Below are positions 1 through 64,000 of a DNA stretch of 64,000 bases, in pieces. The notes under the pieces were generated by a model. The model made no database searches. It was not told the DNA's origin and saw only the letters and a list, made by a program, of their open reading frames with translations. The stretch spans positions 2,232,001 to 2,296,000 of the forward strand of contig OZ017748.1 in NCBI GenBank assembly GCA_963969365.1, written 5' to 3'. How positions within the stretch are numbered: position 1 is the stretch's first letter; each line of letters starts with the position of its first letter. This stretch comes from Asterochloris sp. CNOR1 (taxonomy: Eukaryota > Chlorophyta > Trebouxiophyceae > Trebouxiales > Trebouxiaceae). Both the position numbers and the translations under genes were made by a program.

Positions 1-161
1 AGACAGGCATAGCTTCTGCTAACCCCCCTATAAATCGTGGCTTTGCCACATCTGCAATCTAGTACAAGTTCCAGACATTTGCAATGCCATTTGTTGCAGA
101 CGCTGCACGTTTTGCTTTTGTAATTCAGTCAACAATCTGTTGTGTCATAAATTGGTTGTGC
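1..161. other. 3' flank of the TMEM97-like gene
   Basis: This stretch lies beyond the stop codon of the minus-strand TMEM97-like gene. I see no coding exon, no RNA gene and no minus-strand TGTAA signal in it. Confidence 0.5.
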
Positions 162-830
162 TCAGAGGCTCTTCCTGCCCCTGCCACCAGGCCTGAAGGG
201 GAATGCCCTGTGCCCCTTGGCCAGCGTGTTCAACATTCGCTGAGCCATCAGTAGTGGCATCCCCGCAAAGGGCAGGTAGAAGGCAATGAGACTGATCTTT
301 GCAACCTTCTTGTCAGAGCTCATGGCAAACTCTGCCAGCATGGGCAAAGTTGTGGAGAACACAAAGAAACCATAGTAGATCACATAAGGCCTGATCCAGA
401 GCAGTCCCTTCCAGTAAGCATAGGCTGCCACCAGGAAGAAAGGCAACTGCACAAATGTTTCCAGGTAGACCATAAACTTGAACCAGTTGGGCATGGTCAG
501 CAGCTGCAGGAACAGGAGCCAGATGTGAGAGGTTGTCGGAGCTTGGTGAGCTGCGTCATATGTGAGCAAGGGTGCAGCAGGCTTACCAGTGGATCATGAA
601 ACTCAGACAAGTACCAGGCATTGAGCTTCAACAGCGGCTGAGGGTAGAAAGATTTTGGAAGTACTGCAGCATGGAAGCTGCTCGTCAGGTTGCGAGACAA
701 AGAAATGTAGCCTCCCGGAGCTGAGCTTGCCTGCTTGTGAGTCAATCAGTGCTGTGACCAGTGCATGGATGAGGAGGAATGCCACAATCACAACATCCAC
801 TGGGCGCTTGCTCAAATCTTTGGAGGGCAT
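162..830 (-). CDS. TMEM97: TMEM97 / sigma-2 receptor-like EXPERA membrane protein
   Basis: Three exons (830-731, 663-587, 503-162) join in frame to about 172 residues, close to the usual 176 of the family. TMEM97 is a four-helix ER membrane protein of the EXPERA fold, linked in animals to sterol handling. The conserved order is visible: a first helix after PSKDLSKRPVDVV, then DSQAVLPKSFYP, the EFHDPL motif, NWFKFMVYLETFVQLPFF, and a last helix before the basic tail GRGRKSL. The acidic residues of the sterol/ligand pocket (DSQ and EFHDP) are present. Intron 1 appears to use a GC donor (CAG|GCAAGC), because only that junction restores the family's D-x-QAVLP motif. The gene is divergent from the RNFT-like gene. 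Function beyond the family is inference. Confidence 0.93.
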
Positions 831-1095
831 GATTGCCGGGCCTGCATCAAGAGGCCAGAGTGTCTGCAGATCCCCAGCATTTTCAAGTGACATTTATGAG
901 GAGTTGCTGCCCCAATCAGCTAGCCTCACTCGCCTCAACAATTCCCACCTAATCAGGACCTCCTCAATACCGCAACGCTCAACCTTCCTGAGCCACCTAG
1001 CTTGCTTCTGAAAGCCTGACTGAAGAAGCACGCCTGCACTCGTTACTCTGTGGATTTGACCCGTCCACCGCTGGCCAGCGGTGGAATTTGTGGCA
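831..1095. promoter_or_regulatory. divergent promoter region TMEM97-like / RNFT-like
   Basis: This 265-bp interval separates two start codons that point away from each other, so it should hold both promoters. No defined element was recognised. Confidence 0.45.
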
Positions 1096-3374
1096 ATGGA
1101 GCAGCCTGTGAGCTCAGAGGAGCAGCTCCGACACAATGAGGGAGCTCCACTGACACTGGACAGTGTCCTGCACCGATTGGGCTTTCCCAGGAGTGGCCTG
1201 AGAAACATCCTCGCCCAGGGCTCTCAACACAGCCGTAGTCAGGGCACTCAGGAGGCAGGGCCTGCAGCTGCATTGTCTTCAGACCCCTCAAACCCCAGAG
1301 GAGGTGCCAGCTCAGGGCACGAAAATGCTCAGACGCCTCCAAATGAGGCTGGCGCCCTGGAAGCTGAGCAGCCAGCGAGCAGTGGAGGTCTCAGGTATTG
1401 ATTCTAGAGGCGCTGATAGACTTCTGTTTGATTGTTGCGCAACTCAGTGCTGTATGTTCCCTGCTGCAGGTCAGCGCTATTGCAGCAGCTCTCCCACCGG
1501 CCCGTGACGACAGCAAGTGATGGCCCTGAGCTGCCTTCTGCACCTGACGAACACCCAGCTGCTGCAGCAGAGCGGCATCGACTCTCCTCTGGGAACAATG
1601 TGGACCTGCAGGTCAGCTTGCCAGATGCGACAGCCTGTGGGAGACATGCAAGCTTGCAGCTCACCTCACCTGCCTGTGCAGGATGCGCTGCACCTGCAGG
1701 TCAGCTTGCCAGATGCACAGGACTGCACATTGCAGCTGGCACTGCCTTAAGGAGGCACCGTTCTGCCTCTGGCCTGCAGGCTGCGGCGCAGTGGGTGGAG
1801 ACCTCCTGTCCCTTCCTTGGACTGCTGCTGATTGTCTTCTTCCAGCAACACTTCCAGGGTGAGGCTGTCTGCATCCCAAGCAATGCAGCCTGGGGGGATT
1901 GTGTTGTAGCCAGCACGCCTCAGGACGCCTTAATACTTGCCAAGCCTTTGCAACACAAAAAGCAGGTGCTGCGCTTGGGGTGCAACGTGGCGTTCTGAGG
2001 CAACAGCTGTCCTGGATTTACTTTACTGCGTGAGCCCTACTGACCCCAAAGTAAGAGTGGCCTCACCCTTTGGCGGCACTGCTGCAGGCTTGCTCATGTA
2101 CCTGTGGCTAATGGGCATTCTGGCCAAGGGCAACGAGGAGGCCAAGAAGCAAGCTGCCCTCAAGGTGGAGCGCAAGGCACCCTGGTGCCTTGCGCTGGGC
2201 ATGTCTCTGCTGGGCCACATTCCCGTAGCTCTCGTCATCCTCCCGGGGCAGAACCTGGGCCCCTCGCTGCTGCTCATCCCTCGCAGCGACTCATCAGGCT
2301 TCTGGACAGCGCTGCACTGCGTGGCGGTGGCTGATGTGCTGGCACGGCTTGTTGTGGTCTCCATCAAAGTAGGTTGTTGGCAGAGCTGAAGCATGCGGAC
2401 TACTTTGCCAGCAGCACAAGCTTGCAAACAGCTTCTGGGGCCTGCAGGGCAGGCAAGACTGGCAGCTGTGTGACACTGAGCGGGCGTCCTGCCCTGCAGG
2501 TGCATTGAGCCTGCAGAGTGATTACAGCCGACTCCTCATTGCTGACTCCTCTTGCGAGGGAGCACAGCAACAAATGCATGCTGCAGCAGAAGACAGCAAC
2601 GCTCAAGTGGAGAGCTTGTGGATCTGGGCACCAAGGAGCCGTGCCGCGGCCTGCAGGTGTTCATGCTGCTGGCGTGGCCTGGCAGCACAGACGACAGTCT
2701 GCGGTGGCGAGGCCAGGCTATGACAGCACTGGAGCACTGCTCCCGCTTCCACAGGATGGTGGTCCCCCTGCCAGTGTGGCACCGCTACTTCCAGGACGGG
2801 GCCGGCCTGGGCGTCGTGTCAGCCTCCATGTGCACGGGTGTGGCGCCAGTCTGTCATGTGGACGCCAGTCCAGCACCTGTGTTGGCGGCTTATGGCGCCC
2901 TTGCGAAGGCGTCAACCACGCCCATTGCTGCCTGACTGCAGGCATGTATTTTGTTTATAAGGGGACACTGCTGTCCAAGTCTGCCACAGTCCTGTTTGCG
3001 GCCGTGCGAGCTGTTGTACGGCGAGAGGCAGCCTTTGGCGTTTTTGCAAAGCCTGAAGAGATTATGGAGACAGGCAATCAGTGTGCCATCTGCCAGGTGG
3101 GCAGACTCACTCTATTGCTTGCGCCCTCTGCTCAATGATGAGCTGCCACTGCCGACAACTTTATGAGACTAGCCCATGCTTTTGCCTGACTTTGCTGCAG
3201 GACGCCCCCACAGCAGCAATCAAGCTTCCATGCAGCCACATCTTCTGTCAAAAGTGCCTATCAGAGTGGGCTGAGAGGCAGCACACCTGCCCCATGTGCC
3301 GCTCCAGCATTAAGCCAGTGGACCTGCGATCTTATGCTGATGGCTCCACAACACTCTTGCCCTCCCTGTGGTGA
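1096..3374 (+). CDS. RING-finger transmembrane E3 ubiquitin ligase, RNFT1/2-like
   Basis: Multi-exon gene. The N-terminus is long, polar and low in complexity (1096-1395 and the following exon). Hydrophobic segments follow: the exon around 1781-1858 ([13 protein letters not shown]), then 2075-2370 ([49 protein letters not shown]) and 2940-3000. A C-terminal C3HC4 RING begins in the exon at 3061 (NQCAICQ) and ends in 3204-3374 (CSHIFCQKC, then TCPMCR). After the RING, the tail [13 protein letters not shown] matches the position and pattern of the RNFT1 C-terminus. Membrane E3s of this family act in ER quality control in animals. The start is the first ATG in the open exon. Exon edges in the N-terminal half are uncertain because a short duplication lies there. 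Confidence 0.87.
1605..1716 (+). repeat. 24-bp direct repeat, 88 bp apart, encoding LQVSLPDA twice
   Basis: Identical 24-bp copies lie at 1605-1628 and 1693-1716. Each begins CCTGCAGGTCAGC and each can be read as LQVSLPDA, but in different frames relative to each other because the period (88) is not a multiple of three. This fits duplication of a short exon or splice region inside the RNFT-like gene. Confidence 0.7.
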
Positions 3375-3589
3375 CTCTTTGAAGCCCACCTTGTCCCTGC
3401 ACCTCTGCAGAACTTAGCAAGTCAACAAATTGAAAGTTGACTATCAGATTGGCTAGCTCACTTTGTGCACGTCTACCAGCAGATCACGGCCTTATGCCGC
3501 TGCAGCAACAGCCCAATGGCTTGCGTGGGGTTGTGTAGCTGACTGCTTGGCGGTCTGGTGCTGGCAATCAGCACTCAGCAAGTCAGGCC

Positions 3590-6431
3590 ATGGTGCCAGT
3601 TAAAATAATTGCTTTTGCTGGAGCCATGTGAGTTCGATGCGTTTCCCTAGCAGCAAATCCTGTGTCAGCATGTGGGGCGCCTCAAGGGCCTTCCTTGAGC
3701 TGCTGTCTGGGTGCAATGCAGGTTGATAACAGGCAAGGAGTGGTCTGCTAGTGGCGATCTACCTGCATCTGCAGATCCAAGGTCTCTCCCTGCATGGGCT
3801 TGATGTGTCTTGCTGCTGCAGGCTCCATCAACACAATCGCCACAAAATTCCAGGTGAGGCACTGGAGGGCCTGCGACGGTGGACCCTGTTCTGCTCACTC
3901 AGCCACCTGCAGTTCCTGGCATCTGGTTCTGCAGGACCTCACAGTCACAGGGGAGACCACCAGCGGGGAGAAGATCACATTCAACCACCCAGCAGTGCAG
4001 AGCAGCTTCATGTTCCTGGGGGAGTTCATGTGCCTTGTGCCCTATTTCATCCTGCGGTGGCGCAAGCAGCTCCGAAAAAAGAGGGAACGCGCAGCTATGC
4101 CGGCTGCAGTACATAGGCTGGGGGGGCAAGACTTTGCCAAGCGGAAGCCCTACACACACACCTGGAAAACAGCCTGCGCATTTGCGTTGCCAGCAGTGTG
4201 CGACGCTGCTGCCACCACGCTGCTCAACCTGGGCCTGTACTACACCGATGCCTCAGGTGAGGGCTTGCTGCTCAAGTACAAGCCTCAGAATATTGTGCTG
4301 TGCTCAGGCAGTGGCCTGAGGACGACCCCATCATTGCTTGAGTTGTCTGCTGCACAGCAGGCTGCTGCAGCCTTGCCCTCGTCAGCTCCTTTGGCTGTGC
4401 GAGAACTTGGCTGCCTCCGAGGCGCTTGCAGCTGCCACTGTGGAAATTTGGTGCTGCAGTGTTCCAGATGCTGAGAGGTACTCTGGTGCTGTGGGCTGGC
4501 CTGCTGACTGTTGTGATTCTGAAGCGCCGTCTGCACATCCACCACTGGTTCGGCATGGTACTCATCACAGCAGGAGCAGCGTTGGTGGGGGCCTCCAGGT
4601 GACAGCTTGATATCAGACTTGACTTGAGCTCTGCAAGGAGCTAACTGGAAGGGTTGCTGCTGCAGCATCATCTATGACATGCGCTTGTCCCTCAAGAAGG
4701 ACGAGCAGTTGTCTAACAACCTGCTGACGGCCCTCATGGTAGGAACAAGCAGCCCATTGTCTGGCACACCTTGAACATAAGCATCTGATGGGGCCCCTCA
4801 GGGTGCAGGGCAAGCGCCCAGCGGCAGTGCCAGGCGCCAAGAATCCTGTGCTGGGCGACATCCTGGTGGTCATTGCTCAGGTGGCAGCAGCGCTGCAGTT
4901 CATTATTGAGGAGAAGTACTTGGCACAGTACAGGTTGGCCAGGCAGCTGTGTCCCACTGGACTGCCAGCATGTGCTCTTGATGCCAGAATGAGCCCAATC
5001 TCACCCTGCTGTGCACCTAGCCCTGGTTCACCTCACTGATGCTGGCAGCTTCATCAGCCTGACCTGCAGCGCTCGTGCAGTGTACTGCCACGTGCTGGGC
5101 GTATGAGCTTGCTTGTGTGCAGGGTTCCAGCCCTGTTTGGTGTGGGCCTGGAGGGCTTCTGGGGTCTCCTCATATCTTGTGCGGCACTGCCCATCCTGGC
5201 ACTGGTCACGGGGCCCAATGGCATGCCTCTGGACAGCCTGCCTGCTGCCCTTCGAGAGATCAGGGCATCGCGGCAGCTGCAGGTCTGCTGGTCCCCATTG
5301 CAGGCTCTCAGGCACATACTGCAGAGAGCCTGCCGCGAGTCTTGATGGGTGTCTCTCTGGCGTGCAGGTAACCACCATTGGCAGCATCGTCAGCATTGCC
5401 TTCTTCAACTTCTTTGGCCTGTCAGTCACCAAGAGCCTCAGCGGGGCAGCCAGAGCCACCATCGATGCCAGCAGGACGCTCCTCATCTGGCTGTTCAGCA
5501 TTCAGATCGGCTGGGAGCGTTTCCATTTCCTGCAGGTGCTGTCTCCCCTGCACAGCACAGTCCTTGCTGCATGCCATGCCTGCTGAAGGTATACATGGCA
5601 AGCCTGCAGCTGCGAGTGCTGCACTCCCAGGCCCTCAGTGCTGCCTACAGGTGCTGGGGTTCCTGGTGCTGGTGTCGGGCACATCGCTGTACAATGAGCT
5701 GATTCGCGGCTGCCTGCCCTCAAGTTTCAGCCTGCCAGACCCAGAGGAGGACGCCCTGCAGGTGATCATGCAGGCACCGACACGGCTGATGCCAGGCTGC
5801 AGCCATGACTCACTGCTCTGCATGCTGCCTGCTGACACCAGGCGATGGCCATAGCACTGCTCCTCTGCATGCTGATGCTAGACAAGGCAGGCGCATGCAC
5901 TCGCAGCACTTGCCCTCTGCATGTGGCTGCATGCTGATGCCAGGCGCTGACAAGCGTGCAGACCTTCTGCATCCTGAAAGCTTCTGAAGCCAGGCTGCTG
6001 GCAACAGAGGGACAACCTCTGCCCTGCAGGCACCTCTACTACAAGCTGAGAGCGGGGACAGCACACAGAGGCCGCGCAGGAGCTCAGGGATGGCAACACC
6101 CCCACGACCGCCCCGTGCCCCAACACAGCCTCGGCCACTGCACCACACCTCGCAGCCGCAGAGCATTGGGAGCATGTACGGAATGGCGCGGAGCATGCGG
6201 CTGTTTCCCCAGATGTTCTCGCCTCACAGCCTGGCCAGCCCCGCAGCACATGGCATGGGGGCGCAGCAGATGCCCAGCGCAGAGGACCTGGCATCCTCCA
6301 GCACAGGCAGGGAGTCCCTGCTGCCAGTCAGCTCGCCCAGCCCCCAGCAGGGGATTCTCAATGACAGCTCAGTGCATGCACAGGAGACCATTGCCAGACA
6401 GAAAAGCTCAGAGGTCGATGCTGATGTATGA
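3590..6431 (+). CDS. SLC35F6: SLC35F6-type transporter (drug/metabolite transporter superfamily)
   Basis: The exons follow the SLC35F6 (C2orf18) layout. After the first helix comes GSINTIATKFQ (about 3832-3863), then FNHPAVQSSFMFLGEFMC, then GLYYTDAS followed by FQMLRGTLVLWAGLL, then LGDILVVIAQVAAALQFIIEEKY, then GSIVSIAFFNFFGLSVTK with the adjoining SRTLLIWLF, and a last helix LGFLVLVSGTSLYNEL. About ten membrane spans are predicted. The proposed start MVPVKIIAFAGAM (3590-3627) resembles the animal N-terminus, but its phase does not join directly to the exon at 3832, so a micro-exon of roughly 8 bases is probably missing from my model. The last exon (from about 6031) adds a cytosolic Ser/Pro-rich tail of more than 100 residues. 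Substrate unknown; animal SLC35F6 is reported in lysosomes and mitochondria. Confidence 0.9.
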
Positions 6432-6637
6432 TGAGTCCATGAATAGCACTGAGAACCTGAATCCACGGTGGATTCACCCAGACAGACGTGGCCAGTGCTC
6501 ACGTCACACAGGATGCAAGAAAGAAGGCAGTGGACGGCATCAGAGTAGCCTTCTCTCCGCCACGCAGCTTCTGCAGAGGCTTACTCAGGACCCATCAGGT
6601 GCAGCAGACAGCCAGGGACCAGCAGCCACACGGAAAC

Positions 6638-9600
6638 ATGGCCAGCGACTTGGAGAAGACGGTGGCCAATGAGCTCAGCACGGTCGAGAAGATGAGCAAG
6701 TACGACTTCGAGCCGTATTGGCCAGCAAAGAAGCTGCGCATCTGCATCACCGGTAAGATGCAGCAGCCCACCAGGTGTTGCTTTGAGCTTTTCATGAGCA
6801 GCATCATGCTGGCCACTCTCTGTGGGAAAAGCAGAATGTTGTCAGGATTGCTCTGGCCTCTCAGGACACTGCGCGATGCAGCGCAGGCGGCAGCACGCCT
6901 GACTGATGCAGCTGCAAGAGAGCTGCTTGCTTCTTGATGCACAGGTGCAAGCACAGGTCATCACTCTGCAAAAGCTCTTCAAACATCACATGTACATGGC
7001 ATAGTGTTGGTCTTGACTGGTCAGCGTCAACCCCGGATGCCATCAGCCTCTGCTCTTCTTGTGACGCCGTTGGGGCGCAGGTGAGGCATGCAGCAAGCTG
7101 GTGCTGAGGTGTCCTATGCCCCTGTGTTGTAGGGGCCGGCGGCTTCATCGCCTCCCATCTGGCCAAGCGGCTGAAGTCTGAGGGTCACTATATCGTGGCT
7201 TGTGACTGGAAGCGAAATGAGCACATGCCCGAGGAGATGTTCTGCGATGAGTTCCACCTGGTCGACCTGCGAGTCTATGAAAACTGCAAGAAGGTGCGCC
7301 CACGCTGCATTCTCTCAGCGCCTTGGTCCTGAAGGGCAGTCAGGCAGCTTGTGGGAAGGCTGTCAGTGAAATGCTGGCCTGTTGAAACATCTGTTCAGCC
7401 TTGCCTTAGTAGACGTGTACAAGCTTAGGTGCTTACTGCTGCACAGTCCGCTGCAGCTGCCCGCCTCGTGGCTGTCTATTGGCTGTGATTGTGGGCTGCC
7501 TTTTCTGCTGCTGCTGCATACTTGTTGCAGGGACCCATGCCCCCTGTAACACAACTGCAAGCGCGCACTTCCCTCACCACCCCACCTGCAGGTGGTCAAG
7601 GACTGCGAGCATGTGTTCAACCTGGCAGCTGACATGGGCGGCATGGGTTTCATCCAGTCCAACCACTCCGTGATCATGTACAATAACACCATGATCAGCT
7701 TCCATATGCTGGAGGTCTCCCGCATCTTGGGCATCAAGAGGTCAGAGTCTGGAAATCTCCGTGCCTTAGGGCACCAAGGCAGTGTCTCAGAATTGCTCTT
7801 TGAGGGGTCTGGATGGACAGCATTGCTCCCAAGTAGCTTGCCAGGCTGCACCATGGCGCCAAGCAGAGCAGCACTCCGTGCTGATGGGCTGTTTGTCCCA
7901 GCCTCACAAGGCTGGTGCCATTGCCTTGAGGGCCTGGCTGTAGTTGTAAGCTGCCCTGCAGGTTCTTCTACGCATCCAGCGCCTGCATCTACCCTGAGAA
8001 TCGGCAGCTCAACACAGAGGTGGAGGGTGGCGGCCTCAAAGAGGAGCATGCCTGGCCTGCACAGGTGGGCTCTGCCCATCCTCTTTGAGCATTGATTGCA
8101 GGTGGCTGGCTTTTGTCTGGGCTGGGAGGCTTCTGCCTCTGACTGCTCATGCCTTCACCACCACCTGCGGGCAGGCCAGTGCCCTCCTGCCGTGGCGGGG
8201 CGAGCTGCATCTGGTGACATGCGCCCCACAAGAGCTGACATGTTGCTAGACACATGTTTGCCCTGCTGTAGCCCCAGGATGCCTATGGCCTGGAGAAGCT
8301 GGCTTCTGAGGAGCTGGCCAGGCACTATGACAAGGACTTTGGTATTGAGTGCCGCATTGCCAGGTGAGTGGTGAGGCCTGTTGCCATGCTCAGCTGCTGT
8401 GCTACCTTCGTGTGTCCTTCAGATGCACCCCATCACCACGGCACAGCCAGCATAGCATAAGCCACAGCTGTTGGTTCCTTCTTCATGCCACACCTGTTAG
8501 ACATGATTTGGCCTTGTGGGGTTGATCGCTGCCTTTTCTCTCAGAGAGCAGGCCTTCATGCGGCTCGGCTCGCCTAGGGGATGCACATCAACCATTGGCT
8601 CGTTGTCCTACAGCTGGTTCACCATTTTATCTGCCTGCTGACTGGTGCAGGTTCCACAACATCTATGGCCCCTATGGCACATGGAAGGGTGGCCGCGAGA
8701 AGGCGCCTGCAGCATTCTGCCGAAAGGTGCTCACCAGCACCAAGGACATCGAGATGTGGGGAGATGGCAAGCAGACCCGCAGGTGAGCTGTGCACACTGC
8801 TCGGTAGCAGAAGAAGGCATGCCCACTCTGCTCTATATCTTGCCTCAGATGCGTCTGCTGGCAGTGCTTGCAAGGGAAAGCCTGCCCGCAGGCCCCTGCA
8901 GCATGCATGTTGTGTGTCTCTTTTCTGCTGCAATGCTTCCAGCAGAAGGTTCTGATCTGATTCCTCACCCCCTGCCTGCAGCTTCACCTACATCGACGAC
9001 TGTGTGGAGGGCATTCTGCGCATCACCAAGTCTGACTTCAAGGAGCCTCTGAACCTTGGCAGCAGCGAGATGGTCAGCATGAATGGCATGATGGAGACCA
9101 TTATCGGTTTCGAGAACAGGAAGCTGCCCATCAGGTGGGTGCTGTGATGCTGTCTCTTCAGGCACTGGCCAGCCCGGGCACTTGCTGGCACTCAGGGCTT
9201 GCTTTCCCTGGGCGACAGCTTGAGGCTTGCAGCTATCCCTGGCTTCCTGGGACACACAGAGCAGATACTGGCAAGCTGTTTCCATACAGCTAAATTGCCA
9301 CACTGTTGTGCCTGAACAGTGCTGCCGCTGCTGTTCCAGTGGCTGCTTCCTTCAACAGGTAGCAAGTGATGACCTCCATGCAGGCATATCCCTGGCCCGG
9401 AGGGTGTGCGTGGCCGCAACTCTGACAATGCCCTCATCTTGCGCCAGCTTGGTTGGGAGCCGACCGTCAGGCTGGCAGACGGGCTGCGCATGACCTACAC
9501 CTGGATCAAGGCTCAGCTGGAAGAGGAGAAGAGGAAGGGTGGTGACAGCTCAGCCTACAGCCACTCCACCGTCGTGCAGACCAGTGCTCCGCGGGAGCTC

Positions 9601-9741
9601 GGGTCGCTCAGGGGGGCTGACGGCCAGGAGGACTTTGACGCACAAGCAGCCAAGGCAGCGGTGAAGGAGGGCTTTGAGGCAGCTGGCCCAGGCAAGGTCA
9701 ACGGTGCCAATCAGGTCACTGTTCAGGCCAAGGCCGTGTGA
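6638..9741 (+). CDS. GME: GDP-mannose 3,5-epimerase
   Basis: Eight exons (6638-6752, 7133-7293, 7592-7740, 7962-8064, 8272-8363, 8651-8782, 8982-9134, 9384-9741) join without a break to 420 residues. The enzyme (EC 5.1.3.18) converts GDP-D-mannose to GDP-L-galactose, the entry to plant-type ascorbate synthesis and a source of cell-wall L-sugars; it is cytosolic and NAD-dependent. It is an extended short-chain dehydrogenase. The NAD loop is ITGAGGFIASHLAKRL, the catalytic acid/base Cys lies in SSACIYPE, the Tyr and Lys in YGLEK, and the second catalytic Lys in GTWKGGREK. The body matches plant GME up to GSLRGADGQE. About 36 extra Ala-rich residues follow. The SLC35F6-like gene lies 206 bp upstream on the same strand. 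Confidence 0.98.
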
Positions 9742-10124
9742 GTGCTGGGTACCCCTCTCAGATCAGAAGGCAGCTGCAACGCTGTTGATTTCCTGACAGT
9801 ATTCCCAAAGCTTTCATTTATAAATTCCCAGTGACAGGCCCCTTATTTCAATGCTACCCTGCATGCCATCTTTTGAGTATTTGAAAAAAGTGTACCTGAC
9901 CGTCCTTGCACCCCCTGCACTGCTTGTTTGTTCAGCTCTCAAGTTCAAGCTTACAAAGTGTGAGCAGATTGGGCCTAGAAAACTGATATACTGTACAGCC
10001 AGGCACAGTAGAGAGAGAGACATGGCTAGGAAGCATGTATACAAACATTGTTGCTTCATTGTTTCGCGCGGGCCTGCAATGGGCAGGGAGGACGCCAGAG
10101 TGCTGAAGGCCCACATGATTGACT
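9742..10124. other. convergent intergenic region GME / RAB2
   Basis: This 383-bp region lies between two converging stop codons and should hold both 3' UTRs. It is more AT-rich than the surrounding coding DNA. A minus-strand TGTAA is present (listed separately). I found no plus-strand TGTAA in it and no RNA gene. Confidence 0.6.
9951..9955 (-). terminator. TGTAA polyadenylation signal for RAB2
   Basis: TTACA on the + strand reads TGTAA on the minus strand, about 170 nt after the Rab2 stop codon. TGTAA is the usual polyadenylation signal of chlorophyte algae. Confidence 0.6.
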
Positions 10125-11963
<1,839 letters not shown>

Positions 11964-12252
11964 GTTGTCAGCTCCTGAGGGTCGTTTCGAGCCTGGCACA
12001 CAGGTGGACAGCTAAAGACCTTTCAGAATTTTGCGGGCCGGCCAGATGGAGTGAAGGCTGCAAACAGTTGATTGAAGGTCTGCCGAGAGCTGCACGGGTC
12101 TCGACGCAGTACTTTGTTTTCTTGGAGACTTCCACAACATGTGTTTGGTGATTCTCAAAAAGAGTGATATACAACTGGAAAAGAACATGAGAGGGGCCTG
12201 TAGAACCGGCTGGCAATGGCCAAAGCCAGCAGGGAGTTGGACATGGGTCACA

Positions 12253-16254
<4,002 letters not shown>

Positions 16255-16362
16255 CCTCTGAGTGAACCTGCTGAGCCCTCGAAGGTCATTGGCCACTTAC
16301 TCAGCGGACTCTCCTGAGCTTCATACTCAGTGCCGTGCTTTCTGATCTGCACACCTGCTTCC
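16255..16362. promoter_or_regulatory. 108-bp bidirectional promoter DDX41 / STX5
   Basis: Only 108 bp separate the two outward-facing start codons. Both promoters and both 5' UTRs must fit here unless one 5' UTR overlaps the neighbouring gene. No TATA box is evident. Confidence 0.55.
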
Positions 16363-18690
16363 ATGCCCCCAATTGGCACCAGCTGTCGAGATCGAACAGC
16401 AGAGTTTCTGGAGCTGGTCCAACAACTCAGTCAGCAAACGGTGACTATAGCATGGGACTGCTGAGTTTCTTACATGCCGGACGGGCTGACCTTGGAGTTT
16501 CCACTGTGCAGGGAGGGCCATCAACATCGGGTGCAGGCCAGAACTATGCAGGTGGGCGGCCGTTCACTGGCCATGCTGTGCAATGGCAACTCCACTCAGA
16601 CAGTAGCTGGTGCACTCCTTGAAGATGCCCGACCGTGCCCGACTAGGCAGCAGAGCATGTTGGTGCATGGCCATCTGCACTCAAACTGGAGCACTTCTAC
16701 AAGCAGATGGTGCTCTCCAATGCAGACCCAGCAGCTAGCCAGCCCGCTATTAGCGGACAGGCCTCGGAGTTCCGGCGGAGGGCAGCGCTCATTGGCAAGA
16801 GCATTCAGGGCACCTCCCAGCGCCTGCAACAGCTGACGCAGCTGGCCAAGCGGACCTCCATGTTTGATGATCCCGCACAACAAATCAATGAGCTTACGCA
16901 GCTACTCAAGCAGGACATTCAGGCGCTCAACGCCCAGATTGCCGACCTGCAGCAGCTGTCGCAGGTAAACCCGTTGCTCTGACGTCATGTGAGCTTGCAG
17001 GCAGCTGGTGTGCAGCAGGTGGACTCGCAGGCCTATGTCAGGCTTAGTGCCCCTGGCACCTTGTGGCAGACATCTACCAACCTCACGTAAGTGGGGCCCT
17101 CATCAGTGCAGACTGCTGAGCCAGTCTTCAACAGACAAGACCAGCTGCAATGCTCTGCTGGAGAAGGGCTGGCATGCTTTAGGTTGGGCAGGCCCAACAG
17201 TACCTGCTTCGGGCAAAGGGACGAGGACAAGCTGTGGCAACTCTACCAGAGGAGCCTGTTGGCTCGAACTGTAGCCCCTGTTGCAGGCCCAGCGGGAAGG
17301 GGGCAAGCAGAGCGCGGACCACTCCAGCACTGTGGTAGAGAATCTGCGCATGCGCCTGAAGGACACCACCAAGGAGTTCCAGGATGTTCTCACACTGCGC
17401 ACCGAGAACCTCAAGGCCCAGACGGATCGACGCAGCCTCTTCTCTGCGCCGCCAGACAAAGGCCGGGCATCCCGCGCAGGCGAAATTTGGCCTGCTGCAC
17501 AGGCGTATAGCTGGGGCTGGCACATTGTGTCGGCTTGTGCAGATCTGTCTGCAGTCAAAGCCTGCTCGCCCTTGATGCTGGGCAACTGGCGCTGACATGG
17601 TGCAACACCTGCCTGTCAGGGTGCCATAAAGACAGCTGCTGATGCTTGGCGCCAGAGCAGAGGGTGTTTTTGCTGCTGCTTGACGCTGGAGCAGGAAGTG
17701 TGTCGTGCCTGTCAGGCTGCTATCCTCAGGTGCTAGCTTTCCTGCAGGCGATGCGCAGTTTTTGCCGGTGCGGCGGCATCAGCCAGGCTCAGGCCCCTCC
17801 AGCTCAGGGAGCACCAGCAGCTTTGCGGTGAGCCTGCAGGGCGCCATGTCAGGCATCCGGATGCAAATGCAACAGTGTGGTACGCTTGCATGCTCTCCAT
17901 GGTGACAGTTCAGCCCGGCTGGCTTCACCAATTACCGCAAGCCTTGAGCTGCATTCGCTCTCTGATGTTGCAGGCTGGGCAGCATCAGACAGGGCCAGTA
18001 CCTTCTGAAAGGTGAAGCTGGGAGACTTCTGTTGACCCGCCAACCTTGTGGGGTAGCTGTTCCCTACTCATGCCTTGACTAAGCTGGTGCCTCATGCCAT
18101 GCAGACAGCCCCTCTTGCAGCAGCAGCAGGCCCAACAGCAGCAGCAGCTGGTTCTGGCCCAGCCCCAGGACAACTACCTGGCCAGCAGGAATGAGGCCCT
18201 GCACCAGGTGGAGACCACCATCCACGAGCTCGGCTCTATCTTCCAGCAGTTAGCGCACATGGTAGGGCACCCTGTGTTCAACGGCGTTTGTTGAGTAGGA
18301 CCGCTTTGCTGGGCATGCAGCACAGCACGTTGTTGTGCAGTGCTTGCAGCCTCACACAGTGCGTGCAGGCAGCTCATAGCTATTGCCGTGCTGAGAGTAA
18401 ATCAGCATGCACCATGGCCCTGTGCATGGACGCATCTCAAGGAATGCAGCTGCAGGTATCCAAGAGGTTGATGATGTTGACATTGAAGTGGCTGCCTGCA
18501 GGTGCAAGAGCAGGGCGAGGTGGCCATTAGAATAGATGAGAATGTTGATGATGCGCTGGCCAATGTGGACAGTGCTCAGACGCAGCTTTTGAAATACCTG
18601 AACAGCATCTCTTCAAACAGGTGGCTCATCATGAAGATATTTTTTGTGCTCATGATCTTCCTCGTCATTTTTGTGGTGTTTGTTGCATAA
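16363..18690 (+). CDS. STX5: syntaxin 5 (SYP3-type Golgi Qa-SNARE)
   Basis: The first exon (16363-16440) reads MPPIGTSCRDRTAEFLELVQ, matching the short syntaxin-5 N-terminal motif that binds Sly1. The Habc domain follows: SEFRRRAALIGKSIQGTSQ, LAKRTSMFDDP and the helix INELTQLLKQDIQALNAQIADL (about 16765-16960), then VVENLRMRLKDTTKEFQDVLTLR (about 17330-17410). A Gln-rich linker (LLQQQQAQQQQQL) precedes the SNARE motif. That motif runs from SRNEALHQVETTIHELGSIF through VQEQGEVAIRID, with the zero-layer Gln in FQQLAHMV or the adjoining turn. The C-terminal anchor is IMKIFFVLMIFLVIFVVFVA. It mediates ER-Golgi and intra-Golgi fusion. Exon 2 (about 16510) is short and its exact junction is uncertain. 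Confidence 0.95.
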
Positions 18691-18765
18691 GTATGTGTCA
18701 TTCAGACAGTTCATTTCATTTGGTCTTTTCATTCCCCCTGAAGTTAAGCAGTGCCTCCTCCCCAC

Positions 18766-18770
18766 TGTAA
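18766..18770 (+). terminator. TGTAA polyadenylation signal for STX5
   Basis: TGTAA lies 76 nt after the syntaxin 5 stop codon and 5 nt before the stop codon of the convergent VFL3 gene. Cleavage 10-20 nt downstream would fall within VFL3 coding sequence. Confidence 0.65.
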
Positions 18771-18774
18771 CTCT

Positions 18775-21700
18775 CTACACTGGAGTGCCAGCCTTAGCTG
18801 CTTTCAGAAAGCTCTGCAGTGCCTGAAGGCGGGAGTCAATGTCCGCAATTTCTGCTGAGGCATCATCCACATCAGTGCCGTCTTCTGCACCAGCTGGCTC
18901 AGAAGGGGCTGTGAAGACAGTTGCGTTTGGTGCTGGGCCTGGCTGCACAGTCACTACATTGGCTGTGAACTGGTTCAGCTTGCTTTTGACCTCCTGCAGA
19001 GCTCTTCCTGGTGACGAGGCGCGTTCCTCCCTTCTCGGCATGCCTGCACAGCAGCTTGAGGCTGGCAAGAGCATCCAGGTTGCTGGTGAGGACAGCCTGA
19101 CCTGCGTGCTGGCTCTTATCGGCTGGACCGTCTCACTGTCTCCAGCAACAACCTGGCCCCAGATCAGGCACAAATGCTGCTGGTCACCGACACAAAGCGG
19201 GATGCAGACTGCATGCACCTTTCCCAGGCGCTGGTTGCGGCGGCAAGTTCTGCTCCTCATCGCGCCACCGGCTGGCCCCCCTCCCGGCAGTGCCTATGCT
19301 GGGCCTGGCTGGGCTCTCCCTGCGCAGCCTCTCAGTGCTGCTGGTGCGGCTGCGCGGCCTGACAACAGGCTGCTTGGGCTGCGCCAGGCGCTCCAGGGTA
19401 TCTGACAGCAGCCGTGCTGGCCGCTCAGTGCTGCTGGGGCGGCTGCCGGCCGGTGTGGACTGGCCTGCAGGGGCAGCATGTGTTGCGGGCTCAGCCCAGC
19501 CTGAAATGCCTGCCTGGCGAAGACAGCACTGATTTGCAGTGGGGTGTCGCACGAGCTTGCTGACCAGGCATCTGTAAGGTGCAGCTGGCTGGCTGAACTG
19601 TGATCAGCAAAAGGTGGTGATGCGGTCAAGGCAGCTACTGGTGACAAGCATGCAGGTTCCTGTGGGCACCTGAGGGCTGCCTTGAGCCCCCTCGAGAGTG
19701 GCCGCGCAGTGGTGGGCCGGGTGAGGCCGCGCCAGGGTGCCGCTGCAGGCGCTGCCCTGTCAGCAAGTCTCGCTCGTGCCGCTGGCGCACGTACTCTGTC
19801 GGGTCAAAACGGGGGCGCGCTGAGGGCGCAGACCGTGGCCGCTGGTCGCTGTGCCAGGATTCTGCAGCGTGGACATGCAGCTCAGGGGAGCGTCAGGCGC
19901 AGCTGGCTGCGGCATCAAGGCTGCAAGGCAGCACAATGCTGACGGGCAACTGCATCCAGATGAGGTGCTCGGGCAGGCAGAGACCCTGCGCGCATGTGGA
20001 CCCCGATAGGTGGCAACAGGCTGCCACTGAAATTGAGGAAGCCCACCACCCGAGGCCCGCCTGCTAGCTGCAGGGGAGTCGGCCCGTCTGCTGCTGGGGG
20101 AGAGGCCCCGGCTGGTGGGGCGGCTGGGTGGGCGCGTGGACGGGCGTGACATCGGCCGACTGGGCGGGGCGCTGCTGCGGCTGGAGGGGCCGCCCGGACG
20201 CGGCCGCCCTCCTGGGCGGGACGACCTGCAGGCAGCACCGACTGGCTGTGCACTGCCAGGGCCGCAGGCTGGGAAGCTGCCTCAGCACAGGGCTGCAGCA
20301 CATCGGCACATACTGAGGTGCATGGCCAGGGTGTGGTCTGCCTGAGGCTGGGCACAGATGCAAACAGCAGTGGCAGTTCGGCCAGGTGCCGGCCAGGCCA
20401 GGCACATTGCAGTGCTGGCAAGCTGGCCCACCTGGCAGGTGGTGGCATCCCTCTGCCCCGACGCTGCGCTGCCTCCACCTCCTGAGCCAGCTGCTTGACC
20501 TGGAGGCGCAGCTCCCGCCCATGGTCTCTGCTCTGCAGCCACAGGGTGATAGGAAGATGTCGAGGTGGAGCAAGAGACAGAGCAGCTACCAGCGGGGCAG
20601 GGCAGGGTGCAGCTGCGGGTGTGGGGAGGCTGCCATGTCAGCAGATTGCCGAGTCTGGTTTGGAGCCAGGGTGTTGCCGCTGACTGAAAGTTTGCATGGG
20701 ACGCAGTCAGGCCTGCTGATGGCCCACCTACGAGCAGTGCCGTCCTGCAGGCAGGGCGCCAGCGCATGCTTGAAGGGAGATATGCATGCAGCTGACAGCC
20801 AGGCAGCTCTTCATGGGGCATTCAGCAGCAGTGAGACCCAGACAAGCTGTCGTGACAACCTGCAACAGCTCTTGGTGTGCATCTGCCAGCTCCTTGGCAC
20901 GCCGCCGAAGCTCGCGCCGGTGCATGCTGCGCTCCCGCGCCAGCTCAGCCTCGGCTGCCTCCGCCCTCTGCTGCAGCAGGTCGCGCTCCTTGCACACCTG
21001 CAGCAGGGGCTGCTCTCTGGACTCTGCAGCGCCAGCAGCTGCCCACCGCACAACTCTGGCGCTGGCCATGATGTCCCCCAAGCAGGACACACAGCCTGGT
21101 GGCCAGCATGGTGGCAGCCTGCTACTGCTCCCCAAGCCATGGCATCCTGCCTCCACGCTGTAAAGCAATGGGGCTTGTGCTCCTCAGCAGCCCAGAGCTG
21201 TTCACCCAGTCCACAGGTCCACAATGCCTGCCCCTTGGGTGCCCACGCACCAGCCGCAGCTCCCGACTGGTCTCCCGCATGGCAGCCGTCAGCCTGTCCA
21301 CCTCTGCGACCGCTACATGGCCCGCCTGGGGATCCACCTTGGACAGCTGCTGGCGCAGCACTGCGTTCTCCTCGCGGAGGCGCCGCACCTCAGCGGGCGC
21401 CAGCTGCCCAGATCCCTGCAGACCAGCAAGCCAGGCGTGCCTGGCGGCGCCCAGGGTGCAAGCCCACTGCATGTCTGGGCACCTGCTGAGAAATTCTCCT
21501 TGACAAGCTTAAGTCCGGCAGAGAACGGCGTGCCCGCCTCTGTACAGCATCGGCAGCTGCAGCTACGCACACCATGCTGGTGCAGCTGTGAGTGTGCCGC
21601 AGGGTCACCTGTGTCTGTCGCTGGGCCCCTTTGAGGCTGCCCTGCCAGCCGTCCTGTGCCCTGCCCTGCAGCTCTAAGCGCAGCTGGCGCACCACTTTCT

Positions 21701-22297
21701 GCAGGCGCTCCACGCTGGGCTCCTGGTGCTGGAGGGGCAGGGGGTAGTGCACCCTGTAAACAGAGTGGGCAGCAGCCTTAACTCTCTGAGAGAGCGCAGG
21801 CATGGGAAGAGCAGCTATGACCTGGCCTCACCTATCAAATTCTGCAGCGTAGGTCAGAATGAGGTAGCGTTTGTTGTTGGGCGGGATGGTCTGCTGCAGA
21901 GGCGGATGGCCCGGGCCCCGCTTGCTCTTGAGCACCTCCAGGTCTGCGTAGGTCAGCAGGTCCACAAAGACGCTGTCTGAGCCCTGGCGTAGGGCTGCCA
22001 GCAGCATCTTGACAAAGACAGCGTACTTCTTGAAGTTGCCCGTTTTGGCTGTGATGTCCTCCACATCTGCACACAGCAGCAGACAGTCGATGGGCCACAT
22101 CTGGTGATGTCAGAGCAGCGAGAGTGCTTCCTGCTGCAGACCTGGACTGCAATGCTGCACTTACAGTGGGCACTGAACTCGCCACGCCATCTGGAGGCGT
22201 CATCGGCCTGCTCTACCTCAACACACAGGCGGTCCCCATGGACAGCTGTGACAACCTTGTAGCTGACGCCATGGAATGTCAGGTGCGCCTGCAGCAT
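18775..22297 (-). CDS. CCDC61: CCDC61 / VFL3 basal body protein
   Basis: Multi-exon gene with all signature parts of CCDC61, called VFL3 in Chlamydomonas. That protein is a SAS-6/XRCC4-like coiled-coil factor of basal bodies, needed for correct fibre arrangement and flagellar number. The head domain starts MLQAHLTFHGVSYKVVTAV (22297) and contains RWRGEF, EDITAKTGNFKKYAVFVKML (about 22070-22000), DLLTYADLEVLKSKR and KRYLILTYAAEFDR, then HYPLPL-like residues. A long coiled coil spans about 21750-20800. It is followed by an Arg/Ser/Pro-rich region, the conserved RFDPTEYVRQRHERDLL (about 19810-19755), and the terminal motif IADIDSRLQALQSFLKAAK, which aligns with the end of human CCDC61. The start is divergent from the dynein tail gene, 123 bp away. 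Confidence 0.93.
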
Positions 22298-22420
22298 GGT
22301 AGCATCACAAATGGGTGCAGTTCTCGTCTGCTGGGTGTCCAGGGTTGCACCATGTGCGCACCTCATCCTGGTCATCAAGACAGTCTTGTGAATCCTGAGA
22401 GTCCATGGCCACTGGTGTCA
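22298..22420. promoter_or_regulatory. short divergent promoter between two ciliary genes
   Basis: About 123 bp separate the VFL3 start from the proposed first ATG of the dynein tail gene. If the latter start is right, the two genes must share a promoter region. I did not find a convincing known ciliary element. Confidence 0.4.
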
Positions 22421-25400
22421 ATGCCTTGCCTGCATCCTTCAAACACTCAGTTCATGTGTTCTGCCGCACATCACATCGAATCAGTGATGTTCTTTGACCA
22501 GTCATGGTCGATCAACGCTGATTTCTTTGCACTTTGTGCAACGGGAGCCACAGGCTGCATTTCCAATGACAGTCCTGGAGACACAAAGCAGCAAGCAGTC
22601 TTTGCGCGCCCTGTCTGCGCAGAGAAGCCTGCAGTGGCCTCAGACGGTGATGGTGAGAGCTGCATGTTCCTCTTTGTTCCTGGTGACGACTTGCATTCCC
22701 CACAAGCCCACAACCTCATGCAGGCAGAAGCAGTTGGCGCCTACTTTGCTGAGCAGGGTCACATGGCCCCAGCAAAGCTGTTTCACTGCAGCAAGTGAGA
22801 CGCTGCAGTGATGCGACCAACAAGGCATGCACACACTCTGGGCGCCTGCCTGCTGACGCTCTCCAGCTTGATGCAGGGTGCCTGGGGGGGAGAGCTCCTT
22901 CGACCTGATCGCACACCCTGGCCAGAACCTGTCTGGGGAGCACTGGACAATCTCTGCTGCTGGAGTCTGCCACATTGAGGCCGATGGCGCTGCAGAATGC
23001 TTCCCCACAGGTGCTCTCCTTTTCATCATGCTGCACTGCACAGCCCTGTGCACATGTGCCATTGGCTGCCTTGCGTGCCACTGCAGCAAGCGACAGCAGC
23101 GGTGTCTCTGCAGGCCAGTGGCTCAAGGATGTGTCGATCTACCGCCTGCTGCGCCAGAAGAGGACGTTCCGGTCATGGCGCATGCACAAGCTGTTCAGGG
23201 CCTGGAGATGGGCCACCAAGCGTATACGCTTTGCCAAGGCACGTCCATGCTGTGTGTGTTGCTGAAGCTGAGAGGATCTGTTGCGCCTCTCAGCTGCACC
23301 TCATGGAGCAGCTGGACCTGTCATGCCAGCAGAGGATGCTGTGCTTGCGTGTGCGTTGAGCTCACCTGTTTACTGTCCTGCTGTGCAGGTGCAGATCCAG
23401 TTTGCAGCTCGCAGCCACCTCGCACGGCCGGCCTTCCTGCGCGTGCTTCAGCAGGTGTGGGCGATGCTGAGCGAGATGTCCAAGACATCCTTGGTCGAGG
23501 TGCAGGACGGCAAGATCTACAACCTACACGTGAGCTGGCTGATACAGAGGCGTTGCGTGAGGAGCTCCTGCTGCATGTCTCAGGATTGACCACTTCCTCC
23601 TTGCGAGTTGCTGCCGGCCTGCCATCTGCAATCAGCACTTGACAAAGCATTAAGCCTCTGTTCAGACTGTTCTTGTGAGCCTGCTGCCACTATGCTGTAG
23701 GGCTTGAGGGTATGTCTTTGAGGTGCCCGTGCTGCCCACGCGCCTGCCTGCCTTGCAGGACTTCACCCGCGAGCAGGCTGAGCACCTCAAGGTCATGGTG
23801 CAGCCTGTCCTGGACTCCAGTGTGCACCACATCACCACTGCCCTGCAGCAGTTTTGTCGCAGCCTTCGCGAGCAGGTGGGCCAGACTCTCAGCCTGCTGT
23901 AGCATGGGCGTGGCCATCAGCCTCCGCTGCCCAGCGCTCAATTCTCTGTTGAGCTGTCGTGGCCAAAAAGCACCATGCAGAACCAAACACTGTGCACTCC
24001 CGAATCAGCATGCTGAGCCTTTATTGCATTGCCTCCCGTGTTCAGGAGGCCTTGCCTCTACCCCTAAAGCGTCTGCAATGTGCATTTGCAACACTGAGCC
24101 TTTCTGCGTCCCTGTTATGGTGCAGGAAGCTTTGGTACGGCAGGAGGTCCTGAACTTTGACAAAGACCCCAGCGCAGGGGCCAGTCAAGGGCTGAGCAGT
24201 GTCAAAATGAGGCAGGAGCGCATGTTGAAGCAGCGCCAGCTGGCTGCCCTCTCCCAGGATGTGGCTGGCCTGCCTGTGCTGCTGCGGCTGGTGGATGTGA
24301 TGACTGCAGGCTCTGCAGTGGCGCTCCTGGGGGCGTCCATACATAGGCAAACACCCGCCCCGGGGGCTGACCACCCTTTTATGTGCCACACGTCAGGGCC
24401 TGCTCCAGTCTAGACACCTGGGCTGGGCTGCTTGGACCATGCTGGCACCCTGTGACTGACTGTGCTGTGCTGGTCACGTGACTCCTGTCACTTCCCTGGA
24501 CTGGCCACACAGGCCTGCTCTGAGATTGGAATGCTGTCTGTGCCTGCCAGCAGGCTTCGCAGTGAGCTGGAGGCCCTGGGCATGGTGTCAGTCCATGCCA
24601 GCGTGGACACTGAGGCCGTCCACTTCGCCCCTGACGACAAGCAGATCATCCAGGTCAGGCTGTCTCAAGCTCCCCCTGCATTGCTCAGAAGCGTGCCGCC
24701 TGCCAAAGCCAAGCCGCAGCAGCTGCCCCAGTCTGAGCCGTGCCTGCATGCTGCTGTCGAGCCTTGTCAGAGTGCGTTGCTGGATGCATGGCATGGCGGG
24801 GCTCATCTGCGCCTGCCGCTGCAGATGCTGACCGCCAAGGTGCTGGCTGGTGGAGGGCACTGATTGCGCTCCTGCAGGACTCACACCTGCATTCTGCTGC
24901 AGACGCTGGCGCCTATGGTTGTGGATAGGAGACCGCCCTGTCAATGTTGCCTGCCAAAATCCCCCCAAACTGCTGATGCTGCTGCAGATGCTGAGCGCTG
25001 AGGTGCTGGACGGGATGGTGAACATCGTGCGCAGGATGCCACGCATCCTCGCAGATGAGGAGCTGGCTGCTGCCTGGGGCCCTGTCACGCCCCTGGGGCA
25101 GCAGGGGGCCCTGCGCAAGGCCAAGGGGGCTGACATTGCGGGCATGGTGCAGGCCAGCGACGCCATCAACATGTGCAGGTGAGGGGTGGCAGATCGCTGT
25201 CACAGCTGTGTGGGCACCAGCAAGAGCATCGAGTGGTGTTCTGCATGGAGTGCTGCGAGTCAAGGTGGGCGTCACACCATGACGGCGCCTGGCCCATCTG
25301 CTAACAGGATCTGTTGTATTCAGAGCTGGTTCAGAGCTGCCTGCATTGAGGTCATGTTGAAGCAGCTGTGCAGCGGACCCCTTGCAGGGTTGTTTCTGCC

Positions 25401-28280
25401 ACCCTTGCCACTTCTCACATAGCTGTGCAGCAGAGCTGCAGCCGTGATGGTCTGGCGGCACAGCCAGCTTCCGATGCTTGTTGCCCATCGGCATGACATG
25501 CCTGTCTGTGTGTCCACAGGCTAAAGTGCAGCCAGGCGGTGATGAGGGGATACCAGCAAGTGCTGACCCACCGCGAGGCCCTGGCCCAGCTGCAGCCAGT
25601 GGCTTGGCTGGCCACCAGTTTTGATGCAGACGCTTATGCAGCGGGAGCGCACTCACTGGGGCAAGTGCGGCAGGACATCCTGCTGCTGAGGTACTCCCCG
25701 TGTTTCCTGGTCTACAGCTGTGTGCTGTCCATGCAGGCAGCTTGGCAGGTGCCCTGCCCAGGCGAGCAATGCCTTGCTAGCATCCATCTGTGCAGCTGTT
25801 CGTGAGCCATTAGCATGATTATGCACCTTCCTGTTTTTCCCCTGCATGAGGCAGTGCCTGCTAGCCTCATTCCGTGCAGCCATATGCTTGCCTTTAGCAT
25901 GACTCTGTGTGCCCAGCCATGAGCACCTGCATGGCGTCATGCAGGCAGTGGCAGTCAGACATCGCAAAAATGCCCCAGAACACACAGGCGGCCCCTCTGG
26001 TGCTCAGCACCACAGGCATGCAGCAGCAGCTGTCGGGGGCAGTGGAGCTGGCGCTGGCGACCCTGCAGGGCCTGCTGGGGGACACAGTGGCCCAGCGATG
26101 TGACGCTGAGCTGCAGCAGCGCAGGCAGACGCTCAAGTGAGGGATGCAAGGGTTCGGGTGCACGTTCACAACAGCTGCTTACACCCAGCAAGGGTGTGGT
26201 GCCACGGCAGCAACATGTTACCCCTGCTTTAGCTTGTTCTGCTTGAAACCATGCCTGGCCCACACAGCCTGCGGCATTGGGGCAAATACAGCCTCGGGTG
26301 TACGACCCATGACGCATGGCCCACCATGCAGGCGGCTGAAGCACCATCCCACCAAGCTGGAGGAATTCTGCGCCTGGTATGCAGTGTTCCAGGAAACGCG
26401 GCGCCAGCAGACTGCTGCAGCTGCCAGCTGCGCAGCCGTCATGGACCTGCATGAGATGTACCAGGCGCTGGGTGGCCGGCCAGGCCCCGACCTTCAGGAG
26501 CACATCGATGAGCTGAGGGAGGAGGTGGCAGGCTTCCCAAAGGTGCGGCACCGCTGCATCTGGCCCTTTAGCAGGGATTGTGCAATCGTGTCCCCTTGGC
26601 ATGGCCAGTCCTGATTCGTCAGCTGGCTGCACGAGTGGTGCTGCTCACGAGAAGAAGGCATGAGGCAGGGCTGCACAGTCCTTGAGGGGGATGTCTGGGT
26701 GCAGACAGCATGTGCATGCAGGCACATGTGGGCAGCAGCGCCCGCTCTGCTTGGCTACAGGTGGTGGCAGAGTCAACCATGTTCCTGGAGGAGCGCCGCA
26801 CAGGCATGATGACTGTGCTGGAGCGCAGCCTGGCCGAAGTCAGCCAGGAGCTGCAGGTCAGCGGGGCCCCTGTTCCAGAATCTTGTGGAGAGTTGTCTGT
26901 ACGCACCTTTCTGGGTGGTTGGACACACGCCCACAATGCGCCCCTGAGCTGGCTTCTGCCGGCCACGCTCTGAGTAGTCTGGTCAACAGCCTGATGACCA
27001 GGACTACTTGATAGCCCGTGCACCTTGGTGTGAGACAGACCCAGCACTCGTGAGCTGAGACACACTTATCTGTCCTGTGCAGCACCTTTTGGTGGAGGCG
27101 CGGTCAGCAGTCTACTACAGTGCAAGCCAGCCGCCGGCAGAGGTGCTCAGCCAGCTGCAAACGCTCGCCGGCAACCTGGACACTGCAGTTGACCGGGCAA
27201 AGAAGCTGGCCAAGTGCCAGCAGGACTTTGATCTCACCCCAGACGGGTTTCCCATTGTTCAAGACATCGCGAGGTGGGCTCTGTAATCCCTGACAGTCAC
27301 ACAGGCCATGGCATGGTAGGGCTTCCCCTGACTTGTACCAGTGCACATACCGGCGACATTGGCTGCCTGCGGCCCAATCGCTGTGCCAGACGGGTGCCTG
27401 CTTACAGCTGCCGGCGGCGGTCTGAAGCGCAACATGTCAAGCACTGCTCTCAGCCCGAGGCTGATGAAAGACTCTGCTGGCTGCAGGGCCATTGACACAC
27501 ACAGGTTGCGCTGGGAATGCCTGGCAGATGTGCAGGAGGCTCATGCATCGGTCATGCGAACCCCCTGGAATAAGATCAGTGGCATCAAGGCCCAGGAAGA
27601 CATGGACAGCCTGCGGGCCAGGCTGCAGCAGCTCCCAGTCTCTGGTGGAGCGGTGTGTTTACCCCCTCTCTTGACATTACAACTGTTGGTCAGTGCGCTG
27701 CTGCCTGACAAGTTCCACCATCTGTAGATGTTGCCCATGCAGGACGACAGGCTGCTGCAGCTCATTGAGGAGGAAGTGAAAGCCTGCGAGGCAGCCATGC
27801 CATTTGTGCAGCTGTTTGATGCTAGCACAGCCACTGCTGAGCAATGGAAAACGGTGAGACCGCCACATGCTGGCTCTGAAAGTGCTGGATTCCAGCTGTT
27901 TTCATCATTCATGTGGCACACACTTCTGCAGGTGTGCAGTTTGCTTCCAGACAGAGCAACTGACGATGAGGCCATGTGGTGCTTGGGGACCCTGAAGCAG
28001 CAGGGCGCCTTGCAGAGCCTTGAACAGGTACGCTCTTTTGCTCATTGATCTGTCTGCTTTCCCTGATTTGTTGCGTCTCTGTCTGGGCAATGCTTGAGTG
28101 TGAGCTTGCTTGCTGGTGCAGCTGAAAGAGGTGCTGGCAGGCAGGAGCAGCGCATTTCTGTCAGTCATGCAGCGTTCCAGTTCTCAGGCAGCGGGCTGGG
28201 ACACACAGGAGCAGCAGCCTGACTCCAGCTGGGATGCAGCTGCTCACAGCTATGTAGCCCCTGCCAGCAATGCAAGGTAG
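22421..28280 (+). CDS. axonemal-type dynein heavy chain tail, no motor domain
   Basis: At least 16 exons encode the N-terminal stem of a DNAH-type dynein heavy chain. Recognisable parts: HWTISAAGVCHIEADG (about 22940-22985), the Trp/Arg-rich RTFRSWRMHKLFRAWRWATK (23161-23220), FTREQAEHLKVMVQPVLDSS (about 23763-23820), stem helices through 26540, VVAESTMFLEERRTGMMTVLE (about 26760-26820), and the start of the linker: LRWECLADVQEAHASVMRTPW (about 27500-27560), then PFVQLFDASTATAEQWKTV where motors normally carry the LRN-x-RHW motif. The model ends with an unrelated Ser/Gln-rich tail and a TAG at 28278-28280. No AAA+ module or P-loop is found downstream, and an antisense gene begins 47 bp later. 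The start is tentative. It may be a truncated but expressed stem protein or a decaying gene; exons and splice sites look intact up to the stop. Confidence 0.83.
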
Positions 28281-28326
28281 TTGCTGCAGCCCTGCCAGCC
28301 TGCCCCGGAAACCTCGATGCAAATCG

Positions 28327-29334
28327 TCAGGACTGTTTGTCAGCCTGCGCTTGGTCAGGTGCCTTTTGGCCTAAATGATGCAGCTGCTGCTGCTGTGCTC
28401 TTCTCTGCACCACCTCCTCTGCCCAGGCTCTGCCGGTGTTGGTTTTGAATTTTCCGTGCGTTGAGTCGAAGAAATCCTGCAGCCCGATGCCCTGCTCCTG
28501 CTCATATTCTGAGGCTTGAAGAATCATCTCAATCTGCAGCAGGACAAGTTGCTCAGAGACCTGTAGCATGGAGGTTATCTGGGTGACCTACAGCCTCAGC
28601 TAACCTTATCAATGTCCTTGAGAAGCTGAGCCTCCTCTGTGGAACCCTGTTCATACTCCTGCCAGAGGTCCTGCAGCTCCTGCCCTGCATGAAACAGCCA
28701 AGCAGCACATTGCGACCGCCATGCATCTCTGCAGCCAGCGTTTAGCAGCTTTGGCTATACACTGCTCAACAGGCTGGCCCACCTATAGGGCTGTCATTGC
28801 CAAGGATGCCACCAATGTGGTGCATAGCTTCGAATTCCCGCCGATTCTTCTCAGCCTTGCTGACATTGTCGCTGGGGGCAATGTCGCCGACAATGGCTGT
28901 GACAGCAGGGCAGCGACTCAGAAAACAGACACCCTCCAGGCAAGCCGCAGAGTCTGATGCAGGGCGCTCCTACCCTCTGCCAGGTCATGTACAATGGCCA
29001 GCTTTATGCACCTGCACCAGGCAGTGGGCATATGATCCACTTCAGAAGAACTCAGTCACTCACAGGCATGCTGAGGGCTACCTGTCCCGATTCATATGGC
29101 TGGGGGCCAGCATGGCCATCATGGCCATGCGATACATGTGATCTGCAATGCTCTCAGGGCTTTTCACACCACTCCTGACCCATCCAGTCCTCTTGGTGAG
29201 CTGCACATTGCACGGGCAAGTGTTGCAGCATTACAAAGAGGCGCATGGTGCTGTCAAAAGTAACTTGCCTTGAGGTTCTGCACCAACTTGAAGAAATCAA
29301 TAGCTTGGGACGGCTGCACAGGGACAGGAGGCAT
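28327..29334 (-). CDS. HDDC2: HDDC2-type 5'-deoxynucleotidase, HD domain
   Basis: The first exon (29334-29269) reads [20 protein letters not shown]. It is followed by [20 protein letters not shown] (29191-29082), LAIVHDLAE (about 29000), [20 protein letters not shown] (about 28890-28830), [31 protein letters not shown], and the last exon with [20 protein letters not shown] and [11 protein letters not shown]. These match HDDC2/YfbR. The metal-binding His of the first motif, the HD pair and the later Asp of the DIDK segment are present. The family hydrolyses deoxyribonucleoside 5'-monophosphates and so trims the dNTP pool. Intron 1 seems to use a GC donor (CTCAAG|GCAAGT), as the codon-exact join to RTGW shows. 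Divergent from the FIRRM-like gene. Confidence 0.93.
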
Positions 29335-29427
29335 GCTGTTTGGGGGCGAAGATGTTTTGGTGTTGACCCTAACTCCGAGGTGCAGATCTTGACTGGTTCA
29401 GATCACAGCCCGGCTGCGTCCGAGAAG
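29335..29427. promoter_or_regulatory. 93-bp bidirectional promoter HDDC2 / FIRRM-like
   Basis: Ninety-three bases separate the two outward-facing start codons. No known motif was recognised. Confidence 0.5.
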
Positions 29428-32400
29428 ATGGCAACTGTGCAGGAGATCCTGCAGGATTGGCCTGACTTCCGGGACAGCCTGCCGCTTGTTTTGGCAGAGG
29501 CACGCTTTGCTGCTCTGTGCAAAGAAATCATTGCCCAGAAGGATCCGTTAGCATGGGATGATCTAGAGACAGTGGCCAAGTTCTCTGTTGAGGTCCATTA
29601 TGGCGCCATATCAGCTTGATGCTACTGAAGGCTATGCTGACTGATTGCATGTCTGCTGCAGGTGCTGACTGGTTTGATGCAAGCCCTGGATGCCTCAGAC
29701 GGCTCAGCAGCACCCAGGCTGGTGTGATCATCATGGCATGCCAGCCATGACCCTCTCTCAGTTGTTACAGCTGCTGCCCACGGCAGCAACTGAGCTTGTG
29801 ATCTGCATTTCCAGGCAACAAGTTGTGCTGAGGGCTTCAGGCATGCTGGCACACTCATGGCAGTGCTGTGGAGGGGCTACAGCACAGCAGCGCCACGCCC
29901 TCCCTTTGACGACTGTCACGACTTGTTTGGCGCTTTTGAGCAGTTCCTGACCGCAGCCTATGAAGCCTTCTTCTCGCAGCGGCAAGCACCGGGTGCCATA
30001 GTGCTTGTGCACATCCAGCTGACCATGCTGGCAGCCAAGGCTATCACAAATGCATAACAAAGTGTATGAGTGCAGGTGGTGGAGCCTGGCCAACGGGGTG
30101 GCCGCAGACACCTTTCAGAACACCATCAAGCATGTGCTGGCAGCCATCAAGGAGTGTGCGGTGCCATTCCTGCTGAAGGGCCTGGAGAACTCAGAGCAGT
30201 CTGACCAGCCTGAGAGGGAGCACTCTAAGCTCCAGGCTGCATGTTACCTGCAGCTCCTTCGCATTGGTGCGTTCCATGATGCACCCTTCAGAAAGTCAGG
30301 GCCAATGCACCCTGCTGCTGGTGCTGAGAGGAGAGCGCCCCTGTGATGCAGGCACAAGGTCAGCAGAGTGCCTCAAGGCCTGCTCTGAGTCAAGTCAGGA
30401 CGACCGCTTCAGGAGCTTTGCTGTGCTCAACATTGCCTGGTCTGGTGTTGTAAGGGTGCTGCTGGCTGTGCCTTCCCAACATGGACATGGGACTTCTGCC
30501 CTCAAAGGTGACAGCCTGATGCAGCACGCAGTCTGCTGCTGGCAAACATCTCCCATGACATTCAGCAGTTGAGCTGCAGAGTTTGATGCTGTTGGACCTC
30601 TCAGGCAGCTCGTGCAGTACCTGCAGCGCAGCATCAACACCCTTTTGGACATTGCCGAGATGCCTCAGCTCCAGGTAGATGGGTTCAGGGTCAGGGCAGA
30701 AGTCAGCGTTGCTGCCCTCATCAGCTGTGCCTGCAGCAAGAAACACAATGTCAAGATGCACCGGCATGCTGCAGGTCGTCAAGTTCTGGCTGCAGCATAT
30801 CTGCAAAGTTGCCCAGACCTCTGCAATAGCTGGCACGCAGTGCTGGCTGGAGCTTGTGAGCTGCACAGGGCAGCTGGAGCAGCGCCTGCCGCCCTGCCTG
30901 TGAGGCTGCTGCATTGCTAGCTTCGCACACCAACACCATGACCTCACAGCGATGGGTCTTTGCCCGCCGCCCTGCGTGTTGGACTGCTGCACGCTTCAGA
31001 GACTACAGGCACTGCAAAGGGGTAGCACCCTGCTGCAAGGTCTCCTCTGTGCACATCACAGGGTGGCTGTCTGCAGGGAGGCTGTGGACCCAGGACGGCT
31101 GGCATCAATTCATGCAGAGCTGAAAGCAAGAGTGCTCCCGCGTCTGGTGTTGCTGCTCATCGGTAGTCTGAATCACGCCGCTAATCCCAAGGTTACTTCC
31201 TGCTACTGCCCTGCTCTGGCATCTGTCCTGCTAGCAAGCCTGACAACGTTGCAAGTCCTGCAGGGGATGCTAATGCAACTTATTGGCATGGCCTCAAGCG
31301 TTGAGCCAGCCGCTCGGACAGGCATCTTCATGGTGGCAATTGACCTGCTTCTCAGGGCAGATATGATGTCTCCAGACATCCAGTTAGAAAGTGCCGCCAC
31401 TCTGCTGGGCTGGGCTCTGCAGCAGGGCTCACTGCTGCCCGGACGACAAAGAGGGTGCCTGCAGGAGGCCCTGGTGACAGCAGTGCTTGCGTTTCTGGCA
31501 ACCTGCAATGAACAGATGCTACCAGAAACAAGGTACGCCACACGCTTGCAGTGTACCTCACCACAGCTTGCTGCTGGCCCACCCTCCAGCCAAGCATGCG
31601 CTGTGCATGAGGCCCCTCCACGTGCGAAACTTCATGGCTCTGCTGCAGGATCAGCGTGGGGCAGTCAAGCTCAGATGCGTGGTCGCAATGCCAGCTGCAG
31701 CTCTTTCTGGCGGCCCGACAGCCCTTCAGTGTCTGCAACACTTTGCTGGCATCATGCTGGTCAGCCATCATTATGTGAGAATATGAGGGTGTCGTGGAAG
31801 AGTGTACAGCGTCATCTGGCTCGACAAGCAGACACCCCGAGGCTGTTCAATCATGGCTATTATGGCGTTCAGCATTCGATGTGTGACCTGCACCTCTTGC
31901 CTACTCGCAGGTGTGCAGATGCCGCACTGGCCCAGCAGCACTTCCTGGTTCTGTATAGCATGTTGCGTGCAGCATCTGCAATCAGAGGCCAGGCCGGCTG
32001 CTGCAGCGGTCCTTCACCCCTCATGGAGCACTTGCTGGTAATTTGTGCCCAGGTGCTGCAGGCATGCAAGCCAGAGCACAGAGCGCAGCTGGCAGCACAC
32101 ATTAGTCAGGTGCTCCCCCTCATCGCCTGCATAAAAGCCGCCATTTGTTGGAACCTCTGCAGGGGGTCTGAGACACAGCATGATGAGTCAGCACCTTTTG
32201 CACATGGCTGCTGCAGCTTTGCCTGATCTTGCTCAGAATCTCTGAAGCCCTTGACACCACACTCAATGGTGCGCTGCAGGACCTCAAGCCTGACAGCATG
32301 CTGAGCAGCTGCAGTCAGGCTGCAGCTAGTCTGACGACCCTGCAACTGTTAAGGCTGGCAACTGGGCAGCCCCTTTCTGACCCTGCAGCCAGCAGGCTGA

Positions 32401-33843
32401 GAGATGCAGTGCAGCAGAGTGGCAAGCAGCTTCAAGGAGCTCCAGAGTTCTCTGAAGCTTACTTGGGCTGGACTCTGTTGATGGCTGGGGAGCTGGAGCA
32501 CCATGCTAAGGTGTGCCGCCTTTTAGCTTGTTGTCCTGTCTTGCCAGGCTGACCCACCAGGTCTGCATGCTGCTGCAGGCATCAGAGCCCCATGCAGAAG
32601 TCTACTTGCTGCTGTGCACTCAGCAGCTGGCGGCCTGTCAGCAGGCTGGAACTGAGCAGCTGCCATCTTGCCGCCCCGCCCTGCAGCTACTGCTGCAGCT
32701 GCGCCACCACTGCTCAGCTGAACTGCTGGCAGGCCTGACACCCTACCTCCAGGCTATGCAGGCTTGCCCTGAGGCAAGTCCTTTGCCCCGTCAACCTGTC
32801 AGGAGGCATGTGATTTGTGCTCTCACCATTGTGTGCATTGATGCCTGGAGGTGAACCTGCCTGCAGGTGGCAGCGGATGTTGCGGCTCTGATCCCTCTGT
32901 ATGCAAAGGCCGTCTGCCCACCAATTGGCCTCTTTCATGCTATGCTAAAGGTGCCCGCTTCCTGCAAAAGCATAATGCAGCGCCCTGCGTCAAACAACTG
33001 CTTACGCTGCTACACAAAGTTGTTGCTTACCTGCAGGTGCAGCACTGGGGTATTGAACATGAGGCCATGGAGGCAATTGTCAACTACATGCGGCATGCTC
33101 CCAAGGAAGCATTTGCTGATGTGATTCCCTACGAGTTGACCCAACCAGGTACTTGGCTGAGACGCCTGCAGAGCTTCCTCATGATGCAGCTGCTTCTCTG
33201 ACACCTTCAGCTGTGACCATTCTCAAACACCTCTCATGGTTGGCGCGCAGCATCTGGTGGCCAGCAGGCCCCTTTCCTTACTCACATGGCAGCCTACGTG
33301 GAGCGTAGGGCTCAGGACAGCGACGACGCGGTGCAGTGCCACCAGCCTCGTCTTGAACAGCTCATGGACGTCGAGGCGCAGTGCTTGCGACTGGTTCACA
33401 AGAGAGCAGCCCACACACCTGCAGATGAGGCAGGCCTGTGGCGAGACCTGGAGCTGGGGTCAACTTTTGCATCCATTTTCCAGGTGGGAGCGCACGCATT
33501 GTAGCAGGCATTCCACCTCCCCTCCTGAATGACCTCTAGGTGGGGGGACGATGGCTTGCACCCTGTATTGCATGCAGGCTTGCTTGGTCATGGTGGGCGG
33601 GCCCCCAAAGCTTTCCGCTTGGCAACCAACAAGCGGTGGCAACCAGTCAAGCCCCAAGTGACATAGTCCTGGATGGCAGCAACTGTCCACAGCCTGCTGT
33701 CATGCTGTTCACGCGTTCTGTTGATGCAGGGGCTGGACAAGGTGGAAGCGCGGCTCCGTGACTGCCAAAGCGAGGCAGACCTTGCATCGCAGCTTGCTTC
33801 CCTGGCTGACAGAGTGGCAGCACTGCGGCAGATCAATAATTAA
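29428..33843 (+). CDS. FIRRM/C1orf112 (FLIP)-like recombination regulator
   Basis: Large all-helical protein in many exons with no catalytic motif. It starts MATVQEILQDWPDFRDSLP and has DPLAWDDLETVAKFSVEVHY near the start. Resemblance to animal C1orf112/FIRRM and plant FLIP rests on several short matches in the right order: TFQNTIKHVLAAIKECAVPF (about 30112-30170); near the end WGIEHEAMEAIVNYMRHAPK (about 33048-33108), like the human segment before ETK; and the final helix GLDKVEARLRDC followed by SLADRVAALRQINN, like the human C-terminus. FIRRM binds the AAA+ protein FIGNL1 and limits RAD51/DMC1 filaments in repair and meiosis. An unrelated ARM/HEAT-like scaffold is the alternative. The stop TAA is at 33841-33843. 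Confidence 0.58.
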
Positions 33844-33937
33844 AAGCTGGCAGCACGGAAGCCTCAATGGATCTCAGAGACCGTCGGTCCTCAAGCTATT
33901 GTACAACAACACAGATGTCATCTTGTGCATCACAACG

Positions 33938-34820
33938 TCAGGCTGCTGGTTCATCAGTCCCCTTGCCGCTGCTTGCGGGCTCTACAGTGGACGTGAGACC
34001 ATTCATTCGCAGTGCCTCACAATACCTGCAAAAGCATGCCTGTTGTGAGTGTGCAGCTCAGGGAGGCCATTTGATTGTTTGAAAACGGACAAGAGGATGC
34101 CTACCGCTCAGCATCCTCTTGTGGGCAGACTATCACACATGCCAAGCCGTTTTCATGGGCCTCTTGCATGATGTTGATTGCATCTTCTGCTGTCATGCCA
34201 TCAATCACCTGAAACAGCACACAGCCCTGTTCTCAGAACAGCGCAAGTCCTGATTGACAACCACCAGGGCGCGGAGGCATGAGGGCAGCAGTCCCACCTT
34301 CAGCAACACGGTCACAACATATTCCCTGCAGCAAAGACACAGATCAGGCATTCACCATGAGCTACTGAAGAGCAGCGCATGTGTGCCAAGCTGAAGCAAG
34401 CCAGCAGCAGCTCGGGGACTGCATGCACCAGGTGTCAGGACAGGCCCACCTGCGATTGGAGTCATCGTGCAGCATTGTGCGGTACAAAGGTGGGCGTTTC
34501 TGCAGAGCAGGCCATGCAGTGTCAACGAAAGTGCTACTTGGGCATGCTGCCTTGCTCAGGTCTTGGGGGCTGAGCATGCTGAGCCCGTAGCTGGCTCTTC
34601 TCACACTCACCTTCACACGAACTTTGCCTGGATCCTCCCCAGGTAGAACAACAGGCCTGTCCAGCACTCCCCCTCCAGGAGAGGATCCAACCGCATTTCG
34701 AATGATTGTGGCCTGCCTGCATCTGGCCCTCTGACGTCCTCTAGACACACACAGCCGGTCCCTTCGCCTGACCCCAGCACCCTGATTGACAGGAAGGAGC
34801 AGCCGGCAGCTTGCTTGCAT
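33938..34820 (-). CDS. CLPS: plastid ClpS, N-degron adaptor of the Clp protease
   Basis: The start MQASCRLLLPVNQGAGVRRR is Arg-rich, low in acidic residues and looks like a chloroplast transit peptide. The ClpS fold follows: PLYRTMLHDDSNR (about 34485-34447, holding the N-degron pocket residues of the HDD motif), REYVVTVLLK (about 34327-34300), VIDGMTAEDAINIMQEAHEN with CVIVCPQEDAER (about 34208-34104). An in-frame TAG follows at once, but a donor GTAGGC overlaps it. The exon at 34025-33938 continues YCEALRMNGLTSTVEP in frame, as in plant ClpS, so the full C-terminus is present after splicing. ClpS delivers proteins with destabilising N-termini to ClpC. The stop lies 94 bp from that of the convergent FIRRM-like gene. 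Confidence 0.93.
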
Positions 34821-34859
34821 GAGCCGTTTACCTTGTCACACTCGATTCACGCAGGGTCA
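34821..34859. promoter_or_regulatory. 39-bp divergent interval between two putative plastid protein genes
   Basis: Only 39 bp lie between the ClpS ATG and the first in-frame ATG of the membrane protein gene. Either 5' UTRs overlap the opposite gene or one true start is further inside. Confidence 0.4.
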
Positions 34860-37800
34860 ATGTGTGCAAGGTTGACCAGGCTGCTTAGCCTTGTAACACC
34901 TGGCCATTGCACGCAGCATATGAGCAGCATGGTTGGCAACTGGAAGGGCAGCCTCCCGAGACAGGTGCGCTGCCTTGCTGCGGTAGCATGCAGTCCTTGT
35001 CAGTGCTGGAGGCTGCAGTTTGAGCTGAAACCTGTTACCTGCACAGGCAAGCTGCTGGAGATGCAATCCCCCACCCTTGCCAGCATGGCGCTGCCTGCAA
35101 CGGCACAACTTGTGCCGGGGTGGAGCAGCGCATTGCCAGCAGGAGGCTGGCAGCAGCAAGGACACTAACGCCGGCTCTGACCACACTAGCAGCGCAGACT
35201 CGGCTGACAGGTTAGTGCGCGTCAAGCTTGACATTGACAGGCTCACGAAGCTGGAGGCGCGCTTGAAGGATGGGCAGGAGGAGCAGCCTGAGGACGACAC
35301 TCAGGTTCAGACGGCACAGATTCAGCATGAGAGATTTCTGGCGCTCATGATCAGGTGCAGGCATTTCTTGGAAATTTGCCATTCTTGTCACTGGACACTT
35401 GTATCAGCTTTCACCAACTGGCTTGATGCAAAAAGCTGGTTCAGGCCCGTGAGCTTACACTTGTTCAAGTTCTGCAGGACGGTGGGCATGGAGGGATCCA
35501 TTGCTGTGCTACTGGGCTTTGCCCTGCGCGTGTCCCCCTTTGGCACGACAGCGCCGGCTCCTGAGCACATACTGCTGGGTGTTGCCTGTGTGCTGCCACT
35601 CCTCTTAGCAGGTGGGCTGCTTGTGTTGGACAGGCTAGCTGGCTTTGTGTGCTTTGCCAGCAGCCATGCCTGGTGCACAGGGTTTGTATGATACAATGTG
35701 CCCTGACCTCTTGGCTGCCCACACCTGTGCCGTCAGCGCCTGCTGTGACCAACCACAGCCATAAATCAGACAGCCTTTACCCCTGCTGCAGATGCAGCTC
35801 TGCTGTTGCCAGACTACTCGGCGCGGCCGAGGGAACGGAAGATCAGCCTGAGCCTGCCTCAAAGGGAGCGCATGGCAGAGGACATGGGCAATGGGAAGGC
35901 CCCTGCAGTCTCCATCCTGCCTGCTCCGGGGCAGGACGAGGCTGTGCCTGTCAGCTCAGAGGAGATCAGAGAGGTCATATTGCAGGTCAGGGACAGTGCA
36001 AGCAGTATTTGGGGCAAGGGTATCAAGAGCAGCATGCAGGGCAGTAAGCTGTCTGCCTGGGTGGCCCTGTTACTGGTGTGGTGTTGCTGCAGAGGTGGGG
36101 AGAGTAGGGCTGCTGGCTTTGCTGCAGGCGCCGAGAGGGTGCTGCTGGTGTGCTTGGGCTGACACAGGCAGCCGTCTTCACGTGTGCCATACCTGGAGCC
36201 ATGTTGGCCTGACCTTCTAAACTGCTCTTCCTCGAGCATGGGAACCCCAACTGCCTGCATTCAGGGCACCAGCAGCTCAAAAACAGGCAACTGGCTTGCC
36301 AACATACTGAGACGCACAGTTTCTTTGCTGCAGATGGCGGATGCCCGCCTGAAGGAATATGCAGACAGGAGAAAGCAGAAAGCGGAAGGCCAGGCAGATT
36401 CACAGGATGAACCAGAGAGCCAGCTAACTGCTCAGACAGCTGGGGTGAGCCTCAAAGCAGAAGGGTGTGCCACTGCCTGATTGTGTGGTGCGCGCCCTCG
36501 CATGCAGTTGAAGAACCTGTCCTGGCTTGTGCTCCAAGCCCCTTGCCTGCAATGAGAATGGCATGCTGTGCCTGCAGAAGGATCAAGTGAGCCCTGTCTC
36601 CCAGCCCATGGCACAAATGATGATGCAGCGTACCGTGAAGACGAAACGGCATCGCAACAAGCTGCAGGGTGAGTCAGCCCCGCTTCCAACAAATAGCTGC
36701 TGGCACCCTGGAGACTGCAGCTGCAGCATTCAGGCATGTCATGCAGCTGCAGTCAAGCCACAGGGCTGCCTGTGGCGCCCAGACACTAGAGGCAGGCAGC
36801 CAGTCATACGGAGTCAGGCACCTCTGCACTCGCTGGGCTGGCCACAAGCGCTGCACAAGGGCATACCGATGGAGGCCTTGCTGTGCCTCCTGCAGAGACC
36901 CTGGATCGCGTTCAGCGAGAGATAGTCAGGGGAGGCAAGCTGGAGGGGCTGTCCCCTGCACAGGCGGGAGTGGTGGCCCTCTCACGCCACCTGGTGGGCG
37001 CTGTCGTGTGGGCTGTCCCCATCACAGGTCAGCACACATGCAGTGCTGCAGCCGCAAGCTGCCTGCCTGCAGGCTGCTGCTTGACACCTGAGGGCTTGCT
37101 TCACGCACGCGCCTGCGTGGCTTGCATTGGACGGGCGGTGCAAGCCAACCCCAGGTTACATCGCCTGCCACCTATCAGCCATCTGCACAGGCTCACGCTG
37201 CCTGCAAAAGCATGATCCCGCGCTGTGCCCTGGCACCCTTGGCGCCACCCCTGGCGCCACCCTGCAGAGCCCGGTGCATCCTGTCGTCCCTGTGCACAGA
37301 CCGTGCAGGCCCTGCTGTGCATCTCAGTGGCCCCCCTGCAAGTGAACAGCCCACTCCAGCGACCGATGCCAGGACCATGCGGTCCCCTGCCGCCGTGGTG
37401 AGCCCCCCCTGCGCCTGCCTGCAGCCTTCGGCCACTGGTGCACAGATCGCATGTATGAGGCCGGCCTGGGGGATGACCTGGACATGGTGGTCCTGCTGGG
37501 GCAGCGCGTGTCCCTCAGGGATGCGGGCATGCTGGTCAGCCTGGAGTGCCTGGTGGCAGCTGCATCAGCCTTCGCCATCGCCCGCGCCTGGCGGCCGATC
37601 AAGGTGCAGATGGCGGCGGGGAAGGACGCGCTCACGCTGGGGGAGGCTGGCCGCAAGGCCAAGCAGGCCTCCATGGAGAAGATGGTGCAGGTCAGCGCAT
37701 GCACAGCTGCTGGGCCTCCAAGCTGAAGGGGGTTGGCCCTGACACAGTGATGCAAGGCTGCTTTACAGTGGGCTGGCTGGGCGCCATACCAAGCATACAG

Positions 37801-38772
37801 AGAGATGTGATGATGCTGGCACAGGGGCATCCCTGAGTGCTGGGCAGCAGCCGGCGCTGAACAAGGCTGAGAGCACAGCCAAGCAGGCTTGCAGGGAGAG
37901 GATGGTGCAGTCAATCATGTGCACATCTGGCTGGTGAATGGGCTCACACACTGCAGGCAACAGGGCAGCCTGTCTGCACAGGACATTGCCAGCCAGCACC
38001 AGCAAAGTGCCCAGGCATGGGTCCAGGTGCGACTGCTGGGGTGCCCATGTCAGGGCTTGGGAGATTTAGGAGAGGATGATGCCTGGTGCAGGCTGCATGC
38101 ACTGCCAGCAAGTGGACAGCCAGCCTGCAGGAGGAGGTGACCTCATGTGCCTGCAGTTGCTGGGTGAGGACCTAAAGAGGCACTGTTGTGCTGCCGGATT
38201 CAGATCAGAGCTGAGGCCCTGTGCTAGTACCTGCACAATGTGCACCGGGAAGTCTAGCCTGCCACAGGGGGGCATGAGCAGCTCCCTGAGTCAGGTGCCT
38301 GACCCTGCCTGTCACTGCTGCAGGACATCATCAGCAAGACGCGGAATGAGAGGCTGGTGATTGCCGTGCGCACTTCCCTGGGCACATTCTGTAGCGGGCT
38401 GGCATTTGTGCTGACAGGCAACGTGGCCGGCAGCTTGACGGGCGGCTCCCTAGCAGCGGGGCTGCTGGCCCTCTACAGGCAACGCAGGTGCAGGCTGCTC
38501 TCTGTGGTGCACCATTAAATCGCTGCTGGCACCAGAGGCAGCTTGCGCTATCGTTGGCGGCTCTGCTTATTCACTGCCACATTTGTGAGTTGCAAGGTGA
38601 AGTCAGCACGCTGCGGCTGCCCACGCCTGTGCAGCTGTCGTGCAGGACACAGCAGCTGAAGGGCAAGAAACTACAGCAAGTCAGCACCCTCCTCAATAAG
38701 ATGAGGGAGCTTGACAAAGTGATGACAGAGAAGGCGAGTGCTGTGCTTAGGCTGGCTGGCAGCGGGGAGTAA
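34860..38772 (+). CDS. unrecognised multi-pass membrane protein, possibly plastid
   Basis: I do not recognise this family. The first exon, MCARLTRLLSLVTPGHCTQH, and the next, Cys/Arg-rich one resemble a transit peptide. An acidic stretch (about 35163-35350) contains a helix with DIDRLTKLEARLKDGQEE. A hydrophobic hairpin follows at 35483-35640 (GSIAVLLGFALRVSP; ILLGVACVLPLLLAGGLLVL). Next come a charged region (35792-35985), a Lys/Arg/Gln-rich helical region (36334-36450), ETLDRVQREIVRGGKLEGLS (36895-36954), and AFGHWCTDRMYEAGLGDDLD with a hydrophobic stretch (37430-37600). A second hydrophobic region is LGTFCSGLAFVLTGNVAGSL (38380-38440). The C-terminal coiled segment is KGKKLQQVSTLLNKMRELDK. 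Middle exon joins (37200-37430) are uncertain, and two adjacent genes cannot be excluded. Stop at 38770-38772. Confidence 0.6.
37640..37910 (+). repeat. diverged duplication of an exon end, 220 bp apart
   Basis: The end of an exon of the membrane protein gene (37640-37690) is repeated at 37860-37910. The best 33 bases match at 28 positions. Both copies read AKQA-x-x-E-x-MVQ in the same register. In the second copy the donor GTCAGC after MVQ has become TCAATC, so it should no longer splice. Confidence 0.65.
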
Positions 38773-39129
38773 TGAAGTGCACTGGGCACTGACTCTTGAA
38801 TAAGGGAAGCAACAGGGCCTGGAACAGCCGCTGGCTGCTGCCATGCACCAACAACCCCAAGCCTGTCAACTGCGCTCCGGGCCTTCCCTGCCACCCTGCA
38901 GTGTCTTGCATCCAGCCTTCAATGGCCAAGTACCTGCCTGACTGTGTGCCATGTGCTGCAGGTCACCCCACAGTCTGACAACCCATAGAGAGACATGGCA
39001 CAGGCCCTCCTGAGCAGGGCTTTGTCAACTAAAGCAGGAACCTTTGAATTCAATGCAGCTGCAGCTGCATGGAGGTCAGCCTCTGCTTGTGATGCAACAG
39101 AATTGGTCACTCTATACTGCCTGCTACAT
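38773..39129. other. convergent intergenic region membrane protein / eIF6
   Basis: This 357-bp interval between two converging stop codons should carry both 3' UTRs. I see no TGTAA signal, RNA gene or coding exon in it. Confidence 0.5.
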
Positions 39130-40604
39130 TTATGCCATTGAATCTATCAAGCTGGCCCGCATCTCCTTGACAATGTTCGACGGCTGGCTGTCTCTGAGTT
39201 TGAGCACGCTCTCTATGACAGAAAGTTCTGTTGCTGTGGTGTCCAGCCCACAGAATGCTGACCAGTCATTTGCCACCAGCCCAGCACCTATGACATCACT
39301 GCCGCGATTCACCGTCCCCGCTACAAGAGGAACTTGCAACAGCGACGACAGCTCATCAAGGTCCTCAATCGACGTCTGAGGATGCACCTACAGCATGCAA
39401 TGGGGTTTTGCTCAGCATCGATCTGCCCTGTGACCACTTACAACTTCGGCACACAAATCTGATGCTCACGATGCCGCCTTGGTTGGTGAACTGGCAGTAG
39501 CTGCCAACCAGCACGTTGTCAGCAATGCTCTGCCGGAACACCTCCACACCCAGAATATCTGCTGCCAGCTCCTCAGTCTCCTGCAGACGGGCGTGAGGCT
39601 AGCTTCTTGAGAGCAGCAAAGCTGAGCAAGTGCCCAATTAGGGAGCACATCAAGCTGCTGGGACCACCAGCGGGTGTACACAGCACAGCCAGCTGCCAAA
39701 GCTCTTGGCAACGCAAACAAGCCAGGGCAAGGCTGCAGGCCATTCTTGTTAGGTGATGTGCCCTGCGCAGGGCACATCCAGCTGCCGATGCCCTCAGCAC
39801 AGCAGAAGGGCCCTTGACAGGCCGGCCACTGGGTCTCAGCATGCTGCCAGGCCAATCAGCAATGCCCCCACCTTGTCCACATCTGGATGGATGAGTGCCA
39901 CGTAGTCGTTGCAGGCTATGCAGTTGCCCAGCGCAGACAGGCGCTCATCGATGCGCTGCACCACCACCTCGTCTGGGAGGCTGTTCCGGATGTGCATGAG
40001 CTCTGCAGAAGAAGCGAGGCAGTCCGAGCCAGATTTAACGGCTCAATTGTTCAGCAAGCCTGAGGCAGCAGACTACAGGCTGCAATTTGAAGTGGCAGGC
40101 AACAACAGTAGTTCCAGCTTCAGCAGCAAGTACAGGGCCCTGCCAAGGCAGCCACACCTACCCTGGTCTGTTGTTGTGTTAGGGAGCAGGAGGCCATTCT
40201 TGTTGCCTGCATACCACACATGCAGGGATTCCAGTATGGTGCTAGACTTCTTGCAAGGGAGGATTGCTACAGTACTTCAGGGCCAACCACCTAGTCAAGG
40301 CTTACCAACGGTGACTCTGCCCACCAGCCTTGTGCCAGCAATGGAAGTCTTCACCACTGGGATGTGGTCTGCCAGCTCTGCCTCAAATACGCTGCATACG
40401 ACAGAGACAGTGGCTCAGGCTGCAGCACCAAGAGACTGACAGGTTGACAAAGCACAGCTCATCGGCCACCTGAGGCGGGGCAATCCCCGACACTGACCTG
40501 TACAAGTTTTCAGAAGCACCCAAAGCCACCAGACAGTATGCATTTGTGAGCTTGCAGAAAACTCCAATGTCATTGGAGTTCTCAAAAGAGCAGCGCGTTG
40601 CCAT
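39130..40604 (-). CDS. EIF6: eukaryotic translation initiation factor 6 (60S anti-association factor)
   Basis: The start [20 protein letters not shown] lies in exon 1 (40604-40498). Exon 2 continues [20 protein letters not shown] and [10 protein letters not shown] (about 40395-40310). Then come [15 protein letters not shown] (about 40222-40180), [20 protein letters not shown] with [38 protein letters not shown], and the last exon [20 protein letters not shown] to [14 protein letters not shown] and [12 protein letters not shown]. Length is about the usual 245. eIF6 binds the 60S subunit in the nucleolus and cytoplasm and blocks joining to 40S until released by EFL1/SBDS. No unusual residue was seen. 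Confidence 0.97.
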
Positions 40605-41150
40605 GGTGAGCCTGTCTCAAAAGCTGCCCTGGGCCTTCCTGCAGGGGTCGACTGCAACTGTCATGACAGCTGTATCTCAGCAGCTGTGGCAGATGGGGCA
40701 CTGGAGACTTTGACATGGCAACTGCAATCTCGTGCAGCAGGGTCCAGGAAGTGCTGCCAACGATCTGGGTCAGCATGAGCCTGATGAAAGTATCACGTTG
40801 AAGTTCACCTGATTACTTAGAAACTGGTCTGGACGGTGACGGGGCAGGCGTGCGAAGCTGCCAATGTCTTCTATGACCTAAGCATTAGTGGGCTTAGTGG
40901 GCTATGCGACACAGCTGCCCACGGCTGTGGCGCTTGACTCTCCCATTCTTGCGCCAAGCAGTTGAAAGGAGTCCGTACAGCACACAGCTTGGAGGGCAGG
41001 AAGGCTGCTTTTCAGGCGGTCTGATAGACTAGGAGCAGTAGGGTCCGCTTGCAGTGACGCGTCTGCACACCTGCACCAACCCCCTTCCCTTGGACCATCG
41101 CTCAAGTTCGGACCATCGCTCGAGCCTGTTGACAGCCGTGTCCATCAGCC
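40605..41150. promoter_or_regulatory. divergent promoter region eIF6 / GLG1
   Basis: 546 bp separate the two starts. It contains a perfect 12-bp palindrome CTGTCATGACAG (40658-40669), 54 bp upstream of eIF6. Next to GLG1 are two copies of GGACCATCGCTC (41092-41103 and 41110-41121, period 18), 30-60 bp upstream of its ATG. No coding exon is apparent. Confidence 0.45.
41092..41121 (+). repeat. two tandem copies of GGACCATCGCTC, period 18
   Basis: Two exact 12-bp copies lie just upstream of the GLG1 start codon, presumably in its 5' UTR or core promoter. The sequence between them (AAGTTC) is unrelated to what follows the second copy. Confidence 0.6.
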
Positions 41151-44100
41151 ATGGCAAGGGCCGCTTTCTTTTTGGTTATTCTCCTGGCCATCCTAGGCTG
41201 CTTCACCATCAGGGCAGCAGAAATTACGGATCCAGACCTCAAAGCCAAGGTGAGTCCCATCAAAGCCAATGGCTTGTGCACAGTTTCTTGCGTGACAGAT
41301 TGCGCTTGCAGATAGCCACACCATGCAGACTTACGCAGCGGCATCAGCAGCAAGCTAATCTGTCAGGAGCAGCTTACGGCGAGGAACAGCGGCCAGCAAG
41401 AGCAGCCCAAACTTCGTGCATTCCATGTTGCAAGCAGCACCTCTGCAGCATCGGAAGCGCCTTGCCCTGGTGGCTGCCAGTACTGATCTGGGCCTGCTTG
41501 GGCTTGAGTCCCTCCATGGAAATCTTGCCAGGGTGCACTCATGCAAACCACAGCGGGGACCCCGTCCCGCTCCTCAAGGCATTCGTGCTGCTTGAGTTGC
41601 ATCAGCATAGGCAGGTCCTGCTGGCCTGCAAGGGCCCTGTGATACTTGAGCCATTATCCAAGGAGACCCTGCCTCGTCACATTCAGGTCGAGGACGCTGA
41701 AGAGGCGCAGCAGTTTGGGGAGGATCCCATCCAGCCAGTGGAGGCTCAGATCGTGGAGGAAGCGCCAAAGGCCATTGTGGCAAATGGAGATGGAGATGTA
41801 GCCACCACAGGTGAGGAGGGATCTGCATCACGCATGGGCAAGGGTCCCACCTCTTGAACGCTCTGCAGATCTTTGGACAGGCTGGCTCATGGCATCTGGC
41901 TGGCCCCTGGATGGCCCAGGCCACAGGCGACCTCAGGGCAGCAAAAGCAGGTACAGCAGCTTTGCAACAGAGTAGCAGGTTACATCCTGCGGGTACATCT
42001 TCCCCCTCGCCAGCATCTGACAACCTTATGCCCCTCCAGGCGCCTGCCCAACCAACCATGCGGCGCAATGCTCTCATCTTCTCACGTTACCAGGGGGAAC
42101 CACATGTTCTTTCAGTGGTCGTCATGAACACTACACAAATGTGCAGGGGAGTGCCGTGCTGATGTGACCAACTTCTGCCCCACCATCAAGCCTGGCGAGA
42201 ACAGGCTGGCAGAGTGCCTCTCAAACCAGCTGGACATGGAGCTCAAGGGCAATGCTGAAGGCGAGTCAGCTGTTCAGACCCTGCCCCAAAACGCCCCATT
42301 CTTCTGCATGCCATGCACCTCATGTTCAACAAGGTCGCGCTTGGGCACTATTGGAATGGCGGGTAGCAGCCTTGCGTGGCGCTTTGCTGTAACATACTTT
42401 GACTGGGACAGATTGGTGAGACTCCGGCTCTTCCCTGCAGGTAAGAAGCTGTCCAACAAGTGCAAGGAGGAGCTGGCAGCCTTCAAGATTGACGAGGGCA
42501 CCAATATCAACAAGAACCTGCCCCTAGGTGAGCTCACTGGCCAGTGTTGTGCAGGCCACTTGACAGCATCTGCTTGCTACAGGCCTCCCAGTACCAGAGG
42601 CTGCTGTTGGGGCTGAAAGCCTGTGCTACCCACTGCCTGCAGCTGCATCCTGCGAGGCGGACGCCACCAAGCTGTGCTCTGACTCCGACCCCAATGACCC
42701 TGGAGCAGTGCTGGCCTGCCTGCGCGAGTACAAGCCAGACCTGAGCCAGGCCTGCTCTGATGAGATCTTCAAGACTGAGCAGGAGGTGACGCACGCCTGC
42801 ACATCTGCCTGCCTTGACTGAGAGATTGCTTGGTGGCTTGTGCCCTGTGGTGGCTGCTCTCCACACATGGTTGCGGAATACAAGGCTGCGCCTCACCAGC
42901 AATCAGTTGGGGGGCTTGCAGGGCGCCAAGGACTTCCGGGTCGACGCTGACCTCCATGCAGCCTGCCAGGCTGACGCAGACCTGGTGTGCAAGGACGTGG
43001 AGCCTGGAGAAGGGCGTGTGCAGGACTGCCTGGTGAGCTTGCGAGCAGCAGAGTTTGCAGCTTGTCTGCGGTGGCAGGGCAGCTCTGCCCAACAGTGTAG
43101 CATGCTTGTGCACATTGCAGCAGAAAAGAAAATTGTCAGCGGGCAAGCGTCAGGGCGGCTCAGACCTCTGGTGCCTGCAGCATGCTGGGCATGCCTAATC
43201 CTCACTGCTTTTGGCAACAGCACTCACCTGGCTGAGCTCCTCCGAGCCGCTAGATACCTTATGTATGCCATAGCCACAGCAGCTGTTTGGCTGTCAGTTC
43301 TGTGGCGTGACAACGCTACCCTGTGCCCTTGCAGCGTGCCAAGCATGGGGAGGTGTCCTGGGAGTGCCAGGAGGAGCTGTTTCGACAGGAGGTGGAGAAC
43401 GCCGATGATATTCGCCTGTCCATCCGCCTCATCAGCGCCTGCATGGCCGACAAGAAGACCTTCTGCAGCGATGTCAAGCCAGGTGGTCCGCCTGCTCCTC
43501 GTGCAGACGGGGCTGCAGAGTGGCCATGCTGTACTGGGATTGGGCGGGCCCCCTGACTTCCCTCTGCTGGGCCACTGAGCAGAGGTTCCTAGTGGGGTTG
43601 GTCTTGCGCCCTCTCTCTAGATGCAGCCAGACACAGACAAAGGGCAGTATTTGTTCTGTCTGCAACACAGCATTCCACTAACAAGGAACCAAGCTCACCG
43701 AAGATGGCCCCTTGCTGCCCTGCAGGCAATGCCCGTGTGAAGGATTGCCTGGAGGAGCACCGCGAGGACCCAAAGTTCACCCAAGAGTGCCGGACAGAAT
43801 TTGAAAAGATGATGGCTCGTCGAGCCACCGACTTCCGGCTGGACTCCTCGCTCAGGGAGCAGTGTGCAGAGGACATCGAGGTCGTCTGCGGCTATGAGAA
43901 GGTGAGAGCTGGGGAGAAGTGCTGCTACATCAGACCTGGCTGCTATGGCGGCCAGTATGGCAGCACTCCTCAGTGCTGCAGCGCCAGCTGACAACCCTCG
44001 TTTTGTGACAGCGGGCCAGTTCTGTGCCAGAGACATCTGCTCCTCTGGGCAGGACGGGCTTCAACAACAGCTGCTGCATCTGGTGGCCTGCTCAGGGCTC

Positions 44101-47100
44101 CCTAACCGCTGACGCTCATCTGAATGTTTTGTGCCTCCAGGACAGCATGGACGCCATTGAGGGCTTTGATGCCCGTGTCATCCAGTGCCTGCAAGACTTC
44201 AAGGACGAGCTGCACAATGAGCAGTGCAAGGGGCAGGTGCACAAGCTGACCGAGCGCGCTGCCCAGGACATCCGTTTTGATGAGCCCCTGGCTGAGGCCT
44301 GCTTTGATGATCGCCAGAAGCTGTGCAGCGGCGTGCAGCCGGTGAGCCTTGGCTGGTGCGCTGCTGTGGGCCCTCGATCCTGAAGAAAGGTGGCAGCAGC
44401 AACGGCTGGTGCTGATCTGCACCCTCCTGTCACCTCAATATTCTCAATGGCTGCAGCAGCAGCAGATTATGTGGCATCTGGCAGCAATATCTGCCAGACC
44501 TGCCCTGCACCGTCCCATGTGGGGAGCCTCTCACCATTGTCCCCACCCTCAGCCCAATCAAACTGGAGCAAAGGGCTGTAATGCTGGCGGGTGCTGAAGC
44601 TGCTGCACATTTGCTGAGTGCAAAGCGCTTTGCCCTGCCGGCAGCCACCACCAAAGACAGCCTCACCTCTGCATGCAGGGCTCCTCCCGTGTCATTGCCT
44701 GCCTGCAAGATAAGCGCGACGAGCTGAGCTTTGAGTGCAAGGCCACCCTGTTTGACCAGGAAGTGAAGATGGCTGAGGACATCGACTTCAAGTATCCCAT
44801 GAAGAAAAACTGTGGCGCTGAGATTGACAAGTTCTGCCCCACAGTCCAGCATGGGAATGGGCGCATCATCAGGTAAGCTGGAGGGCCTGCTTCGAGTGCG
44901 GCTGCTGAGACTGAGTTCACCCAGGGTCACGCCTCACCCAGTGAGGCTGCATCTTTTACTGTGTGGGCAGCCGCCTGTGGCCAGCTGCTTCCTTGGAAAG
45001 CACTTTCAGATAAGAGATCCTCAGAAAGGCAACCTGTCCCAGGCCAGGCTTCACTGGCCTGGCTGCACACTCAAAGGCACCCTGTGCCCGGCCCAGGTGC
45101 TTCTGCCGTGAGCCCTTTCATCCAGTGGTCACCGTGCAGGTGCCTGCAGAGGGTCACGTATGCCCTCTTGGAGTGGTGCTTGCTCCCTGGGTGCAGGTGC
45201 CTGCAGGACCACCTGGACGATGAGGACATGAGCCAGGAGTGCAAGGCGGAGGTGGCACAGGACCAGATTCGCAGCAACCAGGACTTCCGCCTCAACTTCC
45301 GCCTCAGCAAGGCCTGCAAGAAGGACATAGCTGCCCTCTGCATCCATGAGTGCAGCACCTACCTGGGGCAGGCCTGCGGCGGGAAGGTCAGCACTCCGCT
45401 AACCAGTCGCTCAGTATATGCGCTGCACCCTTGTCACCTGGCTGGGCAATGGCTACAGCCCTGTTCACGACCTGCATGTGAGTGCAGGCACCTGTACAGT
45501 GGCTACCAGAACAGCCTGCCGCCAGGCCGGCCGGGCCTGCAGCTTGCCAAGACAAAGCAGCAGCAGCTTTGGCTAAGCAACTCTCAAGCAGCCTCTGGAA
45601 GAGGCAGCTGTTGCAGACGCTGCCATAAGAGCTGGCCATCACCCTTGTTGCAGGTCCTCCGCTGCCTGACTGAGAAGCAGGAGGAGATTGAGGACACCGA
45701 TTGCAAGAATGAGGTGTTCCAGTTTGAGAAGATGGAGGTGGCTGACATGCGCAACGACGCCCCCATGGCCGTGGCCTGCAAGGCCGACCTCGAACAGTAC
45801 TGCAAGGGCGTAAAGCCAGGTGAGGGGGGTTGGCTTGGGTCGTGATCATCACAGCTCTGGCTTCCGGGTGAGGTGCTGCAGCTGCACCTGTCCAGCAGCA
45901 TGCAATGTGTTGAAGTCAGGTGGAGGTGACTGGGGCTGCCCATGTGCCAGTGGCTGAGGCAGAGCCGCCTAGGGACGACAGGCACTTCCTCCATGGTCTC
46001 GCAGCACTGCCTGATCAGCCCATGCATGTGCATGCTGATTACAAAGCGCCTTTTCATGGTTGTCCTGATGCCAACAGGACCCTGCCAGGCACATTGTTGC
46101 AGGAGCAGCCGCTCACACCTCTGCTGTGGGTGCCTGCAGGGGAGGGGCGTCTGCTCAAGTGCCTGCGAGACCACCGGGAGGACCTGAGCACGGAGTGTGC
46201 AGCTGAGGACACCAAGCTGGCCATCCTGCAGTCTCAGGACATCCGCCTGACCCCTCGCCTGCACCAGTTGTGCTCCGGCGAGGTAGCAGCCTACTGCAAG
46301 GATGTCAAGCCAGGCAAGCACACCCAGGAGGGGACTGCACTGCTGGGTGTTACTGCCTGACACCAGGGGGGCGCTGGTGGCAGGGCATTTTAAGAGGATT
46401 TGATGCTCTTGACTGCTTGGGGAATCAGGGTCAAGGTGTTCTCTGCACTCACCTGCTCTGTGCCCCTGCTGCTGACTCATCTGCTCAGGGGCCTGCGCTC
46501 TTCTCAGGACCACCTCACCGTCTGCACAGAGCTGTGGGGCTGCCTGCCCGAGGTGCCCACCTTGCGCTGACACAGCAGCCGACAACGCGGCACCCAGCCT
46601 GGCTGTCCCCCTCCTGCAGGCAGGGCGCGCGTGTTCCAGTGCCTGCAAGAGCACCTGGGTGAGCCCAACTTCAGCAAGGACTGCCTGGAGCAGGTGGAGG
46701 CTCGTGCCCAGCGCATGCAAGAGGACTACCGCCTCGACTACGGCGTGTCCACCCAGTGCAAGGAAGACGTGCCCCAATTCTGCGCTGCTGAGCAGGTGGG
46801 TAGGGGGCTGTTGGCACGCCGGCTGCTGCCTGATGTGGGCCTTGTGATTACCTGTGTCTTCTGCGCATGAGGGCTGCACAAGCAGTGCCTCGCATGGTCT
46901 GGTGAGATCTTCAGGTATGACCCCTGTCAGAACATTACCTGACTGGCGATCTGTGGCGCGTGTGCTCACTCTTCAGACTCCGAGACCCATGCTCAACCTT
47001 GAACTCTCTCCTGCTGCAGGGCAAGCTGCATGGCCACGCCGAGGTCCAGAAGTGTCTGATCTCTCACGCTTCTGAGCTGGACAGCGGGTGCCAGCGCGAG

Positions 47101-48101
47101 ATGTCTCGGGCAGTGCGCATGGCCCTGTGGGAGTACAAGCCCGACATGGCTCTCACAAGTGAGGGCCTCCCTGCAGGCTGGCCTGGTGTCCTGCAACCAC
47201 ATGCTGCAGCTGTTGTGCAATGCAACAGCCAGGGCCCAGCGCAGGCTCTGCATCACCCTCGCAGGGGTCACGCGGCACAATGGCTACGGCCTTCTCCCAA
47301 GTTCTCATCTTCGCCCCCCTCCCTGCCCTGCAGGTGTGTGCGACAGCGATGTTGAGAAGATCTGTGGGGGAAACGTGACCAGCCAGCGAGGCCTCTGGAA
47401 CATTGGTGTCGTCGGGCGCTGCCTGTCACGCCAGCTAGCAGAACAGAAGCCCATTGGGGAGCAGTGCAAATCTCTTGTTGCCGTGGCAGCCCCACAGGTC
47501 AGCTGCTTGCACAATCCCCACCTGTGCTCTTCTGGGCCTTGCTGCCAATGTGTTGTGCTGCAAATGTTCTATGATTATCAGCTCAGCTGTGCAAAGGGCA
47601 GATGAAGCCTCGGCCTTGCTGCTGGGCTCAGCAACCAGTGTTGCTGCTCTAATTGTGTACCTTGCCCAGCAGCCTGTGAAGAACCTGCCAGGGCCATATG
47701 AGGTAGCCTTCTCTTTGCGCATGCTCCGCGCTTGTGGGGCTTGACTTCCAGGTGTTCTAACGGCTGGCCTCCTGTGCAAGGAGGCGAAGCCTGATCCAGC
47801 GCATCTCACAAGCTCCACTTGAACACTGCAGGATGCCCAGGAGTTGTTCAATTCCAGTATGAGCGAAGCAGCCCTCACGCAGCGTTTTCTGGAGCTGCAG
47901 CAAGCTGCTGGAATCAAAACAAGATTGGTGAACCCGAGCGCCTCTGGGGCGGGGGCCATCACCCTCACAGGCTGGGTGGCCCTGGTGGCGGTGGCCTGCA
48001 TCATCACGACAGTGATGGGCGGCATGTACTTTGTGTACAGGCGCATACTGGGCCCCGACCCCAAGAGCCAGTATGTGGTCATCAAATCTGGAAATGTCTA
48101 G
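41151..48101 (+). CDS. GLG1: Golgi apparatus protein 1 (GLG1/MG-160), Cys-rich repeats
   Basis: A type I membrane glycoprotein of about 20 exons. The signal peptide MARAAFFLVILLAILGCF is followed by RAAEITDPD. A chain of GLG1 Cys-rich repeats (about 60 residues, four Cys each) runs from 42150 to about 47480. Typical units are CRADVTNFCPTIKPGENRLA, CQADADLVCKDVEPGEGRVQ, CMADKKTFCSDVKPGNARVK, CFDDRQKLCSGVQPG, CKADLEQYCKGVKPGEGRLL and CKEDVPQFCAAEQ. I count roughly ten or eleven, fewer than the sixteen of vertebrates. NVT and NSS are possible glycosylation sites. The C-terminus has one membrane span (GWVALVAVACIITTVMGGMYF) and a short cytosolic tail ending YVVIKSGNV. Animal GLG1 is a Golgi sialoglycoprotein that binds growth factors and selectins; the algal ligand is unknown. 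Confidence 0.95.
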
Positions 48102-48416
48102 TGCTGCCGGTTCCTGAATTGATCAAACTCTGGGCATGAATGACACCAGGTCAGAACACCTGGCGTCCATTTTGCAGCTCTCCCAGTAGCTCTGCTCAGC
48201 ATTGACCAGTCGCGCACTTCGTGTTGCCCCTTAGCCTGCCTTTATCACAGTGCTGCCAATCCATGCCTGTGCAAGGGCTCTCAGCCAACAGAAACTGAAG
48301 TTTGATGCCAATTCTGATAAGCATTCCTCAACCGGGCTGGAGGGTGCACTTGTTACAAGTGCGTCAGGTCTTGGGGTGGCAAAATCCATCTGAACCAGAA
48401 TGTGCACCAGTGGCAG
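48102..48416. other. convergent intergenic region GLG1 / NPHP4
   Basis: 315 bp between two converging stops. It carries a minus-strand TGTAA inside a small perfect hairpin (listed separately). No exon or RNA gene was seen. Confidence 0.55.
48346..48362 (-). terminator. hairpin with the NPHP4 TGTAA signal across its loop
   Basis: GCACTTG-TTA-CAAGTGC is a 7-bp perfect inverted repeat with a 3-base loop. On the minus strand it contains TGTAA (48357-48353), about 60 nt after the NPHP4 stop codon, as expected for a polyadenylation signal. Confidence 0.6.
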
Positions 48417-51400
48417 TCATCCAACAGATTTAATTCTCAGCTTCAGGCACTCGAGGACTTTTTGGAGACCAGCATCAGAAACGAAGATGTAGACACTAGT
48501 TTGCATTGGGGAGGCACTCTGCAGAAGAATAGACAGACCTGCAGGCGCGATGGCAGTCTTAAGCGCATTAGAGAGCTCCATGGCTCAAGTGAGCTTGCAG
48601 CGCCTGCTCACCAGTGGACTCATGGGCTTGAAGCTCAAGATAGACCGGCGAGAGCTGCACAAGGTCAGGGTGGCTGCAGGACAGGTGCAGTGTGCGTGCA
48701 GATGCATGAGGGCCGATGCGAAGCTTTCTCTGTGTATTTTGCCCCACTCTGATTTCTACGTCATACACTCTGCAGCCAGCAGGAGGAGTTGGGTTGAGGG
48801 TGGACGACTGATAGACAAGGCGGCCAGTCGAGCACCAAACAGGCTGGGCAAAGCTGCTGATGGTGACTCACTTGCTAACGGGCGGTAATGTGGCTTGCAC
48901 TGAGACCAGCAGTGCCTGCACCACCTGCTGGGCAGCAGGGTCGATAATGTGGACAATGACGGCTTGCTGCCCAGCAGATGATGGGTGACTGACGAGGGTC
49001 AGCTCTAGGGGCAAGCTGCCCAGGACAAAGCTGGCAGGCTGGACCTGCAGGCCGGCAGCACCATGGTTGGTGAAAGCACATGCTCCCTTCGCAGTGCTGC
49101 AGCATGCTCTCACAGGAGCAGCTGCCACATATTGTGCCCTGTGAGCAGTGGTGCCTTGGACACGGACAGCCAGTGGCTCCAAGAGGGTGCAGCTGTCACA
49201 GACCAGATAGGGGCCAGTGACAGCTGAGAGGCAGGAGACAAGCCAGCAGCAAGGCCAACAGGCCTGCACCTACCCCTGTGACCTGTGCCAGCTGCAGTGG
49301 CCTGCACTGGGTCAGCTGGCAGCTGCCCGGTGCAGGGGTGGGGGAATGCAAGCAACTGTGAGTGCTTTGAGCAGCCCAAGAGCCCTGCCCACCTGCAGCT
49401 CCAGCGGCTGTGATGTGAAGGCCTGCACGCACCGGCCAGCCTGCCCCTCCCCGCTATGCAGCACCAGGGAGGCGCTATCAGCCTGGCCCAGCTTGGCGGG
49501 CAGGCTCACGGGGCGCAGCGCGTGGACATGCACCGCCCAGACCTGCCAGGGCTGCAGCTGGGGGGAAGGGCCCTGAAACAGGGCCACCAGAAAAGAGTCC
49601 ACCCCTGGGGCTGCAGGCGCGCGGACTTTCAGCAGGACATGCGCCTGCTGCTGCTGCTGGGGGCCGGCGGGCGCAGCAGGGCCGGCAGCAACAGTACCAC
49701 TCACTTCCGGGTTGCTGCACAGAAGGGTTGTGGCGCCTGCAGGGTAGCACATGGTCCGGGTCACCCATCAGGCCTGTTGCCAGGTGAAGACAGCTTCAGC
49801 AGAGTGTCAGGGCAACCTGCAGCACGCCACCCTCTGACTGCCGGGTGAGTGCACCACCCGCGACTCTGTGCAGCGGGTCCAGGACGGGCGCACCTACTGG
49901 TGGCCCATGCAGGGCCAGCTTGTGATGGAGAAGCTCGTGCTCTGCCTGCCTCAGTCTCACCAAACGGTGCACAACTGGATGCTGCGTTCTTACATCCACC
50001 TGCAGGGCACCCATGTGCAGCCTGGGAGGTCTGGCAGCAGGGCTGCTCTGACTGGCTGGACAGGACAGGCACACAGAGCTGTGAGGGACTTGGAGGCTGG
50101 GAAGCTGCTCTGGAGTAATGGGGACGATGCCGGCCATGCCCAGTTGCAACCCGCGTGCACACGCGATGTACATCACCTCAGCCTCAGCCACCACGCAGCC
50201 TGTGCCCACCTGCAGAGCGGCAGTTGTGGTCTGATCTGCCAACCCCACCAGCTCCACCGTCAGGGGGGCTGGCGGCCTGGCAGCCTGAGCAGATCCGGGG
50301 CACGCTGCTCCCCGGGAAGGCGAGCGCAGGCACCGCAGCTGGAAGCGTACTGTGACCGACTGGCCCCCTGGGATGACTAAGCGAGCGGGGGAACCTGGCG
50401 TGGTCTGCAGCGCGGCTACAGGCGCGGCCAGGGGCGGGGCGCCGAACTGGCCGCCAGCTGTACGCCCTGCAGACGGCAAGAAGCGCCAGATGAGGGAGGT
50501 GGCGCACAAAGTCGTCGTTCAAGCTTGCATGTGGCGCAGGTGCGGCCCTCATGCAGTAACCCTGGAGTGGGCATCCCACAAGCTTGGCAAAGGAGAGGAA
50601 GCTCACGGGCATTCAAGCTGCGCTCAGTTGAGCAGCTGGCAAAGACGCGACTGTGGGAGTGGACCATGCCAGCTCCGCAAGTGAACCCAGCTGGCCACTT
50701 CTGCTCGTTTGCTGGCTGGCAGGGAGCAGGCTGGGTCTGCATTGAGCAGGCAACACCAGGGACTCAAGGTCAGTGCCACCTGCAGACACGAGGCGCCGGT
50801 GCTCTGCCAAGTGCTGCCACTCCCGCTCATTGGGGACCGGCTGCAGCTCTGCAGGGTGGCTGACACAGAGCTCGAACTCGGCGTCAGCCTTTCCAGGGTT
50901 GGAGAAGATGTGCTCCAGCGCAGCGGCGTGCCCAAACTCCATGTGCACCTCGTGGTGCACGCACAGGCTCTGCCACAGCTGCTGGCGCAGGAGGGTCTGC
51001 TTCTGGCGCTGCCGCGCGTGCTGCAGGTCGGCCAGCTGCTGCTGCCTGAGCGCGCGCAGCTGAGCGTCACCTGGGGCAGCCAAGCCCCCAGCGTGGTCTG
51101 GCAGCCCCTGCACCCAGTGCACAGCAGCCTCAATGTGGGGCCGTGGTGGGCACCATTTGCTGGTGAGCAGCCATGCACAGGCGCCAGAACCCCCAAGGAG
51201 GCTTGACACATGCTCGCCACTGTGCTCTGGTGTGGCGCCTGGCAGCAGGCTGAGCTCTGACTGTGCCCCACCAGCGCCTGCACAAGCAGAACCCATGCAG
51301 CCCCTGCTAGGGCAATGCAGCTACTCCCACACCAACAGCTTCATACAAGCTCGACGCTGGCGCACACCTGCTGCAACTGAGGACTCAGCCGGTCACCGAG

Positions 51401-54400
51401 CACGTGTGCGCCTGGCGAGGCCTGCCCCATCTGCAGCTGCCGCAGGCGCTCAGCTCGGCCAAGCTTGCGCTCTGCCGTCTGCAGCAGCTGCCTGGAGGTC
51501 GGCGTCTGCGGGCTCTGCAGCGTCACCCCGTTGGCGGTGCTGTCCCCTTGCCCCAGCGAGGAGGGTGTCCCAGGGCTGTGCAACTCAGAGGTGTGCCACG
51601 CTGCGTCGGTGAGGTGCCCCGCTGCAGCCTCTGCAGGGCAGGCAGGTCACAGATCGCCACACTGGAGACCCAATCTGGCTGTCTCGTGGCTCTGCTGCAA
51701 CCATGGGCAAGCAGACAGCACCCCAAAGAGATCCGGGAAGCCTCCAAGCCTGGCCGGCAGCTGGGAGCAGAGGAGCTTGTGCATGCAGCTAGTGCAGCAC
51801 AGCGCAGGCTTGAGAGCAGCAGCCCACCTGCGCCCTGGCCCCCGGGGCGCACCCTCACACGGCGCACGCGGCCAGGGGTGCCCTGCTGCCCCTGCAGCTG
51901 CAGCTGCCGATCCACAGCGCGGTGGGGTGATGGGGCCTGCTGCACCAGCGGCAGGTACCCCACGTTGATGATCCGCAGCAACAAGCTGCCGGCCAGCGCT
52001 GCACCACCTTCCGCACCCTGCAGGTGACAGGCAGGTGTCTCTGCTTTGCATCCTGCGCCGTGATCACAGGCACCTTCTGGTGGCATCCAGGCTGCATGCA
52101 CACCCGTCAGGTGGAGGTCATGGAGGTTCACTGCAACCCAGGCTTCATTGGCTGCCGGTGTATTCAGATTGCTGCACAGGCACTGAGGCCTCACCACGGC
52201 GGGCTTGACCACTGGCAGCTCCAGCAGCTGGCTGCAGAACTCCCGCCCCTGCCGCAGGAGGCCTTGCAGCTCTGCCGTGCAGGTGCCCACCTGCAGCAAG
52301 GGGCAACCATATCTGAGCAGTGCTGGCCTGCCAGAGGGGCCCTCGGCACACCTGGTCTGGCTGTGTACGGCATCTTCTTGACTGCGTGCTGGGTACCTGA
52401 GGTGCGATGGTAGTCGGCCCTTGGCTTGTGCGCCCAAGCTCTGTCCAGCTGATGTGGTAGGGGAGCATGTGAAGGGCTCTGTCCACAGCTGTGCAGCACG
52501 GTCACAGAGCCCATGCATGCCACCCAGTCAGCCTCACCTGCAGGTGTGACGTCCCACACCAGATCTCCACTGTGAGGCTGCTCTCAGCTAGGTACCTTCT
52601 GAGCCTCATGCTGCGCTGCCCCGCGCCCGACCCAGTCGCAGAGGGCTGCTCAGGGGCATCCTGAGGCAGCTGCACCAGCAGCCCCACAGGCTGCCGCCCG
52701 GGTGCACCCTGCTGGTTGGCAGCAGCTTCCAGTCGGTTCCCCCGCTGGTCTGTGCAGCACAGGTGGAGCAGCAGAGGGTCCTCTGGGGCGGGCATCAGCA
52801 GGGCAGGCTGCGTGACCATCTGCATTGCAGGGCTTCTGTGAGGGAGGTTGCACTGTCTCAGGCATCAACCTGCTCACAGGTTGCAGCAATGCAATAAGAT
52901 CCCAAGCTGGCCCACCTCAAGCAACAACCCAGTCATAGCCTGCAGTGCCTTAAGCCACAAGGCACACAAGGGGCACACAGGCGGCAGTGCCGGGGTCCAC
53001 AGCTCACCGGAATGTGGTCAAAAAATTGGAAGGTGAAAGTGAGGTGGGGAACGGAGCCGCCGCTGCTGCTGCTGGCCGCCTCTGCTGCTGGCTGCAGTGT
53101 AGGCCACTTGGCGCCTGCGCTGCTGAGGCGGAGGGACAGGAACTGAAGGATGATGTGGTTGACTGTGCGCGGGTCGGCAGCCTCTACTGAGAGGTCCGGC
53201 TGGGGGCCTGGCCGCGGCGGGGCGGCCGGCTGCTGCCGCAGGAGCGCTGCCACCTCCTCAGGAAGGCAGCCTGCATGTGTAGCATGGCAGCCATCTGCAG
53301 GAGCCGGGCACCTCAGGCAGGAAACCCTCAGCCTTTGCCTGCCAGCATGCAGAGAACAGAGACGTCGATGGCGAGGCGCTCCTTTTGGTGCACAAGACCC
53401 ACTGCATGTACAGCCTGGCTGCAGAAGATGCAGTGCCCTCCAGCAGGCCCACCAGCCCCCCTTACACAAGCAGCCACTCTGCATTCACCCCCTGCCAGGA
53501 CAGGAATTGGGGTCACAAGCTGCCATCACACAGTCCAGCGCAGCCCAGCCTGACCTGGCTGGGGCTTCTGGTGACACTGCCCCCGCGCGAGGCTGTCAGC
53601 CAGCAAGTGCTGCGTATCAGGAGACAGCTCCTGGCACCCAAAGCGCCCCCGCGGCGCCTGCACACGTGCCACCTCACTAGTGTAGGGCGTCCCGCTGCTG
53701 CTGGTGCCCAGGATGTGACCAGGCATGGGCTGCACGCGGCGCCTCCGATGGCTGCTGGGCGTGCGGGGGGAGTCCTGCGCGCTGCTGCCCGGGCTGTGAC
53801 TCAGATGGTCCTGCAGCACGTCAACCTCACTTGGTCTGGTTCCTTCCTTTGCCCCCTGGGGCCGCTCTCTCTGCATCAACAGCTGCGACCTGAAGAGGGA
53901 CATCTGGTCTGTCCTGCGCGGAGAGTGTCAGGTGCACCCACTTGAGTCTCAAAACGTCAGGCATGTTGCCTATGACTCTGCACCCAACAGCTGCAGCAGT
54001 GGAGCTGTGCTCACGCTGCACCATCAAGCCTAAGGACATGCCTCTGCGACAGCCACAGAGTCAAGCAGACGCCCCGGCCTGGGCGGGAAGCCCTCAAAGC
54101 AAGCTGATGGCTCAACAGCAAGCCAGCGGTCCCCTCACCCGCTGCAGCCCTTCTACAGCCTTGGACAGCTGATCAAGCTGCCGCTGCATGTCCGCGGTCA
54201 GCCGTGCCAGCGCCTTGTGCTGCGCAGCAACTGCCTCTGCTGTCAGCGGGGGCATCCTCCCCGGCTGCTGCTGCGCAGGCTCCTGATCTGGCGCTGTCTG
54301 TGAGACTATTCCCTCGAGCCTGTCCTGTGTCCTGCGGACTACATCCTGCACAGCAGTAGGAGGCAGGCATTGCAGGCAAGCCTTCACGGAGGGCGTGGCC

Positions 54401-56903
54401 ATTGACAGGCACGGCAGCAGTTGCAGGCCTGCTGTGCTGAGGCTGCAGGTGGAGTTGAATGTCGTGCACAAGCCAGCAGCAACGCACTGAAGCAGCACCT
54501 GGCTGGACGTCTGCTCACCTGCTGCTGGGCCCTGTCAAGGTAGGAGGCTACTTCTGGGCTGCTACTCGGCTGCCTGCGGTTGCTGCTCCCCTGCTGTGAG
54601 ACTACAGGTGGGTCCTGGGCTGGAGCTGACTGGTCTTCTGGTGGTGGTGATGCAGCAGCAAGAATCAAGCCGCTGTGGGCCTGACCCATGAGGAAGGGCT
54701 TCCGCAGGCTCAAATCCACTGCTACGCCTGCAGGTGCAGCTGGGTGCCTGCTGTGCCGGCCAGAGATGAGTGCGCCGCAGAGCACAGGCACATCGCAGCT
54801 TTGCAGAGGGTGATGCATGCAGCCAGCACGCTGCATGCACACTCACCCTTTGAAGGGTTGCCCCATTGATCTGAGGGGGTCTGCAGCTCGCTGGCTGGCC
54901 CAGCCCCAACCCCCTGAGGTGCCTGCACAGGGTCCTGCAGCTGTGAGCCTGGCGGCGGGAGGGCCGCCACAGCCAACTCTGCAGGCTCCGGGGAGGGCGC
55001 CAGGGCTGTGCTCCCCTCAGCCACAGCAGGTGCTGTGGCGTCCTGTGGCAGATCTGTCAGAGTGAAGCTGGCCACAGGGGGGGCAGGAGATGCATGCCCT
55101 GCCTGCTGCAGCAGGCCCCGCCAATTCAGCACCGCCTTGCCCAGGGGCCCCCTGTCAGGCCCCGACCGCAGCTGCAGGGTGTGTGCCCCCGCTGCAGGCT
55201 GCAGGTGAGCCTGCTGCTGTACCCCGTGCCCCGCGGCGGCAGCAGCTGTGGGCCGGAATGGGGCAAAGGGTACCCATGCCAGCACCACCTCAGCTGCTGC
55301 CTCTGCAGCCAGCGGGCCGAGGTACAGCAGCTCCAGCACGCACGCGACCAGCACATCCCTGGGCACGCAGCTCACTGTGAGCTGCGCACCCAGGGCCAGA
55401 GGCAACGCCTGCTGCTGCTGAGTCTGCTGCTGGCTGCCGCCAGCTGCTGTGGCCCTGACCAGCTCCCTGCTGAGGGCACCACCTCCTAGGAAGCAGCGGC
55501 CGTTGTGCGCCCGCAGCCGCACCGCCAAGCTGCCGTCAAACCTGGCCCAGCCGTGGCCAGGGTACAGTGCAGGCGCGCTGTCTGCGCTCAGCTGGCCCTG
55601 GCCGGACACCAGGCTCTGCAGCATGTCGTCAAAGCCTGGGGGCAGCTGGATGCGCAGGCGTGACAAGCTGAGCGCTACGCTGGGCTGTAGCTGCGGCTGC
55701 AGCAGCGTGCTGGCTACAGCAGCCACAGTCAGCGTCTCCTGGGGAGGCCCCTGCGGCGCCGCCTGCGCCTGCCTGCTGACTTTGTGCCTCACCATCCCTG
55801 GTATCACATCGCTGCTGCAGACCAGGAAGTCTGCGGGGAGCAGGGTCGCCAGCGCTGCCCCTGCGCGGTGCCTCTCAAAGCTGTAGCGCAGCGTGCAGGC
55901 TCTGCTCTGCGCTGCCAGCGGCACAGGGACGGCAGCGTGCTCTGGGAAGGCAGCGCGCAGCACCAGCAGGCGGGGGCTGCCAGTCATCACAGCAGCCGTC
56001 TGGAGCTGGGTGGCGCTGCTGGCCGGCCCTGGCACCAGAGGGACCTGCGCGGCACCACCAGCAAGCCCTCAGCACACAGCTGGATGCTGCATCATCAATC
56101 TTGCCAGACACAGATCCTCAGGATCCGGGTCCTTGAGAGCAGCACCGTGTGAATCGCTTTCCAAAGCGGCATTCCTGTTGTTGGGTTTGGCAATCTGCAT
56201 TGCTGGGCTCAGCAGGACAACTCCACTGCGCCTCTGACCACTTGCTCAGGCTTTTGACATGCAGAAACGGGTGGTGCTGCAGCGCTTGTGGGGTCTGCTT
56301 GCCTGAGCCCAGCCCGCGCTGTACTCCCCCTCCACCACCCCGTCCTCCTGGCGCTCCACCAGAATGAGCTCCACAATGGCGCAGCACAGGGGCTCCGCCA
56401 GCGTGCTGTGCATGAAGACCTCAAAGTTGAAGTCCACGTTGACGCCCTGAGCACTGCAGGACAGACAACGAGGAGAGATCAGCTTGCGACGTGAGTGGTT
56501 CGAAAATGCCTGGCAGCAGCGCAGATTCCCAAAAGCAGGGACACCATGGGGAGGGGCAGCCAGCGGTGTTTGCAACTGGTGCAGGTGCAGCATGCAAAAG
56601 CTACAGCGGTCCAGGCCAGGCCAGGCCATAGTCTCACCTCCCTGCCTGGCCAGTGAAGGCTACCGGCTGCCCAAAGCAGGTGCAGCCGTAGAAATGGCCG
56701 AGCTCCTCATCACACAGAGTGACCCCCAGGCGGAACTCAAAGCGCCGCCCCGGGGCCCTGTACATGGGCACGCCCTCCACCGCTGCCAGGTGCAGGCGAT
56801 AGGCCACAGAGGTGAGCACTCGGCGGCGCGGGGGCCCCTGGGGGGGATGCGCAATGGCCCGCTGCGCCTGCCGTGCCGCAAATTGCTCCCACTGCCGCAG
56901 CAT
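48417..56903 (-). CDS. NPHP4: nephrocystin-4, ciliary transition zone protein
   Basis: A long gene of some 25 or more exons whose ends and middle all match NPHP4. The start MLRQWEQFAARQAQRAIAHP (56903) precedes EFRLGVTLCDEELGHFYG and GVNVDFNFEVFMHSTLAEPL, the family's N-terminal C2-like region. GFDDMLQSLVSGQGQLSADS with ALYPGHG aligns with the conserved DDLFFTLYP region. The C-terminal half carries MSP/Ig-like blocks: SFVLGSLPLELTLVSHP, VDSFLVALFQGPSPQLQPWQ followed by VWAVHVHALRPV, CVQAFTSQPLELQ, and YDVEIRVGQNTQRKLRIGPH. The last exon ends TSVYIFVSDAGLQKVLECLK and KLRIKSVG. In Chlamydomonas and animals NPHP4 sits at the transition zone and gates ciliary membrane proteins. Low-complexity Ala/Gln-rich inserts enlarge several exons. 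Many internal exon edges are approximate. Confidence 0.9.
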
Positions 56904-57975
56904 GGCTGTCCCTGGATCTGCAGGCAGGCAGGGTGCGCTGCTGGACTGCTCTCTGGTGCCCAGCCAGCAACCTCATGCTCTGCAAGGTGCGTCGGGCTGC
57001 TGGATGCATGCCGGCGCCGCCTGAAATGCTTGCACTGCGGGACAAGATCAGACTTTGGACTCCTGCAGGACTGCAGGTGCACCCCAGGGCGATGAACGCA
57101 CCTTCATCTCCAGGACTGCAGGGACGGGCACAGGAAGGGGGTGCCGTGCCAGTCAGGACGCTCATGCTCCTGCAGACAGAAATGTTGGGAGTCAACTGAT
57201 TCAATCAGCAGTCCAAGCAACAGCTGCCTGCCCGCAGATCTTGGCTACTCATGCTACTAAAAAGTTGATTTGAGCCCTGAAGAGCAAGGCAGGCAGCACA
57301 CAGTGTGTTCTTATGAGCAGGAATGCAGCCCATGCAGCTCTAAGGCTTCCTTTCTCAGAGAAGAGGCCACATGCTGTTGCTGGAGCCATGTGCTGGAGAA
57401 TCTGCCCACCCGCACCTGGGTTGCAAGTAAATGCGGCCTGGCGTTTCGGGCAATGCTCGGCACCCTTCTGTCCCATTGCCAACATTGAACGGAGGCCGGC
57501 GAAGCGTTTTGCAACTTCACTGGCAGCCCACTTGAAATCACTGAGCTCCCAGGGCTGATCGTGTGCCTCTGCTGGGTTTGAGCTGCACGCATCAGGATAG
57601 GGGCAGGCAGCAGGTTAGGGCCATCATGAAGGTAGGGTCATGCGAGCTCCCTCATGCCCATCAGGCAATAAGGCAGCCTCGCCGGCAATCCGAAGGCATC
57701 AAAAGAGGCCGTTTGCCACACAAAAGGGTATTGAAAGGGCATCACACAGCCTGTGCTCCGAATTTTCAGTTCATGTATTACTATACTCCGTGCTCCGTAT
57801 ATGCAGGTTGATCTGCCTCAGCCACCTTCCAGACAGCAATGGCTCTGGGACAGGGTGGCCAAATTGCAGGCTGGATGTCTTCAGGACCGGCTCACTTCGA
57901 CTGTGAGCAGCGATGTCACTCCCTCTACTCATCTTGAAAGAGCTGCCAGCATGCTGAGAAGGGAATTCCTTCTAC
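56904..57975. promoter_or_regulatory. divergent intergenic region NPHP4 / TTC14-like
   Basis: About 1.07 kb, the largest gap in the window. An AT-richer stretch around 57760-57800 contains TATTACTATACTCCG and TATATG, which could be a core promoter of the TTC14-like gene. An open frame with an ATG at 57801 leads toward the gene, but its last codons do not splice convincingly into the next exon, so I place the start at 57976. Nothing else was recognised. Confidence 0.4.
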
Positions 57976-59874
57976 ATGCAGGGCTCGCCGGCAAGAGCAG
58001 CTGAGCCTGCAGAGCTACCAGATGAGGCCTGGGGGTTCTCAGCAGTTCCCAAGCTGTCTGCATTTTTCCAGGGGGCGCAGTTAGCCAGGGATGGCACAGC
58101 AGATGATGCAGGTGTGTCTTGTAATGTCCCAGCACCAGCCAGCATGCTGAATGTGTGCTGGCCTGCTGTTGAGTAGAGGCATCTGCAATGTGCAGACTAC
58201 CAGAACGCTTTGCGAACCAGCCGCACCTTCAGATGCCCAGATGCTGTGGATTCAATGGCGGAAGCCTTTGGTCTGAGCACCACAGTGGCAAGCCTGAAGG
58301 CAAGAAGGTCCAGCGGCTTTACTAGGGCACCAGCTGCTGACGCGCCTGGCTTGTGAGCCGCATCAGCTGCTCTGGCTGTACAAGAAGGGTTGCTGCATTG
58401 AGTGTGCAGGGCTCCGTACTCAGTGCACCTCGGCCAGATTTTAGCGAGGTGCGGGCCACCCTCAAGCAGCAGCTGAGGACAGCCTGGTCCCAGGAGGCAG
58501 TCAAGCGGGGAGTTGTGCAGGCTCAGGGCGGGCACCACGTGAAGGCCATCCACTGCTACCAGCAGGCAAGCGGGGACATCACTTCCTGCCGCCTGGGCCT
58601 CCTGCTCCTAGGGGCTGCTGCAAGGCTCGCTTAACAGACCTCAACTTGCTCTGGCCCCATCATCCTGAGCCGAGCATGATGCTGATGATTTGCTCAGCAA
58701 GATGCTATCAGTCAGGATGATCAAACTAGCTTGTTCATCAACTTCACGGCGATCACCTAAAGCTGGTGCCCCCTGCCTGGCTGCTGCTACATATGCTCCC
58801 CCTGTCACGCAGGCTCTCAGTTTGGATCGTCGGAATGTCGATGCCTGGGTGGCTGAAGGGGCTGCCCATGCCAACTTGCAGGATCTTTGCAAGGCACTCA
58901 GCAGCCTCCAAACAGCCCTGGGTGAGCAGCTGCAGTGCCTGGCAGCTGAGAGAGGCTCCTCAAGAAGGCACCTCCACTCCTTGCTATCTTGTGCTCTGAC
59001 ATGGAGGGCGGGCAAACTTGCATGATGTGGGCTGCTGGGCATACTGTGCAGCGTCAAGCAGCAGGTTTCCCCATGGTGAATAATGCGTAACGCTGCACCT
59101 GGGTGGTGCTGATGCAGAGATTGATCCTGGCTGCAACAATGCCCACAAATACCTGCAAGCTGTCCAGCGAAGGATGCAGGAGGCAGGCATCCGGCCTGAG
59201 GCCGAGGCAGCTGCAGCACTCGTGCCTAACAGGTCTGCAGAGATGCCTGCTGAGGCACAGCCCCCACGGCGTGCCGGGATCATGCATCAAGAGAGGGCAG
59301 ACTCAGAAGCGGGTGAGCATGCAACCTTAAGCAGCTTAGCCCAGCAGTGTGTGTTCTCACGGCAAGCACATGCCCCCCTCTGGCCTGCTTGCTGTTTGCA
59401 GAAGTATCAGCTGCTCTGCAGGCCAGGCGATGCTGCCAATCGAGCTCGGCAGTGACAGCACAGACTCAGATTCGACCCCCCCAGCGGACAGGCAGCTGGA
59501 CCTGCAGTCTGCTATGAAGATCGTCTCCAAAGCCTACAGCAGCAGGAGAGATCTGTTGCTTGCTGCTTGGCGGGTCCCTGAAGTTTACAGAGCCTGCAGC
59601 CTTCATTGTTTAGGCCCAAAAAACCCCTTCCTTCTCAAGCTTGTGTTGATACTCCCTGTGCTGTTGTGCAATTGTAACTGTGCACCGCAGATCCAAGGAT
59701 GATAGGGGGAGCAGATCCCACCGCAACCTCAAGTGAGCATCTCCATACCTTGCTTGTGTGCTACAGCTGCCATCTTGCAGCAAGCCCTGCTACACACTTT
59801 TACCTCACTGCAGGAAACGTCGCAGGGATGGCCCAAGCCCTCCGTCAAAGAAGAGGAGGAAGTCCCGGCATTGA
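57976..59874 (+). CDS. TTC14-like TPR protein without an S1 domain
   Basis: Exon 1 contains DEAWGFSAVPKLSAFFQGAQ, in the place where human TTC14 has its MPPLEQFMEIP segment. Next comes DYQNALRTSRTFRCPDAVDS with MAEAFGLSTTVASLK (58197-58300), then DFSEVRATLKQQLRTAWSQE and AVKRGVVQAQGGHHVKAIHC (about 58437-58570), ALSLDRRNVDAWVAEGAAHA (58810-58870), and a final TPR with NNAHKYLQAVQRRMQEAGI (about 59128-59187). These align with the TPR core of TTC14. The S1 RNA-binding domain that precedes it in animals is not visible. The tail is acidic/Ser-rich and then strongly basic (KRRRDGPSPPSKKRRKSRH), typical of nuclear RNA-associated proteins. The function of TTC14 is poorly known; a link with splicing factors is inference. 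The stop at 59872-59874 is 30 bp from that of the convergent RSPH10B-like gene. Confidence 0.73.
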
Positions 59875-59904
59875 TGTTGCATGTTGCACTCATCATTTAC
59901 GGAT

Positions 59905-62900
59905 TCAATGTGGCTGTGGACTGGGTGAGAGAAAGGACGGCAGGCACTTTGTAAAGTCATCCTCAGACGTCAAATTGTGTGCCTGCAGAAGCAGATAGCA
60001 TGTTGGGTGCTGCAGAGATTAGCCAGCATCTCAGCACACTGCATCGCGAACTCACCTGCAAACTGCAGCGCGCGATGCCCTCCACAAACTGCGGCCAAAT
60101 GAGCTCACTTTCCATGGCAAAGATGACTGCTGACAGCTGCTGCTGCCCATCCGGCGCTGCACTGTCTGGGGTCTGGACCGATGCAGAGGTGCAAGCTGCC
60201 AGCATAGCCTCTGCAGCAGGCAGCAGCTGCAGGCTATCTGAGAGCAGCCATGCTGCCTGCATCTGCTGCAGAAGAGCACGCAGGGTGACGGCTTGTGCCT
60301 GGCAAGCTTCCATCTGATCAATCTGGCCTGCACTGACAGATGCTGGGCGCTCGATGCTGCCAGAGGCCTTCTGCTGCACTGCCTGCTCCACAGTTTGCTG
60401 CGGACTTGACTCAGAGCCGCAGTCTAGCAGAGGCCTCAATGCTGCAGCAGCTGCCCTGACATTGCTGTCTGGCAGAGCTGCCAAGGTGCTGGCAGTCACG
60501 TCTGCTGGAGATGCAGACTGAAGGAACAGCGTCTGCAGCTGAGCCTCAACTGCTGCAACAGCCTGGCAGCCTTTGTCAGACTCCAGCTGCCGCTGCAACC
60601 CCTGCGCGTCTGCCTGCAGACCAGGAAGGCTGCATCACACCGTCTGTCGTGCTTCCCAGGTTGCAGGCAGACTCAGCATGCTGCAAGTCAGAAAGTGACC
60701 ATGCATGTGCTCCCTCTTGCAGGCAAGGGGCATCATGAGCTGGCTGCTGGCACACATGGCAGGGTTGGGTGCCACCCCTTGCAGGCTGGCTGAGTGCCCA
60801 CCTTGCCAGCGTGAGCCAGGATGTGGCCCTGCAGCAGAGCCTGCACCCTGCGGTCCAGGGTGGGCAGCTGCAGGAACTTGAGGTGCCCCACGCGCACCAG
60901 CGCCTCACAAAAGTCGCGGAACAGCAGCTCCCGTGCAGGGCTATGCAGGGGCAGGGGGTCGCCCACCACCGCAGCTGTAGTCAGCACTGCAGCTGCCCCA
61001 GAGCTGAGGTGAGCTGCCCGCTGCTGCATGATGTCAGGGGCAGGCCTGCAGGCCTGCAGGGAGCCAGTCAATGGTGAAAAGGGCCAGCAGGTCTCATGCC
61101 TTGTGAGAGCAAGCCCACATTCCATGCCTAGAACTGGCTGGGCAGGCGAACCATCATCCGTGTGGTCGAAAGCTATACGTGTGGCTCGACCACAACCATC
61201 TGCCAAGACTCACCTCAGCTACAGCTCTGCTGATGTCGGTCAGGCTGCAGTCCACATCCAGCACCCTAGCATCGCGCATCAGCGCCCAGAACTGGCCTGT
61301 GGTCAGGGCGCGACTGTGGCGCAGCTGGGCTGCGCTGGTGGCCACCCCCGGCAGCTGCCTGCTGCTGTACAGGTCGTACAGGTGTCGCAGCTCGCTGTTG
61401 GCGCGCAGCAGCAGGTTTGAGACAGCCTTCAGTGCGACCTGCAGCAGCAGGGCGGCTGCTTCAGACGCAATGCTCAGTTGTACTGCCTCCTGATGATTGT
61501 TGCACATGTCTGACTGGTCACCATCCAGGCAGGCAGCAGGTCCCTCAGGCAGCAGGGCTTGCAGTTGGTTACCCCAAACACCAGCATCACCCTCATGGGC
61601 CAGACATCGTCCATGCTGGCCATTCTCCCTCTTGCTCCAGCGCAAGCTGCACCCTGCTGCCGCGGCCACACTGGACCTGGGCAGGCAAGCTTGCCTCTGT
61701 GTCCAGCACCTCGCTCAGGAGATCTTGCACCCTCAGCTGTACCCCCGTGGCAGCCCTGGGCGCAAAAACTGCGCCGTCTGCCAGCACCGGCCTGTCCTGC
61801 TCAAAGTGCCCCTTAAAGACGGTGCCGTCCTCAAAGAGAAACACACCCTGCCCATGCTTCTGCTCTGCCTCCCACTCTCCCTCGTAGACTGCCCCTGTCG
61901 CATAATGCAGCATGCCATAGCCCTGGCGCTGCCCGTCCTTGAACATGCCCTTGTACCTGCAAGCGGCAGCAGTGTCCCCCAGACTGAACATCGTCATGAA
62001 GGCTGTCATTCATGAAAGACGCGCAAACTGACGGAGACCTGGAAGGGTGCTGACGCATCAGTTGCCAGGATGTATGGTGGTGAGCAGGGCCACAGAGCAG
62101 GACATGCATGAAGCACCTGGGGCAAAGCTGAGCTTCACGCAGACAAACATTCCTGCAGGCTGGAGCCCTGGCCTGTCCTGTGCTGCGTGAAGGAGGCAGC
62201 GCTGCCAATACACGTTGAAAGCGACAGTGTCACAAGAGCGACAGCCGCAGCAGCCTCCTCAAAAGCTGGTGCCTGACGCCTGGCCACGCTGACCTGTTCT
62301 GCATGAGGAAGAATGCGGTGCCGCTGCCGGGGGCCTGCGTCTGGGGCAGGGGGCCCAGCCACACATGCTCCCCCACCCCATTCTGAGCGTCCCCTGCCCA
62401 CTGGCCACAGTATTGCTCCTGCTTCCCCCAGTGCATGAGGCCCAGGCCCTGCTTCACGTCGCCTGCCCACTCCCCCTCATAGGTGCTGCCGTCCTCGTAG
62501 TGCATGACCCCGTAGCCCTGCTTCACGTCGCCCTCCCAGGCACCTGCACACCCACAAGGCGCATCGTGACATGCGTTGCTGCTTCTGCTGGATAGCAGCG
62601 TACCCCTGACTCACACTGCCGGGTGTGCCCGAGCAGGGGCCGCAGAGACGCACCTGCCCAGGGGATGCTGCACAGAAAGGCTGCAATGGCTCAAGGCCCC
62701 CTCCCCCACCCCACTCCAGAGAAGGCAAGAACGCACGCACACAAGCACACTTGTTGACTTTGCCAAATTAGATACCATCTACTACAAAGCGAATTGGCGG
62801 GCTTCACGGGCAGCAGCCCTGCCCTCTGGCACCTGGCCACAAACAAGCAAACTGGACAGATCTGCTGCTCCCCACCTTCATAATAGACAGTGCCTGCGGC

Positions 62901-63567
62901 ATTGTAGACAAGCTTGCCCTGCCCGTGGCGCGTGCCCTGCTGCCACTGGCCTTCATACACCGCATCGCTGGTGGAAAAGCGCATGGTGCCCTGTCCATGG
63001 CGCAAGCCGTCCTGCACCTCCCCAACGTAGGTGGCGCCGTTGGCCCAGGCCAGAGTCTGCATCAGCAGGGAATGAATGCTGAGCGAAGGCTGAGTGCGCT
63101 GCAGCCGCACACACAGCCAAATGCTGCACTACGCTGCACTGTGACACACAGAGGGTGAGCAGTGCTGCACCTGATTGCCTGCACAGGGCAGCAGCTGGCT
63201 TGTCAAACTAAGTGGTTTTTGTGCGGCTCACCCCTTGGCCAGTTGCCTTATTGGCTTGGAACTCCCCAGTGTAGCACAGCCCATCTGGCCACTTGTGCTG
63301 CCCATGCCCATGCAGCAGGCCCCTGCTGAAGGCGCCACTGTATCTGTTGCCGCTGGAGAACACTACAGTGCCCTCGCCATGAAACAAGCCATCACGGTCT
63401 CGTTCTCCCTCATAGCTGTGTGCTGTCACCTGAGCATACAGTCTAGGTCAGCAGCTCTAGAGTGCGTGTACACCCCTGCATCACTGCGCGAGCAGACTCA
63501 CCTCCTGAACCTCCGGACAGGCGACTGTAGGTGAGAGCTTGCTGACATCAGCCCAAAGGTTGCTCAT
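59905..63567 (-). CDS. RSPH10B: RSPH10B-like MORN-repeat radial spoke head protein
   Basis: The start MSNLWADVSKLSPTVACPEV (63567) is followed by an array of MORN repeats on four or more exons: YEGERDRDGLFHGEGTVVF, YSGAFSRGLLHGHGQHKW, YVGEVQDGLRHGQGTMRF, YEGQWQQGTRHGQGKLVY, YEGEWAGDVKQGLGLMHW, YCGQWAGDAQNGVGEHVW, YEGEWEAEQKHGQGVFLF. The C-terminal half has the RSPH10B pattern SELRHLYDLYSSRQLPG, then GQFWALMRDARVLDVDCSLT (about 61400-61230) and ARELLFRDFCEALVRVGHLK (about 60935-60876). A helical Ala/Gln-rich region follows (60598-60050). The last exon (59993-59905) reads AHNLTSEDDFTKCLPSF and stops. RSPH10 belongs to the radial spoke head, which relays signals from the central pair to axonemal dyneins. 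Confidence 0.85.
59950..59954 (+). terminator. TGTAA polyadenylation signal for the TTC14-like gene
   Basis: TGTAA lies 76 nt after the TTC14-like stop codon, inside the last exon of the opposite RSPH10B-like gene. The two transcripts should therefore overlap at their 3' ends. Confidence 0.6.
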
Positions 63568-63719
63568 TGAGGCTCGGCATGGCCATCAAGGCTCCAGAAC
63601 CAGACCGTTGACTCGACATGTCGCTCGCGGCTGGGAGGGACAGCAGCAGCAAAATGAATTGGCGTTCAAAGGGGTCTGAGCAACGTTGTTTGTGAGTTGT
63701 GTCCTAGGGACTGCTGCAT

Positions 63720-64000
63720 TCATCTGGTGCGCCTCTTCTGGTAGTCCTGCTGTGAAGTCCAGCGTTCATACTTGTTGTGCCTGACCTGCCCCAGGTCTGA
63801 GCCATTGATAATGTCGCAGTGTAGCGGGTGCTGACTGGGGTTGCCACTCCTGGCTCTAGCCTTCATGGCTGCCATCTGCGCAGGGTCTAGTTTCTGCAAT
63901 GGAAAAGGGGTGCTTTGAAGGCCCACACCTGAATGCCTGGGTAAGGATACATGGCACTCACCTGTGCAAGGCCGTTAGTGGTCTGCATGACATCTGCTGC
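63720..64000 (-). CDS. C-terminus of an unrecognised protein, gene cut by the window edge
   Basis: Two exons on the minus strand are visible. One runs from the edge to about 63961 (AADVMQTTNGLAQ, donor GTGAGT) and the last runs from about 63894 to the stop at 63720 (KLDPAQMAAMKARARSGNPS, then CDIINGSDLGQVRHNKYERW and TSQQDYQKRRTR). The tail is basic with several Tyr/Trp. I do not recognise the family. It lies 152 bp upstream of the RSPH10B-like start, on the same strand. Confidence 0.6.

Follow-up and report, generated by a model that had tools for sequence, protein, structure and literature searches.

What does a dynein heavy chain gene do once it ends before its motor? The question matters since it touches an open one, namely why cilia have six different single-headed inner arms, and whether a given arm is required for its motor or for its place in the scaffold. 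Work in Chlamydomonas points to the tail and the MBO2 complex as more important for dynein b than its motor (PMC11151096). Had a natural genome lost the motor of the dynein b heavy chain, DHC5, and kept its tail, evolution would have put that idea to an independent test. Here, we analyse a candidate from the green alga Asterochloris sp. CNOR1, in a stretch of 64,000 nucleotides (the window; GC content 55-67% in 2-kb bins) on contig 3 of an assembly of 56.4 Mb in 21 contigs. The window carries an intact spliced frame for a DHC5-like tail that ends at the start of the linker, and none of the 12 dynein motor loci in the assembly supplies a matching motor. With moderate confidence, we read the gene as a DHC5-type (inner-arm dynein b) heavy chain that was reduced to its tail and is kept as a docking or structural element.

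The stem gene occupies positions 22487-28280 of the plus strand in a spliced model supported by homology to chains in the Protein Data Bank (PDB), the closest being chain Me of entry 8glv, a Chlamydomonas axoneme model (PMC12338079; original work PMC10266980). The model comprises 17 exons and 16 introns (14 GT-AG and two GC-AG). Exon 1 (22487-22794) provides the modelled methionine and the N terminus, and its final 30 or so residues align to Me from residue 117; its frame stays open farther upstream, so that the exact start codon is uncertain, and the modelled start replaces the position 22421 of the original prediction. The tail continues through exon 2 (22877-23010, with the segment EHWTISAAGV), the Trp/Arg-rich exon 3 (23114-23238) and exons 4 (23389-23529), 5 (23759-23875) and 6 (24126-24346), of which exons 2, 4 and 5 are backed by phmmer, exon 2 also by a splice-aware alignment to pieces of Me, and exons 3 and 6 by alignment. 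That splice-aware alignment likewise supports exons 7 (24554-24653), 8 (24988-25178), 9 (25520-25690), 10 (25945-26136), 11 (26332-26542, the top-scoring exon against the stem profile), 12 (26761-26856) and 13 (27083-27273). The linker region begins in exon 14 (27487-27652), and the linker start extends over exons 15 (27743-27853) and 16 (27932-28027), both matched by Pfam and phmmer, into exon 17 (28122-28280). This last exon, also reached by phmmer, holds the final linker-like residues, then about 36 residues rich in Ser and Gln (seven and five, respectively) that have no aligned counterpart, and the TAG stop codon at 28278-28280, just as had been predicted.

Of the 15 introns that the splice-aware alignment places, 11 agree with the model on both sides; the last two introns are not reached, and alignment and model differ around exons 4 and 5 (at the end of the former and at both ends of the latter) and inside exon 8. 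The product has 903 residues, or 909 with the alternative acceptor before 27487 (six residues more), which the alignment favours for exon 14, an acceptor before 27505 being possible. In-frame GT donors seen by eye a few codons 3' of the two GC donors leave it uncertain where exons 3 and 6 end, as the former could extend by 15 bases beyond 23238 and the latter by 36 or 45 beyond 24346. By eye, we also noticed in intron 7 a short stretch that nearly repeats the first bases of exon 8 together with the acceptor (24826-24864 versus 24988-25026); it sits roughly 160 bases upstream of exon 8 and runs into a stop.

The gene is tightly enclosed by its neighbours. Downstream lies, tail to tail on the minus strand, an HD-domain gene (28327-29397, stop codon 28329-28327, 5' end approximate), which we take to be of the HDDC2 type; one of its exons matches HD_3 with an E value of 4e-12, and another falls short of the cut-off (E 0.0011). 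The antisense gene had thus been correctly foreseen, although the two stop codons are 46 bp apart and not 47. No TGTAA occurs 3' of the stem gene within 28241-28900, the DNA of its 3' tail occurs once in the genome and the plus-strand gene beyond the HD-domain gene has no Pfam match. Upstream, the first exons of a CCDC61/VFL3-type gene lie head to head with the stem gene on the minus strand (21828-22300, ends approximate), with about 190 bp between the modelled start codons. These exons have no match in Pfam or NCBIfam and owe their name to the PDB search (6hxt, E 1e-35). CCDC61/VFL3 is a basal-body protein, and with this head-to-head arrangement the basal-body gene and the dynein tail may therefore have one short, ciliary promoter in common.

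Is the product a dynein tail, and of which type? In a phmmer search against the PDB, its best match is Me (E 1.5e-65, 225 bits), aligned from residue 117 to about residue 1001, followed by chains Mm (E 1.5e-44, 156 bits) and Fm (46 bits) of the same entry. At E values up to 1, eight distinct sequences are matched, all chains of roughly 4100-4250 residues, which their depositors name dynein heavy chain (five) or AAA+ ATPase domain-containing protein (three, from 8glv); these matches are not chance. Pfam recognizes the linker only in part, as profile positions 15-136 of the 403 of DHC_N2 at 26.2 bits, below the curated cut-off of 31.9, and its only other match is a weak one to TBCC_N (E 0.014). 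The product, at either length, stops short of the stalk and the microtubule-binding domain. A dynein tail up to the start of the linker was what the original prediction described, and that part stands; 'well preserved' it is not, at 26-28% identity to Me and on a long branch (see below), and we prefer to call it a recognizable tail.

The name of the type hangs on a length. Me has 4185 residues, the length that a published table lists for DHC5 of inner-arm dynein b (PMC11151096), and this agreement is the sole link by which we equate Me with Chlamydomonas DHC5. By the same kind of inference Fm would be dynein g (DHC7), with best matches in common with human DNAH6, while chain Lc is labelled DHC2. 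A tree of seven stems (those of the window, Me, Mm, Fm, a paralogue from the same genome that we call locus F, and two kinetoplastid rows) pairs the window with Me (98/98) and F with Mm (99/99); the program warns of long branches and of a deviating residue composition in the window row. The window-Me pair is retained without Fm (99/98) and loses its resolution without the two kinetoplastid rows; taken by thirds, it holds for the middle (87/91) and the end (87/90) and not for the N-terminal third. The best tree that places the window outside Me, Mm and F has a p-AU of 0.0099. The stem is thus probably homologous to the tail of DHC5, with weaker support in these subsets of rows and thirds.

The stem may instead originate from a minor dynein of the DHC4, DHC11 or DHC12 type, or from an ancestor common to these and DHC5, and would then be a tail-only dynein under a different name. 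These chains exist as minor inner-arm dyneins, and neither for the stem nor for the six motors compared below do the PDB lists contain a fitting chain for them or for DHC3, so that they were unable to compete as best match. Me nevertheless outscores every other chain found, and the genome has motors for the five other major single-headed types as well as a second DNAH6-like one, which leads us to consider a minor-dynein origin unlikely. In the genome, 17 of the 18 matches to the stem are the locus itself and the remaining, weak one is locus F; there is no second copy.

We then need to know where the motor is. Genome-wide profile searches, which score best candidates only, returned 77 matches for AAA_6, 50 for AAA_9, 23 for AAA_lid_11 and 61 for DHC_N2, all at the identical 12 loci, none of which lies in the window. 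With fragments of the 12 motors as queries, tblastn found no motor remnant in the window (best E 0.27) and nothing at an E value of 0.01 in 30 kb of flank. The original prediction that no AAA+ module follows the stem is borne out. As the motor that defines the family is absent, we do not file the stem as a dynein motor, despite its descent from a dynein heavy chain.

In a tree of the AAA1 domains of all 12 loci, six (B, D, F, H, J and L) form one cluster (95/95) and the other six fall outside. Against the PDB, AAA1 of B and J matches Fm best (522 and 450 bits), that of H the DHC2 chain Lc (521), that of L chain Kg (509), that of F chain Mm (498, with Me at 455) and that of D chain JG (470, with Me at 400). 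Outside this single-headed cluster, DHC_N1 is present in four of the six loci, and locus I carries the motif NPAGKGYGGRSKLPDN, which we presume to be that of IFT dynein. The Chlamydomonas 96-nm repeat has six single-headed chains; five of them hence have motor-bearing counterparts here, among them Mm with locus F (C7:1967-1995 kb), and for Me there is the stem only. Locus J (G000:C9:1007-1034 kb), which joins B as a DNAH6/DHC7-like single-headed dynein, is possibly a minor dynein of the DHC3 type. A separate set of exons encoding the AAA+ ring of the same subgroup had been proposed as something to look for; judged by PDB best match for six loci and by the tree for all, none of the 12 motor loci of the assembly is of the Me type. 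With motors for the five other single-headed types and none for Me, the stem would be a DHC5-type tail whose motor is absent from the assembly.

A tail without a motor may simply be on its way out. The original prediction had offered early gene loss as one reading. In this scenario the motor is gone and the tail is an unneeded relic, perhaps still transcribed from a promoter that may be common to it and the CCDC61-type gene. Several observations fit: the end branch of the window in the stem tree is long (1.99, compared to 0.69 for Me and 0.22 for the paralogue F), identity to Me is about 27%, GC donors are modelled in 2 of the 16 introns, and loss of the DHC5 motor in the laboratory has no swimming phenotype, as described for Chlamydomonas (PMC11151096). 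Against it stand some 900 codons and 16 introns without a stop, a frameshift or a broken splice site, despite strong divergence. In a neutral simulation of substitutions alone, with 300 runs per level of amino-acid change, frames free of stops numbered 113 at 2%, 32 at 5%, 3 at 10% and none at 20%. The intact frame, the strong divergence and the simulation together indicate that most of the divergence arose while the frame was under selection, which may predate or postdate the loss of the motor. The simulation appears to argue against long neutrality, but the rate of change is high and, given the long end branch, constraint is probably weak.

The columns that are invariant in Me, Mm and F tell a similar story: the window keeps 73 of 170, comparable to distant rows that do bear a motor (Fm 60/138, 7C 62/170, 6c 66/163). 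We therefore disfavour a gene in the process of being lost, holding it to be a serious contender but an unlikely one. As a candidate pseudogene, the locus was rejected by its frame and splice sites: its 17 exons contain neither a stop nor a frameshift, and it was frameshifts in these exons that the original prediction had named as the sign of one. Third codon positions have a GC content of 0.735 in the stem coding sequence and 0.80 in the stem of F, and the introns of the stem gene one of 0.583 overall. Relatives of the stem for a dN/dS estimate were sought in scans of genome and viral contig collections, which gave one pattern match each and no relative.

Divergence may differ along the stem. 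Pairwise identities to Me are 85/295 for the window and 103/296 for F in the N-terminal part (Me 117-432), where the window does no better than F; 77/264 and 69/264 in the tail (Me 557-820); and 18/98 and 46/86 at the linker start (Me 901-1001), where Mm has 32/86, the tail and linker-start regions having been picked after the data were seen. A linker start so much poorer than the tail fits an old loss of the motor that released the part serving it, but is only suggestive. As proof of age, this apparent loss of motor-side constraint was set aside: of the invariant columns, the window keeps 62 of 133 in the tail and 11 of 37 in the linker-start region (Fisher p 0.09), and the orthologue pair F-Mm drops at the linker start likewise.

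Alternatively, the gene may be intact in the alga and cut in the assembly, the sequence having been wrongly joined near 28.2 kb and the motor part left out. Precedent for this comes from locus D, where a run of 200 N (G000:C4:1888946-1889145) lies immediately upstream of the motor, and neither the tail nor the first half of the linker of D was found in the assembly. We take this run for an assembly gap, and the assembly can thus be without part of a dynein gene. By eye, the open reading frames on the antisense strand upstream of the run have the look of a gene for an eIF2B-type subunit. The window, in contrast, contains no N, and the stem has a gene close by on either side. Some 3000 residues of motor would moreover have to vanish whole, the three motor families giving 12 loci only, and the linker start looks diverged, unlike that of a working motor, the paralogue F having kept far more of it. 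We regard an assembly error as improbable.

Locus D raises yet another scenario, in which the stem works with a motor encoded elsewhere, by trans-splicing or as two separate chains. D is a motor without a detectable stem in the assembly, and a donor-like site, AAG/GTAGTT, overlaps the stop codon of the stem gene. D is of the JG type, however, both in AAA1 and in its linker remnant (184 bits for JG versus 136 for Me), which is why we do not see D and the window stem as halves of one gene, and the N run accounts for its missing stem. No Me-type motor is left over as an orphan among the 12 loci, where the stems of A, C, E, G, I and K are not modelled, and for the use of 28276 as a donor towards distant motor exons, which the original prediction had named as grounds to abandon it, no target was found there. 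A split dynein is the scenario to which we give very little credence.

The preferred reading, a DHC5-type tail kept for docking, would work as follows. A past break inside the linker would have taken away the stalk, the AAA+ ring and what was left of the linker. In the Chlamydomonas axoneme, single-headed arms are anchored to the doublet through divergent N-terminal tails, accompanied by actin and either centrin or p28 (PMC10266980). The tail of the window gene would still be translated, fold with its actin and light-chain partners and dock where dynein b belongs, between radial spokes 1 and 2 and close to the MBO2/FAP58 complex. In that place it would serve docking and structure and generate no force, while each of the five other single-headed types still has a motor in the genome. 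Flagellated cells are known from the genus, Asterochloris glomerata being described with flagellated zoospores and gametes (PMC6652019). Our preference for a docking role draws on the Chlamydomonas dhc5 strains and the oda4-s7 and oda2-t mutants discussed below, and on a CFAP58-family gene in the genome (three exons above cut-off). The original prediction had a stem-only chain act in docking, and on this point we follow it, given the DHC5-like best match and the motor-less fragments in Chlamydomonas axonemes; its suggested intermediate-chain partners are probably not the right ones, because single-headed arms carry actin with centrin or p28 (PMC10266980).

That a motor was lost in nature and the heavy chain kept as a structural protein of the axoneme, an anchor for dynein b without force, we put at an even chance. 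Were this true, the target of selection at this position would be the tail together with its docking complex rather than motor activity, and were the gene a natural version of the motor-less mutants of the laboratory, the anchor itself would be worth keeping.

How does the gene compare with those systems? It resembles Chlamydomonas DHC5 (Me, by length) in tail sequence from Me residue 117 to about 1001 and as its partner in the tree, and differs in that Me, at full length, has AAA+ matches, whereas the window stem ends after the linker start with its unaligned residues. Besides itself, the stem matches the genome only at the paralogous locus F; unlike the stem, this locus has a tail 56% identical to Mm and then goes on into motor exons. 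In the literature searched, which covered few subscription journals, we found no natural tail-only or motorless dynein heavy chain; mutants of this kind are known from the laboratory. In oda4-s7 and oda2-t, outer-arm heavy chains are assembled with their own motor domain missing (PMC12338079); they are likewise heavy chains without a motor, although of the outer-arm beta and gamma types and from laboratory mutants. Closer are four Chlamydomonas strains, dhc5-264, -298, -438 and -953, whose insertions fall in the 5' portion of the gene and which swim at wild-type speed and show tail-sized fragments and no motor on axoneme blots (PMC11151096). Their authors hold the contact of dynein b with MBO2-associated proteins to be more critical than the motor; the structural phenotype is entered there as 'Not analyzed', the fragments being known from blots and the dynein b position of the tails not having been imaged (PMC11151096). 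These strains share with the Asterochloris gene a motor-less tail of the same heavy chain, found on axonemes in their case, and differ from it in that their mutations were induced in the laboratory, whereas in Asterochloris the assembled genome itself has the gene in truncated form. The window gene looks like their natural counterpart.
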